Positions 1-64,000 of a DNA stretch of 64,000 nt are shown piece after piece. Position numbers and translations under genes: made by a program. The stretch's first letter is position 1. Each line of letters begins with the position of its first letter. Location: NCBI GenBank assembly GCA_905221605.1, contig CAJNDS010000279.1, positions 62,001-126,000 on the forward strand, read 5' to 3'. The notes under the pieces are model-generated. The model worked only from the letters and a program-made list of their open reading frames with translations. It was not told where the DNA came from and searched no databases. Source of the DNA: Symbiodinium natans. Its lineage: Eukaryota > Sar > Dinophyceae > Suessiales > Symbiodiniaceae.

Positions 1-100
1 TCTCTCTCTTCCTCTTCTCTTTTTCTGTCATGTTTCTACGGTCTTGGGTTCGTTTTTCAGAAGTGCCTTCTTTTCCGTTTCGGCATCTGACTCTTCCTAG

Positions 101-5734
<5,634 letters not shown>

Positions 5735-6830
5735 GGTTCGCTAAACTACGGGGGGCCCCCTTTCCGGGGATACATACACATAGTACCATGTATAGGGCAC
5801 CCCAGAAAGGCCCCGAGACTGTTGGAGAATCCCCCCCCTCCGTACGAATGGTACAAGCCCATGGTGCCTGGCACCGTCGCAGCAAATAGCAGCACACTTT
5901 AAGAATCTATTGCCCACCGCACCCTTTTGACTCGCGGCACCATGTACAGCACCATGAAGCCCGCAGAGTTCCGCACAGTGTACAGTGGCCACAAGCCATG
6001 CGCAGCTTTTGCAAGACGACGGCCATGCCCTGTAAAGTTGTGATGGGAGTGCTCCTGGCTGTGGATTGTCACCGGAGTCGAAAGCTTGTTGCGGGGTCTT
6101 GAGATGCGGAAGGGATCTGCAGAACCAGATGATCAGCACTCGCTGGCTCCCTTTGATTAACTCATGGTAGAGTTGAGCCTGCCCAAAAACCCCCAGCAGA
6201 AAAATTCCCTCAGCTAATCTGAGCTGCCACACTGCCAAGCTGTCCTCTACCTGCCCACGCTGTACATGAATCCAAAGAGAGAGATGGATGGTTCAGGCCG
6301 CGGGATTTGGTGGTTTTTTTGGGGGTCTTGGGTGTGGAGCGAGACGTCAGCAAGCCTGTTGCTAAAAGGCTCAGAAGGTAAAGAGTTAACAAGAACCCCT
6401 AACCCTAAACCCTAAAACGCCTCGTACACCCTCAACCCCAAAAACCTCTTAAACCCTAAACCCCAAAAACCCTCTTAGACCCTAAGCTCTCAAAAGACCT
6501 CGTAAGCCTTAAAAGACTCTGAAACCCTACACCCCTAAACCTGGTACCCTAAACCCTAAACCCCTCAATGAACCCTTGTCTCTTCTCAAGGTCCTCTCCA
6601 CATGGAATCGGTACAACCTCCGAGGCCCTGCATGGGTGGAAAGGGTTTGAAGGGTTTGAAGGGGGCTTGAAGGATTTTCAGGGTTTAAAGGGTGTTAAGC
6701 ATGCTTGAAGGGCTTGAAGGGCTTTGAGGGCGCAAAGGGGTTTCAAGGGTTTCAAGGGCTTTGAGGGCGTTAAGGGTTTAAAGGGTGTTCTGACTCTTGG
6801 ACTGAGGGCTTTCGAGCTGCTAGCTTTGTG
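5735..6830. other. Intergenic stretch after the esterase, no gene supported
   Basis: Contains degenerate CCCTAAA-like sequence at 6395-6570 and a run of GGGTTTGAAGGG/GGGTTTCAAGGG units at about 6640-6785. A 165-codon minus frame at 5741-6238 and short plus frames at 5940-6050 are open, but nothing in them is recognisable and no splice partners are convincing. Confidence 0.5.
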
Positions 6831-6859
6831 GATCTGCGGGTAGAGTATTGAGAGCGGAT

Positions 6860-7880
6860 TTCGGGCTGAAAGGCAAAAAATGCCGAAGCGACTTCGACTT
6901 CAGGGGCGCCAACCAAAATAGCTGCGAGCCGCGTTGAGTCAGAATGTCCCGTTCGAATCTATCGGTCCCTGTCTCTCAAACCGCCTTAGGGCGTTTAGGG
7001 GGGTTCAGGGAGTTTAGAGGGGATTTAAGGGTTTAGGGAGTGCAAAACACCCACGAGTAAGGATGTACTGAGCCATCGACGAAAAGCGCACTTTCCGCAC
7101 AAGATGCACGTAGACCCGGGTTTAGGGTTTAGGGTTTAGGGTTTATTGTTTAGGGTCTATTTTGCTCGTAGAAATGGCGTGGCCTCAAGTATCCCAAGAC
7201 GCAGATGGACCAGCTCGGCTGGCAAGTCGGGCGTCCTTCTTCGCACACGCTACTGCACACATCGTGTCCGAGATCACAAAGGAGGTCTCTCAACCCCCAG
7301 TATACTGAACCCAGATCAAACGCCCCAAGTTAGGCTAAACCCTAAACGCCAAACCCCAAACCCTAAACCCTAAACCCTCAACCCTCAACCCTAAACCCTA
7401 AACCCTAAACCCTAAACCCTAAACCCTAAACCGGAACTGTCCAACCCTCGGCAAACAAGATCTGCTCTGCGGCTGATGAAGGCCAACGGCTGGGCGGAAG
7501 CACCGTGGCAAACAAGGCCGGGAGAGGCTTCATGGACAGTTTAGGGTTTGGGGGTTAAACGGTATTTTCGGGTTTTTGGGTTTGGGGCGTGCGGGCTCGG
7601 GTCAACATCTGTGAGGGGAACCTTGCAGGATCCCACCTTTGGGGGTCAAATCAGCCCTAAAAATGAAGGTCGTATACCCTATACTACTATAATCCCTATG
7701 AAGGTATACAAACCATAAACTCTTCCAGGGCTATCTTGGTCCGCAAGGAACAGGCGCCTCCGTGAAACGCGGGGCCGTTCAGGGTAAGGACCACCTAAAG
7801 GCATCAGTTTGGGGGTCGCTTCTGTGCTCAGGCCCTTGAGTGGGTCACTGCACGCCTTAGGCATGGAAGCATGCTTCCTT
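6860..7880 (+). CDS. Exons of an unrecognised multi-exon gene
   Basis: Short plus-strand blocks with natural-looking composition, flanked by AG acceptors or GT donors: about 6870-6935, 7046-7118, 7156-7285 (reads ILLVEMAWPQ and ends AHIVSEITKE before a GT), 7438-7540 (ELSNPRQTRS, GWAEAPWQTR) and 7730-7787 (acceptor CTTCCAG, reads YLGPQGTGASVKRG, donor GTAAGG). Telomeric arrays fill the gaps (7120-7157, 7332-7435, 7895-7990). The order and phase of the exons are not proven, and I cannot name a domain. Start and stop were not found. Confidence 0.4.
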
Positions 7881-8193
7881 ACATTCAACCCCTAACCCTA
7901 AACCCTAGACCCTAAGCCCTAAGCCCTAAACCCTAGACCCTAGACCCTAAACCCTAAACCCTAAACCCTAAGCCCTAAGCCCTAAACCAAAACTCCTCAA
8001 CCTGGACATATTCCTGACCAGCCACAGGTCCCGTGTGGAGCAGGCCATCCCGCAGCGCGAGTCTTGTGCAACGTGCCCTTGAGTGCCTGTGCCTGCAGCG
8101 GTGTGCGCCGATGCTTTCGTCGATGCCTGCTTGTGATCTCAAGAGGGCATGAAACCCCGTGTGCCCCATTCGTAAACCGAACCGAACTTCATA

Positions 8194-10089
8194 ATGCTGA
8201 GGCGTAGTTTGCTACTCTTGCTGACAGAGCTCTCGACAGAGTCCTCGATAGAGTCGAGGGAGTCGGGGCCACTGACGGACGAACTCTTCGCCCGTGGTTT
8301 CTCAGCCGTGACGGTCCCCATCGGCCCTGGCGTGCTTCTGGTGATCGTCATCTTCATCGTGCTCCTTGCAGCCCACGAAGCCTTTGTGGCTTCTGGGGCA
8401 AAGCCGCTGCTGGCAAACCACGAGAAGCCCAACAGCCTGCCGTTGCAGTGCGCGTTTGCGATAAATTGGCTCCTCATGATGGTGAACCTTTCAATGCTTG
8501 TACCAGTGTCTCTGGATTACGCACTGGCCATGGGACACTCTGCTACTGCCAGTGGAGCTTTCCTCAGCGCGCCCATGCTTTTTGCCGTGCTTGGCACGAT
8601 GCTGGGGAGACGCCTCACAAGCGAAGTGAACTGGGACCAGCCATTCGCCCGACGTGTGCTTTTGGGCAGCCATGGTTTATCTTTCACCGGCACCCTGATC
8701 CTGGCATTCTTGATGCAGGCGGCATCCCACTGGAACGATGCGACGAGGAAAGCATCCTTCTGGTGCTTCTTCTTTGCACACGGTGTGAACCAATTCTTCA
8801 ACGCCCTCCCGATCGTGAGCTGGGCCACCATGTGGAACGTTGTGACGCCCAACAGCCAGAAGACCCTCTGGAGCATGATCGCCATCGCGTGTCGTAACTG
8901 TGGCTTCATCGTGGGCCCAGTGTGCTTCGCTGCTATCAGTTACTTGGTGCGGAGGGGGCGCGACATCTCTCCGATCAGCATGATGGGCTGGTCCTTTGTT
9001 GGGCTCGCGACGTTTCAAGCTTTGCTTCTGACGGCTGGGTCCCTCTGCTTGCCGACCGTAGTCTCTCCTCCTGAGGAGGATGAAAACGCCGCGGCGGAGG
9101 ATCTGGATGTCGAGCTGAGCCCAGAGGATCAGCCTGCCACATCCCAAACCATCCCCAGACTGGCCCAGAATCCTGGGCCCCCATGCCTTTCCAAATATAT
9201 GCAGTCGCTAGTACTTGGAACCAAGGGAAGGTAAAAAGTAGGTTTGGGGGTTCTTAGCAGTATAAACGACATCGAGCCTCGGCAAAGTGCAGGACCTCCC
9301 GCCAGAGTCGCGGCAGGAAATGGTGAGGAACATCATCATCTACAGCTATGAGCGGCCCTTCACCGTCGCCGCCATCGAGGTCTCCACAATGATGCTCTTG
9401 GAAGTGCAATATGGGTGGTCGAAAGAGTCCTGTGGAGCTTCCTTCATGACGGTGGGCGCGGCCACTATGGCCACCACCATCATCTCCACCGTTGTGGTGA
9501 GCAGGAAGTGGATCAGAGAATCCTGGCTCTTCCTGGGCTCCACCTTAATCTCCCTTTTTGGCATCGTCCTGCTCTTTGACTTTAGGCTGCCAGGGGCTTT
9601 GGGAGGTGGTTGGACCCTGCTCTTGGCTGACTCCTTGGTCTACGCCTTCTCCGGCGTCTCCAACGGCATCGCACAGGGCTGGGCCTCCCGAGCGGCCATG
9701 AAGGGCACGAGCTACGACATCCAGACCTACCGGGCACAGAAGCTCATACTCATACTGTGAGCTCAAATTTAAATTCTTGCATGTCTCAAACCAATCACCT
9801 ACGGTGCCGTAAGCTCGTTTTTGCTTATATATATATATATGTAGGTAAAACCTGTTAAGCTCCTCGTCCCCTCCTGAAGCCTTGAAGGAACGTGGCTGCG
9901 CTCCAGATCACCAGGTTCCTGGTCCCCATCTTCACCCGCTTTGTCGTGGACTACGGAGGCCGGAACACCTACGCCCTGGTTCAGCTGCTCATGTGCGCCC
10001 TGGGCACCTCCACCGTCTGGCGCACCGTGAGCCTTGTCTGGCGGGGGGTGAAGCACCATCACAAGAAGTCAAAGAGCGAGCCTGTATAG
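8194..10089 (+). CDS. MFS-like multi-pass transporter, tandem copy A
   Basis: Three exons, 8194-9174, 9293-9732 and 9888-10089 (stop TAG), give 540 residues, a usual length for major facilitator superfamily carriers. Seen: a short polar N-terminus, about ten or more hydrophobic segments (for example VLLVIVIFIVLLAAHEAF near residue 50, and a C-terminal FLVPIFTRFVVDYGGRN), a loop FAVLGTMLGRRL resembling the MFS loop 2-3 motif, and an acidic linker (PPEEDENAAAEDLDVE) between the halves. The start ATG follows a stretch conserved with copy B but broken by 3- and 4-nt indels, so that stretch is 5' UTR. Introns use GG-AG borders where copy B has GA-AG. They contain no telomeric repeat. Substrate unknown. 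Confidence 0.75.
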
Positions 10090-11150
10090 AACACCTGCCA
10101 GATAAAGGTGGCTGCATGCAAATTTGCAGGAGAACTACAAGTTTCGGGACAGTGACTGCTGCCTATGATGAGACTCGAGCTGCACTGTGTCACATTGGCG
10201 ATGCTCCCACCCAGGGGGAGTTATTTCATATACCTCGTCACGGTTGCTGAGGGCTCTCCTCGCTCCGGGCGCTGTCGGTTCATCCGCGCGCGCGTTTCAC
10301 TGGTCCTTGCTCTCGTGACGGTGGATGGAATTTCACCTACAGCTGTCAAGAGCGCTGAGGTTTTTTCTTCGCTCTGTAGATAGCCGGGCTCTTTGAGCTT
10401 GCTCCTGACCATGCGCCCCAAGGGCACCGGGCGGCTGCCCGCGTCCTCAAAGTCAAAAAGTCCTTAAGGGCCTGCGCCTTGCAGTGGTGGCCCACCAGCG
10501 TCCGCAAAGTCACGCTAGGCTGCTGAAGACGGACGAGGACCTCGCGCAAAAGCAGGCGAGCAAGCTCCTTTTAAGCAGGATCCTCTGGGCGATCCGAACT
10601 CAAGAAGCGCTCCGCTTTGCCCAGTATATGCTTTCTGCCATGTTTGAGGGGTCCCAAAAACCCTAAGGCCCTTGGCTGCCATGGAGGACTCAACTTGGTG
10701 CCTCCAGGCAGAGCACCCGAAAGGTTTCGAGGTTTTTCGGCTTTCTGGGAGTAGGTTTTAAGGGTCTTGTGAGTGATCTTCGCGGGGGGTGCGGGCGTTA
10801 GGGCCTTTTGAGTTTAGCCAAGACACAAGTTGAGGCGTTTCTGCCGCAGTTGTTTTTGTTTTTTTTGGGGCGTGCCTTATTTGCAGAGGAAGACTTTCCT
10901 CCCAAGAGGCGATTCTGTAAACTGGGTCCGTGATCAGTGCTCATCCTATAGGCATTTAAGCAGACTCCCAAGCCTCCCTGGACGCATTCCTGACAAGCCA
11001 CAGGTCCCCAGTTGTGTGAGACTTCTGCAACTTGCCCCTGTGCTTGCGCCTTCATGCAGCGGTGTGCGCCGATGCTTTCGTCGCCTGCTTGTGATCTCAA
11101 GCCAGAGGGCATGAAACCCCGTGTGCCCCATTCGTAAACCGAACCGAACT
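10090..11150. other. Spacer between the two transporter copies
   Basis: About 1.06 kb. The last 170 bp match the 5' UTR of copy A (both have CAGCGGTGTGCGCCGATGCT). The rest has short open frames on both strands, none with recognisable features. No telomeric array is present. Confidence 0.5.
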
Positions 11151-11152
11151 TC

Positions 11153-13034
11153 ATGATGCTGAGGCGTAGTTTGCTACTCTTGCTGACAGAGCTCTCGACA
11201 GAGTCCTCGATAGAGTCGAGGGAGTCGGGGCCACTGACGGACGAACTCTTCGCCCGCGGCTTCTCAGCCGTGACGGTCCCCATCGGCCCTGGCGTGCTTC
11301 TGGTGATCGTCATCTTCATCGTGCTCCTTGCAGGCCACGAAGCCTTTGTGGCTTCTGGGGCAAAGCCGCTGCTGGCAAACCACGAGAAGCCCAACAGCCT
11401 GCCGTTGCAGTGCGCGTTTGCGATACATTGGCTCCTCATGCTGGTGAACCTTTCAATGCTTGTACCGGTGTCTCTGGACTACGCGCTGGCCATGGGACAC
11501 TCTGCTACTGCCAGCGGAGCTTTCCTGAGTGTCCCCATGCTTTTTGCCGTGCTTGGCACGATGCTAGGGAAACCCCTCACAAGCGAAGTGAACTGGGACC
11601 AGCCGTTCGCCCGACGTTTGTTTCTGGGCTGCCATGTGTTCGCGTTTACTGGTGCCCTGGTCCTGGCATTCTTGATGCAAGCGGCATCCCAATGGAACGA
11701 TGCGACGAGGAAAACATCCTTCTGGGGCTTCCTCCTTGTCAGCGGTGTAAACGAATTCTTCAACGCCCTCCCGATGGTGGGCTTGAACACCATGTGGAAC
11801 GTCGTCACGCCCAACAGCCAGAAGACGCTCTGGAGCATGATCGCCAGCGCATGTCGGAACTCCGGATTCATCGTGGGCCCGGCGTGTTTCGCTGCTATCA
11901 GCTGCTTGGGGCGGAGGGGGCGCGACATTTCTCCCATCAGCATGATGGGCTGGTCCTTTGTTGGGCTCGCGATGTTTCACGCTTTGCTTCTGATGGCTGG
12001 GTCCCTCTGCTTGCCGACGGTGGTCTCTCCTCCTGAGGAGGATGAAAACGCCGCGGCTGAGGATCTGGATGTGGAGCTGAGCCCAGAGGATCATCCTGCC
12101 ACATCCCAAACCATCCCCAGAATGACCCAGAATCCTGAACTAGACTGTTGAATCAGGCTCCCCATGTTTCAAGAACCCGAAGGCATGTTTGGTTTCCAGG
12201 TTGTGCCTAATAGAAGCAATCGGTAGTACTTGGAACCAAGGGAAAGCAAACGTAGGTTGGGCGACAGCAAACCTCGGCAAAGCGCAGGACCTCCCGCCAG
12301 AGTCGCGGCAGGAAATGGTGAGGAACATCATCATCTACTGCTATGAGCGGCCTTTCACCGTCTCCGCCATCGAGGTCTCCACGATGATGCTCTTGGAAGT
12401 GCAATATGGGTGGTCGAAAGAGTTCTGTGGAGCTTCCTTCATGGCGGTCGGCGCGGCCACTTTGGCCACCACCATCATCTCCACCTTTGTGGTGAGCAGG
12501 AAGTGGATCAGAGAATCCTGGCTCTTCCTGGGCTCCACCTTAATCTCCCTCTCTGGCGTTTTCCTGCTCTTTGACTTTAGGCTGCCAGGGGCTTTGGGAG
12601 GTGGCTGGACCCTGCTCTTGGCTGACTCCTTGGTCTACGCCTTCTCCGGCGTCTCCATGGGCCTCGCCCAAGGCTGGGCTGGACGTGCGGCCATGAAGGG
12701 CACGAGCTTCGACATCCAGACATACCGGATGCGGAGTCTCAGCTTCTTCTGAATGATCGTACGTTTCCTAACCGATCACTACGCCTGGTACGGTACAAGC
12801 CTTTTTTGCCTCCCTTTTTTTGAACCTCCTTCGTCTTGCATGAGGAGTGTGGGCGCGATCCAGATCACCAGGTTCCTGGTCCCCATCTTCACCCGCTTTG
12901 TCGTGGACTACGGAGGCCGGAACACCTACGCCCTGGTTCAGCTGCTCATGTGCGCCCTGGGCACCTCCACCGTCTGGCGCACCGTGAGCCTTGTCTGGCG
13001 GGGTCGCAGGAATTCAAAGAGCGAGCCTGTCTAG
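11153..13034 (+). CDS. MFS-like multi-pass transporter, tandem copy B
   Basis: Exons 11153-12136, 12288-12727 and 12845-13034 (stop TAG) give 537 residues, near identical to copy A in the N-terminal 130 codons and more diverged in the middle (LFLGCHVFAFTGALVLAF against VLLGSHGLSFTGTLILAF). Intron positions are the same as in copy A, with GA-AG borders (CCT then GAACTA; CCG then GATGCG). The first intron differs in sequence and length from copy A. The C-terminal tail lost four codons (histidine and lysine rich) relative to copy A. Both copies have intact frames, so both are probably functional. An array of TTTAGGG starts 20 bp after the stop. Confidence 0.75.
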
Positions 13035-13052
13035 AATCTCTGGCTCCTTGGT

Positions 13053-13160
13053 GGGTTTAGGGTTTAGGGTTAGGGTTTAGGGTTTAGGGTTTAGGGTTTA
13101 GGGTTTAGGGTTTAGGGTTTAGGGTTTAGGGTTTAGGGTTTAGGGTTTAGGGTTTAGGGT
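13053..13160. repeat. Interstitial telomeric array (TTTAGGG), about 15 units
   Basis: Nearly perfect array in the spacer between transporter copy B and the next gene. Confidence 0.95.
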
Positions 13161-15142
13161 CAAGAGTCAATCTGCTGAGAAGGACTGGCCCTCCTGCAGG
13201 GAGAGGTGGAAAGCCGGACCAGCTTCCTTGGGTCGTCCTGAATCATGAAGCCCTGTGGCTGAAATCAGGCCATGATTTTTAGGCAACACCCCTTAAGGGG
13301 ATTTGGACTGCCGAAGATGAGGAAGAAGTGCACTACTCGGATGTTTCGAAACGGGTTTTTTTTTGCTTGTTTGGAGCCACGCCGGCTCTGACTGGAAGGT
13401 ATCATGTAGGGGTCGGAAAAGAGTACTGATAGTATTCCCTTTACAGTCCCTTTGTAATGATACCTACAAGAACCCCCCTGAAACCCTAGTGTAATCATTA
13501 AGGCCCTTATATTGGATAATTTTGTAGTTTACGAGTTCGAGCCATTTAATTCTAGGGGGTTTAAGGTTCCCTGCTCCGCGTGTCTAGCTGGAGGAGTCAA
13601 ATTGGTGGAAGAGATTGCCTGCAGGGCTTCAGGTAATGAAGGGCATAGGGCTTCCGATAGTTTAGGGCTTGGGACTTCAGGTAGTTTAAGAATACAGGAA
13701 TGCTCGGGTTGAGGATTTCGGCGGAGGCCTGCGACACTAAGGCACCCCAAACAAAGGGAACAAGTTGAACATCCTAGGATCTCGGGTACTATGGGCCCTT
13801 GTTCCCTTTGCTTAGGGTTCTAGGGTCTCGGGTCTAGGGTCTAGGGTTTAGGGTTTTTTGTTCTAGGGTAACTAGGTCCCCAGAGTAGGCCCTTATTATC
13901 TTCCTTCGGCGGTTGTAGCCGCCCCGAATTGTAGTGCTTGTATCCTGTCTAGTTTGCTTCACGGGGTTTTCTCCGCTCCAGGCAAGTGCCACATTCGCGG
14001 CGCGACTTCTACGGCGACGCGAGAGCAGCATGCTCAGCTGTGAGCCGGTCCTGCTTCGGATGTGTGTGAACATCGCATTCGGTGCCGCTTTTCGGTTGTC
14101 AAGCTCCAAACTCCTGAGGCGAAATCGTAGTTTTTCCTTCAAGCTACACGGTGTCGGTCCCCTGGTCCTCAAAAAGCAACTCGGAGATGCGAAGCTTCAA
14201 TCCCTGATGCAAAACTCGTTGCATGAGCTCAAAGTCAGATATTGGCGGGATGCCTCGTTTGAAACCACCCTAAACCCAGCCCCAAAACACTTGAGCCATG
14301 GCGGCCAAGGACTGCTCCAAGAGATTGAGGAGCCCCGTGGAGGCTCCCCTGGCACGGCTCTGAGGGTATCGGGGAAGGGGGGGGGGAGGTGAGTTTGGGG
14401 AGGAGGAGACCAAGTTTAGCAGAATCTGTCGGCCTACGTCCCCTAAACCCTAAACCCCAAAACCCCAAACCCTCAATCCTAAACCCCAAAACCCCAAAAC
14501 CCTAAACCCTGAAACCCTAAACCCTAAACCCTCAGCCGTCATCGGCCTCCCTTCTGGGAGCCCCCACCTCAGCCCGCAGAAGAAGCTCCGGATGCCAGGC
14601 GAACTTGCGGGAGAAGGACGTTGCGGAGGTCGTGACCTTGGCCCACCGGGTCCCTAAGCCCTAAGCACTAAGCCTTATAAACCCTCAACCCTAAACCCTG
14701 AACCCTGAACCTTAAACCTTAAACCCTCTAAACCCTACACCCTACACCCCAAACCCTAAACCCTAAACCCTAAACCCTAAACCCTAAACCCTAAACCCTA
14801 AACCCTAAACCCTAAGCACGGCTCCGAAGTTGGCAGCGGCTTTTCCAGTATCCCCCACACCAAAGAAGCTGCGACAGGGCAACTGCTCTGAACAAGAACA
14901 AGCAGGGGTTTAGGGTTTAGGGCTAGGGTTTAGGGCTTTGGGTTCTGGGTTTTGGGTTCTGGGTTTTGGGCTTTAGGGTTTAGGGTTTAGGGTCTCGGGT
15001 TCAGGGTTTAGGGTTTAGGTTTGAGCATAAGTTTTTACTACACGTATTCTTGATCGTCATCCTTCTCATTGAGTATCATCCTTACAGGGCACCCACACCT
15101 GCCCCAAAGAGCGCGAGTCTGCACAAACCCCCCAAACCTCCT
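13160..15142 (+). CDS. Unrecognised multi-exon gene
   Basis: Plus-strand exon candidates: 13165-13240 (SAEKDWPSCRERWK), 13285-13400 (IWTAEDEEEVHYSDVSKRV, donor GTATCA), 13568-13632 (ends EEIACRAS before GTAATG), 13979-14260 (acceptor CGCTCCAG; KKQLGDAKLQSLMQNSLHE), 14295-14365, 14540-14650 (EKDVAEVVTLAHR), 14818-14905 (TAPKLAAAFPVSPTPKKLRQ) and 15088-15142 (acceptor CCTTACAG, proline-lysine rich, donor GTAGGA). Telomeric arrays fill the gaps at 14440-14535, 14690-14815 and 14907-15030. No domain recognised. It could be one gene or two; the end was not found. Confidence 0.4.
13751..13815. repeat. Inverted repeat, possible MITE-like hairpin
   Basis: CAAAGGGAACAAG and CTTGTTCCCTTTG face each other about 40 bp apart, within an intron of the unrecognised gene. 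Confidence 0.6.
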
Positions 15143-15495
15143 AGGTAGGATAAGGGGGGCCCTTAAAAGGGAACCCCTTCTTAACCCTCTTCTGGCTCTC
15201 TTAAACAGGGACCTTATTCAGAGGGTCTATATCCCCAAGGGGCCCCCTAATCCTATCCCCTAAAACCCAAACCCAAACAACCCAAAACCGATAAGAAGGC
15301 TTGTCAAGCTTTGCGATTTCGACAATGGGAGCCCCTTGTTGCGAGTTCTTATAACAAAGGGTTCATCGCATTTCGGGGTCTGTAAGGGGCACTCCCCTAT
15401 TTTGGGAAATGCCCTGATTATTGCCCTGAGACCCTGCTAAAAAAGGCCCTCAAGGGTTTCGGATGTTTAGGCAGATTGGGCTGGAGCCAACTGAG
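15143..15495. other. Non-coding spacer with GGGGACCCC-type repeats
   Basis: Contains short pieces such as AGGGGAACCCCTTC and CCCCTATTTTGGGAAATGCCC that recur near 2490, 3800 and 18435. No supported gene. Confidence 0.4.
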
Positions 15496-15587
15496 CCTCG
15501 AGAGGAGTTTGGTCTTCATCCGAAATCTTTCTCACGGGCGTTTCACCTTTTGAAGTTGTCGCTTCTTCGGCGAGTCAGCTTGATGCC

Positions 15588-18031
15588 ATGAGCTGCTGTC
15601 AGCGAGAGCAATGCGATGCTCACGAGTTGGCGAATCCTTGGTCTTCTTGGTGCCCAGTGACAGATCCTGAAGCCCAGTTCGATGAGGATCACGACAGGCA
15701 ATCATGTGGCTCCGGTGAATCATATCAAGGTCTCAGTGGAATGCAGATCGCCAGGACCAGTTGGAGCTTCCCAGCCCTTAGATGATCTGGGATAGTCTGG
15801 AAGAATTACAGCATTACCTGAACTTTGTGGGTCATTCGGTGTGTTTTGCTCAAGTGTACGGGTGCAGAAGTAGTGTTCTGGAGTAGGCACTTCTTTGGAG
15901 ATCAATGCAGCGTAAGTGTGCAGAACATCTTGTGTGACACCCACGAAACGCAGGAGCCTGAGCCAAGATTCTCGCGGCGGTTCGCCAACTTCCCCAACTC
16001 TCGGGCATGCGCTCTCCGAGGCCCAGCACGATAAACCCTAAGAACCCTAAACCCAAAAAACCCAAAAAAACCCTAAACCCTAAAAACCTTAAAACCCTGC
16101 TTAAAAAGCCCTAAAAACCCCCAAACCCAGATCTGGCGTGAGCCCAGCAAGCTGGCGACGCCCACGGAGACGGCCGTCGACGAATGGATGCGCAGCGTCT
16201 CCCTGCGGAGAACCTTGGCCCGGCCGCGTGCATTCTGGTTCGCCGACCCTTCTACCCGAAACTTCGGGGGATAGTTGGGAATATGTTTTAATAAAAGAGT
16301 TTTATAATTATTATTAAGTACTCTACAGTAGTTACGCGACTTCCTGAGAAAGAGCTGAAGTTGACATTTTGTTAGGGGGTTCAAAGAGTTCAGTACAGGA
16401 AACCAGAAGCAGAAGGAGCAGCTGTACCGGGCCTCTGTGAGAACAAGCAGCATCGACAAGTTCATCTCACATACCTGGAAGACGAAGGGACAATGGAAAT
16501 TCTTGTCCCTTCTGCTTCATTTCGGCTGGCCAATCGTGCTGACATGCTGGGCATGTGGAGTTGCGATCGCTTTCAGCCTCTGTATGCTGGATGTCCTACC
16601 TCTTTTTAATGTTTGGGAGGTCCACGCCCTTGGCTACGACGGCGTGATTCCTTCTGGTTGCTGGATCCAGCTGTTCGGCTTCCTCTCCGTCTTTCTCGGA
16701 TGCCTCGTCTTTCCGCATGTGCCGCACGAGTCAGACCAGTGCTTTCTCGACTTCTCCTGTATCCATCAGACGGAGAGAGATAAGACGAAGCAGGGGATCA
16801 TGTCGATCTCCGCTTTCCTCATGCGCTCCGCGGAGTTGCGGGTGCTCTGGAGCGCGCCCCTCTTCTCCCGGCTGTGGCTTATCAGCAAGGCAATGGATTT
16901 GTTGACTTTCAAGGGCTTTCCTTCTGAACAGTAGGAAGAGCAAAGCTTCAACTTTCGAAGCGTCCTCGGTTATTGCAGAAGTAAGGTGGTGTGTCTTCGA
17001 ACTCGCGGCATATCGCAAGCTGAATCCCGAAGGCAAGATCGTCGTGGAGCAGGTGAACCTTGCGCGCCAGTGGTACCCCGTGTTGTGCCACCTTGTCTTT
17101 CTCTTTTTTCTTGTGGGGGGGGGGGGGGGGTTCTCGTTATTTTAAGTAGCCTGAAGATCAGGGAGGGCATTTAATAAGGGTTCAGGGTTTAGGGTTCAGG
17201 TGTTAGGGTTCTGGGTTTGGGGTTGAGACATTAGGGTTATAAGAAAGTGACACTGGGCCAGCAGTAAGGAACAACGAGCTCTCCGCATGCCTGATGTTCT
17301 TCTGGTGGCAAGCGTCTTGCGCTGCCTTCTGGATTCTCCGGTCAGGGCCCGATGGTGGCAACCCCCAAGGCTTGTTACTGGTGCTGGCCCTTTGTTTCAG
17401 CGCCTTGGTACCTGCGGCCACGCACGCAATATGGAGGAATCACAAAAGTGCTGAGAAGTTGAAGTCCGACTTGGCCAACTTCGATGTGACGAAGGTCTCT
17501 TGCAGCAGTGACTTCGATCGAGTCTGCATTCACAAGGCAATCACCACCTGGTACGGTAGCCTCGAAGCCTTCTCCGCACATGTGCGAGGGCCCTTCAGCC
17601 AAGAGGTACTGGAGTTGATGCGCACGAGCGGATCCGTCTCCTCCCACTACATCCTTTTGCCCATCAGCCCCCTTGTGTGTCTCTCGATGGACAATGTCCT
17701 GGCACTCTGCAAAGCAGGCGCCCCGGCCATTAGCATCATTAGCGTTTTCTTCAACCACGTGATCGCGATGGATTTGCTCTTTCTGCCAGCTATGGCCACT
17801 TTCTTCACGTGGAGAGCCCAAAGGGGACTCTGGCTTGGGAGTTGCAGGTGCAAACCCTTTGCCCTGGAAATAATTATTCTTCAGATACTTTGCATCATCG
17901 CGTCTATTGCAGGAGCCTTTGTTTCGGTCGTCGTCTCGGCAAGAAGCATAGAGCTGACACTTGCCTGGAACCTCTCCGCGCTCCTTTTCGCGTGCTGCGT
18001 GCGGCGCTTCTGTTGGCGTCCATCCTCGTGA
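15588..18031 (+). CDS. Multi-pass membrane protein with TIR-like signature, tandem copy A
   Basis: Seven exons rejoin in phase: 15588-15780, 15868-15911, 15954-16025, 16143-16269, 16399-16873, 16986-17051, 17269-18031 (stop TGA), giving 579 residues. Seen: an acidic Ser-rich N-terminus, then FISHTWKTKGQWK, two or three membrane segments (LTCWACGVAIAFSLCML; LFGFLSVFLGCLVF), CFLDFSCIHQTE, SAELRVLWSAPLFSRLW joined across an intron to CVFELAAY, then at least five C-terminal membrane segments. The pattern SH-W, a short acidic D-x-x-CIHQ motif, LW-x-RLWCVFEL is like TIR-related proteins common in protists; this is my reading, not a database match. Borders: GA-AG, GT-AG, GC-AG, GA-AG, GT-AG, GG-AG. 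The 5' UTR is shared with copy B. Confidence 0.7.
15912..15953 (+). other. 42-nt intron, reference state for the copy B telomeric insertion
   Basis: GTAAGT to CGCAG, no repeat. In copy B the matching intron (19007-19137) holds twelve TTTAGGG units between the same flanking sequences. Confidence 0.75.
16270..16398 (+). other. Intron of repeated family 1 (GA-AG)
   Basis: 129 nt with TTTAATAAAAGAGTTTTATA, CTGAGAAAGAGCTGAAGTTG and the tail TTCAGTACAG. The related intron in copy B (about 19506-19781) contains this unit twice and is longer. Confidence 0.65.
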
Positions 18032-18657
18032 CATGTGTACAGAATCGCAGGAAATCAACAGGTTTCCGTTTCACTCGCATCTCCCGGTTATTTGAGTAAA
18101 ACGTGTCCGGGGGAGGGTAGCTCCTGCTTTCTTGACATGCTTTTGTGAGTTTTGAGCGGGTACTATGTGTGATTCTAGCATCTTATGTACACTGAACTCG
18201 GAACTGTGGGATTGATGAGGGGGGGGGGGGGGGCCAAGCGCCTCCTCACGGTGTGGTTGGTTTCAAACGACCCGCTAAACCCAAACCCAAAGAACCTTCT
18301 AAACCGAGGCTTCAGGCCAAGGGTCCATGCAAATTTCGGAAAAGTTTCCAGAAATAAGGGGGGGGGGGGGGGGGGGGTGGAGTAGTACCCTTTCTGGGGG
18401 TTCCTGCAACAAAGACTGTCTCACTTTGGTGGGCTAATAAGGGGTACCCCCTACCATATGAAATGCCCGTATTGCCTTCAGATTCCAAAAGTCTCTGCTT
18501 CAGCCTGGCCATGGCGTACCTGCAAGTTGAAGCAAGTGAGCCCCGCAGGATCTGGCTTGAATCGCTTCGCGAGGAGTTTGGTCTTCGTTTTAAATCTTTC
18601 TCACGGGCGTTTCACCTTTTGAAGTTGTCGCTTCTTCGGCGACCTTAGCCTGATGCC
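18032..18657. other. Spacer between copies A and B
   Basis: 3' flank of copy A, poly-G runs at 18219-18233 and 18359-18378, a GGGGTACCCC-containing segment at 18380-18465, then from about 18561 the 5' UTR of copy B (matches 15496 onwards). No separate gene supported. Confidence 0.5.
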
Positions 18658-21600
18658 ATGAGTTGCTGTGAGCGAGAGCAGTTCGATGCTCACGAAACAG
18701 CGAATCCTTGGTCTTCTTGGTGCCCAGTGACAGATCCGGAAGCCCAGTTCGATGAGGATCGCGGCAGGCAATCGCGCGGCTCCAGTGAGACCAATCAAGG
18801 TCTCAGCGGAATGCAGATCGCCAGGACCAGCTGGAGCTTCCCAGCCCTTAGATGATCTGGGATAGCCTGGGAGACTTACAGGGTTACCTGAACTTTGTGG
18901 GTCTTTCGGTATCTTTTGCTCAAGTGTACGGGTGGTAGAGGTCGTGGTCTGGAGTAGGCACTTCTTTGGAGACGTAAGAAAGGACCCAAGCTCGTTCCAT
19001 CACAGCGCAAGTGTGCATAAAGATTTAGGGTTTAGGGTTTAGGGTTTAGGGTTTAGGGTTTAGGGTTTAGGGTTTAGGGTTTAGGGTTTAGGGTTTAGGG
19101 TTTAGGGCCCTCTTGTGTGAACACCCACGAAACGCAGGACTTCGAGCCCAGATTCTCAAGGCACTTCGCTCGCTCTCGGGGATGGGCTCTCCCAGGCCCA
19201 GCACGAGCCTCCCCAAACCCTAAACCCTAAACCCTAAACCCTAAACCCTAAACCCTAAAACCTTAACCCTGAACCCGGAACCCTAAGCTCTGAACCCTAA
19301 ACCCTAAAACCCTCAACCCTAAACCCTTAAACCCTAAGCCCTGAACACCCTCAATTCCCAGGTCCGGAACCAGCCCAGCAAGCTGGCGACGCCCACGGAG
19401 ACGGCCGTCGACGAATGGATGCGCAGCGTCTCCCTGCGGAAGACATTGGCCCGGCCGCGTGCATTCTGGTTCGCCGACCCTTCTACCCGAAACTTCGGGG
19501 GGTAGTTGGGAATATGTTTTAATAAAAGAGTTTTATAATTATTATTAAGTACTCTACAGTAGTTACTCTACTTCCTGAGAAAGAGCTGAAGTTGACTATT
19601 GGGTTACTAGAATTCCTAAGAAGCAGCTAGGGGTTCCGAGTTCAGTATAGGACACTTAGGGATGCTTGGATGCTTGGGAAGAGTATGAATAATTGAGTAC
19701 TCTACAGTAGTTACTCTAATTTCTGAGAACCAGCTGAAGTTGAAGCTTTGTTAGGGGGTTCAAAAAGTTCAGTATAGGAAACCAGAAGCAGAAGGAGCAG
19801 CTGTACCAGGCCTCTGTGAGAACAAGCAGCATCGACAAGTTCATCTCACATACCTGGAAGACGAAGGGACAATGGAAATTCTTGTCCCTTCTGCTCCATT
19901 TCGGCTGGCCAATCGTGCTGACATGCTGGGCATGTGGAGTTGCGATCGCCTTCAGCCTTTGCATGTTGGATGTCCTACCTCTTTTTAATGTTTGGGAGGT
20001 CCACGCCCTTGGCTACGACGGCGTGATTCCTTCTGGTTGCTGGATCCAGCTGTTCGGCTTCCTCTCCGTCATTCTCGGATGCCTCATCTTTCCGCATGTG
20101 CCGCACGGGTCAGACCAGTGCTTTCTCGACTTCTCCTGTATCCATCAGACGGAGAGCACCAAGACGCTTACTTCGCCAATAGTGGAACTTGAAACTCTTT
20201 CGGCCTCCTTATTTCGTAGGAACGGTATACGGTTTAGGGTGTAGGGTTTAGGGTTCAGGGTTTAGGGTTTAGGGTTTAGGGATTAGGGGTTTGGGTTTAG
20301 GGTTTAGGGTTTAGGGTTGGTTCTTGGAGAAGACTTCAGGACGAAGCAAGGGATCATGTCGATCCCGGCCTTCCTGATGCGCTCCGCGGAACTGCGGGTG
20401 CTCTGGAGCACCCCACTCCTCTCCCGGCTGTGGCTTAGAAATAGCAAAGAAATTAACTCTTTCAACTTTGGCGGCGGGGGGGGGCTTCAGGCCATTTTGC
20501 ACCTGTTTGTCAGCTGCTTTTTGCGTTTTGTCCGAGTTCTGGGGAAGAGTACAGCTCCACCTTGTTTGTTTCCCCTGTTATTGCAGAAGTAAGGTGGTGT
20601 GTCTTCGAAATCGCAGCATATCGCAAGCTGAATCCCGAAGGCAAGATCGTCGTGGAGCAGCTGAACTTTGCCCCAGTTGTACCCTGTTTTCCCGCACCCC
20701 CGCCCCCCCCCCCCCCCCCCCGCCCTTTAGGGTTTAGGGTTTTTGTTGTTGTGGGAGTTTGCGGGGAGGGGGACGCCGGGGGGGGGGGGCTTCTGCTTAG
20801 TTTTTCAAGCAGCCTCTTAAAATCAAGGAGCACAATCGTTTTGTTGTAGTATGGCTACCGGGGCCATCAGTAAGGAACAACGAGCTCTCCGCATGCCTGC
20901 TGTTTTTGTGGTGGCAAGTGTCTTGCGCTGCCTTCTGGATTCTCCGGTCAGGGCCCGGGGGCGGCAGCCTCTGGGGCTTGCTACTCGTGCTGGTCATTTG
21001 TTTCAGTGTCCTGGTGCCGGCGGCCACGCACGCAATATGGAGGAATCACAAGAGTGCTGAGATTTTGAAGTCCGACTTGGCCAACTTCGATGTGACGAAG
21101 GTCTCTTGCAGCATTGACTTCGATCGAGACTGCACCTTGCTAGCCCGCTGGTACCCTTTTACCCTTTTTATCCGGTTCTGGGTTCCCTTCTAAAGTAACT
21201 AACCCAAAAACGGGTACCCTTGTTACATTATGGTTACTGGGCTACCAAGGCATTTACGAGGCCATCACCACCTGGTACGGCAGCCTCGAGGCCTTCTCCG
21301 CACATGTGCGAGGGCCCTTCAGCCAAGATGTTCTGGAGTTGATGCGCGCGAGCGGAAGCGTCTCCTCCCACTACGTCCTATTGCCCATCAGCCCCCTTGT
21401 GTGCCTCTCGATGGAAAATGTCCTGGCGCTCTGCAAAGCAGGCGCCCCGGCCATTAGCATCATCAGCTTCTTCTTCAACCACGTGATCTCCTTAGATTTG
21501 CTCTTTCTGCCAGCTATGGCCACTTTCTTCACGTGGAGAACGCAGAGGGGGCTTTGGCTTCGGAGTTGCAGGTGCAAACCGCTTGCGCTGGAAATCATTA

Positions 21601-21755
21601 TCCTTCAGATGTTTTGCATCATCACGTCAATTGCAGCAGTCTTTGTCGCGATCGTCGTCACGGCAATGAGCATAGAGCTGACGCTTGCCTGGAACCTCTC
21701 CGCGCTCCTTTTCGCGTGGTGCGTTCGGCGCTTCTGTTGGCGTCCATCTTCGTGA
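18658..21755 (+). CDS. Multi-pass membrane protein with TIR-like signature, tandem copy B
   Basis: Same gene as copy A with two extra introns. Supported pieces: first exon from ATG 18658 to 18850; second exon about 18939-19006; 19138-about 19209; about 19374-19504; 19782-20162; 20340-20429; 20594-20659; 20875-21131; 21250-21755 (stop TGA). Residues around the TIR-like motifs are kept: FISHTWKTKGQW, CFLDFSCIHQTE, LRVLWSTPLLSRLW. Extra introns are 20163-20339 (GA-AG) and 21132-21249 (GC-AG). The frame is intact after removing them (DCIYEAITTW against VCIHKAITTW in copy A), so this is probably a working gene. The donor of intron 2 is ambiguous: GTAAGA at 18973 or GCAAGT at 19007. Confidence 0.65.
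19024..19107. repeat. Twelve perfect TTTAGGG units inside a copy B intron
   Basis: 84 bp, exactly twelve units. Sequences on either side (AAGTGTGCA before, CTTGTGTG and CACCCACGAAACGCAG after) match the 42-nt intron of copy A, so the array is an insertion in a pre-existing intron. Confidence 0.9.
20163..20339 (+). other. Copy-B-specific intron carrying telomeric repeats (GA-AG)
   Basis: 177 nt. Telomeric TTTAGGG and variants occupy about 20229-20320, with unique flanks. GACG occurs at both edges and once at the uninterrupted site of copy A. Removal restores the reading frame EST-KTKQGIM exactly as in copy A. Confidence 0.75.
21132..21249 (+). mobile_element. Copy-B-specific TIR intron (introner element, GC-AG)
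   Basis: 118 nt beginning GCACCTTGCTAGCCC and ending GGGCTACCAAG. Ends are inverted repeats of the family seen at 2874-2984. GCA is repeated on both sides. Excision as GC-AG rebuilds the coding sequence of copy A at this site. Linear DNA has an in-frame stop here, so it must be removed for function. Confidence 0.8.
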
Positions 21756-21789
21756 CATGTGTGCAGAAACGCGGGGAACCTCCTGCTTC

Positions 21790-22194
21790 ACACTAAGCTC
21801 GCATCCCCTGTTTCACAGTTGCAAGCTCGCATCTCCCGTTTTATGAGTGAAAAGTGTCGCAGGGCAGGGAGGAGGGGCCGTCGACGTACAGGTGCAGCAA
21901 GCACATGAAAAAGGCTTTTCTGAACCACGGCCCTTTGTTAGGTGTCCGAGAATATACGAGCCATATCAAGCACCAGGGTTTAGGGTTTGAGCATGAAGCC
22001 CTAAGGGCCTAAACCTTAAGTTCAAGGACTTCAGGATATGGGGGGTCAAGGGGTCGGCCTTTGTGAGATTCTTGCGTGTTTTTTTCCCGTGTTTGGGAGT
22101 ACTTTTTGCAGAGGGTTTCAAGCGCCGGCACAGGACTTGTGAAGCATTTCTTTTTTGGCTTCGTGTAGGCGATCTCCACAAACCGTCTCGGGCA
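21790..22194. other. Spacer after copy B
   Basis: Contains 3' UTR-like sequence with two ATCTCCCGTTTTATGAGT-type segments also present after copy A, and one short degenerate telomeric patch near 21978. No gene supported. Confidence 0.4.
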
Positions 22195-24600
22195 ATGAGC
22201 TCCAGCTTCGTTGTTATCAAGTGCACAGAAGTATCCCTGACTCCTCCTTTTCAGGGATAGGATCCTTTATTGGACCCCCTTTGTTCCTAGGTAGCCTTGT
22301 TGTGCGTGTCGTCCCTCTTTAACCACCGCGCTTTGTTTCTGAGGCCGGGCGAAACATGGAGCAATGCACGACAGAACCTTGCGTTCTACGAACAACGTGG
22401 TGAGGTTGCTGGAGGCCGAAATTTAGGGCAGCGACACAGTGTTGCTAGGATGATTCGACCCGAAATCGGCAACTTTGCAGGTGCACACCCATGGTCCAAT
22501 CCGATGCCTACTTCAAACAGCAGACCTCCAAGCTCGAGCTCAGGAACTGTACGTAGCTGTTGCTTTCATACCAAAGTACTGTGATTCTGGGCTTGTCTCA
22601 ATTCCGGACCAAGGGTCGAGGGAGTTGAGGGTTGAAGTAGGGTTTAGGGTTTAGGGTTTAGGGTTTAGGGTTTAGGGTTTAGGGCTTAGGCCCTCAAACC
22701 ACATGGTGAAGGAAGACATGCTCTGCGTTTTTCCCTTTAAACGGGCTGGGGGAGGGGGGGGGAGAAGGGGCCTCATTCTACACTCCCTCGTATACTAAAC
22801 CCACCTAAACCCTAAACTCTAAACCCTAAGCCCTAAGCCCTAAACCCCAAACCCTAAACCCTAAACACCCTAAACACCCTAAACACCCTAAACACCCTAA
22901 ACACCCTAAACACCCTAAACACCCTAAACCCCCTAAACCCCCTAAACCCCCTAAACCCCCTAAACCCTAAACCCTAACTAAACCTGGGCAGGAGCAAGGA
23001 AAGGAGTCCGAGCCGGCAGAGCTCCTTGAGCTCCGCCCCCGCGATGCTGAAGTCTACCTTGCGGAAAGATACAAAACGACATCATGTAGCATGGGTTCAG
23101 GGTTCGGGGTTCAGGGTTCAGGGTTTAGGGTTTAGGGTTTAGGGTGTAGGATTTAGGGTTTAGGGCTTAGGGTTTACGATTGTTCCCCCACTTCAATAAC
23201 CTTAGTTAGGCCTAATGGTCCCTAAGTAACCTTGATTTTGGTTGAAACCTAGGGGGGGTAGTAGGGGGACGCATGAATATACTTGCAAACTCGGCATCTG
23301 GCTGCATCTCTTTGTTGCACGGGGGGCTGACAAAGAGACAGAGAGAGAGGCGCGTCCAGTTTGGCCCATTCTTACGCGATGGTTTAGGCTTTAGGGTTTC
23401 GGGTTTAGGGTTTAGGGTTTAGGGTCCGTGATAGAGCAAAGCAGACCGGCAGCTCCTACAGATCAGACACCCAAGACCAGAACGACCACCCGGCTTTTTG
23501 CTGCGGGCTCTTGTGGTAAAGAGGCCAGGAACTTTCCCCCTAAACTCTAAACAGCTTTCCCCCCAACCTCTGAACAACCCTGTGTCCTAAGCCCTAAACC
23601 CTAAACCGACAAACCGACCCAAGATGAAAGTGCACATCCACTCCACAGCAGAACAAGTGAAAGGGTTTAGGGTTTAGGGTTTAGGGTTTAGGGTTTAGGG
23701 TTTAGGGTTTAAAGTTTAGGGTTTAGGGTTTAGGGTTTAGGGTTTAGGGTTTAGGGTTTAGGGTTTAGGGTTTAGGGTTTAGGGCAGCTTCCAGGCTGCC
23801 AGGAGCCACTGACACTTGGGGACCTTCTTTGTTTTGCATACTTTGGGATGTTCCCTCTTATGCTAACAGTCCTTAATGATGATGTTTAGGGTTCAGGGTT
23901 TAGGGTTTAGGGTTTAGGGTTTAGGGTTTAGGGTTTAGGGTTGAATAGGGGGGGTACTAGAATCCCTATTCAGGACTGTACTAGGAAGGGTACGAGAATC
24001 CCGATTGAAGACTCTAATCGGGCGGCACTACGATTCCTAAGGACTGTAAATGGAGGGGTACTATAATCCCTACGAAGGACTGTACGAAGGGGGGGGGGGG
24101 GGGTACTAGATTCCCTATTGAGGACTCTCATCGGGGGTACTATAATCCTTTTAAGGACTATAATACGGGGTACTATACTCCCTATGAAGGACCAATGTCT
24201 ACTGTGCTCACGCGGGGGCTAGGCGAGCCTTCAGGAGAAGGAGTAGCCCAGAATATAGGGCCCTGAATACTTAGAATAGGGTTTTGGGGGTTATTCTAGT
24301 ATAGTTACAAAGTTAAAGAGACCATAGGGGAATATTATTTGTGCTTATTCCGACCCCTAAATTAGAGCCCCCCCCCCCCCCCCCCCCCGTCTAAGACTAC
24401 AGAGTCCGGCAAACCTAGCTCTGCATCTGCTGGCGCTGTATCCTGAAGCCCTGCAAGAAGGGTTGGGATTGAGGGTTTTTAGGGTTTACTGCAGCTGCTG
24501 CACTACAATGCGCCGAAAGAAGGATCTTGCAGATGTCAACTCACCTCCCCACCCCCGAGCGACCCAAGAAGCAGCAACTTAGCCACAGGACTCTGGTAAC
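22195..24600 (+). CDS. Unrecognised multi-exon gene, possibly ankyrin-like
   Basis: Begins ATG 22195 (MSSSFVVIKCTE), donor GTATCC at 22231, acceptor TTCCTAG, second exon 22291-22480 ending before GTGCAC. Later plus-strand blocks: 22985-23090 (KESEPAELLELRPRDAEVYL), 23423-23510, 23618-23660 (KMKVHIHSTAEQVK), 23785-23840 (GCQEPLTLGDLLCFAY), 24388-24455 (NLALHLLALYPEALQEG) and 24488-24590 (LQLLHYNAPKE). The LHLLALYPEAL and LQLLHYNAP pieces resemble the degenerate ankyrin repeats frequent in protist proteins, but only weakly. The gaps are telomeric arrays (22636-22690, 23098-23175, 23665-23785, 23885-23942). Joining of the exons is not proven; there may be more than one gene. Confidence 0.35.
22800..22985. 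repeat. Telomere-like array with CCCTAAACA variant units
   Basis: After CCCTAAA units there are about eight copies of a variant repeating CACCCTAAA, then CCCCCTAAA, then CCCTAAA. The ordered variant blocks suggest copying of a local template or unequal exchange rather than random decay. Confidence 0.85.
23850..24200. repeat. Cluster of GGGTACTATAATCCCTA-type repeats beside one TIR end
   Basis: At 23850 one end of the TTTGGGATGTTCCC inverted-repeat family is followed by a telomeric array, then about seven degenerate 35-40-bp units, each with a GGGTAC-TA-AATCCCTA core and a GAGGACTGTA-like tail. A poly-G run is at 24088-24102. No coding frame. Confidence 0.7.
24200..24386. other. Non-coding segment with poly-C run
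   Basis: Poly-C at 24370-24388 and no credible frame. Confidence 0.4.
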
Positions 24601-24984
24601 AGAGGTAGGTTTGAACATATTTTTTGATCCAGAACATTCACCTTAATCCCCACATCGTCCGTATAAAGCCATTAAAAGTTCAATGTTTTCTAGGCCCCAC
24701 ACCGACCCCAGTCAAGCCCCTAAACCCTAGAAACTCCGAAATCAATTCTTCGCACTTAGAGGCAAAATAAGGTTTAGGGTTTAGGGGTTAGGGTTAGGTT
24801 TAGGGCAGTTTTTGGAGTTGCAGTAAGTCCACTGCAGACTTGGGGACCTTCGACTAAAGCACGTAAACCCCAACCCTAAAAACCCCTAGCGGCGAATCTG
24901 GGGTGCCATTGCTAAGTTGCAAGATGATCGTGACCCGAAGCTCCAAACCCTAAACTGGCCCGAAACCCTAAGCCCTAAGCACTT

Positions 24985-25770
24985 GTCAAGCCCAGCGTGG
25001 TGTTCTTTCAGCCCTTGTAACCTTGCAGATGAGCCATGACTGGCATGTGTCGTGAAGCTGCTCTCGCCCTCCGAAGGCCATTTGCTCCGCATGAGCAAGA
25101 CGTGTAGTGAGCAGCCTGATAGGCAACATCACAAAGCAAGGCACGGCATCATCAGATACACCAACATCTCTAAACCCTGTAAACACTAAACCTTTAACCC
25201 TAAACCGTCAAAGCCCTAAATCATCTTAAGATTCCGAGAGCTGGGCTTGTGAAGTCTGTGCGGGTGGCACGGCAGAAAGATGCCGGGTCTGGACGATGGC
25301 ATCCATGGTCTTCCACTCCTGGAAGCACTCTTGAGAAAGAAGGCTGACTACTAAGCTCATCATTGCTGTGCTACTACCAGTGCTACTACGATGATACTTA
25401 GCATGTTGTTATCATGAGGATGCTGAAACCTTGCCATGATTAGGCATACTATGAGTACTGACTTCCTGCAACCGCTACGACTGGTTTGACTGACGTGGTC
25501 AAGGGAGAGAGTTCGGATTCGCACCTTGACCTTGTGTTGAGAGGCGTTGCAATCAGTCGTGGGTGTTTAGGGTTTAGGGTTTAGGGTTTAGGGTGAACAT
25601 GTAAGACCCTGCCCCAGGCTCGGCAAGTGCCTGGCATCGGCCGAGTGGTATGGATCCACAGATACGTGCAGCATCTCCCGGCATCCCCACAGGATGTCGC
25701 GGAATCTGAGCTGAGAGTTTTCTCCGGCATCCCCGACACTTCCCATTGCTGGCATCCCATTTGCTGCCAT
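24985..25770 (-). CDS. Unrecognised minus-strand multi-exon gene
   Basis: First exon from ATG at 25770 down to about 25600 (MAANGMPAMGSVGDAGE, then LRFRDILWGCREML). A further block at 25345-25226 reads ECFQEWKTMDAIVQTRHLSA and ends in TAA at 25226-25228. A third block, 25180-24990, reads VPCFVMLPIRLLTTRLAHAE and LICK before GT. A telomeric array at 25566-25594 lies in the first gap. The TAA in the middle block may be read or spliced past, so these may be one gene or two. No domain recognised. Confidence 0.4.
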
Positions 25771-26052
25771 GGCTTATGTGCAAGTTTCGCAGATCCCCGC
25801 CTCAGGGTGTCTGATAATCAGGAAAGGACCTGTCTTTTCAGAGTCTTGTCTGTCAGAGGCCGTGCCTTCCGAAGCATGAGGAGGTTGCGGATGCGTGTAG
25901 GAACTTGACCTCAAGGCCCCTCAAGGCCCTCTATGGCTGAGATCACAGTTGGTAGCTGCACCCTTCACCGTTCCCTAGCCACTGTGTGGTCGGCTGCCAG
26001 AGACAAGCGTGGAGCTTCCTTGCAGACGTTGCCTGGCGAGCCTTTGATTTCT

Positions 26053-26860
26053 TTAGACTGCGGAATCCTTAAGCTGAAAAGTTTCCAAAGCAGGCTTCTC
26101 AGCGTCCCTGGGATGCTTGGCAACCCAGCGCTGCATATTCATATTGGTTGCCGGTCCAAAGTCGCAGCTTTCGGGAGGACGTCTGGGTCTCAGGACTCTT
26201 GTGAGTAAAAGCCCTTGGGTCAGAGCACTGGTGAGTTCCTTTACGGAAGGACGTTTTCGTAGGATGCCAGCACAGAATCAAGACTCGCCTTTGCGAGCAC
26301 CATGCGAACTCTGGACTTCTGAGCTGGGCGTCAGCCAAGGATTGTCATCGTCACAGAATCTTGTTTTCACTTTTTTTTCGGGGTCCCCTTCTTGGGTCTA
26401 TCAAGGAGTCCGGGAAAAGGAGGGGAACCCCTGTTATACCTGTCAGAAGGATCATTCTCTCCATGCCTTCGATAGCAGGTTCCCTCAACCTTCTAAGCCC
26501 TACTTAGGATACAGGGTTCATGGACTCGCAGCCGGATTAGCTGTTGCATTTCTTGAGGCCTCTTCAGTGGCCTCCTGCCAAAAAGGTTCCGAAACAGAAG
26601 CTCCGGGTGGCGATGACGGTGTCGTAGAGTCACTCTGGGCTCAGGACAAACACTCTCAGACTCCCAAGAACTCCAACGGTCCAGGGTTTAGGGTTTAGGG
26701 TTTAGGGTTTAATTTAGGGTTTAGGGTAAACCCTAAAATCCACATCACTGGGATAAAGCGTGTTGGGATCCACTGGCCGCAGGTTGCCTGTGCTGGGCTC
26801 TCCCTCCTTGGACTTCGAAGTCGCCGCAAGCGGCACGCTGGACCTGGGGTGCTTTTGAAA
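26053..26860 (-). CDS. Unrecognised minus-strand gene, Ser/Pro/Ala-rich with conserved-looking C-terminus
   Basis: Minus-strand exons: about 26855-26735 (SKEGEPSTGNLRPVDPNTLY), 26632-26525 (ASVSEPFWQEATEEASRN), 26320-26256 (acceptor GCCCAG; RMVLAKASLDSVLASYENVL; donor GTAAAG), and about 26185-26053 (NMNMQRWVAKHPRDAEKP, stop TAA). Acceptors and donors agree with the frames. Telomeric repeats lie in the first gap (26684-26727). The plus strand is also partly open here, but composition and splice signals favour the minus strand. No function assigned. Confidence 0.45.
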
Positions 26861-26977
26861 GGCCCTCAACCCTAAACCCTAAACCTCTAAACCCTAAACC
26901 CCTAAACCCCTGAACCCTAAACCCCCCTATACAGGAACCCTAAAGGCCCCCCTACAAAGGACAGACCATCACCCCTT

Positions 26978-27723
26978 CGCGGGGGTTCGCTAGGCATGAC
27001 AATGCCTAACGCCTCCCCAGATGCATAACGCACTCCCAAGCACAACCCACCATGCCGGACGTTCTTCGCCTGGAGGGTTCATGTTCGGCTTCTCTGAAAC
27101 GTGCCCTCGATGCCGGTACTGGGGCCATGCACTAAGGCGTGCCGCCCAACAGCAGGCGCAACAAAACCCGCGTGCCCTTCGATGTCTTTAGAATTGGGAG
27201 ACTCACTCAACTTAGGGCTTGTTGTGGGGCGCCGAAAACACGTGCCCTTCCTATCTGACTCGTTCGCCAATTTGTGTCGCAGCAAGTTGGATGCACAAAC
27301 GAAGGAGTGAAGGGTCATGTGTGCTTGCGCCGTCGTGCCTTCGGAGCCCTGGGAGGCCGCGTTGAGAGGTGCAGGTTGGACACGCGGAGGCCAGATTTGA
27401 AGGTTGGTGCGGCGGTGCGGTTGCTGAAACAGATTCGTGGAAGAGGGTCTCGGTCGCACTGATCGCCGCGGATCGAGTCCATCCCTCCGCAGAACGCTCG
27501 AGACTTAGTAAACAGTCCCCACCCGCCTGCATTGGCGGGACTTCCGTGGCCCAGGCCACAGGCACATGCAGGCACGCACAAAGCTTCGCATTCCCGACTG
27601 CTTGCCTCGAACCTGGGTGCGCTTGGGGTTTGACATTCAGTGTTGTGCCTTTTGTCACATGGAGTGCCTTGTTAGAATGCCGCGCGCCAAGGCAGTGTTC
27701 TGCCTTCTCACACTTGTGCCTGA
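26978..27723. repeat. Direct duplication, unit 1 (partner 27969-28742)
   Basis: About 750 bp nearly identical to 27969-28742 (shift 991 to 1017 bp). Unit 1 lacks a 32-bp block present at about 28085-28116 and differs at few other positions, so the duplication is recent. The missing block breaks the frame that reads MFGFSEIGFQKPEH in unit 2, so unit 1 is probably a non-functional partial copy. Confidence 0.9.
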
Positions 27724-27840
27724 ACACCCCTCCCAAGTATCCTGAAAACAGTCGACCCCAGCTCCGGGGTAGTGTTAGGCATTCCCGCGCCCAGAAAACC
27801 CGCCCAACATCCCTCCCCGTCGCTAGTAGGTGTAGGAGGG

Positions 27841-29028
27841 ATGATGGGCAAGCTTTTGCCCCTCAAAACATGGCCGAACTTAACGATTCGAAGAGTTGAG
27901 CCGTGCTGCTTTTGTGGACAGATTTGACACTGCATTGACTGGTCCTGTTGGCTGGGGGGGCTGGATATGCGGGGGTTCGCTAGGCATGACAATGCCTAAC
28001 GCCTCCCCAGATGCATAACGCACTCCCAAGCACAACCCACAGGACGTTCTTCGCCTGGAGGGTTCATGTTCGGCTTCTCTGAAATTGGGTTCCAGAAGCC
28101 AGAGCATGTGATCCCACGTGCCCTCGATGCCGGTACTGGGGCCATGCACTAAGGCGTGCCGCCCAACAGCAGGCGCAACAACACCCGCGTGCCCTTCGAT
28201 GTCTTTAGAATTGGGAGACTCACTCAACTTAGGGCTTGTTGTGGGGCGCCGAAAACACGTGCCCTTCCTATCTGACTCGTTCGCCAATTTGTGTCGCAGC
28301 AAGTTGGATGCACAAACGAAGGAGTGAAGGGTCATGTGTGCTTGCGCCGTCGTGCCTTCGGAGCCCTGGGAGGCCGGGTTGAGAGGTGCAGGTTGGACAC
28401 GCGGAGGCCAGATTTGAAGGTTGGTGCGGCGGTGCGGTTGCTGAAACAGATTCGTGGAAGAGGGTCTCGGTCGCACTGATCGCCGCGGATCGAGTCCATC
28501 CCTCCGCAGAACGCTCGAGACTTAGTAAACAGTCCCCACCCGCCTGCATTGGCGGGACTTCCGTGGCCCAGGCCACAGGCACATGCAGGCACGCACAAAG
28601 CTTCGCATTCCTGACTGCTTGCCTCGAACCTGGGTGCGCTTGGGGTTTGACATTCAGTGTTGTGCCTTTTGTCACATGGAGTGCCTTGTTAGAATGCCGC
28701 GCGCCAAGGCAGTGTTCTGCCTTCTCACACTTGTGCCTGAACAACCTGCCTACACCCCCCCCCTCCGCTAGTAGGTGTAGGAGGGTCGGACCCCTAAACT
28801 TTCCGACTCTCCAAAAACCCTGAAAGTTCAAGGAGCCATTCTTGGGCTCGGGGGGCTCAGTTCTGCCAGCTTTTTGAGGCAGCTTTCAACGCTCCGGAGT
28901 TTCCGGAGTTTCGGCCAAGCGTGAACGTTGCCACGCAGAATGATCGGGTCCTCTTGAGCACCTTCGACTCCCTCCCTATGGACCCGCGGAAACTTGCAAA
29001 TGCCAGCGGATTTTCTTTCATGAGATGA
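27841..29028 (+). CDS. Unrecognised plus-strand gene spanning duplication unit 2
   Basis: Exon candidates: 27841-27922 (MMGKLLPLKTWPNL, EPCCFCGQ), 28066-about 28145 (MFGFSEIGFQKPEHVIPRAL), 28300-28391 (acceptor TGTCGCAG; QVGCTNEGVKGHVCLRR; followed by GT), 28589-about 28738 (acceptor CATGCAG; CLPRTWVRLGFDIQ, CCAFCHMECLVRMP) and about 28793-29028 (CQLFEAAFNAPEFPEFRPS, stop TGA 29026-29028). Cys-rich segments could bind metal, but no known motif is met. All exons except the first and last lie in the duplicated unit. The opposite strand has long open frames too; I judge the plus strand better from residue composition and acceptors. Confidence 0.4.
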
Positions 29029-29318
29029 AGCCACCTGCCCTAAAACGCGTAGAGTATCTGCCTTGGCTTCGCAGCCTCCCATGGCCACCGCTCTTGATCA
29101 GCATCTTTGGCTCCGGGGCTCTGTCTCCCGGGTGCGGCTACTCCGTGTTTTTCTGAGCATCAGTCGCTGAATCTGACCCTTATGAACCCTTTAAGAGCCT
29201 CGCGCGAAGCCCTATAAGGCCTGCAATCTGAAGCCTGGAACAGACAGGATGGAGTGTTGATTGGCGAGGGAATCGACTCAGGCCTCTCCATCTTGGTTCA
29301 GGGATGAAGGTTTAGGGC
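29028..29318. other. Spacer, nothing supported
   Basis: No telomeric array, no credible frame. Confidence 0.35.
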
Positions 29319-29319
29319 C

Positions 29320-29885
29320 TTTAGGGTGGCCATAGGGCCATAGGGCAGTGTAGGGATTTCTGGAGAGCCGCAATCCAGCCGTGCAAGCCGTGCGCAGGGT
29401 TGGTCTTCAAGGGGGGGGCAACCCCAAAAGCAAGGGAGAAAGGAAGCGCATCCAGCGCCGAATTGGCAGAGCTTCGCCGGCCTTCGACTTACCCTGCGGG
29501 CCTTCCTTTAAGTTTCGTAGAGCCATCCCGAGTTCGCAGGAGGATGTTCCCTGTCATAGCACGTCTTGCGGCTGACCCCACGGCCCCTCGCAGACCCATC
29601 CACGGGCCCGCAAAACTTCGCTTCAGCCATGTGTGGAGTGTTTGGGATGTTTGGGCCACGTCCTTCGCTTAAGAGGGACCGCCTTCCCCCCACAATCCTC
29701 TACCAACTTTACACCCCTTTGACTTGCCTTTGCCAAACTCATTCGAGCTCGCATTCTCACGTGCCCAGCTTGATGAGCGCATGGTCAGGAATGGCAACGA
29801 ATCGGCGACAGCGCAGAGAGATCCGCAGCATGCGTTAAGCACCACACAAAGACTGTTTTCTGCTCAAAATGCTCTGAGCATTTGA
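29320..29885 (+). CDS. Unrecognised gene, open frame interrupted by one TAA
   Basis: One reading frame stays open from about 29320 to TGA 29883-29885 except for TAA at 29670-29672. Before it: RPSTYPAGLPLSFVEPSRV and LRFSHVWSVWDVWATSFA; after it: LPNSFELAFSRAQLDERMV and STTQRLFSAQNALSI. Both halves look coding. The stop may be a true end with a second exon behind it, a mutation (pseudogene), or a very short GC-AG excision. A different frame over 29626-29700 contains MCGVFGMFG, which I regard as chance. No domain recognised. Confidence 0.45.
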
Positions 29886-29934
29886 AAGTTACAAAGATGT
29901 CCCATTGACGCAACTCTGCGATGACGAATGCCTC

Positions 29935-30460
29935 TCACAAGCCCCTGAGACTTTCGACGCAGGTCCGCACGTTGTCCCTAAGTTTCCCAGGCTCAACCCA
30001 CTGGACTTCTGAAAGACTGCTACCCGAAAGTTTGGATGGTTTAACACCACCATACAACAGAGCACGGGAAACATCGGGGGCTTTTTTGTAGCCGACACAA
30101 AGTCCGCTTTGCGTTCGCTGACACTTTGCGTTTGAGGCACACTGAAGGTTGCCGAAGCCTTGCACCGCGACGCCCACTTTGCCATACCACGCGGCTGACA
30201 TGGCCAGGCCACCCTTCCCTATAGATCACTCGCGGATATCAAGCGACCGCCCGGTATCGGATCTAGGTGGGTTTTTTTCTGCATGAGTGTCTTGAAGGAC
30301 CGCAAGTAAACCAGAGGCTTCTTCCGAGCAAGGCTTTGGGGGGGCGAGTAGCGTGCTTGACCTACTAACCCCCTCAACCTCAAGCAGATTCCCAAAAATC
30401 CCCAACCTATCGACATCCAGGCTCAAGAGGCGTCTCAGCCCTGTTTGCCTGCTTCTCTTT
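29935..30460 (-). CDS. Unrecognised minus-strand gene
   Basis: Upstream exon about 30460-30230 (acceptor TTTCCTAG; RRLLSLDVDRLGIFGNLLE, ending RSLDIRE at a possible GT donor) and downstream exon about 30215-29935 (MSAAWYGKVGVAVQG, ALLYGGVKPSKLS, KLRDNVRTCVESLRG), whose end coincides with a GTGAGA donor at a possible further splice. Frames, acceptor and donors agree. No telomeric repeat is in or between them. No recognised domain. Confidence 0.45.
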
Positions 30461-30479
30461 CTCTAGGAAACTTCAAGCC

Positions 30480-31158
30480 CCACAGACCCTGAACCCTCCC
30501 CATCCCCCCCAGAAGTCCCAAGCACCCAACCCCTAAACGACTAAAGACCCTTAAAGCCCGAAGCCCGAACAGGACGGGTCCGAGATGGGCTCGACTTTCT
30601 GTCAACATGGGTTACGGCTCCGGGTGTAGGCTTTTGCGGGTTAGGCTTTTGGGGCTTGGGGTTTTGAGGCTTCGGGTTTTGAAGCTTAAAGTTTTGGGGT
30701 TTAGGGTTTCGCGACCCTTCGCTCTCTTAAGGCCTTAAGCTCTTGAGGTTCTGTAGCGGGGGAGCGCGGCTATCAGGGGCACTTAGCCAAAGAAGATCCG
30801 CGCTTGTTTTGCTGAACTTCGGGATCTCCAGGGCTTCTTCGGCTCCTCTCTCTGCTCAGAGGATTCGGGTTCCGGAACCCTGACTCCCCAAGCCTAAGCC
30901 TGCGATTCTGGGAGATGTAGGGCTCCAGCATGTGCCGAGGGAGAAGAGGGCCTAAGGGGTTTAGGGTTTAGGGTTTAGGGCTTAGGGCTTACGGCTTAGG
31001 CTTTCGGGCTTCGGGCTACTAGTGTCTCGCACTTGTCGGGCTCAATTATTGGGATCTATGTGACAAACGAGATCGGGAACGGGGTGCTCGTGACCCCGTG
31101 CTTCCGGAGCGGTTGACATTGGGCCAAGTTTGTTGAACCTCTGCGTGTTCCACAAAGG
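30480..31158. other. Intergenic, degenerate telomeric and GGGTTT/GGCTTT repeats
   Basis: Variants such as GGGTTTTGAGGC and GGGCTTAGGG at 30635-30710 and 30957-31015. No gene supported. Confidence 0.45.
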
Positions 31159-32118
31159 TCAGGGTTGAAGGACACGTGACTGATGGTCACAAGCCTCCTC
31201 GTCATCAGCAGCAGCATAATGGCAATCGCCTCCTTCTTGAGTGATTCTCGACATCTGATACCTGTTGTGGCTGGATCCAGAAGCTTCTTGCCCTTGCTTG
31301 CCCAAGAAGCATCGGGTTCCGGTGCGATGGTGTGGAGACTCCGCAATAATCTAGGGCGTTTGGGCCCTTTAAGGATTCAGGGCAACGCTTGCGTGTAAGG
31401 ATCGTGCCGGATGATGCCAGCACAAAAGCTTGGGGTGGTCGATGTGCGCATCTGCTGCGTTTGAGGGGGGCTCGTGCAAAGAAGGATCCGGAGTTTCGGG
31501 TCGTGCCTTGCGTCTGTTTCTAGAATCAAAGATGCATGTCTTTTCATGGCAGGCGAGCTCAGGTCTCACAGCTGTATAGAGCTCCTTGGTGAGGATCTGA
31601 CCCAGGATCTTTGCAGACTTCGGCCTCGAAAGCTGCCATGAACTATGCGTCTGTAGAACCGAGGGGGGGGGGTGCGAGATGTTGAATTGCTGTGCGTTCC
31701 AGCGTTGGACACCTAGGGACCACTTCTTGAGTCCGCCATCACTTGGGAAGGCGACAGGCAGGACGTCTGAGTGTCTTGAGGGCATGATGAAGCTTGTTGG
31801 TGATGTGTGCTCTTCGTAAGCCCAGTCACGCAACAGAGGCGGCTTTCCTCCTGACGCCCATGCAAAAAACAAGGGCGCCTTTTCTCCGCAATGCCATCGT
31901 GTAAGAACCAAGAAGTTGTAAGATAGACTGAAGCCTTCCTTGTTTAAAACAGGTGGCGTGAGTTCTGTGCTATTGGTAGTCATGGAGATGACTCCCTGAC
32001 TTTCGCGCACGGCACAAGGGGCCCCGGCGCGGCACATCAGCATCACAGACATCTCACATGTTTCCGGGCGGTGTCTTCCACGCGAGGTGGCCGTAGCTGA
32101 TGCCTGGTTATTTGACAT
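31159..32118 (-). CDS. Unrecognised 305-residue protein, two exons
   Basis: Exon 1, 32118-31393, starts at ATG (MSNNQASATATSRGRHRPE); exon 2, 31350-31159, ends in TGA. The 42-nt intron between has GC-AG borders (GCAAGC to CCCTAG) and keeps phase 0. Seen: Ser/Pro-rich stretches, LSYNFLVLTRWHCGEKAPLF in the middle, and a C-terminus with DCHYAAADDEEACDHQ. No transmembrane segment or known motif. It is the longest single exon of the low-telomere compartment and contains no repeat. Start choice: first ATG after an upstream stop region. Confidence 0.55.
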
Positions 32119-32321
32119 GTCGAAGTTTTCAGTATTCGGGCGTTGCCTGGCACCTATCAGCCTGATTTGCCTTCCAGCACATCGTTTCAGGGAGAAACAT
32201 CAAGTTACTTCTTACTTGCTGTTGATGCGTGCGCACCCGTACAGGTCGGTTCCATGCTAACTGCAGACGCACTCTGCATTCGTCGAAGCGTTTTGCCTGC
32301 CACTTTCACTTGACCTCCCTT

Positions 32322-32813
32322 TCACAGAGCACACAGCCTTAAGGTCCCGAAATGAGTGAACTCTTCCAGGCTTGGCAACGGAGAAGGTTTAACCTTAAAG
32401 GTATCATGCGGAGTATATATAGGACATAACATACCTTCGTAGGGAGGGACCAGCATCCCAAAGCCAGTCGCCGTTTGTGCACCAAAATCTCCGAGAGTTT
32501 CAAAGGTTCGCTTCGGAAACCGTGCCAAGTGCCTTCGTGGTGTTCGCCTTTGTGGAAGCAGGCGTTTGCGTTTGTCTTCATTACGAGTGCCTCAGCCTGG
32601 CCTTGCAGCTTCGAGTCGGGCCTTCATCGACGCATCCGCTTTCTTCTGAGGGCGGCTCGTCCAAGCTAGACGACTCCCGCAAGCTTCGTCAATCAGTTCC
32701 TTGTGCTGGCCCTGGAACCCCAAAGGCGCACACAAGGCTCTCTGATGTGTCATGCAATCAAGCACGACAGCGGCTGCGTGTGTGCTTGTGTTGAGCAAAG
32801 CCCGGCAATGCAA
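32322..32813 (-). CDS. Small unrecognised protein, minus strand, 41-nt intron
   Basis: Exons 32581-32435 (ATG; GEHHEGTWHGFRSEPLKLSE) and 32393-32322 (LPSLEEFTHFGTLRL, stop TGA), separated by a GTATGT...TTTAAG intron of 41 nt. They encode 72 residues from this ATG. An upstream block 32813-32600 (GFQGQHKELIDEACGSRLAW) looks coding in another frame and may be a 5' exon. The intron is canonical GT-AG, unlike most others in the window. Confidence 0.5.
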
Positions 32814-32833
32814 GGAACTGCCAAACTTGTTTA

Positions 32834-33477
32834 TCAGAAGGGCTCCTCTCGCAGTTCCCTTCTCTTGGTGTAGAGTCTTAAGGCATTCTCACCCCCTTCG
32901 TTTCCCCTGAGCCCATGGCTTCTTGGGTGAGAACTCTTCGGCTCGGCAGCCTCTGAAAGTGCAGAGCTTAGCTTCTTTGACCGTGCGGTCACGGAGACCC
33001 TGTGTTTGCAGTGTTCCATGCCTCCTCGGGTGCATGGGCAGGACCCGCACGCAGGATGCCCCCCTCGTGGGCAGCGATCAGAAGCAGTGCATCCTGAGAA
33101 GGCGTTCGGTGTGTTGTGTGGTTCTTGTGGTTTACCGGTAGGTCCACGGGCAAGGAACTCCCCACTGCAGCAAAGTTGCCCCCAACGAGTGCCAGCGGCA
33201 CGATGGTCCAGTAAAAGCGTAGCCGCTAGCGGGACCATGGGGGTCCCTTGCTGCGGCGACCTCTCGCAAGATGCAGAGTGATTGCCCATGAACGTTGCGG
33301 GGAGCAGCCGCGCACCGGCAGTGAGTTGTTTACTCTCACACCGGAAGTTCCTAGAAGTTGGTGAGAGGGAGGGCAGGGGGCTGGGGGGGAATCATAGTTT
33401 TTTGGACGGCTCTTCGTCCTATGTGGGCTGTGACACGGGCCCCGTAGAGCACAAGGCCAACATATGTGGCCCCTCAA
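32834..33477 (-). CDS. Possible minus-strand gene, unrecognised
   Basis: Open frames 33289-32834 (152 codons, starting MGNHSASCERSPQQG, ending TKRRELREEPF) and 33201-32989 (PLALVGGNFAAVG, DALLLIAAHEGG). Both strands are open over much of this region, and the plus frame 33405-33572 (HKANICGPSSGQLHG) also looks plausible. I cannot decide the model. Confidence 0.25.
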
Positions 33478-33828
33478 GTGGCCAACTTCATGGAATTCCG
33501 GGCATCTTTTGTGGCAAGGCCTCTCTCACGCCTGTTGGGTTGCTCCGCGTTGTCGCGCAAAGTTGTCTCTGACAACCCTCAGCAAAAGTTGCGCCTCATG
33601 GAACCCCCTAAGCCCTAAACCCCAAGCCTAAAAGCCTATAAACGCAGCTTTGCCATCAGCCTACCGAAGGTGCAAGATGAGTGGGTGGCTTCAGAGAGCA
33701 GCTGCACCTAAGGTTGTCGTGTCCAGAAAAGGCGTAGCACCTCCAAGGCCAGGGAAGCGGACGCTTTCTGAGCTTTGACCATCACCTGCTTACGCTTGCT
33801 CAACAATCACTGCCGGGCGTCACCCTTG

Positions 33829-34318
33829 TCAGATCGAGCCAGTTTTGGGGCTATTTTGATAGAGCCATCGTGGCTCTTGCCACGACCTCCGCACTATCTT
33901 CAATCCGCTTGCTCGTCTCCTTTCTGAGTAAGAGGGCAGCAAGGCATTTGTTTGCTGGATACTAGTTCCTTTCGTGTTCTTCTCGGCTGCCTGCTGTCCG
34001 GGGTAACCTTGGAAGACACGTCCCCTGTGAGGGCATGCGCATGACAGCTCGCCCATGTTCCGAATCGCAGCGTTCTCTCCCAAACGTGGTTTTCCCTGTG
34101 CCTCCCTGTGATTCAGCGATTCTCGACTTTTGACACCATACAGCCCCCCCAAAGGGAAAGCCTTTCCGAGAGCAGAGCATAGCTGGCTGCGGGATTAGGG
34201 TTTCGCCAAGGCTTTCGGGCCACTTCGGATGTTTGAATAGGGGATAATTTTGGGGCTTTGTTCCGGGGGGGTGGGGCGGTGTTAGGGGGTCCGCTCGAAG
34301 AGTTTCGGAAGGGCGCAC
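33829..34318 (-). CDS. Possible minus-strand gene, unrecognised
   Basis: Two overlapping minus frames: 34318-33962 (RIAESQGGTGKTTFGRERC) and 34152-33829 (NALLPSYSERRRASGLKIV, stop TGA or TAG at 33829). They would need one splice to join. The GGTGKTT string is not a complete Walker A motif. Nothing else to identify it. Confidence 0.3.
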
Positions 34319-34435
34319 ACGCGCGCACGTGCTTGCGCCAAGGGGTCTTGGGCATGTTAGGGACGAGTGGGATGTTCGGGCGTAGGGTACATCAGCACCC
34401 TCAAGGACCGAAGCCTGAACGCGTGCCCTTATCGG

Positions 34436-34520
34436 TTTAGGGTTTAGGGTTTAGGGTTTAGGGTTTAGGGTTTAGGGTTTAGGGTTTAGGGTTTAGGACA
34501 TAGGGTTTAGGGTTTAGCTT
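34436..34520. repeat. Interstitial telomeric array (TTTAGGG), isolated in the low-repeat compartment
   Basis: About ten units, the only sizeable array between 27 and 40.5 kb. Confidence 0.95.
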
Positions 34521-34648
34521 GCGGAAGGCCCCCCCCAGGCCAGAACATGCAGGGCTTCCGCAGCTCTTAGATCCTTGATTCTTGGGTCTCTCCTGTACGG
34601 GATCCCCCGTCCGCCCAAGTCCCCCCAAGGGCTCAAGCACCTAAACTT

Positions 34649-34757
34649 AGTTGCTGAGTGAGTACACTTTACACTTTTTGGGATACTCTACGATCCCCTA
34701 TAGAACTGAAAGTGTACACTTGTTGTGGACTCATAAACTCAGCAACTAAGTAAAACT
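34649..34757. mobile_element. MITE-like inverted-repeat element
   Basis: TTAGTTGCTGAGT at the left and ACTCAGCAACTAA at the right, with inner complementary parts (GTACACTTTACAC / GTGTACACTT). About 105 bp, no coding. Confidence 0.7.
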
Positions 34758-34827
34758 TCGCCCTTTGAGCCCTCCCCCGCTTTCTGCGCTTGGCCTTCGA
34801 AGCCATCCTGTGCGACGGGAGTGAGTC

Positions 34828-35028
34828 ATGGGCTGCGAGGGGGGCCTCCGAGAAATGTTGCAGTACATGCTCGTTGTGTGTCAGTTTGTTTCCGTGCCCT
34901 CACAGGAGTTGGGAAATCAACGCGCGTACTGGCGAATCAGTGAGATGACACGCGCCCGTTACAAACCGCACTCGTCACCTGAAGCTTCTAAATTGGCTAC
35001 GAGGCAGTACAGGCACATAAGTCACTAA
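34828..35028 (+). CDS. Possible short plus-strand gene
   Basis: Opens at ATG (MGCEGGLREMLQYM) and may contain a small intron ending CCCTCACAG, after which it reads ELGNQRAYWRISEMTRARY. Ends in TAA. Not recognised. Confidence 0.3.
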   Translation: MGCEGGLREMLQYMLVVCQFVSVPSQELGNQRAYWRISEMTRARYKPHSSPEASKLATRQYRHISH

Positions 35029-35900
35029 ACGGGCCTCTTTCAGCCCAGAATGCCGCCCGGGGCAGCACCTGCAAGCAGGCTTTAGGCGCGGTCCAAGAGC
35101 GAAGTCTAAAAACTTGGCCCTGAGCAAACCTCTGTCCTTCACGCGCCTCGTGCAACGTACCCGGTCCGGGCCCTTCGCAAGAAAGTTAAGGCGTGCTGCG
35201 TGCAAACGATCTGCTTCTTGCAAACGGTCTGCGTGTGTGGAGCTAGAGCTTTCTAACCTGGAAAGCTCGGCGCATCCTCCTGCAGTTGACATGTCTTGGC
35301 TGTCCAACTCGCTTGTGATTCCGACTGGTTGAAACTCTGATCAGCCAGACTCGCCGGTCGATTCACGTGACAAGGTGTGCATTGCCAACCTGACCTCGCG
35401 AGCCATTCTGCCTTGATAAACAGGTATACCTGCTGAAGAAGGACCAACAACAGGAGTTGAACGTTCTACTCACCAGCATCACTGAATGAAGATGAGCAAT
35501 GAGGTGCTGCTAGGAGTAACCTCCTGGTCGTTGGACAGCGGATTCACATTCAGCGACAGTGCGGCAACCGAGTCCGCAGCAAAGCGCGCTGACTTGGACT
35601 GGGAAGTTTTCTAGCTTGCAGTTCTCGGGCAAACTCCCAAGCACTGGCCGTGCTCCTAACCTGCAGGTCTTCCTCGCACTGTATGCAGCGACTGCTCAGA
35701 CCTGTCGCGCGGCATGCTTACAGTGACTTATCCCCAGGAGTTGTCGTGTGCAATGAATTTGGCAAGCGCGGTTGCAAACGTCACAACTGTGCCTGATGTA
35801 GTGTGGACAAAGGGGCCTGGTGAGGTTTGCTAGCGCTCCTTGCATCTGTTTGGGTACAACAGGGCCAGCACGTGCCCGCAACGGTCAAAGTCTGAGCCAC
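34975..35900 (-). CDS. Tandem-duplicated minus-strand gene, copy 1 (probably decayed)
   Basis: Matches 36165-36900 over about 0.8-0.9 kb with many substitutions and small indels. Conserved minus-strand coding pieces include CIQCEEDLQ with WEFARELQARKLPSPSQR (about 35690-35560), PLCPHYIRHSCDVCN (about 35850-35790) and the block 35307-35030 (RLNFLAKG, KFLDFALGPRL). In the frame that is open throughout in copy 2, copy 1 has TGA and TAA stops, so copy 1 is likely a pseudogene or is spliced differently. The paired cysteines (IQCEEDL, CDVCN) may be structural. Confidence 0.35.
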
Positions 35901-36089
35901 CTTGAGAGTCTCCGACATCGTAGACTTGAGTGCAAAATCTTCCCAAAGCATTCGGCAGAGAAAGCCTGTGTTCCAGGTTCCAACGTAGCTACTCTAGTGT
36001 CTTTCATGTCTTTCTGTGGGGCCCCCTGAGGCCCATGGAGTCTTAAAGCACATGTCTCAAGTGGTGCCCCTCTCCATGCTCAAGCGATC

Positions 36090-36901
36090 CTAGGCTGCGG
36101 CCCATGCTGCGCACTCGAACCCAAGGTCATCGTGGCCTTGACATGCCTTTTCTTGGCTAAACACCTCTTTCAGCTCAGAATCAAGAAGTCTAAGGACTTG
36201 GCGGCAAACTTCCCCCCTTGCCTCTGTCCTTGACGTTCCTTGTGCAAAATCGCCGGCCTGGGCCCTTCGCAAGAAGTTAAGACGTTCTTCCTGCAAGCGA
36301 CCTGCACGGGTGGACCTCGAGCTTCCTTACATGAAAAGCTCGGCGCATGGTCCTGCATTTGACATGTCTTGGCTGTCCAGCTCGCTTGTGATGCCTACCG
36401 GCTGAAACTCAGCAAGAGTCGGCGGTCGATTCGCGTGACGAGGTGTGCATTGCCAACCTCACCTCGCGAGCCTGCTGTAAGTTGAACATTCTACTCACCA
36501 GGATCGCTGGGTAAAGAGCAATGAGGTGCTGCTAGGAGTAACCTCCTGGTCGCTGGACAGCGGATTCACACTCAGCGACAGTCCTGCAACCGAGTCCGCA
36601 GCAAAGGACGTTGACTCGGACTGGGAAGTTTTCTAGCTTGCAGTTCTCGGGCAAACTCCCAAGCACGGGCCGTGCTCCTAAACTGCAGGTCTTCTTCGCA
36701 CTGTACGCAGCGAATGCGCGGCCCTGTCGCAAGGCATGCTTCCCGTGACTTATCCCCAAGAGTTGTCATGTGCCCTGAAGTTGGCAAGAGCTGTTGCAAA
36801 CGTCGCAGCTGTTCCTGATGTAGTGTGGACAGAGCGGCCTGGTGAGGTTTGCTAGCGCTCCTTGCACCTGTTTGGGTACAACAGGGCCACCGCGTGCCCA
36901 A
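36090..36901 (-). CDS. Tandem-duplicated minus-strand gene, copy 2
   Basis: Minus frame 36901-36572 is open for 110 codons and reads LHQEQLRRLQQLLPT, RIRCVQCEEDLQF, WEFARELQARKLP, ending TGA. A second part, 36358-36090, contains RLNFLRRAQAGDFAQG and LRLLDSELKEVFSQEK. In the middle, ELFM is followed by GTAAGG, a good donor, where copy 1 stays open. Not recognised. The two copies lie head to tail about 1.05 kb apart. Confidence 0.4.
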
Positions 36902-36934
36902 AAATCAGTTCCCTAAGCCTCTCAACCATAAACT

Positions 36935-37187
36935 CCCTAAGTCCTAAGCTGGTGAGAGGGCCAAGGGCCTTTGAGCGCAACGTGCTTCTGGGATCAGACA
37001 CATATAGGGAGAAAATGGGGCACAACAGTAGATCGCAGGAAGTGAGACAGACCACGGGATTAGGGCAATGTAGGGTATGGTTTAGGGTTTAGGTCTACAG
37101 GCACACGAAGTCAGCAACAGGCCCTGGGTTGCTGGTGCTGCGCCACTTCCACCACGGTTCAAACGGATGTCTATGGGCCTCAGCTGA
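36935..37187 (+). CDS. 3' end of a short plus-strand gene
   Basis: Exon about 36945-37072 (RGPRAFERNVLLGSDTYRE, RSQEVRQTTGLGQ) and exon 37102-37187 behind the acceptor CTACAG (HEVSNRPWVAGAAPLPPR, stop TGA 37185-37187). A small telomeric patch is the intron between them. Function unknown. Confidence 0.4.
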
Positions 37188-37405
37188 ATAGAACGATGAA
37201 AGCAAGGCCATTGCAGAAGCCGATCGGTACGAAGACACGGTCCCAAGCTTAAACGCTCAATGTTCAAGGTTCGTCCCTTGCCGTGGCGTGGCCACTATGT
37301 TCAACTCTGAGCAACAGCATCCGCTTGCGAGGGAAAGGACCTGAGAGCGCGCATTTGTGGGTTCCACATGCAATCCACTGGGGATAGCAGAATCAAGTCC
37401 GAGCT

Positions 37406-38090
37406 TCACATGTGATCAATATCAGGTCGATGTGTTGTAGGCTCCGGTGTCGACGTAGAAGGCCCTCCAGGACAGCGAAGAGCAACCCTCAACAGCGAAG
37501 CCTTACTCGGAATACTTAGGACCAAGCAGGATTTCAAAGCCCAGGAGTCCAGCAGATTCCGTTGCTGTGGCGAAAGCCATTTTGGTGGGTGCATCTCAAC
37601 GTTTCGGGTCGCGTGCTCTGGAATTGACGAGTGCATTGAAGCAAGGGTCTCGCAGATCAAGACACAAAACACCGCGTCGATGCTGCAGCAAGCCACTGTA
37701 GACCAGCAAGGCGTGTGACCTGCAAGTGCTTCCCCCATCCTTTGGGGCAGATGTGAGATGAGCTCAGCCAGACCCTGCCAACCTCAGGCAGGCCTTGCTT
37801 TAAGCACAGTTGTTCCACATGTCCGGCATGACAAGCAAAGGCGTTTGCGGTCAAGGGCCACCCGGGCTCTGACTCAAGCAGGTGGGTCCCCGAAGTTCCT
37901 TGCAACTTACGGACGCGTGGATCTCCGCAAGGGGCATCGGCCGTGTGGACTTCTGCATTGAAACAGCCATTTCGTTTTTGAGGAGATTGCTGGGGTGAGT
38001 GGCTGATGAAGAACTCAAGATGCCTTGCAGTCGTAGGCTGCAGTGAAGTTCTCCCATTTCCTCAACACCCCTCAAAAATCGCTTCTCCAA
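37406..38090 (-). CDS. Unrecognised minus-strand gene, two or more exons
   Basis: Exon 1 from ATG 38090 (MEKRFLRGVEEMGELHCSL) to a perfect GTAAGT donor near 37911. Downstream block 37790-37406 reads ELISHLPQRMGEALA, HPPKWLSPQQRNLLDSW and ends in TGA at 37406-37408. The phase between the two is uncertain because a second frame (PEVGRVWLSSSHICPK) also fits. No motif recognised. Confidence 0.45.
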
Positions 38091-38099
38091 GGCTCGAAG

Positions 38100-38335
38100 A
38101 AGAGCTCGAGGATTTAGGGTTTTAGGGGCCTTTTGGGGTTTAGGTTCTAGGGGTTTTAGGGTTTAGGGCTAGGAGTCTTGGCAGAAGGCTTCTTTTTGTG
38201 TAGGGGGGTCGTGCCGGAGGTCGTCTTTAAGAGCGCCTGAGGGGCCCAATGCTTAGAACGCAAGTTGTTCGGAATACCGGGTTTAGGGGAGTTTCGGGGT
38301 TCTAGGGCTTAAAGGGGTCTAGGGTGAAGCCTTAG
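38100..38335. other. Intergenic, degenerate telomeric sequence
   Basis: Patches of TTTAGGG/TTTTAGGGG near 38110-38175 and 38280-38330. No gene. Confidence 0.5.
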
Positions 38336-39080
38336 TTAACGCGTCTTATCAGCCTGTGCGCGTGTTGCTCTCCAGTCATGCCTGGGACAGGGGAGAAGTG
38401 TAGCATCATAAGAAAGCCAGTCGAAGAAGGCACCAAGGTCCATCAAAGACTGGACAACTTCGACCTTTTCTTGAAAGGAGTCTTTGGGACAAGGACAGCT
38501 TAAGACGCGGAGGCTCTTCCTAGTAAAGCATAGGTGGGTACCATTTTCCAAAGTCAGACTGGCGACCTCGCACCCTAAACCCTTTTGCAAACCCTGTACA
38601 CCCTCAAGCAAGCCCAAGGAGGGCAAGAGCTCACGTGCTGGGTCGGGCCTTGTCTGTCGCATCTCTCACATTGCGCATCGCCCTTCGCGTCGCGGTCTCC
38701 CGTGATCAAAACGGTTCGACCCTTAGCCGCCTTAGCCCTCGAAGGCCGCTGCAAGCCTTCTAAGGCCCTAAGATGGAAGGAAGCCTTTAGATGGAAGCCC
38801 TCACATGGAAGGACGGCTGCCAGCCGATCTCCACCTTCCACTTCGGCTCTCTTGAAGCCCACGGAGCTCTACAACAGCTCTGGGGTATAGCTGCGACGGA
38901 GACGCCGTTGCTTTCGAAGCCTGGAGTTGTTGATCGGATGCCCAGAGATGCATGCAGATGTTCCGTAGGCATTCGGGGGCTTCTGGGGCTTCGAGGGCCA
39001 CTTCCTTGAAGGAGGCGGAGGTGCCCTGCAGTTGCAGGCTCTTTTGACACAGCCGCCGAGCCGTCAGACTTTCCCTTCAA
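38336..39080 (-). CDS. Unrecognised minus-strand gene
   Basis: The firmest part is 38662-38336: from ATG (MRQTRPDPARELLPSLG) through EVASLTLENGTHLCFTRKSL and VVQSLMDLGAFFDWLSYDAT to a stop, 108 residues. Upstream minus frames 39080-38787 (GHLRLLQGSGPRSP, ESNGVSVAAIPQSCC) and 38862-38600 may be 5' exons, with a possible GTGAGA donor near 38665. Not recognised. Confidence 0.4.
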
Positions 39081-39210
39081 GTCTAGGCGTAAAGGCAGAG
39101 GGGCTCCGGAGAAGCAGCGCGGCAGGCACTTGTGACGGCCGTGATGTCGACCTGAGGGTTTAGGGCTTCAGGGCTTCAGGACTCTCAGGTGTTTCGGGTT
39201 TTAGCTGGCT

Positions 39211-39543
39211 GTGGGGCAGACTGCGGGCATGTTTGGGCATGCTTTGGTTTGCCATTCCTGCCGATTAAAGGTCTTTACGGCCAGAGCTGCAAGCTGCGTC
39301 GTTCAAGAAACGTACTCTTCCATCAGTTGCGAAGCGATCTGTTCGCCTGTGTCTTTGCCGGGACCCGTGTTCTCTTGCGCTTCTGAGCGGTGTCTCCTGA
39401 AAAAATTTGAGGCCTTGAAGCGCCTGAAACACCAAAGCACCTGGGATCAACCAGGAAGCCCGTTGCTCAGCTTTGGCTGTGAGCTTTCACTGCCGTGGCA
39501 GAAGTTTGGCACAGGCCTGACAAGCACAGGACCATTGAAGTAA
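39211..39543 (+). CDS. Possible plus-strand ORF, unrecognised
   Basis: 110 codons starting at a GTG-preceded frame, with FEALKRLKHQSTWDQPG and FGCELSLPWQKFGTG towards the end. The minus strand is open too. Low certainty. Confidence 0.25.
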   Translation: MGQTAGMFGHALVCHSCRLKVFTARAASCVVQETYSSISCEAICSPVSLPGPVFSCASERCLLKKFEALKRLKHQSTWDQPGSPLLSFGCELSLPWQKFGTGLTSTGPLK

Positions 39544-39552
39544 GAGGCGCCA

Positions 39553-39958
39553 TCAGACCAGGTCTCTGTGCGTAGCCTCTGCGTCCGACACCGGTTGATA
39601 CCTTGAATCGTATGCCTCAAACAGTCCAGAAAGTTCAAGCTGCGATCCTACTTGCCGCCATATCCTTTCTGAAGACTCCCACATACACCTGGCCACAAAA
39701 AGGTCTAAGCTGCAGCTGTCGCACCAGACGTGCGTAAGACTGTGCCCTCCAGCTCTCCCTTGCAAGGCGCCTTGCAGACTCTGCTTTTCAAGCCGACTGC
39801 TGTGACTCGGGGGGGCAGCTTCATCGAGCTGGTGACCGTAAAACAAATCTGCGCCGGACTGCACACTGACTAGCTTGTCAATGTCCAGTTCTGAATCTGC
39901 TGTGTACATCTTCCACTCATGCGTTTCTTTGCAGTTTTTGTTCACAAAGCTTCTTGTT
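39553..39958 (-). CDS. Unrecognised minus-strand exon, acidic and Ser-rich
   Basis: Reads from an acceptor (AAGAAG or CACAAG region near 39950) EWKMYTADSELDIDKLVSV, GADLFYGHQLDEAAPP, CMWESSERIWRQVGSQLE, FEAYDSRYQPVSDAEATHR and ends in TGA at 39553-39555. There is no ATG, so it is probably a terminal exon of a gene extending upstream into 39964-40371. No known motif. Confidence 0.45.
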
Positions 39959-39963
39959 CTTTC

Positions 39964-40580
39964 TCACGCGCGAACGGGGCTGGCGGCACAGGCATGGTCT
40001 TGTTTGTTGACGTTTGAGCTTGTTGTTTCGTTGCGACTGAAGCACATCTTGACATCAGTATCTAGGAAGATAAAGACACAGAAGCAATCGTTATTTAGTA
40101 TCACACTTATAGTCTGCCATCGAACATTTTTGGGATGCTCGCAACCTACAAGGCTTGAAGCCTGCAAGGCTACACTCCCAAACTCTGATGCCTGGAACCT
40201 CCAGCAGCCTTCAAGGCATCGGCCCAAAACTCGGAAAAAAGCACAAAAACTCAGAAACGTTGCAGTTTTGGGGGCTGTGAGAAAGGCCCAGAAGAAACAG
40301 TCAGAAGAGGCCCAGAGAAGCCGTCCCGCGCACGCAACCTTGACACCACCCCTCCCAGCATCTTTTCCCAAACGTGATTCGGGGCCGGGGGGGAAACAAG
40401 ACCGCTACGTTGCTTTTCCGGGTTGTAGTTCTTTGGGGAGGCTTACTCAGGCATGAAGTGAGTGATTGAGTACTGAGTGAGTGAGTGAGTGAGCCTGGCG
40501 GACCATGTTCACGAAGTGTATCTACGAGCTAACTCGACGCACAGCACACATGTTCATGGACTTTACTGGCCTTGCTCGGT
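39964..40580. other. Both strands open, gene model unresolved
   Basis: Plus frame to 40456 ends KRDSGPGGKQDRY; minus frame 40371-39964 is hydrophobic. A short tandem GAGT tract lies at 40459-40493. I do not support a gene here. Confidence 0.3.
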
Positions 40581-40627
40581 TTTCAGGTTTAGGGTTGTGA
40601 GGGGTGAGGGTTTAGGCTTTGGGGTTT

Positions 40628-40735
40628 ATGGCCAAACATCGTCATGAAAAGTATCTGCAGCGTGATGCAGAGCCCGCTGGTAGCTTCGGGCTGCTAGAGC
40701 TGCGGGTTCTCCATGCGCGTTTCTCCCCCCCCCCC
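40628..40735 (+). CDS. Possible exon, unrecognised
   Basis: From ATG 40628: MAKHRHEKYLQRDAEPAG, SFGLLELRVLHARF, then a C-rich tract coding for prolines. A donor was not identified. Confidence 0.3.
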
Positions 40736-40947
40736 CCGCCCCAAGTTTTCGAGACAGAGAGCGAGAGAGAGAACGATGCCTGTGCGCTTTGCACCCTGCA
40801 CCCTAAACCCTCAACAGGGCTGTGATGGGTCCCTCTACCCTATGAAGCCCCTTCAGAAATAAGGCCCCTCGTAAGGGTCGACCATCCTGGCCAGTTCTAG
40901 TTCTTGTGGACCGGCGCAGGTGCCTTTACTTGAAAGACGTACTGTGT

Positions 40948-41053
40948 TTAGGGTTTAGGGTTTAGGGTTTAGGGTTTAGGGTTTAGGGCTTAGGGCTTGG
41001 GGTTTGGGGTTTGGGGTTTAGGGTTTAGGGTTTAGGGTTTAGGGTTTAGGGTG
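40948..41053. repeat. Interstitial telomeric array (TTTAGGG)
   Basis: About 15 units with TTTGGGG and CTTAGGG variants in the middle. Marks the return to the telomere-repeat-rich compartment. Confidence 0.95.
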
Positions 41054-41173
41054 GGCTTCAGAAAAACTTCCTTTTTTGGGAGGGAGAATTCGTAGATGTT
41101 CCTTGAAGCTTGTGGCTGCAGCCGTTTGGAAGAGCTCCGTCCATCCGAGTGTGTGCTTAGCTGCCCATTAGAA

Positions 41174-41545
41174 CTAGAATAGCGCCATGTGCAGGTGTTG
41201 CAAGACGTGCTCCCAGAGGCCGGCGAAGGTCTCCGTGCGCGCTGGCATCACTGGCTTCTTTCTGTGCGTTGCAGGCCCGCCTGGTTCATGCCCACAGCTC
41301 GCGGATCTGAACTTTCGGGGCCCCCGATGGTGATCTCTCTAGCATCGTCCCTTTAGGGTTAACATTCGAAGGCGGCCCCTAGTATGCAGGGTACCCAAAA
41401 GATCGATCATAATTTTGAGAACTGACCAGAAACAAGTGTTCAAACCGTTCCCGAAACTTGGGGTGTTGATGTCGGCATCTAGCGCCGACCACGAAGGCAT
41501 CACTTTGCTGGCCGTGGCTGCAACGTCTTTGAGCGGTGTCAACGT
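41174..41545 (-). CDS. Unrecognised minus-strand gene, C-terminal exons
   Basis: Exon about 41542-41397 (VAATASKVMPSWSALDADIN, FWSVLKIMIDLLG before GTACCC) and block about 41310-41174 (PVMPARTETFAGLWEHVLQH, stop TAG 41174-41176). The plus strand has a Cys-rich 48-residue frame (41187-41333) that I treat as a shadow. The phase of the splice is not settled. Confidence 0.4.
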
Positions 41546-41767
41546 CCCTTGTCTAGGCCCTTATTGGGTTTAAGAGGATCATAACCCTAAACCCTAAGCC
41601 CAAGGAATATGTTTCAGAGGGTGTTCAGGGCCATCCTAGCGAAGTTGCCACGTGTATACAGAGATCTTTTGGAGCTTTGGGCTTCATCTCACGGAGGAGG
41701 GCGAGTGGGTTCTGCAGCTGCTGGAAACCCCTAAACCTTAAGTCCTAAACCCTAAGCTTGAAACACT

Positions 41768-41885
41768 AAACCCTAAACCCTAAACCCTAAACCCTAAACC
41801 CTAAACCCTAAACCCTAAACCCTAAACCCTAAACCCTAAACCCTAAACCCTAAACCCTAAACCCTAAACCCTAAACCCTAAACCC
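41768..41885. repeat. Interstitial telomeric array (CCCTAAA), about 17 perfect units
   Basis: Ends 8 bp before the acceptor of the next exon (CATCCTCAG at 41892), so the array is probably the end of an intron. Confidence 0.95.
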
Positions 41886-41892
41886 CAAGCCA

Positions 41893-43384
41893 TCCTCAGG
41901 TCCCAGCGGGCAGCGAGAACACGGGCCATGACGGTGAGTTGACGGGAACGCTCATGGCGCCCCGGGATCTCAACTGCCGCTACGCGATCTTCATTGAGAT
42001 GCTCCGATTCCAACAAGCTGGGGTAAGGTTGCTTATCAGAGTCTCTCTGTCTCTCTCTCCCTCTCTCTCTCTCTTTCTCTTTCTCTCTCTCCCTCTCTCT
42101 CCCTCTCTCTCTCTCTACATATATGTATATATATATATGTATATGAATATGTGTGATTGTATGTATATCTATACATGAACTATGCATATGTTATCGTATA
42201 CAGATACGCATTCACTATGAATACACATAGCCAACCACAGTATGCCATTTCCAAGAGGTATAAGGTTTTCTGAACACTTGCGTAGATTTTTGTGGTTGTC
42301 GACGTTTACGTAATTCACGTCTACTCGAAAAACTTCTACCCGCCCATGCCTCCATACAAAACACCCCGTCGAGAGCCAAAAGAGTCGCAGCTATGGAGCT
42401 ATGGTTACCAGGGGAAGGTCCGATCCGGGGCAGCTTTTCTGCTCTTACTTTGGTGAATCCCCACCCCCCCCCCCCCCCCCCGCCCCCCCCGAAAAAGAAA
42501 ATAAATGCAAAAAATAGCACAAGTTGCCCAGAATTTGAGTGGCTCCGGGTCATCATGGGCCCTGGTGAAACTCAGATTGCCCTCCTGGAATCTCGTGGAG
42601 AGGGGGGCGTCTAGGGTTTAGGGTCTGGGGTTTAGGGTTTAGGGTCCTGAAACCCGGCGCCACAGAAAGTTTGGCCAGCCCGAAGCCCGAGAACCTTACA
42701 CCTTGAAGCCCTAAACCCTAAAGAGCCTTACACCCGCAACCCTGCAATCCCAGACCATCAACCCGAACAACCCCAAGCCAACCGTGATACGCGTTTAGGA
42801 AGAAGACATCTTGCACCAGCTTCGCTGCAACGGCTGTGCTCACCAAAGGAGGGGTCAGGGATTTGCAGGTTTTGGGGAGTTGGGCTCGAAGCTTTATAAG
42901 GTTACGGGCTGCATTTCACTTCTTGGAGTTTTCGGGTATTTTATAGGGCCGCTCGGAAGTGCTGGTGGGCACGATCTGCGCTGAGAACCCTAAGCCTCTG
43001 AGCACTGGACCGCGGACCCATAAGCGGTGCATAATGTTGGCCAGTAAAAGTCTATAGTGGTAGGTGGGGGGGGAGGCTGTCCACGCAGCGGGGTGCATGA
43101 CTTATGGCTCGGTGATTTCTGGTGGCATGGTGGATTGTGTGTGTGTGTGTGTGTGTGTGTCTGTGTCTGTGTCTGTGTCTGTGTCTGTGTCTGTGTCTGT
43201 GTCTGTGTCTGTGTCTGTGGCTGTGTCTGTGTCCTGTGTGTCTGTGTGTCTGTGTCTGTGTCTGTGTCTGTGTCTGTGTCGGTGTCTGTGTGTGTGTCTG
43301 TGTCTGTGTCTGTGTCTGTGTCTGTGTCTGTGTCTGTGTCTGTGTCTGTGTCTGTGTCTGTGTCTGTGTCTGTGTCTGTGTGTG

Positions 43385-43459
<75 letters not shown>

Positions 43460-43512
43460 TGTGTGTGTGTGTGTGTGTCTGTGTGTGTGTGTGTGTTGTC
43501 TGTGTGTGTGTG

Positions 43513-43565
<53 letters not shown>

Positions 43566-43696
43566 TGTGTGTGTGTGTGTGTGTCTGTGTGTGTGTGTGT
43601 CTGTGTGTGTGTGTGTGTCTGTGTGTGTGTGTGTGTGTCTGTGTGTGTGTGTGTGTGTCTGTGTGTGTGTGTGTGTGTGTGTGTTTTCTTCTTTTT

Positions 43697-43739
<43 letters not shown>

Positions 43740-44142
43740 GCGGGGGGAGGCATGCCGCCCGGTCCCTGAGCCGGCATTCGTGTGTTCTTGCCAGGAGCGA
43801 CCTTGGACAGCAGCCATTGCGGCAGCGAGGAGCTTCCGGACGAGTGCCCGCAGCGTGCACCTGCAACACGGTGCCTCCAGGCCCAGTAGGTTTAGGGTTT
43901 AGGGTCTAGGGGTTTGGGGGTTTAGGGTCTAGGCGTTTTAGTGTTTAGGGTTTAGGGATTTAGGGTTTAGGGTTTGGGGGTTTGGGGTTTAGCGTTTGTG
44001 GTGGGGCATTGGACTAGCTCGGTGTCATGGATTTTTTCAGGACCTCGACTGGACCATCGGATGGTCTGAGACCAAGATCAAGGTGCCCTGGGCGTCAAAC
44101 TACGTCAAACTACAACCTGCCCATGGCATTCTAGAGCCCTAA
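41893..44142 (+). CDS. Unrecognised multi-exon gene with microsatellite-filled introns
   Basis: Plus exons: 41893-42023 (GHDGELTGTLMAPRDLNCRY, donor GTAAGG), about 42355-42451 (KESQLWSYGYQGKVRSGAAF, donor GTGAAT), 42523-about 42612 (acceptor GCACAAG; CCPEFEWLRVIMGPGE), about 42805-42855 (DILHQLRCNGCAHQRR), about 43075-43135 (AVHAAGCMTYGSVISGG), about 43793-43882 (acceptor TTGCCAG; DSSHCGSEELPDECPQR) and 44041-44142 (acceptor TTTTTTCAG; DLDWTIGWSETKIKVPW, stop TAA 44140-44142). The first three join in phase. The stop is part of a CCCTAAA unit. Introns hold a CT array (42040-42118), poly-C (42463-42489), and the long TG array 43135-43690. No domain recognised. Confidence 0.5.
43135..43733. repeat. 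Long (TG)n / (TGTGTC)n / (TC)n compound microsatellite
   Basis: About 550 bp of TG with regular TC interruptions (TGTGTC hexamer phase at 43160-43380, then TG with sparse TC), followed by poly-T and (TC)n at 43690-43733. Six-frame ORFs of 200-280 codons here (Cys-Val, Ser-Val, Thr-His runs) are artefacts. Confidence 0.98.
43887..44000. repeat. Degenerate TTTAGGG array
   Basis: Variants TCTAGGG, TTTGGGG and TTTTAGTG inside the last intron of the gene ending at 44142. Confidence 0.9.
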
Positions 44143-44169
44143 ACCCTCTCTATCATATATTAATTCAAG

Positions 44170-44500
44170 CTTTCATGACTCCGTGGTTCTTCGGCCAGTC
44201 CTTCGTGGTTCAATGCCAATCGTTCGTGATTCAAGGCCAATTGTTCGTGTCAAGGCCAGGCTGACAATTCGTGGTTCAAGGCAAGTTTCGGGCCTTGAGC
44301 CACGAGTTTTTTGGCTTTGAGAATCCTGGTTGAGGGCCCAATTTTTGGCCTTGAACCGTGAACCGTGGTTCAAGGCCAGTCCTTCGTGGTTCACGGCCAA
44401 TTGTAAGACCAATCCTTCGTGGTTCAAGGCAAGCTTTGGCTTTGAACCACGATTTGTTGAAAGCGATTCAAGGCCAGTTCTTGGCCTTGAACCGTGGGGG
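44170..44500. repeat. Direct and inverted repeats of TTCGTGGTTCAAGGCCA
   Basis: About seven direct copies (some TTCGTGATTCAAGGCCA, TTCGTGTCAAGGCCA) and at least three inverted copies (TTGGCCTTGAACC). Can form many alternative hairpins. Open frames follow the repeat and are not called genes. Confidence 0.85.
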
Positions 44501-44599
44501 GTTGTACAAGGGTGGGGAGGGGATTGTCCGAGCATCAATTTCTAAGGGTTAGGTCTTGGTTGATGTTCGAGGCAAGTCCGAAAAAACAGAAAAAATGCC

Positions 44600-44790
44600 C
44601 AAAAGCGTCCTGTAGCAGATCACCTCCTGCAGTCCTCTCAGCCAAGCCACACCCGACAAAGGTTTCGTAACAGATCGGCTCCTGCAATCCCTTTAACCAA
44701 GCCCTAACAAGAAAAATTGCCCAAAAACGTCCCGTATCAGATCGGCTCCTGCAGTCCTCTCAGCCAACCAGAGTAGACCAAGTCTTCGTG
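44600..44790. repeat. Three tandem units of about 75-110 bp
   Basis: CTCCTGCAGTCCTCTCAGCC and variants occur three times, each after AGATCGGC or AGATCACC and GTCCCGTA/GTCCTGTA. Confidence 0.8.
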
Positions 44791-45001
44791 AGTAGAACTT
44801 TGTTGAGTGATTGGAGTCAGCGCCAAAGAGATGCAGTGGCAAGAACATGAGGTTAACAAAATTAGGTGTTTCTTTGGTGTCCGTTCATGTCAAATAGAAG
44901 ACCATAAAGCTAAGAGTTGACGTAGATTTGGAAGGCACAGCTTAAACGACAGGGTATGAGCTATGAGCAACTTGAAGCTGCAGAACTTTGTTGTACGATT
45001 G

Positions 45002-45098
45002 GAGCAGTGTTATGGAATTCTTTGGGTGGGTAGGTATTATATCAGAGCCGTAAATATCACCTTACCATTGCCGTAACACTGCTCGATCCGGAGCTGCT
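45002..45098. mobile_element. MITE-like inverted-repeat element
   Basis: GGAGCAGTGTTATGG at left, CCGTAACACTGCTC at right, about 95 bp. No coding. Confidence 0.65.
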
Positions 45099-45104
45099 GA
45101 AACC

Positions 45105-45535
45105 TAAACCCGAAACCCTAAACCCCGCAACCTAAACCCTAAACCCCCTAAACCCTAAACCCCCTAAACCCTAAACCCCCTAAACCCTAAACCCCTAAAC
45201 CCTAAACCCCCTAAACCCTAAACCCCCTCCAAAAAACCCTAACCCCCCTAACCCTAAACCCCCTAAACCCTAACCCCCTAAACCCTAAACCCCCTAAACC
45301 CTAACCCCCGAACCTAAACCCCTAACCCTAAAACCCCCCTAAAAACCCTAAACCCCCTAAACCCTAAACCCCCTAAACCCTAAACCCCCTAAACCCTAAA
45401 CCCCCTAAACCCTAAACCCCCTAAACCCTAAACCCTAAACCCTAAACCCAAAACCCAAAACCCAAAACCCAAAACCCAGCCCCAACCTTAAGTCCTGACC
45501 CTAAACCCTAAACCCTAAACCCGAAACCCTCAAAT
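45105..45535. repeat. Higher-order telomeric array, alternating CCCTAAA and CCCCCTAAA
   Basis: Units of 16 nt (CCCCCTAAACCCTAAA) repeat many times over 45135-45440, then CCCTAAA and CCCAAAA units follow. The dimeric pattern is distinct from the simple arrays elsewhere. Confidence 0.9.
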
Positions 45536-45542
45536 TCCTCAG

Positions 45543-46233
45543 GATCTGAAACTGGCTGCCTTGGTGACCTTCGCCGCAGGCACCGGGGTGACCCTGACCG
45601 GCACAGAGGAGCGAATCCTTGTGGGAATTTGGGGGTTTTGGGGGGTTGAGGTTTAGGGTTTAGGGTTTAGGGTTTAGGGTTTAGGGTTTAGGGTTTTAGG
45701 GTTTAGGGTTTAGGGTTTAGGGTTTAGGGTTTAGGGTTTAGGGTTTAAGTAGGGTTTAGGGCTATTCAGGGGTGCTCTTTGCTGTTAAGCCCTGAACATC
45801 CTGAAGCCCTGGGACATCCTCAAAGCATCGGCTTTTGGCGCAGGCGATGTGGTCCGTGCAGCTGTGCGAAGCCTTCGAGGAAGTCTTCTCCAAGCGAAGG
45901 CAGGCGATTGCCGCTGGGACCAGATGCAAGGGAGAGACGTCGCGTTCCGGGCGTTTTTTGGGGTTTGTTGGGAGGTTGTGAGGGATCATCCGAGGCTTGC
46001 CCCAAAAACCCGAAAAAGTCTCCAAACACGCCCTGGTAAAAGCCCCCCCTGAAAGCCGTCTAAGTCCGACTCAGCACGCCCAGATCATGGCGGCGTGCGG
46101 CGCGGCCATCTTGGTCGCCGGCCTGGTCACCTTCTTCATCGGCCTCCGCTGTTGCTGCGCCTGCTGCAGTGCCGAAAGTGCCGAAGCGGCTGAGAAAGCC
46201 TCGCAGAGTGGGTCTGGACTTGTGATTGTATAG
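45543..46233 (+). CDS. Unrecognised gene with C-terminal membrane anchor and Cys cluster
   Basis: Exons: 45543-about 45620 (DLKLAALVTFAAGTGVTLTG, before GTGGGA), about 45842-45945 (MWSVQLCEAFEEVFSKRRQ) and about 46055-46233 (AAILVAGLVTFFIGLRCCCA, then a Ser/Ala/Glu tail and LVIV, stop TAG). The last exon gives one membrane segment followed by C-C-C-A-C-C, a possible palmitoylation or metal site. A telomeric array at 45650-45765 fills the first intron. The 5' part lies upstream or was not found. Not recognised. Confidence 0.45.
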
Positions 46234-46467
46234 ACTCGCCGACTGGGGAGGGAACCTTCCATGAAATTCGATGACTTTCATGTCCCTCTACTTGGAGGCT
46301 AGAAAGTTTCGACGTCTGAAGCAGGGAAGGAAATTCCCCAGATGTAAAGTAGCACGTTTGGGCGACAGCGCAACGAAGCACCAAATGCCCCAACGTGCAG
46401 GCTTGAAAAGCTCCCACATGTCCTCCGACTCGCCAGCAAAGCGCGAGGGTCTATCTTTGGGTCACTA

Positions 46468-46592
46468 CCCTAAACCCTAAACCCTAAACCCTAAACCCTA
46501 AACCCTAAACTCTAAACCCTAAACCCTAAACCCTAAACCCTAAACCCTAAACCCTAAACCCTAAACCCTAAACCCTAAACCCTAAACCCTAA
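46468..46592. repeat. Interstitial telomeric array (CCCTAAA), about 17 units
   Basis: Its right end contains the TAG stop of the minus-strand gene that begins at 46885. Confidence 0.95.
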
Positions 46593-46885
46593 CTCAGCAG
46601 TCGTTCTTCAAGTTGCCCCGCAGGACCGGCGGATGCACAGTTTAGAGCTTCAGAGCTCTGTACAGCTGTTCTTGTGTATAGACAGCCCTGGAACCCTACA
46701 GGATTTAACTCCCGGGTCGGGCAGACCGCTGGGGAGGGAGAACTTTCCATGAAGATATCGGCGTTTTTGGACCTACCAAGGAGTCTTTTAGGGAAATCCT
46801 CTCCCCCAGCTGCATGTTTAGAAGCCACCACGTGACGCGTGAAAGCCGGCACGTGTGCGCTCGCCTCCCATGTCGCGGCTGTGAG
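46589..46885 (-). CDS. Terminal exon of an unrecognised minus-strand gene
   Basis: Behind an acceptor CTCTCACAG the frame reads FTRHVVASKHAAGGEDFPK, SKNADIFMESSPSPAVCPT and SSEALNCASAGPAGQLEE, ending TAG at 46589-46591. The stop is formed by the first telomeric unit (TTAGGG). No ATG in the exon. Not recognised. Confidence 0.4.
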   Translation of the reverse strand, partial: LTAATWEASAHVPAFTRHVVASKHAAGGEDFPKRLLGRSKNADIFMESSPSPAVCPTRELNPVGFQGCLYTRTAVQSSEALNCASAGPAGQLEERLLS

Positions 46886-46925
46886 AGAAGCATAAGAGTC
46901 GGGTTGGAGGGGGTACCATTATATG

Positions 46926-47014
46926 TTTGGATGTTCCCCCGTATACTAACAGTCTTTAAATAGAGATGATAGTACCCCCTGAAGGACTGTTAGTATAAGG
47001 GGGAACATCCCAAA
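46926..47014. mobile_element. MITE-like element, family TTTGGGATGTTCCCC
   Basis: 89 bp, almost fully palindromic at its ends: TTTGGATGTTCCCCCGTATA with CTAACAGTC on the left and the complementary GACTGTTAG with TATAAGGGGGAACATCCCAAA on the right. The same ends bound the intron 58256-58362. No coding. Confidence 0.85.
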
Positions 47015-47018
47015 TTAT

Positions 47019-47390
47019 GTGAGTCGACGAAGCAAGAACCCCACATCCTTCACCCGCCGGGGCCTTCTGGAGGCGCAATTAGACAATCACGCAACTCCTG
47101 CGGCTCCACATAGCAAAGGAGGGAGGGTCCGTCCTATGTACAGGGCCCAAGCCGGGTCAGAACGTATAGTGGATGGTCCTGAGCCTAAAGCCGCATTTTC
47201 TGGGCATGATCGGACGCTTTCGAGACGACATGTTCTGCTCTGCTCGGGCAGTGGGGGTTCCGTCAAGTTGTGGATTTCCAGCTCTTCGCCTTCGTGCGTT
47301 CGTGGTTGTGGGGTCGAGCAAGCCCTAAAAACCCTCGGGCCCCACCCCCTGAACAAAAAAAATCGTTTGGGTGTAGGAAGAATCACCTAG
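47019..47390. other. Both strands open, coding strand unresolved
   Basis: Plus frame (124 codons) includes HVLLCSGSGGSVKLWIS, which looks like a single WD40 blade; minus frame 47386-47087 reads EELEIHNLTEPPLPEQ and DPAWALYIGRTLPPLL. I cannot choose. Confidence 0.3.
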
Positions 47391-47395
47391 ACCCA

Positions 47396-47799
47396 ATGCC
47401 TCAAAAGCGCCCTTGGCGCCACAATGCGGACGAAAAAACACCATCACCGCCGCTCGGGGCGCAAGCATTGAGGTCGACGCCGTCCATTCCACGTGGGATC
47501 CCAGACCCCCCCCTGGGAGGTTCCAAGAAGTAGATCCCCCTTAAGGGGCTTGTAAGAAGGACCCAAGAATCTAGGGTACGATTTTGGGGTTCTACTTCTT
47601 GGATCCTCCCAAGGTCTGGGATTGGACACCTTGGAACGTTATGGCTTTTGATGCTTTAGATGTTCCTTGTTGGCTCTATCCCGAGCACGCGAGCTCCTCG
47701 CTGAAGTTCCCACTTCCTGGCGACAGGTTCCCGGAAACTCGAAGGCTTATTCACCCCCGCTTCGAGGATGCATGTAGAGGTGCTAAGCTTAGGCTTTAG
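47396..47799 (+). CDS. Unrecognised gene, two exons around a TIR intron
   Basis: Exon 1 from ATG 47396 (MPQKRPWRHNADEKTPSPPL) to about 47514; exon 2 from about 47614 (VWDWTPWNVMAFDALDVPCW, LKFPLPGDRFPETRRL) to TAG 47797-47799. The gap is an inverted-repeat element whose removal joins the codons as PPLG-VWDW with a GG-AG or equivalent border. No domain recognised; proline-rich N-terminus. Confidence 0.45.
47506..47617. mobile_element. TIR-bounded intron, family TGGGAGGWTCCAAGAAGTAGA
   Basis: Inverted ends of about 28 bp with three mismatches (TGGGAGGTTCCAAGAAGTAG left; complement of the right TGGGAGGATCCAAGAAGTAG), about 50 bp apart. Differs in sequence from the other two TIR families. Confidence 0.75.
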
Positions 47800-48247
47800 T
47801 GTGTAGGCTCGAGCAGGGGGGGGGGGGCGGGGGGGCGGCAGTGTCTGACTCGACTAGGATCCGTGGAAGTAGCTTCACTTCCTTTTTTGGTTTATGCCGA
47901 ATCACAAGCTCGTATCGCCAAAGTGCTGACTATCGTCCAGTCGGGATCTCAGCCGGCTTTTTTGCAGGCTTCGAATTGTGCTATCTTGCGGGGTTCAAGA
48001 GTAAGAGTGCAGGGTTATTGTTTGTTTTTTTTGTTTTTTTTGTTGCTTTCTTTTGGGGGGGGGGGGGGGTAGGGGCGAGGAAGGGGGGGGGGAAGGGGGG
48101 CGTGGGGGGGGTTCATGTTCATGTTGGGAAGCTCCAAGTGCCTCCACACATAAACCTGCACCCCACGCGCTGAGACACGCATTGAGCCTCAACCCCACCA
48201 CTTGGTTCAGTGCCAGCTGAACCTCGCAGAAAGTAGCGTCCCACAGC
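47800..48247. other. Weak coding signal and poly-G runs
   Basis: Plus block about 47870-47970 (ESQARIAKVLTIVQSGSQPA) may be an exon. Poly-G runs at 47815-47838 and 48054-48110. Remainder unassigned. Confidence 0.3.
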
Positions 48248-48269
48248 GTGGCCAGGGGTTTCGGGGTGT

Positions 48270-48821
48270 ATGATTCACCTCCTGTGCCTGCTGGGAGTGG
48301 CCGTCTCTGCCAAAATGCTCAGCGACGCCCTTGGGGAGGAGATGTCGGAGACGTCGGAGACGTGCTCGCTCCTCCAAAGCGCGCGCAAGAATGCCCAGAG
48401 TGCCAAGTCAATCGCCGAGTCAGAGGTCAGCTTCAGCAACAAGAAGTCCCTCGTGGGGCTCTACTGCTATGATGCTCACACTCGAAGCACAGCTGCCTAC
48501 ACCACGTTCCAAGATGTTGCAAGCAGAGAGGTCTGCCAACAGATTTGTGCTGCACGCGCTGCAACTACCAGAGCTGCGAGTTCCAGCGCGCATCGGTTCG
48601 CAAGGATGTCACGCCGCCCTCAACCTTCCAGAAGGAACCCGCAGATGCAGCAGGAGAGTTGAGAAGGATTTCAGCGCCGACTTCCGGTTGAATGGCCAGT
48701 TCTGCCACAGATCTTTGCCGCACAGGTCGCCAATGAGAGCACATGCCAGAGCTTTTGCGAGAGCATCGAGGGCTGCGAGGTCATGGCATTCTACAAGGAC
48801 CACCACTTGCCTCCACCTTAA
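48270..48821 (+). pseudogene. Secreted Cys-rich (PAN/apple-like) protein, frame broken
   Basis: Starts at ATG 48270 with a signal peptide (MIHLLCLLGVAVSA), an acidic linker, then YTTFQDVASREVCQQICA followed, after a one-base frame change, by CNYQSCEFQ; then FRLNGQFCHRSL in another frame and ESTCQSFCESIEGCEVMAFY in a third, ending TAA 48819-48821. The spacing E-x-C-x3-C with C-x4-C-x3-F resembles PAN/apple modules (carbohydrate or protein binding, extracellular). At least two frame shifts without splice signals mean a pseudogene or sequence errors. Family assignment is tentative. Confidence 0.45.
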
Positions 48822-49157
48822 GCCAAAACCTACCACACAACTGAGAAGCATTTTTTTTGAATGAGGTCGACCTTGGTGGAATCCCAAGGGTCCCTTGGAG
48901 CATCTGGGGATCTACTAGTTTTTGGGGTTTAGGGTTTAGGGTCTTGGGTTTGGGGTTCAGGGTTTAGGGTGTAGGGGTTTGCTCCGGTAATGGTAAATGT
49001 GTTTTGGGCTTCCATACTGCTACTGGCGAGTCTCTTTTCCTAATGAGGAAAATCCAGAAATAAAGAAAGGACGTCCTGTTGGGGATGTTAGGAATGAAAC
49101 AAAGTACTACTTTTGAGAATTCGGTTGAGTAAACCCTAAACCCTAAACCCTAAAGAC

Positions 49158-49467
49158 TTAGGGAGGTTGTTTAGGGCATCGGGATCTGCCACAAGCCAAA
49201 GCCCTGAACCCCACCCGAAACCTTAACGGCCTCTTTGTCCTCAGCCTCAAACCTCGCAATTCCGAGCTGAAAGCCTTACAAAAGCCTCTAAACTCTACAA
49301 GCTTACAAGCCCCCAACCCTCGGGTTAACCGCATTCTGCTGGGGAGAAATAGTTGTGTGACGCCAGGTGCAGAGCTCTTCATGCTGTCCTTGGTGTGGGA
49401 GCGATCTGAGGGGCCCCTAAAGCCGTGACGTCTGATCAAAAAAGAGGCTGAGCTCAAGTTGCGACCA
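49158..49467 (-). CDS. Possible minus-strand gene
   Basis: 99-codon frame with IRRHGFRGPSDRSHTKDSM and VTQLFLPSRMRLTRGLGACK near its start, ending TGA/TAA at 49158. Arg-rich C-terminal half may be a shadow. Not recognised. Confidence 0.3.
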
Positions 49468-49683
49468 TCTTAAGCTCCTGCATCATCTGACCACCAAGCC
49501 TCATGTGGAGTCGGCAATCTGAACTTTATATGCTCTGTACATCAGGAAACCCTAAACCCTAAACCCTAAACCCTAAACCCTAAACCCCAAAAAGGGACTC
49601 CAAAACATGTATGGAGTTCCCCGTGCCTACACTGTCGCGGCTGGGCCCGTGCCCCTTCGTTGCACGTCCTTGCCAGGTCCTAG

Positions 49684-50227
49684 ATGAAGCCTCTCTGGAG
49701 CCTTTTCGTTCTCAAGTTGTTTCCTAGCCGGACAAATCCACGCGAATCCATGGTCTCAGCCAGAGAGGTCACTCAGAGAACGTTTGTTTCTCAACAGTTT
49801 CTTTTTGAGGCAGAAGACCAGTAGAAGCGGAGAGGATTCTCGTTCTACTACTCTCGTACTCTCGTGCTGCAAGAGTGAGGATCACAACAAGCTAGCCCAA
49901 AACCCTGAACCCAAAGCCCTAAACCCTAAACCTCAAGCCGTAAATCCTAAACCCTAAAGCTGAAGGTGACTTGCGTTTTCGTGCTCCTGGCGGAGCTCGC
50001 GGCAGCCTTGCGCCAGGAATTACATCGGGAGGCCACCACCCGGAGCTTCCCCGAGAAGTACTACAACTGTGACTTGGGCTTAGGGTTTAGGGTTTAGGGT
50101 TTAGGGTTTAGGGTTTAGGGTTTAGGGTTTAGGGTTTAGGGTTTAGGGTTTCGGGATACAGGGCTTCTGCGCACAAGATACCTATTCTTACTATTCTTTC
50201 GTGTTCCTTGTTGTCATTCTGGCGTGA
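49684..50227 (+). CDS. Unrecognised gene with C-terminal membrane segment
   Basis: Blocks: 49684-49824 (acceptor GGTCCTAG; MKPLWSLFVLKLFPSR; may be spliced before its TAG), 49963-50081 (CVFVLLAELAAALRQELHRE, SFPEKYYNCDLG) and about 50157-50227 (GFCAQDTYSYYSFVFLVVIL, stop TGA). Telomeric arrays at 49915-49960 and 50082-50153 separate them. The middle block could be a signal peptide-like helix. Not recognised. Confidence 0.45.
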
Positions 50228-50295
50228 TTTTTTCCGAAAACTGTTAAGGCCCTACAGTGAAGCTTGCAATACATCTTCCTGCCAAGAAGGGCTGG

Positions 50296-50375
50296 TTTTA
50301 TCTAAATAATCTAAATAGTTTTATTATTTGGATTATTTAGATTATTTAGATTATTTAGATTATTTAGACTATTTA
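50296..50375. repeat. AT-rich minisatellite (GATTATTTA units)
   Basis: Five or more units of GATTATTTA flanked by inverted CTAAATAATC copies. Confidence 0.85.
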
Positions 50376-50409
50376 AAGTAAGAGGTGTAACGGCTGTAAC
50401 GAAGTGATT

Positions 50410-50840
50410 CTTCAGGATCTTGTATTGCCGACTGGCGGATGCCCTAAACCCTGAACACTTAACCCCAAATCAAAACACCCTGAGCCCTAAACCCCAAGCC
50501 CTAAACCCTAAACCTGGGCGCATGCTTGTCTCACTCGAGCTACTTCACGCTGAGAAGTGGAGGCTGTCATCAAGCCCGAGCCCACAGACCCTCTAAAAAA
50601 CCTAAACCTTGAAGCCCTAAACCCTTTAAGGCGTGTTACCTCCGATCTCAAACGTCTCGACGCCTGACCCTAAACCCTAAACCCTAAACCCTAATCCCCA
50701 AACCCTAAACCCTAAACCCTAAACCCTAAACCCTAAACCCTGACGGCTTCTGGGAAATCTTGGCTCAGATCTCAGGCTGGTGTGCCAAAGTTGCTTCGGT
50801 GGATGGTTGTCCCGACCATTCACACTACAGCCAGGACTAG
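50410..50840 (+). CDS. 3' end of an unrecognised gene
   Basis: Exon pieces 50424-50450 (acceptor TTCTTCAG), about 50518-50590 (MLVSLELLHAEKWRLSSSP), and 50743-50840 (GFWEILAQISGWCAKVASVD, SHYSQD, stop TAG 50838-50840). Telomeric arrays fill the gaps (50490-50515, 50668-50745). Not recognised. Confidence 0.4.
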
Positions 50841-51091
50841 GGCTTCTCGAAAGGTTCTCTAAGGGTTTAGGGTTTCGGGTTTCGGGTTTAGGGTTTAGGG
50901 TTTAGGGTTTACGGGTTCTACAACGGTTCTTTAAGGGATAGGGTGCTGGGATTTGTGATAGGTCCCTAAAGATTAGACAGATGAGCTTCCTGTTAGAGAG
51001 CGAGGGTGACTGGGGCTTAGGGGCCTTGCTGTGTTCTCTGACAAGGACCTAAGCCCTAAGCCCGAAACTCTTAACTGAACCCTGACCAGGA

Positions 51092-51366
51092 TGGCACGCG
51101 TTTGTGGCTGGAGAGCTCCAACTGGTTCAACTGGTTCCATCTCAGAGACTGGCTGCAATCGGCGGTGTTGTTTTTCGTTGTTGTTGGCGTTGTGATTCTC
51201 TCCTCCCTCTTCTCTCTCTCCCTCTCCCTCCCCCTCTCGCTCTCGCTCTCTCTCTCTCCCTCTCTCTATCTCCCTCTGTCTTTCTCTCTTTCCCCTTATC
51301 GACCTCTGTCTATTCTTCTCTTTCCCATCTCTCCTTCTCTTTCCCGGTCACCCTCTCTCTGCGTCT

Positions 51367-51398
<32 letters not shown>

Positions 51399-52225
51399 GT
51401 TCTCTGGTCCCTGCCAGACTCCCGTCGACCACTCTGCTAGAGGCACTATCGCCATGCCCACACACAACATGTTCCCAGGGTCTCTGCAGAAGCAACACGA
51501 CATGAAGCAGCAGAGGCACTGAGGAAGTACTGTCGTTACTGTGGTTGTCTGCGTGCTGGCTGTATGTTTCCTTTCGCTTCACATCCGATGGCATTCCGTA
51601 GCACTTTATCAAAGAAGCCTTCGAGAAAGCTCACAGATCTACCGAGCCCATCTCAGGAGAGGGGAAGGAGCCGAAAGGCTATTGTTGCAAGCTCGAGTTC
51701 AATGAGGATTATGGCATGGAGTATGGGCAGTACCGCCGAGAGGACGGCTACCACAAGAAGGACATCGACATGTGCGCCGAAGAACAGCGCCCTGTGCCTG
51801 CCGGCACACGGTGCCGCGTGTACATCGGCGATCGTGCCCAGTCCTGCTTCTTCATCAGCAAGGCCACGAACAAGATCGACGAAGGCAGGCGTCGCCGCAG
51901 AGACAGCAAGGATATCAGAAAGATGAGCCCAATAGGGTACATGGACGACATTGTCGGCGGGCGCGACGCGGAGGGGAAGGAGCTCTCGGCAGATGCGGTC
52001 AGAGCTTTTCTAAAGAAGCATCATGAGAAAGGCAATCTTCCTTATGGTCCCCCGGCCAGTGTTTCGGCAAATGTTCCATTTTGCGGGAGATTCGCTCCAT
52101 CTTCGATTGTAGAGTTGGTTTTTAACAAATACCAACGCAGGATGACAGGCTTGAGGAAGCTAAAAGTCCCTATATATAAGGATACTAAGACTCGAATGTA
52201 CCCCAAAACCCACTCTATGTATTAA
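51092..52225 (+). CDS. Unrecognised membrane-associated gene, C-terminal exons
   Basis: Exons: about 51092-51200 (LESSNWFNWFHLRDWLQS followed by VLFFVVVGVVIL, one membrane segment), about 51420-51520 (acceptor CTGCCAG; HSARGTIAMPTHNMFPGSL) and about 51606-52225 (KEAFEKAHRSTEPISG, GYCCKLEFNEDYGMEYGQYR, CRVYIGDRAQSCFFISKATN, stop TAA). A TC-rich microsatellite fills the first intron. The last exon is over 500 nt, rich in charged residues with scattered cysteines; it may still contain one intron near 52030-52200. I see no known domain. Confidence 0.5.
51196..51398. repeat. (TC)n-rich microsatellite
   Basis: About 200 bp of CTCTCT with CTCCC and CTTTC interruptions, inside an intron. Confidence 0.95.
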
Positions 52226-52485
52226 GTCCCTCATGAAACCCTACGTGTTGCATAAAAATGCCATAGAGCCTCCCCCCCTTTAGAACCCTTGAAAGGATCC
52301 CGAAAAAGGAATTCCCCTACGTTAGAGAGTTGCGGAGAGCTAGGCTTGACATGCACGGCCGACGACATGGATGCACTCACTTCTGACGAGGGCCCTTGTG
52401 TCACATATCGATGATCACGTAGGGTTTAGGAACTCCGGGTTTAGGGTTTCGGGACCTTTGCAGCCACGTAATATGCAGTTTTCTG
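52226..52485. other. Intergenic, nothing supported
   Basis: No telomeric array except a patch at 52420-52452. Confidence 0.4.
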
Positions 52486-52752
52486 TCAGCGTGGATCCTT
52501 GACAATCATGCGAGCCCAAAGCCGGCAATCTTGACGTGTGCTGTGGCACCCCCCCAACCCGACCACCCCCCCCCATAAAAAGCCCTGGGTTGAGCCCTTC
52601 ACCGGTGAAGCTTGTGAAAGAACAACGGAACCAATCCGTTGACAACGGGTAACAATCTGCTTCATCAACGATGGACAAAACAGCAAGTCCATGTAAATTT
52701 GCAGGCTAGAATCAAGTCCAAATAAAAGCCACCAAGCGTGCAACCCCCGCAA
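52486..52752 (-). CDS. Unrecognised minus-strand exon
   Basis: Reads WWLLFGLDSSLQIYMDLLF, KQIVTRCQRIGSVVLSQASP, then a glycine-rich stretch from poly-G (perhaps an intron) and RLWARMIVKDPR, stop TGA. One possible membrane segment near the start. No ATG at the very start. Confidence 0.4.
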   Translation of the reverse strand: MRGLHAWWLLFGLDSSLQIYMDLLFCPSLMKQIVTRCQRIGSVVLSQASPVKGSTQGFLWGGVVGLGGCHSTRQDCRLWARMIVKDPR

Positions 52753-52894
52753 CGTTCTACCCTAAACCCCTAAACCCCTAAACCCCTAAACCCCTAAACC
52801 CTTAACCCCTGAACTCCTAAACCCTAAACCCCTAAACCCTACACCCTAAACCAACCTTAAACCCCTAAGGGCTGCTTTTCTTAAATCTTCATGT

Positions 52895-53130
52895 TATGGG
52901 GAAAGAGCGGAAAAAGCAGATGTTACTGACACCCTGGGTTTGGCAGGTGGCGGCGTAGTAGAGCGCAGCGGGACAGCTACCCTGCAAGCGAAAAAGAAGC
53001 CCCTAAACCCTGAACCCTGAACCCTAAACCCTAAACCCTGAACCCAGCAGATCTGAGCTCCAGAATCTGTACATTGGATGCTCCAGCGATCGGAAGCTTG
53101 GAAGTGCAAAAAGCGGCTGTGGCGTTGTAG
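52895..53130 (+). CDS. Two short exons, unrecognised
   Basis: MGKERKKQMLLTPWVWQ from 52899 to a GT at 52947, and about 53047-53130 (SELQNLYIGCSSDRKLGSA) behind CCAG. A degenerate telomeric intron lies between. The minus strand is also open. Confidence 0.3.
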
Positions 53131-53750
53131 GGTTTAGGGTTTAGGGGTTTAGGGTTTAGGGTTTGTAGGGTTGCCTTTACCCCTCCTGCTGTGTTAAGGA
53201 CTTATGTCAAGAAATCATAATAAGGAACCCTAATCTGTGGGCTTCAGTCAGGGATCAGGTTTGAAGAGTTAATTGACCCCTAAACCCTAAACCCTAAATG
53301 CTAGCACCCCAAAGCACCTCAAGGGCCGGAAGGAAGCAAAGGGCTCAACATGGAGGTCGCACGACTTCGTAAACATGCCCACCCTAAACCCTAAACCCTA
53401 AACCCTAAACCAGTCGTAGGGATGTTTTGGGGCTTGACGTTTAGGTCTTGTTGAGTCAAAGGTTTTGGGGGTGATGTTGGGACTTGGGGTTTTTGGGGGA
53501 TTTGGAGATTTGAGGTTAGGGATTCCTGCGCTGCAGGTGTAGGTCCTAGACCCTGAACCCGCGTGCCGACAGGGTCGCCTCGTCTGAAAGTCTGAACTCA
53601 AGAGCTTGGGTGCGTACGAGCTTCAGTGTTTAGGGTGTATACCAGGGTGAGTGTATATAGGGCGCTTTCTGAACATTGCCACAAAAGCATCCTGCGTCGT
53701 GAAAGTGTAGCAATGCGTTTCGTTCTTGCGCCATGGGGACCCCTTACCCT
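53130..53750. other. Intergenic with telomeric patches
   Basis: Patches at 53130-53165, 53278-53300, 53380-53410. Minus frame 53601-53398 is Pro/Thr-rich low complexity. No gene supported. Confidence 0.4.
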
Positions 53751-53920
53751 TCAACGTTCCCTCCAGTCTTGAATACTCAACTCTATGTGCTTCCGTATAG
53801 CTTTGAGCTCACGTATGAGCACCTGAAAGTTTGCTAACATGAACCTCGCCGAAGTTCCCGGTCTGTGCGGAATGTGCCTCACAGCAGCAGATCCATGATA
53901 CACCGATTCTTCAAGTGTTT
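53751..53920 (-). CDS. Terminal exon of a minus-strand gene, too short for ORF calling
   Basis: Behind the acceptor GAAGCAG the frame reads ESVYHGSAVRHIPHRPGTSA, then FMLANFQVLIRELKAIRKHI and ends QDWRER with TGA at 53751-53753. Helical, basic C-terminus. No start codon in the exon. Confidence 0.45.
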
Positions 53921-54289
53921 AGCTGCTTCCAGAACAGACAGTCACAGGAAGCATGCTGAACCATACCCTAAACCCTCAACCCTAAACCCTAAACCCTAAA
54001 CCCTAAACCCTAAACCCTAAAGCACACTTCAGAGCAGTTTGCGAAGCTTTCCGCAAGACGCTCCGCATGGACACGGGCCGCGAAGGGCGCCTTGCAAGCC
54101 CGGCGTGCTGAGGCAGGCAGAGCCCATTCGTGCAGAGTAGCGAGCCCTTGAGATCTACTAGGACCTGGGGATTAGGGTTTAGGGTTTAGGGTTCAGGGTT
54201 TAGGGTTTAGGGTTTAGGGTTTGGGGTTTACTGCACCTCCCCTCCCCCCACCCAAACGAGCAATCCACGCCCAGAATTTCCAAGGCCGA

Positions 54290-54696
54290 GAAAGTCTCGC
54301 AGCAAAAAGCCGGGGGATGTGTCGGTACCTGTTGGGGCTTCCGTTGAGCCTGGCTCGAAGACCTTGTGTCCCAAAATGTGTGTGGGTTGGGGATGTGAAG
54401 CGAAAAACAACTACGAATGGCTTACATGGTTTCGCATCGCCCTTTGCATCCCCCAGGGGCCCCCCCAAAAAGGCCCAAACCGTGAACTTCCTAAACCCAA
54501 AAAAGCCTCCCCCAAAAACATTCTGATCCCCCTAAGCCCTCCCGGTTCCAGCTGGTGCCCAGACCTTCGGTCCTCTGTGTGGTCCGTGTGCGTTTCGGGG
54601 TGGAGGGTTGAGGGTTATTGTTGGCGTCCCTGTCCGAATTTCCCGGGCCAGATGTTCAACTCTTGCAATATCCAAAGCAACAACCCTTCTTCCTGA
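54290..54696 (+). CDS. Small Cys/Trp-rich protein, unrecognised
   Basis: First part 54290-54461 (VPVGASVEPGSKTLCPKMC, VGWGCEAKNNYEWLTWFRIA) and second part about 54545-54696 (WCPDLRSSVWSVCVSGWRV, YCWRPCPNFPGQMFNSCNI, stop TGA). About ten cysteines overall suggest a disulphide-rich secreted or vacuolar protein, but no signal peptide is seen and the 5' exon is missing. The middle 54462-54544 is C-rich and probably an intron. Confidence 0.45.
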
Positions 54697-54789
54697 ACCC
54701 AAACCTACAACAATCCTAGCTGTTGCTGAGTATTCTGTTGAGGCAGGCCTAAACCCTAAACCCTAAACCATAAACCCTAAACCCTAAAA

Positions 54790-56657
54790 AGCCCCCCGAA
54801 AAAGCCGCTTCGAAGACTGAAGAGGACCCTGGCTGCGTGGGGGAAGGACGGAGATGCCGAGGCCGAAGGAAGGTCCCTAGCAGGCTTCCGGGTTTCGGGG
54901 TTTCGGTTTTTGTTTGTTGGGGTTTGGGGTTTAGGGTTTAGGGTTTGGGGTTTAGGGTTTAGGGTTTGGAGGGTTTAGGGTTTGGAGGGTTTAGGGTTTA
55001 GGGTTTGGAGGGTTTAGGGTTTTGGGGGGTTTAGGGCTTTGGGCATCTTTGGGGGGTTTTGGGGGGGCTTTCGGGTCGATGGACAAGAGCAGGGGAGCAA
55101 GGTGGCTTGGGGTTTAGGGTTTAGGGTTAGGGCTTAGGGTTTAGGATTAAGGGTTTAAGGGGGTAGTCGTCCCTTCAACCACGCCCGATCGCTTCTGCGA
55201 TGTTCGGGAAACAGTGCAAAGCCCTAAACGACCTTTAGGCCAACCCCTAAACCCTAAACCCTAAACCCTAATAAAAGGGCTTTTGGCCCCACGAAAATCC
55301 TAGAAAGCCGAATAAAGCACCACGAGGTCTTCCGAGCCTCTACCCCTCTAAGCCCTTAGAACCCTAAATCGCTTCGAAGTCTGGCACTTGCGCTAAACCC
55401 TAAACCCTGAACCCTGAACCCTGAACCCTAAACCCTATACCCTATAAACCCTAAACCCTAAACCCTACGAGGGAGCACCTGCTCGAGCACTTCCACCTCC
55501 CCAAGCCTTCGCGCTCACTCCTGAAGTTCGTCGCAGTGTGGCCTCGGCGTGGTGTTAGGGTTTAGGGTTTAGGGTTTAGGGTTTAGGGTTTAGGGTTTAG
55601 GGTTCAGGAGTGGAATGGAGGGGTTATATAGGGGGTTTTCTCAGGGCTTCGGGGGGCTTGAGGGGATTTGGGGGTAAGAGCGCTGCGCAGCTTGAAATGC
55701 CGGGGGGCGAGGGTTGAGGAATTCCAAGAAGCAGGTGAAAGAGAAGGGCAGCCAAACTTGCTTCCGCAAAACCCTTGCCTGGATTCTCACACCCTTGAAC
55801 CCCGTAGACCCTGAACCCCGCAACCCGCGAACCCCTAAGCCCTAAACCCTAAACCCTACACCCTAAACCCTAAACCCTAAACCCTAAACCCTAAACCCTA
55901 AAGTCCAGGGCTCCGGAGTCTGAACAGGGTCTCGGAATCTGAGTTGCTCCAGATATCCCCAAAATGCTTCCAAGACGGGCCTCACTCAACCCCTACTAGT
56001 CGGTTGCAACCCTCTACAACCCCCCCTCAAAACCAAAAAAACAAGTACAAGGATCTAAACCCGAGACTCCAAACTAAACCCCCAAAAAACTCCCAACCCC
56101 CAAGCTTTAAACTCTTAAACCGACTCGCCTCCCAACGCGCCCCACACGTGTCGCTGAGATGTTGGTGCCTAGCCCTGGCACTCTGCATGCCAGTATTCGT
56201 TGCAGCCTGCGTGGCACACTACATGCCAAAGTCAAAGGCGTACCAGGAGCTGGCTGTGTCCCTCAGACTTGCAGGTTTGGGGCTAGGGTTTAAGGTTCAG
56301 GGTTTCGGTTTAGGGTATGGAGTTTAGGGTGTGTAGGCTTCATGGATTTGGGTATCCAGAAGCCACACTACACTGTCTTTATAGGTACCCTCCCGTTCCA
56401 GCATAGCAATAGATATCGTCCACCGTGCCGGGCTTCTACAATTCTAGAACGTACTTGGGTTTCCGTGCGAACCGACCAGACACCAGCTGTATGAGCAGCC
56501 ATATTATGCAAGCGAGCTCCTTTGCAAGACAGGTTGGAAGCGAATCGGACGTGCTATGTGGCAAAGGTCTGCAAGACTGGCAAAAGCTCTGCCAAACCCC
56601 AAACCCCATAAAGCTCTGCCAAACCCCATGTTCTACACAAACTTTGGAAACCATTGA
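54790..56657 (+). CDS. Unrecognised gene(s) in many short exons
   Basis: Plus blocks: 54797-54873 (RRLKRTLAAWGKDGDAEAEG), 55168-55216 (STTPDRFCDVRETVQ), 55270-55355 (FGPTKILESRIKHHEVFRAS), 55466-55553 (EHLLEHFHLPKPSRSLLKFV), 55722-55800 (KKQVKEKGSQTCFRKTLAWI), about 56110-56278 (membrane segment CWCLALALCMPVFVAACVAH) and 56446-56657 (acceptor ATTCTAG; GFPCEPTRHQLYEQPYYASE, stop TGA 56655-56657). Telomeric arrays of both orientations fill almost every gap. One or more genes; not recognised. Confidence 0.4.
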
Positions 56658-56722
56658 ACGGAAAAGCCGCAAAGCAAGCTCTGCCGGCCCTAAACCCTAA
56701 ACCCTAAACCCTACACCCAGAA

Positions 56723-57007
56723 TCAGTAGTTGCAGCCGAGGCTATTCAGGCTATTCAGTGTCTTTCCTCCCGCCCTCTTTACTGCCGTCTTCACTACCGC
56801 CGGATTGCTGGTGATCTGCGGCTCCTTGTCCCCAACCTTCTTTAGGGTTTCGGGTTTAGGGTGTAGGGTGTAGGGTGTAGGGTATTGGGTGTATTGGGGG
56901 GTGGGGGGGGAAAAGCAGAGTTGGAACCAGAGGCCTTGGGTATTTCCGGCGTTCTCAGGTTTCCGGGGGCGTTCTTTTTTTGCATACGGCGCGACATCGG
57001 AAAGCAA
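56723..57007 (-). CDS. Unrecognised minus-strand gene, telomeric sequence read as coding between two exons
   Basis: MLSDVAPYAKKERPRKPEN at 57007-56915, and KVGDKEPQITSNPAVVKTAV, KTLNSLNSLGCNY at 56850-56723. The stretch between is degenerate telomeric (CCCTACACCCTAAACCC) and happens to stay open, so a continuous 94-codon frame exists. It is probably an intron. Not recognised. Confidence 0.4.
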   Translation of the reverse strand: MLSDVAPYAKKERPRKPENAGNTQGLWFQLCFSPPTPQYTQYPTPYTLHPKPETLKKVGDKEPQITSNPAVVKTAVKRAGGKTLNSLNSLGCNY

Positions 57008-57017
57008 GATCCCATCC

Positions 57018-57090
57018 CGGTTTAGGGTTTAGGGTTTAGGGTTTAGGGTTTAGGGTTTAGGGTTTAGGGTTTAGGGTTTAGGGTTTAGGC
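57018..57090. repeat. Interstitial telomeric array (TTTAGGG), ten units
   Basis: Head-to-head with the minus-strand gene that starts at 57007; followed immediately by a plus-strand exon. Confidence 0.95.
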
Positions 57091-57093
57091 CCC

Positions 57094-57565
57094 AGAACAA
57101 AGATTGCTCAGAGCTTGCTCATGCGGCTTCCAAATGTGGCGTCTTGCCGCTTGGGCTGTCGGGTTAGCTTGACTTTGTTTGTAGCAATCGTAGATCCTAC
57201 TGGTAATTGTAGGTTACAGGGTTTAGGGATATAGGTTTGTTTTGGGGGCTGTATAGGGTTTATGTGCGTTCTCCATTTCTTGGCAGACGAGGACCGCAGG
57301 CCAAACTATTTCCGGGGCGTTATGGTGTGTATTGTTTTTAGGTTCTGTTGAGATGGGTTTAGCGTTTTGGGGGTTTAGTGGCCGAAGGCTCCTACCCTAA
57401 ACTCTAAACCCTGAACCCTAAACCCTAAACCCTGAACCCTGAACCCTGAACCCTAAACCCTAAACCCTAAACCCTGAACCCATGCCCGCAGTCCGGCAGC
57501 GTAAGCTCCCCAACCCCCTCAAGAGCATCCCCCGCCCTTGCAAAGCTGGGTTTTTGGAGGCTTAA
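57094..57565 (+). CDS. Short exons ending at a TAA, unrecognised
   Basis: 57096-57165 (acceptor CCCCAG; KDCSELAHAASKCGVLPLG), about 57287-57332 (acceptor TTGGCAG; DEDRRPNYFRGVM) and 57481-57565 (MPAVRQRKLPNPLKSIPRPC, stop TAA 57563-57565). A telomeric array lies at 57397-57480. Confidence 0.35.
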
Positions 57566-57639
57566 GAGGGCTCAGGGGGTGCTGAGATGGGGGTTTAGGG
57601 TTTAGGGTTTAGGGTTTAGGGTTTAAGCCCTAAACCCTA

Positions 57640-58473
57640 AATGCAAACTCCAAAGCCTTCTTCCAAGATTTCGGGGCTGACCCAGAAGCCCTAAACAGGT
57701 CCAAGCTCTGAAGCCTCCCCTCCTAAACCTCCCTAAGCCCTGTAAAGACCCCAAAAAAGAGGACAACTATAGGAGTCTGAAGAATTGCAAATAGTATTCC
57801 CTTATTGGTCCCTTTCTGATGATAGCATAGAAACCACCATTTTTTCTAGGTATTCAGGCTCCTGCCTCTCCAGTCTCAGCCGAGGTCCCCCCCTCTTGGT
57901 CCACCTGATCTTCGATCTGCTCCTCAAACTACTTGAGCCCTAAGCCCGAAACCCTAAACCCTAGACATCTCTGGTCTGGGTTCGGCCTTGGGTCTCTTAG
58001 CCTCATGCTCACGCTGAGATCCCCACAAAAGGAGGAAGACTCAAAGACTTCCAAAAGAGAGGGTTTAGGGTTTAGGGTTTAGGGTTTAGGGTTTAGGGTT
58101 TAGGCTTTGGGGGAACCCTTTCTGAGTCCTCAAGCACGGCGTCTTTGTGGAGGGCTTTAGGGTTCGAACACTTCTGTGAGTTTAGAGTTGAAGGTCGAGG
58201 GGCGCCGGCAGGCTCAGCGTTTTGTAGTTGCTGCGCCAATTCGGGGAGCTTTCTTGTACTTTGGGATGTTCCCCCGTATTGACAGACCGGAATCGAGACT
58301 ATAATGGAGTACGAGAATCCCTACTAAGGACTGCTATAGAACAAGGGGGCGACCATCCCAAGCTGTACTTGTGGTGGTTTCTGAGGCGGGAGAAGGAGCG
58401 AAGTTTTCGAGAGATGCAGCTGGAGCTGGATGCCGGGCTGGCGGCTCAGGAGCCAAATGCCCTTGAGCCTTAA
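57640..58473 (+). CDS. Unrecognised gene with a TIR intron near its end
   Basis: Pieces: 57641-57712 (NANSKAFFQDFGADPEALN), about 57880-57936, about 58005-58062 (LRSPQKEEDSKTSKRE), 58226-58255 (ending CCANSGSFL) and 58363-58473 (LYLWWFLRREKERSFREMQL, ELDAGLAAQEPNALEP, stop TAA). The last two are joined in phase 0 by removal of intron 58256-58362. The earlier pieces may belong to another gene, because 57641-57712 can read into TGA. Confidence 0.4.
58256..58362 (+). mobile_element. TIR intron, family TTTGGGATGTTCCCC (GT-AG)
   Basis: 107 nt, starts GTACTTTGGGATGTTCCCCC and ends GGGGGCGACCATCCCAAG. Inverted ends match the element 46926-47014. Interior has GGAGTACGAGAATCCCTACT, like the repeats at 23944-24200. 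Splices as canonical GT-AG, and the TIRs supply both splice sites. Confidence 0.75.
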
Positions 58474-58524
58474 AGCCCTTAGACCCTGAACTGGCCCTGG
58501 ACCCCTACACTCCGAAGTCCAACT

Positions 58525-58880
58525 ATGTCCCTAACACCCCTTGGACCCCGTATAAACCCTAAGATGATACAACCTGTAGGGTTTCATGAAATCGGATTTG
58601 AGATGGGGTGTTATGATGCCGCGGTCGGGTTGTGGTGTAGGGTCTGTGATTGGAGGCGCAACCCACAAATACCGAACACATCTTGCTTTGCGGGCAAAGA
58701 GCGTCGGCAGTTATGCCATACGTGCGCTTGTTTTCCGCCAGACCAGGCGGCTCCCACTTGGGAGCCGAGATGCGGCCTTTTGTAGCCCCCTGATGGCTAA
58801 CTGCCCTCCAGGAGGGGGAGGCGAGCCCAGAGGCAGCAAGAACAGATCTTCACGCATACCGAGTACCAAGCCGTGAGGCA
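58525..58880 (+). other. Coding signal in several plus frames, unresolved
   Basis: One frame ends RASAVMPYVRLFSARPGGSH and MRPFVAP with TGA near 58788; two other frames are open for 86-96 codons. I cannot build a model. Confidence 0.3.
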
Positions 58881-58905
58881 GGCAGTGATTTCTTACGTTG
58901 AGCTT

Positions 58906-59102
58906 GTGTTGCGTGTGGCTCTTCTGGCCAAGCAGTCGACTTCGTGTGGCCCCGTTCTCGCTGGATTCACTCTAGCCCTTATCAAGCAAGACAGGCCAAC
59001 GATGTGATGCGCGTCAATAGCACATGTTCGTTTCGGCGATCCACCGCTGATTTCCTGGCAAGTGTCGTGCTTGCGCATGACTTTATGATGCCGGTTTCTT
59101 GA
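58906..59102 (+). CDS. Terminal exon, unrecognised
   Basis: After an acceptor ACGTTGAG the frame reads CVACGSSGQAVDFVWPRSRW, IHSSPYQARQANDVMRVNST, DFLASVVLAHDFMMPVS and ends TGA 59100-59102. No ATG at the start, so upstream exons must exist. Composition strongly coding. No domain named. Confidence 0.45.
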
Positions 59103-59420
59103 CCAAGTGCGCTTCAATCTTCACTGAGCTCATATTCTTACGATGGGAACTTGGACTGCTGGGGCAGGCTCCGGGAGAGTTTTGCTGATGGTGTTTCTGC
59201 AAAGCCCCGCTGGGCGGAGACGTGTGGAAACGCAGAGGTAGGCGTACCGCAGATGTGCCGATTGTTCTCAGCCAAGTGTGCGGGAGCTGAAAGACACTTA
59301 TCTTCGATGCCGCGCAAGATACGCTACATTCTGCGATCTCAAAGTCGAAAAATCTCTCGCTCTCTCTCGTGCCCAAAGAGTCTCCAACACATCGCTGCAC
59401 AAAACCAAAGAGGCCCTTAA
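59103..59420. other. Open on both strands, unresolved
   Basis: Plus frame to 59420 (PQMCRLFSAKCAGAERHLSS) and minus frame 59400-59083 (ERFFDFEIAECSVSCAASKI) both look plausible. Confidence 0.3.
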
Positions 59421-59424
59421 GCCC

Positions 59425-59500
59425 TAAGCCCTTAATCCCTAAACCCTAAACCCGAAAACCTAAACCCTAAACCCTAATTCCTAAACCCTAAACCCTAAAC
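59425..59500. repeat. Degenerate CCCTAAA array
   Basis: Last telomeric array before the right-hand repeat zone. Confidence 0.9.
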
Positions 59501-59510
59501 CTTGCTCTGA

Positions 59511-59591
59511 GGCAGTGCCAAGTCTATTCCATGGCCTTGTCAGGCACAAGGTGGCCACTCTGCCGAACTTCAAGGACCGTTTCGAGGAGGT
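59511..59591 (+). CDS. Single exon, unrecognised
   Basis: Reads AVPSLFHGLVRHKVATLPNF, KDRFEE and then GT. Flanked by a telomeric array. Partners not found. Confidence 0.35.
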
Positions 59592-59680
59592 TTGGGGGTT
59601 TCTCGGGTAGGGTTCATAGGGTTCATAAGAGTGCTCTTTCTATAAACTGAATTATCTCAGCAGCAACAGACCCCAACAGC

Positions 59681-60118
59681 GTGGGATATCATCAGCCGGC
59701 GTGTAGTCGTTTGTGCAAACGGATTCGAAAAGGAAACCTCGCAAGATTGAAGCAATGTCCAGGTGTTGGACAGGCACATCTTTACGGCAAGAAAGCGGTG
59801 GCAAAAGCAAGGGCTAAAACTATAGGAAACAAAACTTGCTGCGTGCGCACATACAGATATCTTTTTGCGCGCAAAGATTCCGCCGGCCATACAACCTCGG
59901 TTGTCCGTCGCGGTCTTGTGACACAACTGCTACGTTTCCTGCGCGCGCTCGTGGACTTCATTCTGTTTGCACACATATCGTGTATATATTCATATCAAAA
60001 TACGGCTGCATTCGAGCTGTCGCTAAGCCACGCGCGCACATTCAAACTGCCTGGCGTTGAAACGGGAGAGCTGGTATGTCGTCGAAAAGATCACCTTGAT
60101 CTTCCAATAGTCTCTTAA
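59681..60118 (+). mobile_element. Dispersed repeat, copy 1, with a 145-codon open frame
   Basis: Shares about 350 bp (GATTCCGCCGGC, CGGTCTTGTGACACAACTGC, ATATTCATATCAAAA) with inverted copy 62745-63140 and partial copy 63825-64000. The open frame starting MGYHQPACSRLCKRIRKG is Lys/Arg-rich at first and hydrophobic later. The frame is not kept in copy 2 without shifts, so I regard it as repeat, not host gene. Function unknown. Confidence 0.6.
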
Positions 60119-60119
60119 C

Positions 60120-60240
60120 AATTAACGTCTATTCTGATAAACGTGTACACTTTTCAAAAGGGCTTTAACATAAACGCTTATTGTTTAAAACATAAACGCT
60201 TATTGTCTATAACATAAACGCTTATTCTTCTTATTGTGGG
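60120..60240. repeat. Tandem ACATAAACGCTTATTGT units
   Basis: At least three copies of about 28 bp, with a diverged ATTAACGTCTATTCTGATAA unit before them. AT-rich flank of the dispersed repeat. Confidence 0.8.
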
Positions 60241-60345
60241 GCAAATGGAAGGAAGTAAATCTAAATGTTGCTTCGTGACACAGGGATGCAGGGAGGGAGG
60301 AAGGGCCCGACACTGCCAATTACCTGTGCAACAAGTGCAGCATGA

Positions 60346-60621
60346 ATGCTGTTTTTCCGTGCATGCAGGCTTTCCATGCGCATACTGGCTCAAGTTGTTT
60401 TAAAAGATTGTCACCGTAGTCATGGCATGGCTTCCGAGCAGAGTAAGAAGGCCAACCCAAAGAAGCAGCACACAGCAGCTTTTCCCACAGGTGAGCAGAT
60501 ATCCTTTCACTCTTTCTGGGATGTTCTGATCCACCTTGCTCTTCTTCTGTGCTATGTCTCTTCGGCTTGTGTTCGGGATGTTTTGCTCGAAGCTGTGAAA
60601 ACACCGGCTGTATTTCAGTAA
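60346..60621 (+). CDS. Possible single-exon gene, unrecognised
   Basis: From ATG 60346 (or 60424) the frame reads MASEQSKKANPKKQHTAAFP, then a membrane-like WDVLIHLALLLCYVSSACV, ending at TAA 60619-60621. The minus strand is open over the same stretch (101 codons). The stop overlaps the first unit of the tandem repeat that follows. Confidence 0.3.
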   Translation: MLFFRACRLSMRILAQVVLKDCHRSHGMASEQSKKANPKKQHTAAFPTGEQISFHSFWDVLIHLALLLCYVSSACVRDVLLEAVKTPAVFQ

Positions 60622-61150
60622 ACATCCCCCAATAAGCAAAACCTAAGCTTTGTACTTAAAACTTTACTCAAACAATCATCCCCCAATGAGCAAAACCTAA
60701 GCTCTTTTAAACTAACACATATTGAATAGCTAAAATCAGCCCTCCCCCCCCCCCCCGCACCTCCCCCTGATAAGCTGATAAGCAAGCAGCTTAACTTGAA
60801 CTCTGAACTAAACACTGTACCTTAGCTAACACATTGTATTTCAGTTCTCATCCTCCGACAAGCAAACCAAACCAAACTCTGCACTGATACGTGTACCTCG
60901 AGCGCTCACCCCCCAACAGGCAAAACCAAAACTTTGCACTACACTGTACCTTAGCTAACGCTTTGCAACTTCAGTAATCATCCCAAGAAGCAAAATTTAA
61001 ACTCTGTACCGACACTGTACCTTAGCTAGCGCACTGTATCCCCCCCCAAAAAAAAACAAAAAGCAAAGCCTGAACTCTGTACTAAACACTGTACCTTAGC
61101 TAACGCATTGTATTTCAGTTGTCATCCAAGCCTAAACTCTGCACTAAAGC
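60605..61150. repeat. About seven tandem units of 70-80 bp
   Basis: Units contain CTGTACCTTAGCTAACGC, TGTATTTCAGT and ATCCCCCAAYAAGCAAAAC with CTAAACTCTGCACTAAA. Spacing about 75 bp, diverged. An inverted remnant (ACTGAAATACAATGTGCG) is at 63686-63740, linking this tract to the right-hand end. Confidence 0.8.
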
Positions 61151-61169
61151 ATCTGGCTCCACGGCCTAG

Positions 61170-61440
61170 GTTGGGCGCAATATTGAAACATTTTAAAAAC
61201 TCAATATTTCAATATTGGGCTGGATCCAAGATTCAAGATTTCACAGTTTGTTTTGGAGGTCATCTTGGATCCAGAGCGCAGGCTGGGCCCAACCTTGGAA
61301 TATTGAAAGGGTTTCAATACTTCAATATTGGGGGGAGTGTCCTGGCTGGATCCAAGATTGTTCTGCGAAATCTTTGGACGTCGTACCTTGGATCCAGCCC
61401 AATATTGAAAGGGCTTCAATACTTCAATATTGGGGGAAGC
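61170..61440. repeat. Clustered AATATTG hairpins with TTGGATCCAGCCC
   Basis: At least five palindromic CAATATTGAAA/TTTCAATATTG pairs alternating with CTGGATCCAAGATT or its inverse. Another copy, with four TTGGATC units in tandem, lies at 63555-63645. Strong stem-loop potential. Confidence 0.85.
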
Positions 61441-61619
61441 GGGGCGGCAACAACCAGGGACCAAGAGTCCACATTCTTTTGGAAAGCGGTCTTGTCTGTT
61501 TCGGTGTTTTAACATCGGCCATCACGATCCAACAAAAAACGAGAAAGCAAACAGCGCAACAAACTCATTCTAGCAAACAGTCTCCCGCAGCCTCCTCTGT
61601 TGTGAAATTTAAGGCTTCG

Positions 61620-61670
61620 CGTTTATATGTGTTTATATATATATATGTATATATATATATGTGTGTGTGT
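61620..61670. repeat. (TA)n/(TG)n microsatellite
   Basis: TATATATATATGTATATATA then GTGTGTG. A similar tract occurs at 63285-63375. Confidence 0.9.
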
Positions 61671-61949
61671 TTATTGTGAGTTTTTGATTTTGGTTCATGT
61701 ATTTGTTCACTTGTATGTGGAATTGAAGTTTTGGATCGGTGCTATGTCGATGAAAGGGCTTATTATATACAGGGGTCTGAGGTTCAGACTTTCGGGTTTC
61801 GGGTTCAATGTGATGTTTAGGCGCTCATGTTTAGGGATTAGGTCTAGGGCTCCGAGTCCAGGGTTTTGGACTGAGGGCTGAGGGTTTAGGATTTTAGGGC
61901 TTAGGGCATGGGATTCCGGGTTTAGGGTTTGGTGTTTCAGGGGCAGGGG

Positions 61950-62105
61950 AGTTAACCCGAGTTAACTCGGATTAACTGTCAGCCCCAACCCGAGTTTGCT
62001 CGAGCTAACTCTCAGAGCCAACTCGACTTAACTCGACTTAACTCCCCAAAACCTCTTATTTTCCTTTTAACCCCCAGAGCCAACCCGAGTTAACTCGAGT
62101 TACTG
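61950..62105. repeat. Palindromic GAGTTAACTCG cluster
   Basis: CGAGTTAACTCG is a perfect 12-bp palindrome. Variants (CGAGTTAACCC, CGACTTAACTCG, CGAGCTAACTC) occur about nine times in 150 bp, in both a left and a right cluster separated by CTCTTATTTTCCTTTTAACC. Confidence 0.85.
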
Positions 62106-62740
62106 CACTCCCCTAAAAAACATCTCGGCTCCGAACTATACTCCTGAAACCCAAACAGACCCTCAACCCCGAAATCATGAATCCTGAGCACCCGAAATTC
62201 TGAAGCCGTGGCGACCCCAAGCCCCCCTCCCAAAAAAAAACCTGCGCCACCCCGCCAACCCCCGGGGTAAACAACCCAAACATCCCCCTCCCCCCCAACA
62301 AAAAAAACTCAAAGCAGGAATCCCAAACCGCAACACCCCCCAACCCAAACTCCACCCCAAACCACCCAAAGACGTAGACCCTAAACACCCACAGTCCCAA
62401 AACCCCAAAACTTCACCATGACCCCTGAGCATTTTTCTTTGATACATCTAAGAAAGGTTTAATTAGGGTCTGGCGTTTGAGGTTTATGGTTTGTTGCTTG
62501 GGGCTTAATCATCAACCCGAAGCATTACCCCACTTTAGACCCTAAACCCCAAACCACCGTTGAACTCTACATCTCCATCAGTAAGCCCAAGAGACCACAA
62601 CCTTAAGTCCCTGAACCCAAAAAACAACCAACCCTAGTCAAAACTGTATATATCCCTCAACCCCAAACCTCAACCCCTATAACCTTGAAGCCCAAACCCC
62701 CAGCCTCGGCCTCGCCACAAACCCTATAGCCTAAGCCACG
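62105..62740. other. A/C-rich non-coding stretch with degenerate CCCTAAA
   Basis: Strongly strand-biased (C and A on plus). Minus frames here are Gly/Phe/Val low complexity. No gene. Confidence 0.5.
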
Positions 62741-62744
62741 CCCT

Positions 62745-63140
62745 AAACCCCCAAGAGTTTTGGGGCAAGCTGTCTTAGCCTTTGCTTTTGCAACCGCTTT
62801 CTTGCTATGATCTTTCGATGACACACCGGCTCTCCCCCAGGCAATTTGAACGCGCGCGCGCGCGTGGCGAACGACAGCGCGAATGCAGCAACGTTTTGAT
62901 ATGAATATATACACGATGGTTGTGCGAACAGAATGAGATCCACGTGCGCGTGCAGAAAAGCAGCAGTTGAGTCACAAGACCACGACGGACAGCCGAGGTT
63001 GCCTCGCCGGCGGAATCTTTGCGTATAATAAAGTCTCTGTATGTGCGCGCGCAGCAAGTTTTGGTTCCTACATAATTACTATTGCTTTTAGCCTTTGCTT
63101 TCGCAACCGTTGTCTTGCTATGCCCTGACCCTTCATTCAA
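62745..63140 (-). mobile_element. Dispersed repeat, copy 2 (inverted)
   Basis: Minus-strand match to 59745-60100. Frames corresponding to copy 1 are split over two reading frames, so the copy is decayed. A (CG)n tract sits at 62850-62864. Confidence 0.7.
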
Positions 63141-63284
63141 TAGACACTTATATCAGCTTTAAGCGCTTACAAGAGACCTTTGTGAATGTAACAAGCGGTT
63201 AGCATAAGGGCCTGTTGTTTTTACAAGCGTAGTTTTTAACACAAGAAGCTTTTATGCTAGAGGCAACCGGCGTTTATGTTTTAG

Positions 63285-63376
63285 CAATATATATATATAT
63301 ATGTGTATATATATGTACACATGTATTTGAAAGTATATTTATATTTGTTTTTAAAATTCATATATATATATATGTA
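63285..63376. repeat. (TA)n-rich microsatellite tract
   Basis: ATATATATATATATATGTGT and a further ATATATATATATATG stretch. Confidence 0.9.
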
Positions 63377-63554
63377 GTTTTTAGACCATCAACCCTAAAA
63401 CCTAAATTAGATCATTGTTTTTTCGTAATCGGTTCTTCTTTTCCCTCGTCCTCTCTTCTTTCCAGAGGGCCTGAATATTCGTATGCCACCTCCCTAAACT
63501 CTCACTCGACCAGAGCAGGGGCTTTTTTGCATCACCTTGAAACACTTTCTGCGG

Positions 63555-63650
63555 AATATTGGATCTTGGATCTTGGATCTTGGATCTTGGATCCAGCCCA
63601 ATATTGAAATATTGAGTTTTTCCCATATTTCAATATTGTGGGGCCAGATA
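63555..63650. repeat. TTGGATC tandem units and AATATTG hairpin
   Basis: Four TTGGATC units, then CCAGCCCAATATTGAAATAT and its inverse. Same family as 61170-61440. Confidence 0.85.
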
Positions 63651-63685
63651 AGCACAACCGCTTAGTGGGGGAGGGGGGGTGATTA

Positions 63686-64000
63686 CTGAAATACAATGTG
63701 CGTTACCTCAGGTGCAGAGTTTAGCGCAGTGGTGCGCAGAGTTTGGTTGCCCCAAAGATCTTCAAAAATCTGAGGGAGCAAGGCTTGGGCTCACCAGATT
63801 ACAAACCCCAAGCGTACTCGCTGTTGGGGAACCAAAACTTGCTACGCTCGCACACACACACACACACACACACATCTTTTGATTCCGCCGGCGTGACAAT
63901 CTCGGCTGTCCGTCGCGGTCTTGTGACTCAACTGCTGCGTTTGATGCGAGCACACATGGATCTCACTGTTCGCATAAACATCGTGTGTATTTTCAATATA
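63686..64000 (+). mobile_element. Dispersed repeat, copy 3 (cut by the window end)
   Basis: Begins with an inverted remnant of the 75-bp tandem family, then from about 63825 matches copies 1 and 2 (ACCAAAACTTGCT, GATTCCGCCGGC, GTCTTGTGACTCAACTGCTG). A (CA)n tract replaces the CGCGCACATACAGA segment of the other copies at 63850-63872. Confidence 0.65.

Follow-up and report, generated by a model that had tools for sequence, protein, structure and literature searches.

How does a gene come to carry an intron of which about half reads like telomere, when the matching site in its tandem neighbour is uninterrupted coding sequence? The question is raised by two paralogous genes of Symbiodinium natans, copies A and B, in the window, by which we mean the whole stretch of DNA that was analysed (G000:C279:62001-126000, 64 kb of a longer contig); the genome searched amounts to 759 Mb. 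The original prediction was that the intron of copy B had been born by insertion of telomeric DNA, with a 4-bp duplication supplying the splice edges. The comparisons summarized here indicate instead, with a probability that we put at about 0.9, that the insert is an introner, which belongs to a known class of short mobile elements and became an intron in B, and that the telomere-like repeats within it are most likely a separate addition that did not make the intron. The case illustrates in detail how an introner adds an intron to a gene, with the empty site next door, and it cautions that telomere repeats within an intron need not mean a telomeric origin.

The insert in copy B and its empty site in copy A

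As modelled, the coding stretch of copy A (16383..18034, forward strand) contains two introns and that of copy B (19762..21758, forward strand) four, the start codon being unassigned in both. With introns removed, the joined models are collinear over 1326 nt, stop codon included, and since only 104 of these differ and there are no indels, the alignment is not due to chance. In the exons of both copies, Pfam revealed no family up to an E-value of 0.1, a result that speaks neither for nor against the label TIR-like in its Toll/interleukin sense; the window holds no RNA families at gathering score and no tRNAs in a search with bacterial settings, and no relatives of its sequence were confirmed in viral contigs. 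The genome contains 205 exact copies of a 21-mer that we take to be the dinoflagellate spliced leader (control, 0).

The alignment of A and B confirms a 177-nt insert with GA...AG edges at 20163..20339 (forward strand) that is absent from A. GACG stands on both sides of it in B, on the left as the first bases of the insert, giving the GA 5′ splice edge (20163..20166), and on the right as the first bases of the next exon (20340..20343), and occurs once, in uninterrupted coding sequence, at the site in A (16784..16787). If the insert is retained the frame meets a stop, and if it is removed the frame stays open through the junction and matches A, in accordance with the joined model. The 4-bp repeat allows five registers, of which GA...AG is, as read from the sequence, the sole plausible one. 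The expectation that this intron is filled largely with TTTAGGG proved too high: Tandem Repeats Finder delimits a degenerate array of 88 nt (20231..20318, forward strand), eight exact TTTAGGG units make up 56 nt, and 77 of the 177 nt lie in heptamers with at most one mismatch, which is about half. The remainder of the insert, 68 nt to the left of the array (counting GACG) and 21 nt to its right, contains both arms of one repeat family.

An introner family, its target duplications and its splice edges

The left arm (20167..20222, forward strand) comprises the terminal inverted repeat, corresponds to element positions 1-56 and is 89% identical to a working consensus. When the first 70 nt of the B intron were searched against the genome, with only the best candidates scored, at least 30 other places were found at 81-89% identity; among the matches listed, 26 of 30 have their first base at query positions 4-8, which is where GACG ends or slightly beyond, and none of the 30 extends past position 65. 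The right arm (20317..20339, forward strand) reads TTGGTTCTTGGAGAAG at 20317-20332 and then has an altered end, ACTTCAG instead of TAAG, which gives the 3′ AG. The exact motif TTGGTTNTTGGAGAAG occurs 791 times genome-wide (reversed control, 1), and the copy in the B intron is the only one in the window. A reading of 19 fetched loci, from which the consensus was written by eye, gives an element of approximately 101 bp with inverted ends, CTTACTTC.CCAATA standing at both ends of the consensus with 14 of the first 15 positions in agreement.

As the splice edges fix the first G of GACG, a single 4-bp repeat is weak evidence, and the weight is carried by a test on 25 copies, namely 28 hits minus both strands of locus L050 and the inner right arm of L007; for B, whose element end is altered, the aligned edges were used. 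The 4-bp duplication is exact in 11 copies and preserved in 82 of 100 letters, compared with a mean of 0.56 exact duplications after shuffling, and none of 100,000 shuffles reached 11. The inexact duplications differ at one letter in 12 copies and at three in two (the first copy of L008, and L015), and further exact duplications, outside this test, are found in L007 taken as a whole, L011 and L049. Several features by which introners are recognized were observed: many similar copies at unrelated loci, target duplication, terminal inverted repeats and an empty site in a close relative, here copy A at 16784 and also at 17526. A member of the same family lies in another A/B relative (L035, 3082-3199), at a different position, with a GTTT duplication and GT-AG edges.

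The introner mechanism itself is already known, and the B intron would be a further example. According to the accessible text of Gozashti et al. (2022, PMC9860276), introners of Symbiodinium microadriaticum have 4-bp target site duplications and terminal inverted repeats that carry the 3′ splice site, the 5′ site coming from the duplication, and the example in the legend of their Fig. 2B spans 115 bp. The mechanism is the same as that proposed here, the comparison being with the published description; however, 'telomer' has no occurrence in the main text of that paper, whereas the B intron has an internal array. The B introns likewise resemble what the available part of a review (PMC11453091) reports for dinoflagellates, namely that introner families have recently produced introns (Roy et al., 2023, cited through this review) and that GC and GA splice edges occur; internal telomere arrays are undescribed in that part of its text. 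The introner elements of Amoebophrya, as far as the accessible account goes, share short direct repeats (3-5 nt) at the intron edges together with internal inverted repeats, but differ in their widely variable splice motifs and in that no family-specific inverted repeat was found (PMC7789003). Within the accessible portion of the open-licence literature, we found no description of telomere-bearing introners.

We propose that, after the duplication that gave rise to A and B, a non-autonomous, DNA-transposon-like element of about 100 bp with terminal inverted repeats, presumably mobilized by a transposase acting in trans, inserted in B and duplicated 4 bp of its target, GACG. The duplicated target would have provided the 5′ splice site GA and the right end of the element the AG, so that splicing at AG/GACG would restore the old exon. 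Hence, the idea that the 4-bp duplication supplied the splice edges holds for the 5′ edge and for the first exon bases after the AG, and the AG comes from the element end instead. Copies that lie within coding sequence have a duplication beginning with GT, GC or GA and an element ending with AG; frame, conservation and splice edges lead us to infer that splicing between AG and the duplication would restore the exon in these as well.

At 12 junctions tested by frame, removal of the insert gave one clearly longest open frame in six (both B introns, L011, L035, L044 and L049) and a small margin in L009 (117 versus 98 codons), and the frame alone does not discriminate in L007, L020, L048, L052 and L059. 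In L007 and L049, the profile PF03151 (triose-phosphate transporter) matches the exons, once joined, with no interruption at the junction (E-values 1.6e-21 and 1.8e-14, respectively), and the joined exons of L044 and L052 match an MFS profile below its cut-off. Judged by these 12 junctions, the copies look like introns of different genes whose removal would restore the protein. The triose-phosphate-transporter sequence of contig C778 has two introners, at about 16.2 and 19.5 kb (L007 and L049), and both inserts contain telomere repeats.

Telomere arrays inside and outside introners

The window is dense in telomeric sequence, since two adjoining TTTAGGG units match 303 times in its 64 kb where none is expected; arrays of at least two heptamers amount to 1.9 per kb in the window and 0.5 per kb in 20 paralogue loci. 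The array at 20231-20318 consists of repeats at an internal chromosomal site and in this respect qualifies as an interstitial telomeric sequence. Another, of 12 exact TTTAGGG (84 bp of pure array; 19024..19107, forward strand), lies upstream of copy B; the corresponding DNA upstream of A lacks it, and no introner arm was seen at it. Furthermore, an intron shared by A (17055..17268) and B (20663..20874, both on the forward strand), which is flanked by a GAAC direct repeat and ends in CAGTAAG, has in A its own degenerate array at 17177-17238 and in B its own short array at 20726-20739, where A has none. The different places of the arrays in this shared intron, together with the array found only upstream of B, indicate that arrays enter existing non-coding DNA here.

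Arrays within 30 nt upstream of an exact right arm were found in 14 TTTAGGG and 29 CCCTAAA elements, that is in 43 of 791 (5.4%), distinct elements being counted by eye from 17 and 46 matches, respectively; reversed controls gave 0. We asked whether introners are enriched in telomere arrays and rejected the idea, as an array lies within the same upstream distance of 2.1% of positions in the 20 paralogue loci (97 kb), of 7.3% in the window and of 14% in 19 introner loci, two of them overlapping, all three being a rough local yardstick and not a random sample of the genome.

Fourteen array-bearing copies were compared with the consensus, namely 12 of the 14 TTTAGGG elements (L054 and L055 left out) plus L009 and L007, the latter a partial duplication, and none of the 29 CCCTAAA elements. 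The array is internal to the element in all 14, and both break points are common to no two of them, with break points blurred by the chance alignment of telomeric letters. In eight of the 14, the left arm stops at position 37-45, in the GGGTTT region, and in five at 68-71, at GTTTA; as chance may align telomeric letters with the consensus, and as 25 nt of other sequence precede the array of L047, seeding of the arrays in register is suggestive only.

These copies bear on an alternative in which the element already held its telomere array when it jumped, so that telomere-loaded introners would be mobile as such. The 43 right arms with an array close upstream would suit it, as would the exact target duplications of four array-bearing copies (L009, L044, L052 and L058). 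However, no pair of the compared copies shares both break points; moreover, of the other TTTAGGG elements with an exact right arm close by, 13 in number, none has B's right array junction, the search for its left junction having reached only two bases into the array. We consider this alternative unlikely.

The separate addition of the repeats within an introner already in place is thus the reading that we prefer. The array would have been added within the element, replacing its middle, perhaps in register with the telomere-like GTTTA there, by the same process that puts TTTAGGG arrays into the surrounding non-coding DNA. The most likely route is break repair with a telomeric template or with telomerase, whose part would be presumptive. 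On the sequence evidence, the element, its duplication, its gain in B and the position of the array inside it are established; that the array arrived after the insertion we infer. In mammals, as the accessible text has it, short interstitial telomeric sequences arise by insertion at breaks, frequently keeping the register of 2-3 telomere-like letters at the site and sometimes with loss of flanking sequence (PMC7215372); in S. natans, by comparison, the targets include introners and the arrays are dense.

The original prediction was right about an insertion in B but not about telomeric DNA as the inserting agent. It would require that telomeric DNA entered a staggered break in B, that fill-in produced the GACG duplication and that the telomeric insert became the intron. 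About half of the intron is indeed telomere-like, a pure array did insert upstream of B, and telomeric insertion with duplication of the flanks is documented in mammals, according to the accessible text of the same study (PMC7215372). However, the letters that adjoin GACG on both sides are introner arms and not telomeric, and 14 of the 25 tested family copies share these ends and contain no telomere heptamer, six of these 14 with an exact 4-bp duplication, which makes this origin very improbable.

A different situation is met in a distant paralogue (L063; G000:C2225:119650-120250, reverse strand), in which a 278-nt GT-AG intron, whose removal restores the protein, contains 196 nt in near-exact telomere heptamers and has a 7-bp direct repeat, GTGGATC, on both sides. 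The first 62 nt on its left side are single-copy in the genome, and the intron may instead be a decayed introner of another family. It is conceivable, though we regard it as doubtful, that telomere-type repair repeatedly writes TTTAGGG into introners at GGGTTT and GTTTA, and that telomeric insertion alone made the intron of L063; if so, introner insertion and telomere-type repair would together shape young introns in S. natans. The recurrent arrays in introners offer a ready test of how telomere arrays are seeded. In a same-contig pair of the A/B family (L031), a 304-nt GA-AG intron with CCCTAAA at 8220-8523, a few codons from B's site, is absent from the copy at 1548-1976.

Gain in B and the other introns of the pair

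When the A exon served as protein query against the genome, 139 matches were returned: 113 run unbroken through the site, two are B's own halves, seven terminate within residues 110-119 and 17 before residue 110. B's own insertion site falls at lysine 118, in phase 2. Five of the seven were inspected by eye: the introns of L063 (after glutamine 113) and of L060 and the second copy of L031 (after threonine 114) are near B's site at other positions, that of L061 is near it with its exact position blurred, and in L062 the intron lies upstream, B's site itself being uninterrupted. A tree was built from 23 rows, namely A, B and 21 matches chosen as unbroken, so that it gives placement and not frequency; in it B joins A at full support, beside L023 and L024, the nearest paralogues, which are uninterrupted at B's site. 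A single gain in B would explain both the paralogue pattern and the tree, and the preference of the original prediction for gain over loss is upheld. Exact intron loss via cDNA exists in principle, but an old intron lost in this way from A is scarcely credible, because the site is uninterrupted in close paralogues and most paralogue rows run straight through it, because B stands in the tree as one tip next to A and to relatives that lack a break, and because A keeps its two other introns.

It had also been stated that the other intron positions are shared by the two copies, which is wrong, since B has a second intron without counterpart in A (21132..21249, forward strand). This intron of 118 nt, with GC-AG edges, belongs to another introner-like family; it has a GCA direct repeat on both sides, 12-nt inverted repeats (21135-21146 and 21239-21250) and, with the best 40 of 949 first-look candidates scored, at least 39 other places at 82-87% identity. 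In the A/B alignment, its empty site in A has a single GCA (17526..17528, forward strand). Another copy of this family, 83% identical, lies at 2874-2984 of the window.

Besides the GAAC intron, A and B share an intron flanked by a GTGG direct repeat (16874..16985 in A and 20430..20593 in B, both on the forward strand), whose 3′ end resembles the introner right arm. At the GTGG site, L023 and L024 have an intron as well; the GAAC intron is present in A and B, with L024 uninterrupted there; and the GACG and GCA introns are found in B only. From this differing spread the gene appears to have collected insertions over time, and one gene pair displays insertions of different age.

Three further features of the window may be recorded. 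Two bases to the left of the insertion site, in exons otherwise nearly identical in A and B, four adjacent substitutions set AGAT in A (16778-16781) against CACC in B (20157-20160), and the protein state of B, set beside the paralogues, looks derived. A second tandem gene pair, approximately 88-90% identical, lies at 8142-10046 and 11104-13003, and a 549-bp run of a TG-rich short repeat occupies 43136-43684.
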